A DNA stretch of 12,312 bases, taken from contig JADLEN010000296.1 in NCBI GenBank assembly GCA_020846105.1, positions 1-12,312 of the forward strand, written 5' to 3'. Made by a program: the position numbers and the translations under genes. The notes beneath the pieces are model-generated. The model was not told the origin of the DNA. It worked only from the letters and a program-made list of their open reading frames with translations, and made no database searches. Source of the DNA: Chitinophagaceae bacterium. Its GTDB lineage: Bacteria > Bacteroidota > Bacteroidia > Chitinophagales > Chitinophagaceae. Positions 1 to 12,312 of this stretch are shown piece after piece. Each line of letters begins with the position of its first letter. Position 1 is the stretch's first letter.

Positions 1-5
1 AACCA

Positions 6-539
6 ATGCCCCCAACTCAATGGGCAATAGACCCTACACATTCTGACATAGGCTTTAAGGTAAAGCACATGATGTTTACCAACGTATCGGGCAAATTTGA
101 TGGTTTTGAGGCCAGCGCCGAAACCGAAGAAGAAAACTTTGAAGGTGCAAAAATTAGCTTCTCGGCAGATGCTAGCAGCGTAAACACAGGCAACGCCGAC
201 CGTGATAAACACCTAGCGAGTGGCGATTTTTTTGATGCAGCACAATTTCCTAAATTGAGCTTTCAATCTACAGCGTTCAAAAAGGTGAATGACGACAATT
301 ATGAATTGCACGGCGATTTATCTTTGCACGGAATTACAAAAAACGTACAATTGGCGGTAGAATATGGAGGCATAGGCAAAGACCCTTGGGGCAATACCAA
401 AGCGGGTTTCAGTGTTTCGGGCAAGTTCAACAGAAAAGATTTTGGACTGAGCTGGAATGCTGCACTAGAAACAGGTGGTGTGCTAGTGAGCGAAGAAGTT
501 CGCGTATATGCAGAAATACAATTGGTGAAACAAGCTTAA
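6..539 (+). CDS. YceI-family lipid-binding-like protein, cytoplasmic form
   Basis: The 177-residue product opens with WAIDPTHSDIGFKVKHMM, the typical first strand of YceI proteins. The rest follows the family plan: a GKF(D) turn near residue 29, an SxNTGNADRDKHL segment near 58-68, DFFDAAQFPKLSF near 73-85, a LHGITKNV segment near 108-115, and a final strand ending EVRVYAEIQL. The YceI fold is a lipocalin-like beta barrel that can hold isoprenoid or amphiphilic ligands, but the physiological role of most members is unknown. There is no signal peptide, unlike the periplasmic E. coli form, so a cytoplasmic location is inferred. The ATG at 6 has only 5 bases before it in the window; it is preferred because it puts the conserved W-x-I-D about six residues in, as usual. 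The next gene starts 6 bp after the stop, so the two are probably cotranscribed. Confidence 0.9.
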   Translation: MPPTQWAIDPTHSDIGFKVKHMMFTNVSGKFDGFEASAETEEENFEGAKISFSADASSVNTGNADRDKHLASGDFFDAAQFPKLSFQSTAFKKVNDDNYELHGDLSLHGITKNVQLAVEYGGIGKDPWGNTKAGFSVSGKFNRKDFGLSWNAALETGGVLVSEEVRVYAEIQLVKQA

Positions 540-545
540 AAATAA

Positions 546-899
546 ATGGACAGAATACAAATACTCGTTGTGGGCAGGAACAAAGAAATTGTTCCTGTAC
601 TGCAACGATTGATAGACAAGAACGAAGCCTGGCAATGCACTGCCACTTACGAAGACGAAGAAGCCATACTAGCCTTTCAGCAAATGCAATACGATATAGT
701 GCTGCTAAGTAGCGGTATAGAAGAAGAAAGCGAAACCAAGCTGCGCAATATTTTTCAGTTTCAGCAGCCCGAGATTATCATCATTCAGCACTATGGTGGT
801 GGTAGTGGCTTGTTGGAAAACGAAATCCGTCAGGCGCTGGACCAACGTGATGCAGATAACAAAGCACGGTTTAATTTTTTTAAGGGCAGCTTCAATTAA
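546..899 (+). CDS. Small protein with a degenerate response-regulator receiver-like fold
   Basis: The 117-residue product has the alternating strand/helix pattern of a receiver domain: strand ILVVG (6-10), a helix, strand YDIVLL (49-54), and strand EIIIIQHY (76-83). The catalytic positions are not conserved. The acidic pair after strand 1 is replaced by G-R, the expected phospho-acceptor Asp after DIVLL is Ser55, and no C-terminal Lys-Pro motif is seen. If the assignment is right, it cannot be phosphorylated in the usual way. There is no output domain; the tail (KARFNFFKGSF) is short and basic/aromatic. It follows the YceI gene by 6 bp and ends 4 bp from the convergent acyltransferase gene. 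The fold call rests on pattern only, and another small Rossmann-like protein is possible. That it is a real gene is fairly sure from its tight operon spacing and clean reading frame. Confidence 0.7.
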   Translation: MDRIQILVVGRNKEIVPVLQRLIDKNEAWQCTATYEDEEAILAFQQMQYDIVLLSSGIEEESETKLRNIFQFQQPEIIIIQHYGGGSGLLENEIRQALDQRDADNKARFNFFKGSFN

Positions 900-900
900 G

Positions 901-926
901 GGCTTATCCGTTTTTTAGCGGATGCC
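901..926. terminator. Weak hairpin at a convergent gene junction
   Basis: The bases ATCCG at 906-910 pair with CGGAT at 919-923 around a T-rich loop, and GGC (901-903) can pair with GCC (924-926) across a 2-base bulge. The hairpin sits at the 4-bp gap between two tail-to-tail genes and covers the last codons of the minus-strand gene. It has no clear U-tract on either side, so a terminator role is only a weak suggestion. Confidence 0.25.
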
Positions 927-2052
927 TTTCTTCCCAAGCGCCTTCTTGCTCGTGTTGGAGGTTTATTTTACTATTGACCAAGGCTCGGATACATACATTG
1001 CCTACAAACAAAAAAGTGGGCAAGTAGCGTGGCGTGCAGCCTAGGCGGGCTTTGGCTTCTAGTGCCGTACGGCCAAGATTAAGTTTTTGTTTTTGGTGCA
1101 GTATGGCTTGCTCTATACTAAAATAAAGAATGTTGAAGTACAGGCTCAGCGCAGCATTGCGCTCATAATCGAAGCCTATATAAAACATATCGAAACAGCT
1201 AGCGTGCAGCCATGCCGATGCAAAAGCCACCATGTTTTCTCCTTCATAAAAGGCCCACACCTTTAACGTAGCATCATACTTCTTTTTTAGCTCGGGCAAA
1301 AAAGCCTCGTTGAGCAGTCCTAAGCTTACAGCTTGGCGGCTGCTTACCTGCTTGTACAAGGCATAAAGCTTGCTGGCATTGGCACTTACCGCTTCGGCGT
1401 TCAATTCTTTTATAGTAAGCGTACTAGCCGCAGCACGCACTTTGCGCAGCTTTTGGGCATACTTGTGTTTTAATGCTTTTTCATAATCGTCAAAGCTAGT
1501 CCAGTCTTTGGGCAGTAGCATTTCCATAGATATGTCGTTGCGGAGCTGGCTATAATGCGGTGCAAAATTCTGGAAATAAGGTACCAAATCTTGCGGCACA
1601 TCTTTGATAAGGGTGGCCATAGCACCACTCTCTTTGGCCACAGCTTGTATCATAGCTTCGTAAGCACGGTAGGCCTGTAAATGGCTAAGGTCTGTGGTAT
1701 AAAAATTACTGATATCGTGCCGAAACAAATGGCCCGCTATGAGCAAGCTAGGCTTAAAAATATTGAGGCACACAGGCGCTATACTGGCCTGGTAGCCACC
1801 TAGCAAGCCCGTGTTTAGGTGCTTTGGCAGCACATTCAACTGTTGAAAATAAGCAAGTGCTTCGGGCTTGGTCTCTGTGCCGTACAAGGCATAGTAGCAG
1901 CGCAGGTCGGGCAGGTGTATATGCTCATAAAGGCTTAGTGCATCGCTACGTAGGGCATGGCCTTGGGGCAATGCAGCATCCCAACTAGCAGGCAATTGGC
2001 TACTACTTGTATATATCTTTAGGGCTTGGCGTTTGCTACACTTTATTTTCAT
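904..2052 (-). CDS. FemAB/GNAT-like acyltransferase family protein
   Basis: The product from the chosen start is 382 residues. The C-terminal half looks like the acetyltransferase domain of the FemAB/BioF2-type GNAT superfamily: a basic stretch with Y-AQKLRKVR after FDDYEKALKHK, a LYALYKQVSSRQ helix, the strand VWAFYEGENMVAFASAW, then YIGFDYERNAALSLYFNILYFSIEQAI and LNLGRTALEAKARLGCTPRY. In this superfamily the last segment helps bind the acyl donor. The substrate cannot be read from sequence; cell-wall, amino-acid or lipid acylation are all possible. A longer frame begins at a TTG at 2070, but the ATG at 2052 is preferred because it is a standard start and the intervening residues look like untranslated leader. 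The gene lies 80 bp downstream of the lipid-kinase gene on the same strand and may be the last gene of that unit. No signal peptide is seen. Confidence 0.75.
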   Translation of the reverse strand: MKIKCSKRQALKIYTSSSQLPASWDAALPQGHALRSDALSLYEHIHLPDLRCYYALYGTETKPEALAYFQQLNVLPKHLNTGLLGGYQASIAPVCLNIFKPSLLIAGHLFRHDISNFYTTDLSHLQAYRAYEAMIQAVAKESGAMATLIKDVPQDLVPYFQNFAPHYSQLRNDISMEMLLPKDWTSFDDYEKALKHKYAQKLRKVRAAASTLTIKELNAEAVSANASKLYALYKQVSSRQAVSLGLLNEAFLPELKKKYDATLKVWAFYEGENMVAFASAWLHASCFDMFYIGFDYERNAALSLYFNILYFSIEQAILHQKQKLNLGRTALEAKARLGCTPRYLPTFLFVGNVCIRALVNSKINLQHEQEGAWEERHPLKNG

Positions 2053-2087
2053 AAAAAAGGAGAAGGGCAAAGTAAAGTCTTTTGCCC
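2053..2087 (-). terminator. Possible terminator or leader hairpin between the lipid kinase and acyltransferase genes
   Basis: On the minus strand a 7-bp stem (GGGCAAA at 2087-2081 with TTTGCCC at 2071-2065) closes a 9-base loop. After CTTCTCC it is followed by a run of six T at 2058-2053, directly before the ATG at 2052. It could end or attenuate transcription from nadC and the lipid kinase, or be a leader structure of the acyltransferase gene. The 7-base gap between stem and T-run weakens the terminator reading. Confidence 0.25.
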
Positions 2088-2132
2088 CTCAAGTAATATC
2101 GATGTTTTGTTTTTTAAGATCGCTATAGCATC

Positions 2133-3008
2133 CTAGCCGGGCACTATTACTTTTTGGGCCAATGGCCACACTGCAAACTGCAATACAGGCCCACAAGCTG
2201 TAGCCTCGCCATCTTTCTGAAACAGCTTCAGCCTTGGGTGGCTTATTTCTATTTCTTTGGCTCGGAAACGCTCTACGTACTTACTGCTGAGCAATGTGCC
2301 ACGCAGCATGCGCAAGCCCAAGAAGGCACCCAATATTTTAGGAAATTTATTTACCACCACCACATCTAGCAAGCCATCTGTATAGCTTGCATCTTCGGCT
2401 ATTTTAAAGTTGTAGCCAAATTGCCGGCCGTTGGCCACGCTTATAAAAAAGGCGGTACGCTCATAGGTTTTACCATCTATTTTTAGGCTCCAAGTCCAGT
2501 CGTTGTACAACCACAGATACTTGGTAATAAGCCAGGCATACACTGCTAGGCCACGCCGCTCGCTAGTGTTGAAACGCTTGCACACCAGCGCATCGAAACC
2601 CACACCGGCATTGCTGCCAAACAGTTGCCCGTTTACCTGCCCAATGTCTATATGCTGCACTAGGCCAGCATTTAGCAATGCTATTGCAGCTGCCATATCC
2701 ATAGGTATTTGCAGGGTACGTGCCAGCCCATTGCCCGAGCCCATAGGCACTATGCCTAGCGCCACGCCACTACCTTGTAAGCCCCGTAGCACGTCATTTA
2801 CAGAGCCATCGCCACCTACAGCCACCACCACATCTGCGCCATTTTTTGCAGCCAGCTGTGCTAGCAGCGCACCATGGCCGGCATACTCGGTATATTGTAT
2901 TTCGTAGTTACACGCATCTTTTTGCAGCACAGTATCTATAGTAGCTTGCAATTGCTTGTTGCGCTCTGTGCCTGCCCGGGGGTTTACAATAAATATTATT
3001 TGCCTCAC
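2133..3008 (-). CDS. Diacylglycerol/sphingoid-base kinase family lipid kinase (DAGK catalytic domain)
   Basis: The 291-residue product carries the signatures of the DAGK_cat family: NPRAG at 9-13 (phosphate loop), GGDGSVND at 65-72 (catalytic/nucleotide-binding motif), GSGNGLAR at 90-97, and EDASYTDGLLDV at 205-216, whose acidic residues belong to the metal site seen in DgkB/YegS structures. Such enzymes transfer the ATP gamma-phosphate to a lipid hydroxyl, usually diacylglycerol or, in some Bacteroidota, possibly a sphingoid base; the substrate is not resolved here. Length is normal for soluble bacterial DgkB/YegS-like proteins, and no membrane helix is evident. The start is GTG at 3008: it gives the expected distance to the first motif, and its GTGA sequence overlaps the nadC stop codon by 4 bp, which indicates translational coupling. 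No upstream ATG is available without running deep into nadC. Confidence 0.93.
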   Translation of the reverse strand: MRQIIFIVNPRAGTERNKQLQATIDTVLQKDACNYEIQYTEYAGHGALLAQLAAKNGADVVVAVGGDGSVNDVLRGLQGSGVALGIVPMGSGNGLARTLQIPMDMAAAIALLNAGLVQHIDIGQVNGQLFGSNAGVGFDALVCKRFNTSERRGLAVYAWLITKYLWLYNDWTWSLKIDGKTYERTAFFISVANGRQFGYNFKIAEDASYTDGLLDVVVVNKFPKILGAFLGLRMLRGTLLSSKYVERFRAKEIEISHPRLKLFQKDGEATACGPVLQFAVWPLAQKVIVPG

Positions 3009-3844
3009 GAAACCTGTGCTTTCAGACTCATGTCTAAACTCACAGCCTGGTGTATAAGGGCGCCTACCGATATGAAGTCTACGCCAGCTGCTGCGTAGCT
3101 TTGGATAGTGTCTTTGTTGATACCGCCAGAGGCTTCGGTTTCGTAGCGCCCATCAATGAGCATTACGGCACGCCCAACTGCATCGGCGTCGAAATTGTCG
3201 AACATTATTCTGTGCACGCCACCCTCTTTGAGCACCTGCCTTACATCGGCAATTTTGCGGGTTTCTACTTCTATAGGCAAGTCTAGGTTGTTTGCGGCAA
3301 GGTATTCTTTGGTTTTGGCTATAGCGGCTGCTATGCCGCCACAAAAGTCTATATGATTGTCTTTCAGCATTATCATATCGTATAGGCCCATACGGTGGTT
3401 GCTGCCACCACCTATAAGCACCGCGTCTTTTTCCATTTGCCTAAAAAGTGGTGTGGTTTTGCGGGTGTCCAAGATTTTTGTTTTATACCCTTCTAGTAGT
3501 TTCACATATGTGGCCGTAAGGGTGGCTATACCGCTCATACGCTGCATGCAGTTGAGTACTAGGCGCTCGCCTGTAAGTATGGTGTGTATTTTGGCTTCTA
3601 CCTCAAATGCACGGTCGCCTATTTCCATCCTATCGCCATCTTTTTTTAGCGGGGTAAAAACCGCCTCGGGCTCTAGGTATTCGAAAATATTTTTGGCCAC
3701 TTCCATGCCTGCTAGCACGCCAGGCTCTTTTAGCAGCAACACTGCTTTGCCTTTAGCGTCGGAGGCTATGGCGGCCAATGTGCTGTAATCTCCTGCACCT
3801 ACATCTTCGCGCAGTGCAGCGGCTATAAATTCTAGGTATTTCAT
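3005..3844 (-). CDS. nadC: Nicotinate-nucleotide pyrophosphorylase (carboxylating), quinolinate phosphoribosyltransferase
   Basis: The enzyme converts quinolinate and PRPP to nicotinate mononucleotide, CO2 and pyrophosphate, the third step of de novo NAD synthesis. The 279-residue length is normal. Family motifs are all present in order: LREDVGAGD (11-19), TGERLVLN (91-98), MSGIAT (103-108), DTRKTTP (126-132), EKDAVLIGGGSNHR (138-151), KDNH (161-164), EVET (192-195), MFDNF (214-218), EASGGI (237-242) and ISVGAL (258-263). The TRKT, HR, KDNH, EVE and FDN residues form the substrate and PRPP site in known structures. The ATG at 3844 is the natural start. A perfect TAnnTTTG element lies 29 bases upstream. 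The stop overlaps the GTG start of the lipid kinase gene. The preceding pathway enzyme, nadA, is encoded on the same strand at the right end of the window, 8 kb away. Confidence 0.97.
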   Translation of the reverse strand: MKYLEFIAAALREDVGAGDYSTLAAIASDAKGKAVLLLKEPGVLAGMEVAKNIFEYLEPEAVFTPLKKDGDRMEIGDRAFEVEAKIHTILTGERLVLNCMQRMSGIATLTATYVKLLEGYKTKILDTRKTTPLFRQMEKDAVLIGGGSNHRMGLYDMIMLKDNHIDFCGGIAAAIAKTKEYLAANNLDLPIEVETRKIADVRQVLKEGGVHRIMFDNFDADAVGRAVMLIDGRYETEASGGINKDTIQSYAAAGVDFISVGALIHQAVSLDMSLKAQVS

Positions 3845-3873
3845 TGGTACTATTTATTTTTACTGGTACAGCA

Positions 3874-3881
3874 CAAAGATA
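3874..3881 (-). promoter_or_regulatory. Candidate -7 promoter element for nadC
   Basis: On the minus strand the sequence TATCTTTG matches the Bacteroidota -7 consensus TAnnTTTG exactly. It lies 29 bases upstream of the nadC ATG, giving a short 5' leader. The -33 region is poor: ATG instead of TTG at a 20-base spacing. The element lies in the 185-bp divergent region between nadC and the secreted-protein gene at 4030, which is AT-rich but shows no clear matching element for the plus strand. Confidence 0.5.
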
Positions 3882-4029
3882 TATTTATTAACGTATGGCG
3901 CCATCATTATTCTATCATCATTTGTTATATTGCATCAAAAAAAATTTTCTCGGCTATACTAACGTTTACCCACAAGCCTACGTCTATGTTATTACAAACA
4001 ACTTTTTTTTACTTTTTAAATTTTTTACA

Positions 4030-5850
4030 ATGAAAAAATTAAATCTACTTTTTGCTTTGGCAACAGGGCTCTTCTTCTTGAAGCCCCAGAGCGCTACCGC
4101 ACAGGTTACGGCATTATCAGGATCTTTTTTAGATTCTTCGTTTATCTACTGCAAGTTGCCCAACAACCTTAGCTTCCAATTGGGCGGAACCGTAATAGGT
4201 ACAGGAACAGCTACCGACTCTATAACAGTCAATGTAAACTTTGGCGATGGCTCAGACTCTACATTTAAGCGCCCGATATATTTTGGCTCACCAGGGTATT
4301 TTAATGCCTATCTCTATCACAACTACACCATTGCTGGTACCTACACTGCCCGTATGATAGCTGTAGCACCCAGCGGCGTAAGAGACACTTCTTATAGTAG
4401 CCCTTTTACCCTTAGCAATACTTGCGGCACCCTCAACGGATACCTATATATGGATGCCAACAGCAATTGTGTGAAAGATGCTACTGAAGACTCCTTATAT
4501 TGGACGCCTATAGTAGCCATCAATACCACCACACTAGATACTATGAATTTGGGTTGGGCAGATATTTCCGGATACTATAGCCTTACGCTACCACCTGCCA
4601 ATTACAACATTATACCCAACTACTACTACACTACCGGTGCATGCCTTACCAAAGCCAATACCCTTGCTACGCCTACCTGCCCCACTACTGGTGCTTATAG
4701 CCTTACGGTAGCTTCTGGTGGGTCTTACACCAAAGATTTTGCCTACTCTTGCACAGCACCTACCTTTTACGATGCCAAAATAAACGTTTCGGGCGGTTGC
4801 TTCTTCCCTGGCGACACTACGCTGCTGTATGTTTGGGGCGGCTCTTGGTCTTGGTATTATGCCTCCTCTTGCCTATCTATAGGCATTGGTACTACTGCTA
4901 CTGTTACCCTAGACTCCAAGCTCAGCTACCTATCTGCCTACTACGGTACTACACCTAGCGTATCTGGTGCTACACTTACTTATACGCTCAGCACCGTGGC
5001 CGACCTCAACTTTTTCAACTCAGGAATAGTGGTACAAACCGCTACCACAGCCACTATTGGCGATACCATCCGTATCACAGGCTATATAGCGCCACTTGGC
5101 TCTCTTACAGACCCCAACCTTACCAACAACACCTACAACTACAAAAAAGCAGTGGTTTCTTCTTTCGACCCCAATATCAAAGAAGTATCGCCGCTAGGCA
5201 ATGGCACAGCTGGCTATATCAAAGCCAATGAAGAAATGACCTACACCATCCATTTCCAAAACACTGGTACTGCCGCTGCGCGCAACATCACCATTGCCGA
5301 CGTGATAGATGCCGACCTAGACATCAACAGCATCCACATACTTGGTGCTACACACCAGGCCAATATGTACCGCGAGGGTAGCAAAATAAAATTCCGCTTC
5401 GAAAACATAAACCTACCCGATAGCGGCAGCAACTACGCAGGCAGCATGGGTGCCATCACCTACGCCATCAAGCAGCAGAAAGACCTAGCACCCGGTACCG
5501 AAATGACCAACACGGCCGCTATCTACTTCGACTATAACGACCCCATCATCACCAACACCACCCTCAATACTATTAATATACCTACAAGTATCGAGAATGT
5601 GAACCTTGGCAACACAATGGCAAGCATTTACCCAAACCCTGCCAATACTAGCCTACAAGTGCAGCTCAGCAACAAGCAAGCATTTACCGCTACGATACAC
5701 GACATGCTAGGCCGCGTGGCCTTGACCCAGGGCAGCAACAACGGCACTATGACCATAGACACCCAAAGCCTTACAGACGGCCTATACATCATATCTATAG
5801 CCGATGCCACTGGCCACAAACAAAGCAGCAAAGTACACATCAAGCACTAA
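4030..5850 (+). CDS. Secreted modular surface protein with T9SS type A sorting domain
   Basis: The 606-residue product begins with a clear signal peptide: MKK, a hydrophobic core (LLFALATGLFFL) and a probable cut after ATA-24. Next comes a PKD-like segment (NFGDGSDSTF, then HNYTIAGTYTA, about 70-110) and an SdrD/CnaB-like segment (GYLYMDANSNCVKDATEDS, about 137-155). A domain at about 377-517 starting FDPNIKEVSP and ending YFDYNDPIITN is typical of T9SS cargo (a DUF11-like or DUF7619-type beta domain). The final 75 residues hold IYPNPA (about 533), DMLGR and LTDGLYIISI, the hallmarks of the type A C-terminal sorting signal. Export by Sec then T9SS to the surface or medium is inferred; no enzymatic domain is visible, so adhesion or a structural role is likely. 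The frame stays open up to 3895, but ATG 4030 is chosen because it places the signal peptide at the N-terminus. Confidence 0.9.
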   Translation: MKKLNLLFALATGLFFLKPQSATAQVTALSGSFLDSSFIYCKLPNNLSFQLGGTVIGTGTATDSITVNVNFGDGSDSTFKRPIYFGSPGYFNAYLYHNYTIAGTYTARMIAVAPSGVRDTSYSSPFTLSNTCGTLNGYLYMDANSNCVKDATEDSLYWTPIVAINTTTLDTMNLGWADISGYYSLTLPPANYNIIPNYYYTTGACLTKANTLATPTCPTTGAYSLTVASGGSYTKDFAYSCTAPTFYDAKINVSGGCFFPGDTTLLYVWGGSWSWYYASSCLSIGIGTTATVTLDSKLSYLSAYYGTTPSVSGATLTYTLSTVADLNFFNSGIVVQTATTATIGDTIRITGYIAPLGSLTDPNLTNNTYNYKKAVVSSFDPNIKEVSPLGNGTAGYIKANEEMTYTIHFQNTGTAAARNITIADVIDADLDINSIHILGATHQANMYREGSKIKFRFENINLPDSGSNYAGSMGAITYAIKQQKDLAPGTEMTNTAAIYFDYNDPIITNTTLNTINIPTSIENVNLGNTMASIYPNPANTSLQVQLSNKQAFTATIHDMLGRVALTQGSNNGTMTIDTQSLTDGLYIISIADATGHKQSSKVHIKH

Positions 5851-5872
5851 GCACTTTGCAATAATTTTAGAC

Positions 5873-5909
5873 AAAAAAAAGCCGCTCCACATTGGGGCGG
5901 CTTTTTTTT
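5873..5909. terminator. Bidirectional intrinsic terminator
   Basis: A 16-bp stem (5873-5888 with 5894-5909, one T-G wobble) with core GCCGCTCC/GGGGCGGC and loop ACATT is flanked by eight A on the left and eight T on the right. It therefore works as a Rho-independent terminator on either strand. It lies between the convergent genes ending at 5850 (+) and 5925 (-), so it serves both. Confidence 0.92.
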
Positions 5910-5924
5910 GCTTCGCAAACAATA

Positions 5925-6287
5925 CTACTCATAACACATACACTCATAGCCCCTGTTCTGATACCCCCTAAGGTCGCCCACATTCAAGTTTTCTACACGC
6001 TCCATTTTTATATTCGTGTCTATCATCCGCACCACTACATTGGCCCCCAAAGCACTACTCTTTTCTTCAAAAGCCCTTAGCTCTTGCTTATAGCTCAGGT
6101 CGGCATCCACACTAGAGTCTGCACAAATAATAGCCGCATCCAGCACACTATCCCTACCATACACCACCGCCTGCGCCGTACTACAGCCAGTCCGTATGGT
6201 GCAGTCGCAAGTTTGTTTTCGCCAGCAGCCACTCATTACCATAGCCACCGCCAACACCAGCAGCCCCACCATCATTGTTTTTTTCAT
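5925..6287 (-). CDS. Small cysteine-rich lipoprotein of unknown function
   Basis: The 120-residue product has a lipoprotein signal peptide: MKK, a hydrophobic core (MMVGLLVLAVAMV) and the lipobox MSGC, with Cys21 as the predicted lipidated residue. The mature part has six more cysteines: Cys27 and Cys29 in TCDC, Cys35 in TGC, Cys55, and Cys116 and Cys118 in ECMC next to the C-terminus. This even number and paired spacing suggest disulfides in the periplasm or a metal site; neither is proven. No known domain is recognised. A TTG two codons upstream could extend the frame, but the ATG at 6287 gives the standard M-K-K start. A good Bacteroidota promoter precedes it and the terminator at 5873-5909 follows it, so it is probably a single-gene unit. 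Confidence 0.82.
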   Translation of the reverse strand: MKKTMMVGLLVLAVAMVMSGCWRKQTCDCTIRTGCSTAQAVVYGRDSVLDAAIICADSSVDADLSYKQELRAFEEKSSALGANVVVRMIDTNIKMERVENLNVGDLRGYQNRGYECMCYE

Positions 6288-6315
6288 AGTCAAAAGCTTT
6301 AAAGAAATATCAAAT

Positions 6316-6346
6316 CAAAAATACACAAGCAACACACACCATCCAA
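6316..6346 (-). promoter_or_regulatory. Bacteroidota-type promoter for the lipoprotein gene
   Basis: On the minus strand a TTG (6346-6344) lies 20 bases before TATTTTTG (6323-6316). This fits the Bacteroidota primary sigma factor consensus of a -33 TTG and a -7 TAnnTTTG separated by about 20 bases. The -7 box ends 28 bases before the ATG at 6287. It is the best two-part promoter match noticed in the window. Confidence 0.65.
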
Positions 6347-6427
6347 AAAATCCGCACTAGCCCCGCAGCGCACAGCAGCGCCAGAAAAAAAGCAAATACA
6401 GCCCACCATACCCTCTCTGACGCGCTC

Positions 6428-6469
6428 GCCGAGCTATGGCACACACTAGCCGAGCTATGGCATACACGC
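6428..6469. repeat. Two-copy 21-bp tandem repeat
   Basis: Two adjacent 21-bp units (6428-6448 and 6449-6469) share GCCGAGCTATGGCA and then differ at a few positions (CACACTA against TACACGC). A shortened third start (CCGAGCC) follows. The role is unknown; it may be a slippage product. Confidence 0.75.
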
Positions 6470-6624
6470 ACCGAGCCTCTTTTTGCACATCCCAAGTCTT
6501 TGCCACAGCACCCCACCCATACCCTAGCCTATGCCAATAAAACCCACAAGCAACCCAACAAAAAGCCAGCCCATCCCAACAAAAAAAAACCACATCCAAA
6601 CACTATTCATAAAAGAATATTTAC

Positions 6625-6632
6625 TAATTTTG
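6625..6632 (+). promoter_or_regulatory. Candidate -7 element for the gene at 6664
   Basis: TAATTTTG matches TAnnTTTG exactly and ends 31 bases before the ATG at 6664. No TTG is seen at the expected -33 position, so the call is tentative. Confidence 0.4.
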
Positions 6633-6663
6633 TACAGAGCGCCAAAACACCGCTCCCCCGCAT

Positions 6664-7323
6664 ATGGCACGCACACCCATCTCCCGCATCTACCCCTACC
6701 GCGACGCCCAGCTTATCCAATTTGCCGATAGCCTCTGCAACAGCGCCGAGCGAGACGCCACCCAGCTACAAGCCTACGGCGTATCTGCCACCAACATAGC
6801 CGACATCCGTAGCGCCCGCGAAGCCTTTGCCAACTACCCCACCGACCAAGAGCTCTACGGCGACCTACTGCACACCGGCCAAGAGCGCGACACCCAAGCC
6901 AGCCTACTAGCCCAAGCCCTGCGCCAGATATGCACCCGCGCCCAGCTAGCCTACGGCAGCAGCAGCAGCGCCTACCGCCTATATCACCTCGGGCCCATAT
7001 CGGCCCTCAGCGCCCAAGAGCTCATCCGCGCCAGCCACTACATATGCCCACTAGCCCAGCAGCAGCTAGCCCAGCTAGCCCCCCAAGGCCTCACCGCCAC
7101 CATCATTGCAGACACCCAAGCCATAGCCACCACGCTAGACACACTCTTAGACACCGAGTTTAGCATCCAGCAGCAGCGCCAGGCCGCCACCCACCACCGT
7201 ATCGAGCTTGGCAACGCACTCTACATCCTACTCATCCCCATCTCCGAAAAAGGCAAACTCTGCTGGGCCTACACCAACGAAGCCCGCTACAACGACTACC
7301 TCCTAGTACCCTCCCAGCCCTAA
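6664..7323 (+). CDS. Uncharacterised helical protein (Bacteroidota-type hypothetical)
   Basis: The 219-residue product has no signal peptide or membrane segment and reads as mostly alpha-helical, rich in Ala, Gln and Leu. It opens with ARTPISRIYPYRDAQLIQFADSL, and later segments include LRQICTRAQLAYG (about 88-100), LSAQELIRASHYICPLAQQQLAQLAPQGLTATII (about 117-150) and LGNALYILLIPISEKGKLCWAY (about 181-202). The repeated pattern of long helices, each followed by a short TPxG- or PQGL-like turn, suggests an antiparallel helical bundle. I have an impression of similar multicopy hypothetical proteins of about 200 residues in Bacteroidota, but can assign no function. Codon choice is GC-rich with unusually many CTA leucine codons, which create clusters of CTAG. 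The ATG at 6664 is the first in frame after a candidate -7 element. A parS-like site begins at the base after its stop codon. Confidence 0.8.
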   Translation: MARTPISRIYPYRDAQLIQFADSLCNSAERDATQLQAYGVSATNIADIRSAREAFANYPTDQELYGDLLHTGQERDTQASLLAQALRQICTRAQLAYGSSSSAYRLYHLGPISALSAQELIRASHYICPLAQQQLAQLAPQGLTATIIADTQAIATTLDTLLDTEFSIQQQRQAATHHRIELGNALYILLIPISEKGKLCWAYTNEARYNDYLLVPSQP

Positions 7324-7339
7324 AGTTCCACGTGAAACA
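7324..7339 (+). promoter_or_regulatory. parS-like ParB-binding site 1
   Basis: AGTTCCACGTGAAACA matches the widely conserved parS consensus tGTTnCACGTGAAACa at all positions but the first (15 of 16 against the B. subtilis variant TGTTCCACGTGAAACA). It starts directly after the stop codon of the helical-protein gene. ParB-CTP clamps load at such sites and spread to organise and segregate the origin region. A second copy with the same 14-bp core lies inverted at 8172-8187. Confidence 0.8.
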
Positions 7340-7456
7340 TCCGCATGCCTTTCGTGGGCGTGCCGCCGCCCCATCATCAGCGCTTGCTAGGGGGCGGCGT
7401 CAGGCTATCCGTTCCTACTCCGCCCCAAGGCCCACGCCGCAAAGGCTTCAGCGGGG

Positions 7457-7655
7457 TATCCACTGCTATCCTTCACGCTTTCGTGGGTGCTAGCCCCTAG
7501 CGCAGCACAAAAACCTCCGTGCCATATGTAAACAACAGCACCGCTACGCAACACGCCAAATTCCCCTCCATCGGAGGGGTGTCCGCAGGACGGGGTGGTA
7601 GCTAAGCAGCGCCAAAAGCTAGCACCCACGAAAGCGTGAGGGATAGCAGCGGATA
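7457..7655. repeat. Long inverted repeat, 38-bp arms
   Basis: The left arm 7457-7494 and right arm 7618-7655 are reverse complements at 36 of 38 positions, with GCTAGCACCCACGAAAGCG at the inner side. The 123-bp interior contains the double hairpin at 7563-7591. No transposase frame lies inside, so an autonomous insertion sequence is excluded; a non-autonomous (MITE-like) or REP-type element is possible. No clear target-site duplication was found. Confidence 0.85.
7563..7591. repeat. Double-hairpin palindromic unit
   Basis: CCCCTCC (7563-7569) pairs with GGAGGGG (7573-7579) around ATC, and GTCC (7581-7584) pairs with GGAC (7588-7591) around GCA. A following CGGGGTGG could pair with CCCCTCC instead, giving two alternative folds. 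It resembles dispersed palindromic units that I associate with Bacteroidota intergenic regions; this comparison is from memory only. Confidence 0.65.
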
Positions 7656-7778
7656 TCCTTTTGCCTTTTTCAGGCAAAAGATAGCAGCGGATAGCCCGGC
7701 CACGCCGCAGAGCCTTGGCAGCAAGGCTAGGCGTGGGCACGCCCCAATTATTCACTTATCATTATTCATTATTAGCCT

Positions 7779-7786
7779 TACCTTTG
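7779..7786 (+). promoter_or_regulatory. Candidate -7 element for mnmG, giving a leaderless or near-leaderless transcript
   Basis: TACCTTTG matches TAnnTTTG exactly, with TTA in place of TTG at a 20-base spacing upstream (7756-7758). The box ends only 5 bases before the mnmG ATG at 7792. Transcription would therefore start at or within a base or two of the start codon. Confidence 0.5.
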
Positions 7787-7791
7787 CCCCT

Positions 7792-9660
7792 ATGTTTCCA
7801 CAGTACGACGTGATAGTAGTAGGCGCAGGCCATGCCGGATGCGAGGCCGCAGCCGCCGCCGCCAACATGGGCAGCAAGGTATTGCTCATCACCATGAATA
7901 TGCAAACCATAGCACAGATGAGCTGCAACCCCGCAATGGGCGGCATAGCCAAAGGCCAGATAGTGCGCGAGATAGATGCCCTTGGCGGCTACTCCGGCAT
8001 AGTAAGCGACAAGAGTATGATACAATGGCGCATGCTGAACAAGAGCAAAGGCCCCGGCATGTGGAGCCCCCGCACCCAAAACGATAAGATGCTTTTTGCC
8101 AATACCTGGCGCGAGATGCTAGAGGCCACCCCCAATGTAGATTTTTGGCAAGACATGGTCACAAGCCTCATAGTTTCACGTGGAACAATAGAAGGAGTAA
8201 TCACAGGCATGGGCCAAGAAATACGTGCCAAAGCAGTGGTGCTCACCAATGGCACCTTCCTCAATGGCGTGATACACGTAGGCGAAAAACAGTTTGGCGG
8301 CGGCCGCATGGGCGAGAGCAAAGCCACGGGCATCACCGAAGAGCTGGTAGCCCTAGGCTTCGAAACCGACAGACTAAAGACCGGCACACCACCCCGTGTA
8401 GATGGCCGCAGCCTAGACTATAGCAAGATGGAGATACAAGCCCCAGACGAAGATATCGTGGGCTTCTCGTACTTGCCCATAGAGCGCATCAAGCCGCAAC
8501 AGCAACGCCATTGCTGGATAGCCTATACCAACCAAGAAGTGCACGACATCCTAAAGACGGGTTTCGACCGCTCGCCCATGTATGCCGGCCGCATAGAAGG
8601 TAGCGGCCCTAGGTATTGCCCCAGTATAGAAGACAAGATAAGTAGGTTTGCGGAGCGCGATAGGCATCAGCTTTTTGTAGAGCCAGAGGGTTTCAACACG
8701 GTAGAGATTTATGTAAACGGCTTCAGCACATCGCTACCCGAAGAGGTGCAACACGCAGCACTGCGCAAAGTACCTGGCTTCGAAAACTGTAAATTCTTCC
8801 GCCCCGGCTATGCTATAGAGTACGATTATTTTCCCCCCACCCAACTGCAATACACGCTCGAAACCAAATTGGTAAAGAACCTTTTCTTTGCCGGACAGAT
8901 AAATGGCACCACCGGATACGAAGAAGCGGCTTGCCAAGGATTGATGGCGGGCATCAACGCGCACAACAATGCGCACGGAAAAGAACCCTTTTCGCTAAGC
9001 CGTAGTGATGCCTATATTGGTGTGCTCATAGACGACCTTATAAACAAAGGCACCGACGAGCCTTATAGAATGTTTACGAGCCGCGCAGAATTCCGCACGC
9101 TACTAAGGCAAGACAATGCCGATTTTCGCCTTACCCAAAAAGGCTACGACTTGGGCATTGCCAGCCAAGAGCGCTTGGATAATATGTTGCAGAAAAAAGC
9201 AGAAGTAGAAAAAATAAAAAAGGTGTTGCAAGAATGTAGCATCGGCCCCGAAATGATACATGACTTTTTAGTGTCGAAAAACTCGGCACCCCTCACCGAA
9301 AAAACAAGGGCTTACAAAATATTGCTTCGCCCAAATATCAATATCGAAGAATTGGTGGCAAATATACCCCAACTTAAAGCCGAAATTGGGAGCTTAAACC
9401 CACTGAGCCTACAGCAAGCAGAAATACAAGCCAAGTACGACGTTTATATCGAAAAAGAGCGCGAATTGGCCCTAAAAATGAGCAGTTTGGAGGATTTGAT
9501 TATCCCAGACAGCTTTTCTTACGACAAATTGAATGCCTTGAGCAGCGAAGCCCGCCAAAAGCTAGAAAAGATAAAACCTAAGACCTTGGGGCAAGCAAGC
9601 CGCATTTCGGGCGTGAACCCGAGCGATGTGCAAATATTGATGGTGTTTATGGGCAGATAG
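7792..9660 (+). CDS. mnmG: tRNA uridine 5-carboxymethylaminomethyl modification enzyme MnmG (GidA)
   Basis: MnmG is the FAD-binding partner of MnmE; together they install the (carboxymethyl)aminomethyl group on uridine 34 of several tRNAs, using methylenetetrahydrofolate and NADH. The 622-residue length is normal. YDVIVVGAGHAGCEAA near the start holds the GAGHAG dinucleotide-binding loop (11-16). CNPAMGG contains the conserved Cys45, and GPRYCPSIEDK contains the second conserved Cys (276), both in active-site motifs. GGRMGESKATG, RLKTGTPPRVDG, FFAGQINGTTGYEEAA and YRMFTSRAEFR are further family signatures, and the helical C-terminal domain ends normally. The ATG at 7792 is chosen because the frame upstream, open to 7636, runs through repeats and adds non-homologous residues. 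A parS-like site is embedded at 8172-8187, in a weakly conserved stretch coding V-S-R-G-T. The 5' three quarters is GC-richer than the 3' end. Confidence 0.98.
   Translation: MFPQYDVIVVGAGHAGCEAAAAAANMGSKVLLITMNMQTIAQMSCNPAMGGIAKGQIVREIDALGGYSGIVSDKSMIQWRMLNKSKGPGMWSPRTQNDKMLFANTWREMLEATPNVDFWQDMVTSLIVSRGTIEGVITGMGQEIRAKAVVLTNGTFLNGVIHVGEKQFGGGRMGESKATGITEELVALGFETDRLKTGTPPRVDGRSLDYSKMEIQAPDEDIVGFSYLPIERIKPQQQRHCWIAYTNQEVHDILKTGFDRSPMYAGRIEGSGPRYCPSIEDKISRFAERDRHQLFVEPEGFNTVEIYVNGFSTSLPEEVQHAALRKVPGFENCKFFRPGYAIEYDYFPPTQLQYTLETKLVKNLFFAGQINGTTGYEEAACQGLMAGINAHNNAHGKEPFSLSRSDAYIGVLIDDLINKGTDEPYRMFTSRAEFRTLLRQDNADFRLTQKGYDLGIASQERLDNMLQKKAEVEKIKKVLQECSIGPEMIHDFLVSKNSAPLTEKTRAYKILLRPNINIEELVANIPQLKAEIGSLNPLSLQQAEIQAKYDVYIEKERELALKMSSLEDLIIPDSFSYDKLNALSSEARQKLEKIKPKTLGQASRISGVNPSDVQILMVFMGR
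8172..8187 (-). promoter_or_regulatory. parS-like ParB-binding site 2, inside mnmG
   Basis: Read on the minus strand this is TGTTCCACGTGAAACT, matching the B. subtilis-type parS TGTTCCACGTGAAACA at 15 of 16 positions. It is inverted relative to the site at 7324-7339, 833 bp away, and shares the 14-bp core GTTCCACGTGAAAC. Here it codes for Val-Ser-Arg-Gly-Thr in MnmG. parS sites inside coding genes are known in other bacteria. Confidence 0.78.
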
Positions 9661-9684
9661 TATTTCTATAAAAATGGAGCAAAT

Positions 9685-9720
9685 AAAAAAGCCGACCAAA
9701 ATTAATTGGTCGGCTTTTTT
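9685..9720. terminator. Bidirectional intrinsic terminator
   Basis: A perfect 15-bp stem (9685-9699 with 9706-9720; core GCCGACCAA/TTGGTCGGC, loop AATTAA) is flanked by six A and six T. It works on both strands and separates mnmG (ends 9660, +) from the convergent T9SS gene (ends 9741, -). Confidence 0.95.
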
Positions 9721-9740
9721 ATTTCCATCAGAATCCAGTA

Positions 9741-11690
9741 TTAATTCTGGATAGTAATTTTCTTATTATCGAAAGCATTGTCGGTAATAATCATCAAATA
9801 ATAATTGCCAGTTGCAAAGCTAGCAGTGTTGATTTCGAATTTCTCGTTTTGTACATTGTTGTGTACTTCTGTAAATAAGGTACGGCCCAAAACGTCGGTG
9901 ATACGGTAAACCACTTTGTTGCTTTTGGTAGCCAAAGCTACTTCTACAGTCATAGAACCTTTGGTAGCAGGATTTGGATAAACCACAGCAGCACCAAAAT
10001 TGTTTGCAGTAGCCATAGTATTGATAGAAGAAGGTATATCCTTAGACATTAACAAGGCAACAGATGAAATTTCATTGAAACGATCGTAAAAAATAGAATC
10101 AACATTTACTGCATTTCCACCAGCAAATGGGAAAGGAGCAGCATAATTTAAAGGATCTCCAAAGAAAGTAGAGACATCAGAAACTGCTATACCTGTAGCT
10201 GTTTCATTGATAAATTTACCTGGTACAGAACCTGCATTTACCCACTGTGCATATCCGCGAGTGAAGAAACTATTACCTTCATTAACACCAATAAACAATG
10301 GAGCTGGCACTTCTACAGCAACATAATACCAAGAATTGCCACCAAGAATAACATCAATATCTTTTGTTGGGTCATCAAAATCAAGGAAATCAAGAGTAAG
10401 AGTTCTACCAGTAGAATCTAAGTTAGAGAAGATTTTGGCAGCTGTACCAACACCTACAAGCTCGCCAGATTGCATAATAGAATCTTTGTCACCACCAACA
10501 CCATCTACCCATTTGAAGATATTTGCAGAAACTGCTACAGCTGTTTCTAGCGTTGGTAAGGTTTCATGAGAAAGAGAAAATTGAACTTTGCGAGCAGCAT
10601 AACCACCATTTTTTACATAAAAAAGGTTGCCCATTACAAAACTAGTAGGAGAGGCAGTACCTGGACGGATACCAAGTGTTACATTAGGACGAGCATTTAC
10701 AAAATCGTAAGATCCTTTGCAGAAGATAGAATCTGTAACATATTGAGTAACAACGGCTTTATTATCTTGTGGGAAATCATCAGTCATACCATAAGCAAGG
10801 GAATATCTGTGTTCGTATTTACCAGTAGTAGCAGGAGGGATGAGCTCGTATGTACCAGTACCAAAACCAAACTTAATAGAATCCATTACAGAAACAGAAG
10901 GGACAGTATAATCGTTTTTGGTAAGATAGGTACCAGCACCACCTGAAGAAGGAATCCAATAAACTGAATCGGTAACGGTAATGGCAGTCTCTGTCATAGT
11001 ACCATAGTTAGCTACAGCACCACCTGTGTAATGCTTATAAGCCACTGTACCGGCACTACCAGCAAGTTGATGCTGAGGGATATTAAGTGCGTGAGGAGTG
11101 GCCTGATAAGAAGCCATAACACCTAAGTCATGCGTGCCACCTGTATTCCAAGTACCCAGCGTTAATTTTACAGGGCCAGAACCAGCTTTAATAGCATCAC
11201 TAATAGCTTGGCCATCTACATCTGAAACCATCAAAACAGGAACAGAAACAGTAGAACCTACTGGAGTAGCACCCATACCTACAGGGTCTCCAGGTACGTT
11301 ATTGACAACAATAACACCAATAGCACCAGCTGCAATACAATAATTTACTTTCTGAGAAAAAGTAAAACCACCACCACGGTAAATCAGGGCAAACTTACCA
11401 GTAAGGGCAGGATAGCCCATGGTACCGTTTATTAATGGAGCAGCCCCTAATGTGTCATAAGCTTTTTCTATATCTTTATTAGAGATAGTTGGTGTGGCTG
11501 CAGAACCCCAAGTAGCATAATTAATTTTCTTGATACCCGAAATACTAGCAGGCGAAGTAATAACGAAACGGGTACCACCAAGGTTAGTTGCAATACTTTC
11601 TTTTAAAGGATTCTGCGCATTTGCGGATAAATGAGCAAAGAAACCCAAAGCAGAGAAAGCTGCAATTTTGAGTAAATTTTTTCTGTTCAT
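9741..11690 (-). CDS. Secreted PA-domain protein with T9SS type A sorting domain
   Basis: The 649-residue product has a signal peptide (MNRKNLLKI, core AAFSALGFFAHL, probable cut after ANA-25). A protease-associated (PA) domain spans about 60-178, with GKFALIYRGGGFTFSQKV and AGAIGVIVVNN followed by VPVLMVSDVDGQAI. PA domains usually accompany secreted proteases and bind peptides or position substrates, but no catalytic protease motif (such as HExxH or a Ser triad) is evident. The central 190-560 part is beta-rich and unassigned, with a CARDB-like stretch around DDFPQDNKAVVTQYVTDSIF. The last 80 residues contain VVYPNPAT, DVLGRTLF and ATGNYYLMIIT, the type A sorting signal, so transport by T9SS and surface attachment or release is expected. 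Codons are AT-rich with many T-ending choices, unlike mnmG, which may reflect high expression. The ATG at 11690 is the first in frame before the signal peptide. Only a one-mismatch -7 element (TATCTTAG, 11734-11727) lies upstream. Confidence 0.92.
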   Translation of the reverse strand: MNRKNLLKIAAFSALGFFAHLSANAQNPLKESIATNLGGTRFVITSPASISGIKKINYATWGSAATPTISNKDIEKAYDTLGAAPLINGTMGYPALTGKFALIYRGGGFTFSQKVNYCIAAGAIGVIVVNNVPGDPVGMGATPVGSTVSVPVLMVSDVDGQAISDAIKAGSGPVKLTLGTWNTGGTHDLGVMASYQATPHALNIPQHQLAGSAGTVAYKHYTGGAVANYGTMTETAITVTDSVYWIPSSGGAGTYLTKNDYTVPSVSVMDSIKFGFGTGTYELIPPATTGKYEHRYSLAYGMTDDFPQDNKAVVTQYVTDSIFCKGSYDFVNARPNVTLGIRPGTASPTSFVMGNLFYVKNGGYAARKVQFSLSHETLPTLETAVAVSANIFKWVDGVGGDKDSIMQSGELVGVGTAAKIFSNLDSTGRTLTLDFLDFDDPTKDIDVILGGNSWYYVAVEVPAPLFIGVNEGNSFFTRGYAQWVNAGSVPGKFINETATGIAVSDVSTFFGDPLNYAAPFPFAGGNAVNVDSIFYDRFNEISSVALLMSKDIPSSINTMATANNFGAAVVYPNPATKGSMTVEVALATKSNKVVYRITDVLGRTLFTEVHNNVQNEKFEINTASFATGNYYLMIITDNAFDNKKITIQN

Positions 11691-11778
11691 AATAATAATA
11701 ATTTTTTTCTTGTTTAAAAACGATTGCTAAGATAAGTAATTTTAACGTAAAAATAATAATTGGCACATAATTTCAAAA

Positions 11779-12312
11779 TTAAATAAGCCCAAATTTCAAG
11801 CTTAACTCCATCATTCTATCGATAGATTTTTTTGCTTGAAGGCGCAAACTTTCCTCCATTAATATTTCTGGTTGCTCATACTTCATACATAAATAAAGCT
11901 TTTCCAAAGTATTAAGTTTCATATGAGGACAATCGTTACATGCACAACTATTATTGGGTGGAGCCGGAATAAAAACTTTGTTAGGTGAATTTTTCTGCAT
12001 TTGATGCAAAATACCCGTTTCTGTAGCAACAATAAATTCTTGAAAATCTGGACGTTGCGTATAATTCAATAACTGTGTAGTACTACCGATAAAATCTGCA
12101 ATAGCCAATACAGCTTCTTCACATTCTGGATGAGCAATAAATTTAGCATTGGGATGCCTTTCTTTTAAACGTGTAATTTTTTCTAAAGAAAATATTTCAT
12201 GAACCATACAAGCACCATTCCAAAGCAACATATCTCTACCACTCTGCTTATTTATATAGGCACCTAAGTTTTTATCAGGAGCAAAAATTATCTTTTGATC
12301 ACTGGGCAGCGA
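11779..12312 (-). CDS. nadA: Quinolinate synthase NadA, C-terminal part (5' end outside window)
   Basis: NadA condenses iminoaspartate with dihydroxyacetone phosphate to quinolinate, using a [4Fe-4S] cluster held by three cysteines. The frame is open from the right edge, giving 177 residues. It includes IIFAPDKNLGAYI, LLWNGACMVHE (the second cluster Cys region), FIAHPECEEAVLAIADFIGSTTQLL, the ATETGILH motif, and NNSCACNDCPHMKLNTLEKLY (the third cluster Cys region). The first cluster Cys lies in the missing N-terminal half. The ATG at 12231 is internal and not the real start, because homologous sequence continues upstream to the edge. The gene runs in the same direction as the T9SS gene 88 bp downstream; no strong terminator separates them. 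nadC, the next pathway step, is 8 kb away on the same strand. Confidence 0.96.
   Translation of the reverse strand, partial: SLPSDQKIIFAPDKNLGAYINKQSGRDMLLWNGACMVHEIFSLEKITRLKERHPNAKFIAHPECEEAVLAIADFIGSTTQLLNYTQRPDFQEFIVATETGILHQMQKNSPNKVFIPAPPNNSCACNDCPHMKLNTLEKLYLCMKYEQPEILMEESLRLQAKKSIDRMMELSLKFGLI

Follow-up and report, generated by a model that had tools for sequence, protein, structure and literature searches.

In many phyla other than the Bacteroidota, parAB adjoins gidAB near the origin. Chromosomal ParABS systems of the Bacillus subtilis, Caulobacter and Pseudomonas type are the closest described counterparts of the locus analysed here, which resembles them in the parS core motif, the few clustered copies, the position at the skew-defined origin and, in two relatives, the parS-type recognition residues of ParB. 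It departs from them in the location of parB, which is separated from the parS cluster by 0.7–1.8 Mb in the four relatives examined. Sites within coding sequences have a precedent in P. aeruginosa PAO1, where nine of the ten parS are most likely located in genes according to the available text of PMC4368675, and our locus shares this placement. What sets it apart from PAO1 is an orthologous dual-coding site that can be traced across a clade, together with its effect on the residues of the host protein, an analysis of a kind that the same portion of PMC4368675 does not contain. In gut bacteria, Bacteroides caecimuris included, parS clusters and GC skew mark the origin with no systematic correlation with dnaA (PMC10197239, available text); the origin away from dnaA in the four relatives sampled here is similar, whereas the available part of that paper makes no mention of a link to mnmG or of an intragenic site.

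Intragenic parS as such is already known; what is added here is the depth of conservation and a visible mark on the protein sequence. Among the titles and abstract openings covered, none describes parS in mnmG of Bacteroidota; the survey of Livny et al. 2007, reportedly the main one for parS, lies outside that scope, and hence we make no claim of priority. We suggest that the two parS-like sites described below are chromosomal parS, that is, ParB-CTP loading sites of a ParABS system near the origin, one upstream of mnmG and one embedded in it as a dual-coding element (probability about 0.93). This would be a clean natural case in which a putative chromosome-segregation site imposes residues on an enzyme unrelated to segregation, and the view of the dual-coding site as a special case of an ordinary class of element is well supported.

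Two parS-like sites at mnmG

The window, the whole 12,312-nucleotide stretch of DNA that was analysed, is one contig of a 1.9-Mb Chitinophagaceae draft genome (358 contigs, 73% complete). Judged by MnmG, Taibaiella- and Flavipsychrobacter-like Chitinophagaceae are among its closest named relatives, alongside many Bacteroidetes drafts. The features of interest are as follows.

6664–7323: ORF of 219 aa, its stop codon touching the upstream parS-like site
7324–7339, plus strand: parS-like site 1 (core 7325–7338, GTTCCACGTGAAAC), intergenic, upstream of mnmG and directly 3' of the stop of the 219-aa ORF
7792–9660, plus strand: mnmG (gidA), tRNA uridine-5-carboxymethylaminomethyl modification enzyme, 622 aa (Pfam GIDA, 4.2e-162; PDB relatives 3cp8 and 3ces)
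8172–8187, minus strand: parS-like site 2 (core 8173–8186), inside mnmG codons 128–132, reading GTTTCACGTGGAAC on the plus strand
8173–8187, plus strand: mnmG codons 128–132, GTT TCA CGT GGA ACA (V-S-R-G-T), a predicted beta-hairpin turn, doubling as putative parS

Both sites are real. The original prediction of two 16-mers with a shared 14-bp core is borne out by AGTTCCACGTGAAACA at 7324–7339 and AGTTTCACGTGGAACA at 8172–8187, whose cores are exact reverse complements of each other with 834 bp between them. The claimed match at 15 of 16 positions holds for the parS consensus TGTTNCACGTGAAACA, the same consensus as quoted in the available text of PMC10197239, while the strict form TGTTTCACGTGAAACA gives two mismatches for each 16-mer; both cores fit the pattern GTTYCACGTGRAAC exactly. 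One copy does abut a stop codon, as the TAA of the 219-aa ORF immediately precedes position 7324. The estimate that a given 14-mer would turn up about once in 10^4 such windows was also right (2 x 12312 / 4^14 = 9e-5). A scan of the window allowing up to three mismatches to TGTTNCACGTGAAACA returned five matches against 0.18 expected, four of them being the two near-palindromic sites, each read on both strands.

Across the entire draft genome, these two sites, both on one contig, are the only ones with at most one mismatch to TGTTNCACGTGAAACA; allowing two mismatches adds a single further place (C269:5432, two mismatches). A reversed control pattern gave 2 and 4 matches in the draft at the loose level, compared with 3 and 2 for the real pattern, and zero matches to its exact core. 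Since the control matches as many places at two mismatches, such matches are meaningless, and only those with one mismatch carry weight. That the sites are not spread over the genome is also seen in LGM1 (CP075895.1, a complete genome), where all three sites with at most one mismatch fall within 1.3 kb at mnmG. The inverted arrangement that had been predicted is present in the window but is not conserved: orientation and the 848-bp spacing both vary among relatives, and the two were rejected as functional features.

Sites beside mnmG across related genomes

Most of the genomes compared have mnmG as the gene flanking their parS sites. The exact core GTTNCACGTGNAAC was found in 50 of the 59 genomes of the order set (own genome included), mostly in one to four copies, against 10 of 59, with one copy each, for the reversed control. 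At class level (50 genomes, including our own and G019 of the same family), GTTYCACGTGRAAC was found in 46 and a matching control pattern in one. Such counts speak against the sites being chance matches or relics of shared ancestry with no function. The lack of exact sites by mnmG in some genomes and the own genome being no richer than the control at two mismatches would fit that explanation, but it would also have to accommodate sites that coincide with the skew switch in four chromosomes and codons that stay invariant despite wide synonymous divergence (both described below), and we give it practically no credence.

Exact sites within 2.5 kb of mnmG were seen in 46 of 56 order-set genomes with an mnmG locus (own included; eight others had one-mismatch sites only and two had none) and at 60 of 80 named mnmG loci (seven with one-mismatch sites only, 13 with none). 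The two sets overlap by at least five genomes. Within the same distance, the exact site was upstream of the gene in 42 of 56 and 57 of 80, respectively, the upstream flanks usually covering 1.5–2.8 kb in the order set and up to 4 kb at the named loci, less at contig ends. Of the 30 cases with no exact site near mnmG (10/56 and 20/80), half had one-mismatch sites only and the other 15 none, some of these loci ending at a contig end.

Among the class-level matches listed, 29 genomes were compared (G019 included), 15 more genomes with a match being outside the comparison; 26 of the 29 had a site closer to mnmG than 2 kb, and eight of these had sites on both sides of the gene. In the three exceptions, the site was at a distance of 43 kb, at 88 kb and on a different contig. 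Eight class-level loci were read: six have a downstream copy starting 2–10 bases past the end of the mnmG stop codon, one a copy that overlaps this codon, and one a copy 76 bases beyond it. Seven loci (L295 and L297–L302) carry exact parS on both sides of the gene, with the downstream copy 2–10 bases past the stop in five; in L299 it overlaps the stop and in L302 it is the copy 76 bases beyond it.

Over 99 loci, the median distance from the mnmG start codon back to the closest exact upstream site is 84 bp. This distance would be compatible with an operator, and so with the idea that the 14-mers are bound by another palindrome-reading regulator near the origin, such as a Noc-like factor or one acting on mnmG, and not by ParB. 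In other families, however, the sites are found a few bases past the mnmG stop or 0.6–1.7 kb downstream, and the core is itself the established parS motif (consensus in the available text of PMC10197239); the remaining evidence on this point comes from ParB.

Two deviating arrangements were noted. Upstream of mnmG in L290 and G048 (L141), repeated one-mismatch sites, GTTCCACGGGGAAC, replace the usual core, possibly reflecting a shifted ParB specificity. Contig C24 of G092 carries seven parS cores ~99 bp apart at 13203–13809 in an array-like fashion, and mnmG of that genome is on another contig.

Position of the origin

Our own genome being a fragmented draft, the origin position was read from four relatives by sampled GC skew. 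In all four chromosomes (G023, G027, G019 and LGM1), the sites are located where the skew switches from negative to positive, in agreement with the predicted proximity to the skew minimum. In G023 (a single 4.9-Mb contig), all ten skew samples up to 2.2 Mb were negative and eight of ten later ones positive, and in a finer 200-kb scan the cumulative skew was lowest at 2.385 Mb, which is 13 kb away from the sites (2.3716 Mb). A fine scan of G027 (3.3 Mb) brought the minimum (0.638 Mb) to within 7 kb of the sites (0.6313 Mb). The interval of the switch in G019, 1.288–1.430 Mb, includes mnmG (1.348 Mb). The skew of LGM1, one of the genomes with the internal site, changes sign from 0.12 to 0.15 Mb and the sites are at 0.153 Mb, in a profile that is noisy (-0.002 at 0.42 Mb, -0.041 at 0.80 Mb, slightly positive at 0 and 3.2 Mb).

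The clustering, the association with mnmG and the position at the skew switch together point to a ParB loading zone near oriC as the most likely identity of this region, and the original prediction of such a zone is supported by the motif, by its clustering at mnmG and by the skew of the four relatives. One correction to the original picture concerns dnaA and parB, both of which lie away from the origin in the four chromosomes examined: dnaA and parB are at 4.32 and 4.21 Mb in G023, 2.54 and 3.24 Mb in G027, 0.92 and 2.08 Mb in G019, and 0.74 and 1.02 Mb in LGM1, respectively. An origin at dnaA was rejected for these chromosomes, in which dnaA is about 0.43–1.9 Mb from the sites. In practical terms, parS beside mnmG marked the skew-defined origin in four chromosomes, while dnaA and parB did not. 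With the parS–mnmG neighbourhood present in most of the class-level genomes compared (among the matches listed), this marker could help to orient draft genomes.

ParB and its recognition residues

No parB was detected in our 73%-complete draft with the PF02195 profile, and the ParB of G031 as a query gave a best E-value of 0.223. Among 58 relatives, 56 gave a ParB_N match, including all five genomes of the same genus, and incompleteness of the draft is therefore the likely reason for the missing gene. The two relatives with no match to the ParB_N profile are G048, which lacks an exact site, and G042, which is 100% complete and carries two exact parS cores upstream of mnmG, a case that tells against the ParABS reading.

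In G031 and LGM1, parB follows a ParA-like ORF, named from its Walker-type N-terminus, which we take for parA. The recognition region of both ParB proteins reads KK[ED]RSTVTNY...K...GHAR. In the available text of PMC7383237, a crystal-structure paper, the specificity residues are R173 and G201 for the parS type and Q173 and R201 for Noc, position 184 varies among ParB proteins, and Noc sites differ from parS at half-site positions 1 and 6. With numbering by motif register from that text and by PDB alignments, as opposed to direct alignment with Caulobacter ParB, the proteins of G031 and LGM1 have Arg at 173 and Gly at 201, which is the parS type and not the Noc type (Gln, Arg), and Lys at 184. 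Such parS-type residues in two relatives, like the two half-site positions that distinguish Noc sites from the cores found here, speak against a different regulator, which we consider very improbable, and in favour of ParB as the protein that would bind the sites.

A parS-like site within the mnmG reading frame

A set of 136 mnmG rows was reduced to 130 distinct genes by leaving out one short gene (G051) and five duplicates. Chosen by amino acids alone, 38 of the 130 MnmG proteins have VSR[GE]T at codons 128–132, and the DNA of all 38 contains an exact parS core there (35 GTTTCACGTGGAAC and three GTTTCACGTGAAAC), at an offset of 381 from the mnmG start (378 in L247). Among 242 conserved degenerate codons, no others vary as little as these five, whose entropies are 0, 0, 0, 0 and 0.18 bits compared with a mean of 1.75; the fifth is ACA in 37 genes and ACC in one. 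At common residues with four- or sixfold degeneracy, the median codon identity between pairs of site-bearing genes is only 31%, so that synonymous positions are otherwise well scrambled. Whether the internal site is kept in related species beyond codon-level constraint had been put forward as a check on the original prediction, and the answer is strongly positive.

The reverse dependence, in which protein-level constraint on MnmG alone keeps the stretch and the parS match simply follows from the amino acids, could draw on the encoded residues being nearly as uniform within the clade as the DNA. But many codon combinations encode the same five residues, and given the codon usage of these genes the chance of one gene using just these codons is ~5e-4, yet the core is there in 38 of 38. 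In addition, the remaining 92 genes show a freely varying turn, with VKDGR (13) and IKDGR (7) as the most frequent among varied forms, and G006 differs in four of the five codons, two of the changes being silent (TCC, GGC) and two altering the residue (VSDGA). We therefore find protein constraint as the sole cause very improbable and keep to a site that would be maintained as DNA.

The protein nevertheless seems to have a say in which variant is used. On the mnmG strand, the fourth letter of the core may be T (TCA, Ser) or C (CCA, Pro); it is T in 38/38 internal sites vs 12/46 upstream sites of the same genomes (Fisher p 1e-13, a value that overstates the evidence as the rows are related). This contrast suggests that the protein selects among permitted parS variants while the DNA fixes the residues. 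An AlphaFold2 model places the site residues at a beta-hairpin turn between strands 123–129 and 132–138; it was used only locally around residue 128, with a pLDDT of 81 for residues 121–130 and 87 for 131–140 against a whole-model mean of 62.8. Insertions of seven residues occur right after the intact internal site in G002 and L225.

Origin and maintenance of the internal site

According to the mechanism that we propose, ParB-CTP clamps would load at the parS sites beside and inside mnmG, loaded ParB would spread along the origin region, and ParA would move the sister origins apart. The internal site would then be centromere DNA and the codons of the MnmG beta-hairpin turn at once, V-S-R-G-T or V-S-R-E-T having presumably replaced turns such as VKDGR in this lineage. 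Selection on the DNA for its role in segregation would have held the site since its origin, with the protein admitting only those parS variants that do not place a proline there.

The trait needs three changes in free trees built without the site columns, and two in a scenario of one gain and one loss. Besides the site clade and G006, a single stray row accounts for the third change: L278 when all 130 rows are used, and G016, on a long branch, in the tree of 66. G006 falls within the clade as the sister of Taibaiella lutea and reads GTT TCC GAT GGC GCA (VSDGA), with three exact sites upstream of the gene; its state looks like a loss, and at least in this genome the internal site is dispensable. 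When the 22 site rows and G006 were held together in the 66-row set, the arrangement was not rejected (p-AU 0.794) and was likelier than the free tree. One gain and one loss is the simplest reading of these trees, and the internal site most likely has a single origin, in the ancestor of the Taibaiella/Flavipsychrobacter-like lineage. The genomes of G016 and G025 have no exact parS core besides the internal one, and the best centromere site of these chromosomes would consequently be mnmG coding sequence. One record with an internal site, L221, comes from a contig titled Azovibrio restrictus (Pseudomonadota); since its mnmG falls within the Bacteroidota clade in the tree, a wrong label or contamination is probable.

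Exact sites inside mnmG also occur at other codons, three out of four of them in frame 0. In other families, a frame-0 site lies at offset 1476 in L295 and L296 (G066 and G080; VPRGT and VSRET), and L153 (G057) has sites at offset 1424, in another frame, and at 1518 (VSRET, frame 0). These placements suggest that mnmG coding sequence was captured by parS more than once. A stronger formulation, on which our judgement is evenly divided, would be that a centromere element became fixed in the mnmG reading frame, overwrote the turn and froze both for as long as a multi-genus lineage has existed, with mnmG being taken over more than once. Capture of this kind perhaps keeps the centromere and an origin-proximal gene inseparable.

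Surroundings of the upstream site

The 219-aa ORF that ends immediately before the upstream site has no Pfam match, and it was rejected as a conserved neighbour, with no relative of it in the 41 mnmG loci compared. Between the upstream site and mnmG lies a stretch (7386–7713) with a 53-nt inverted repeat (arms 7454–7506 and 7606–7658, 85% complementary) and further repeats, the core motif of which was not found in the compared loci other than those of the window's own contig. The distance from the upstream site to mnmG is 71–98 bp in three genomes of the same genus (G003, G004 and G005) against 467 bp in the window, and by this comparison 7386–7713 looks like an inserted repeat element.
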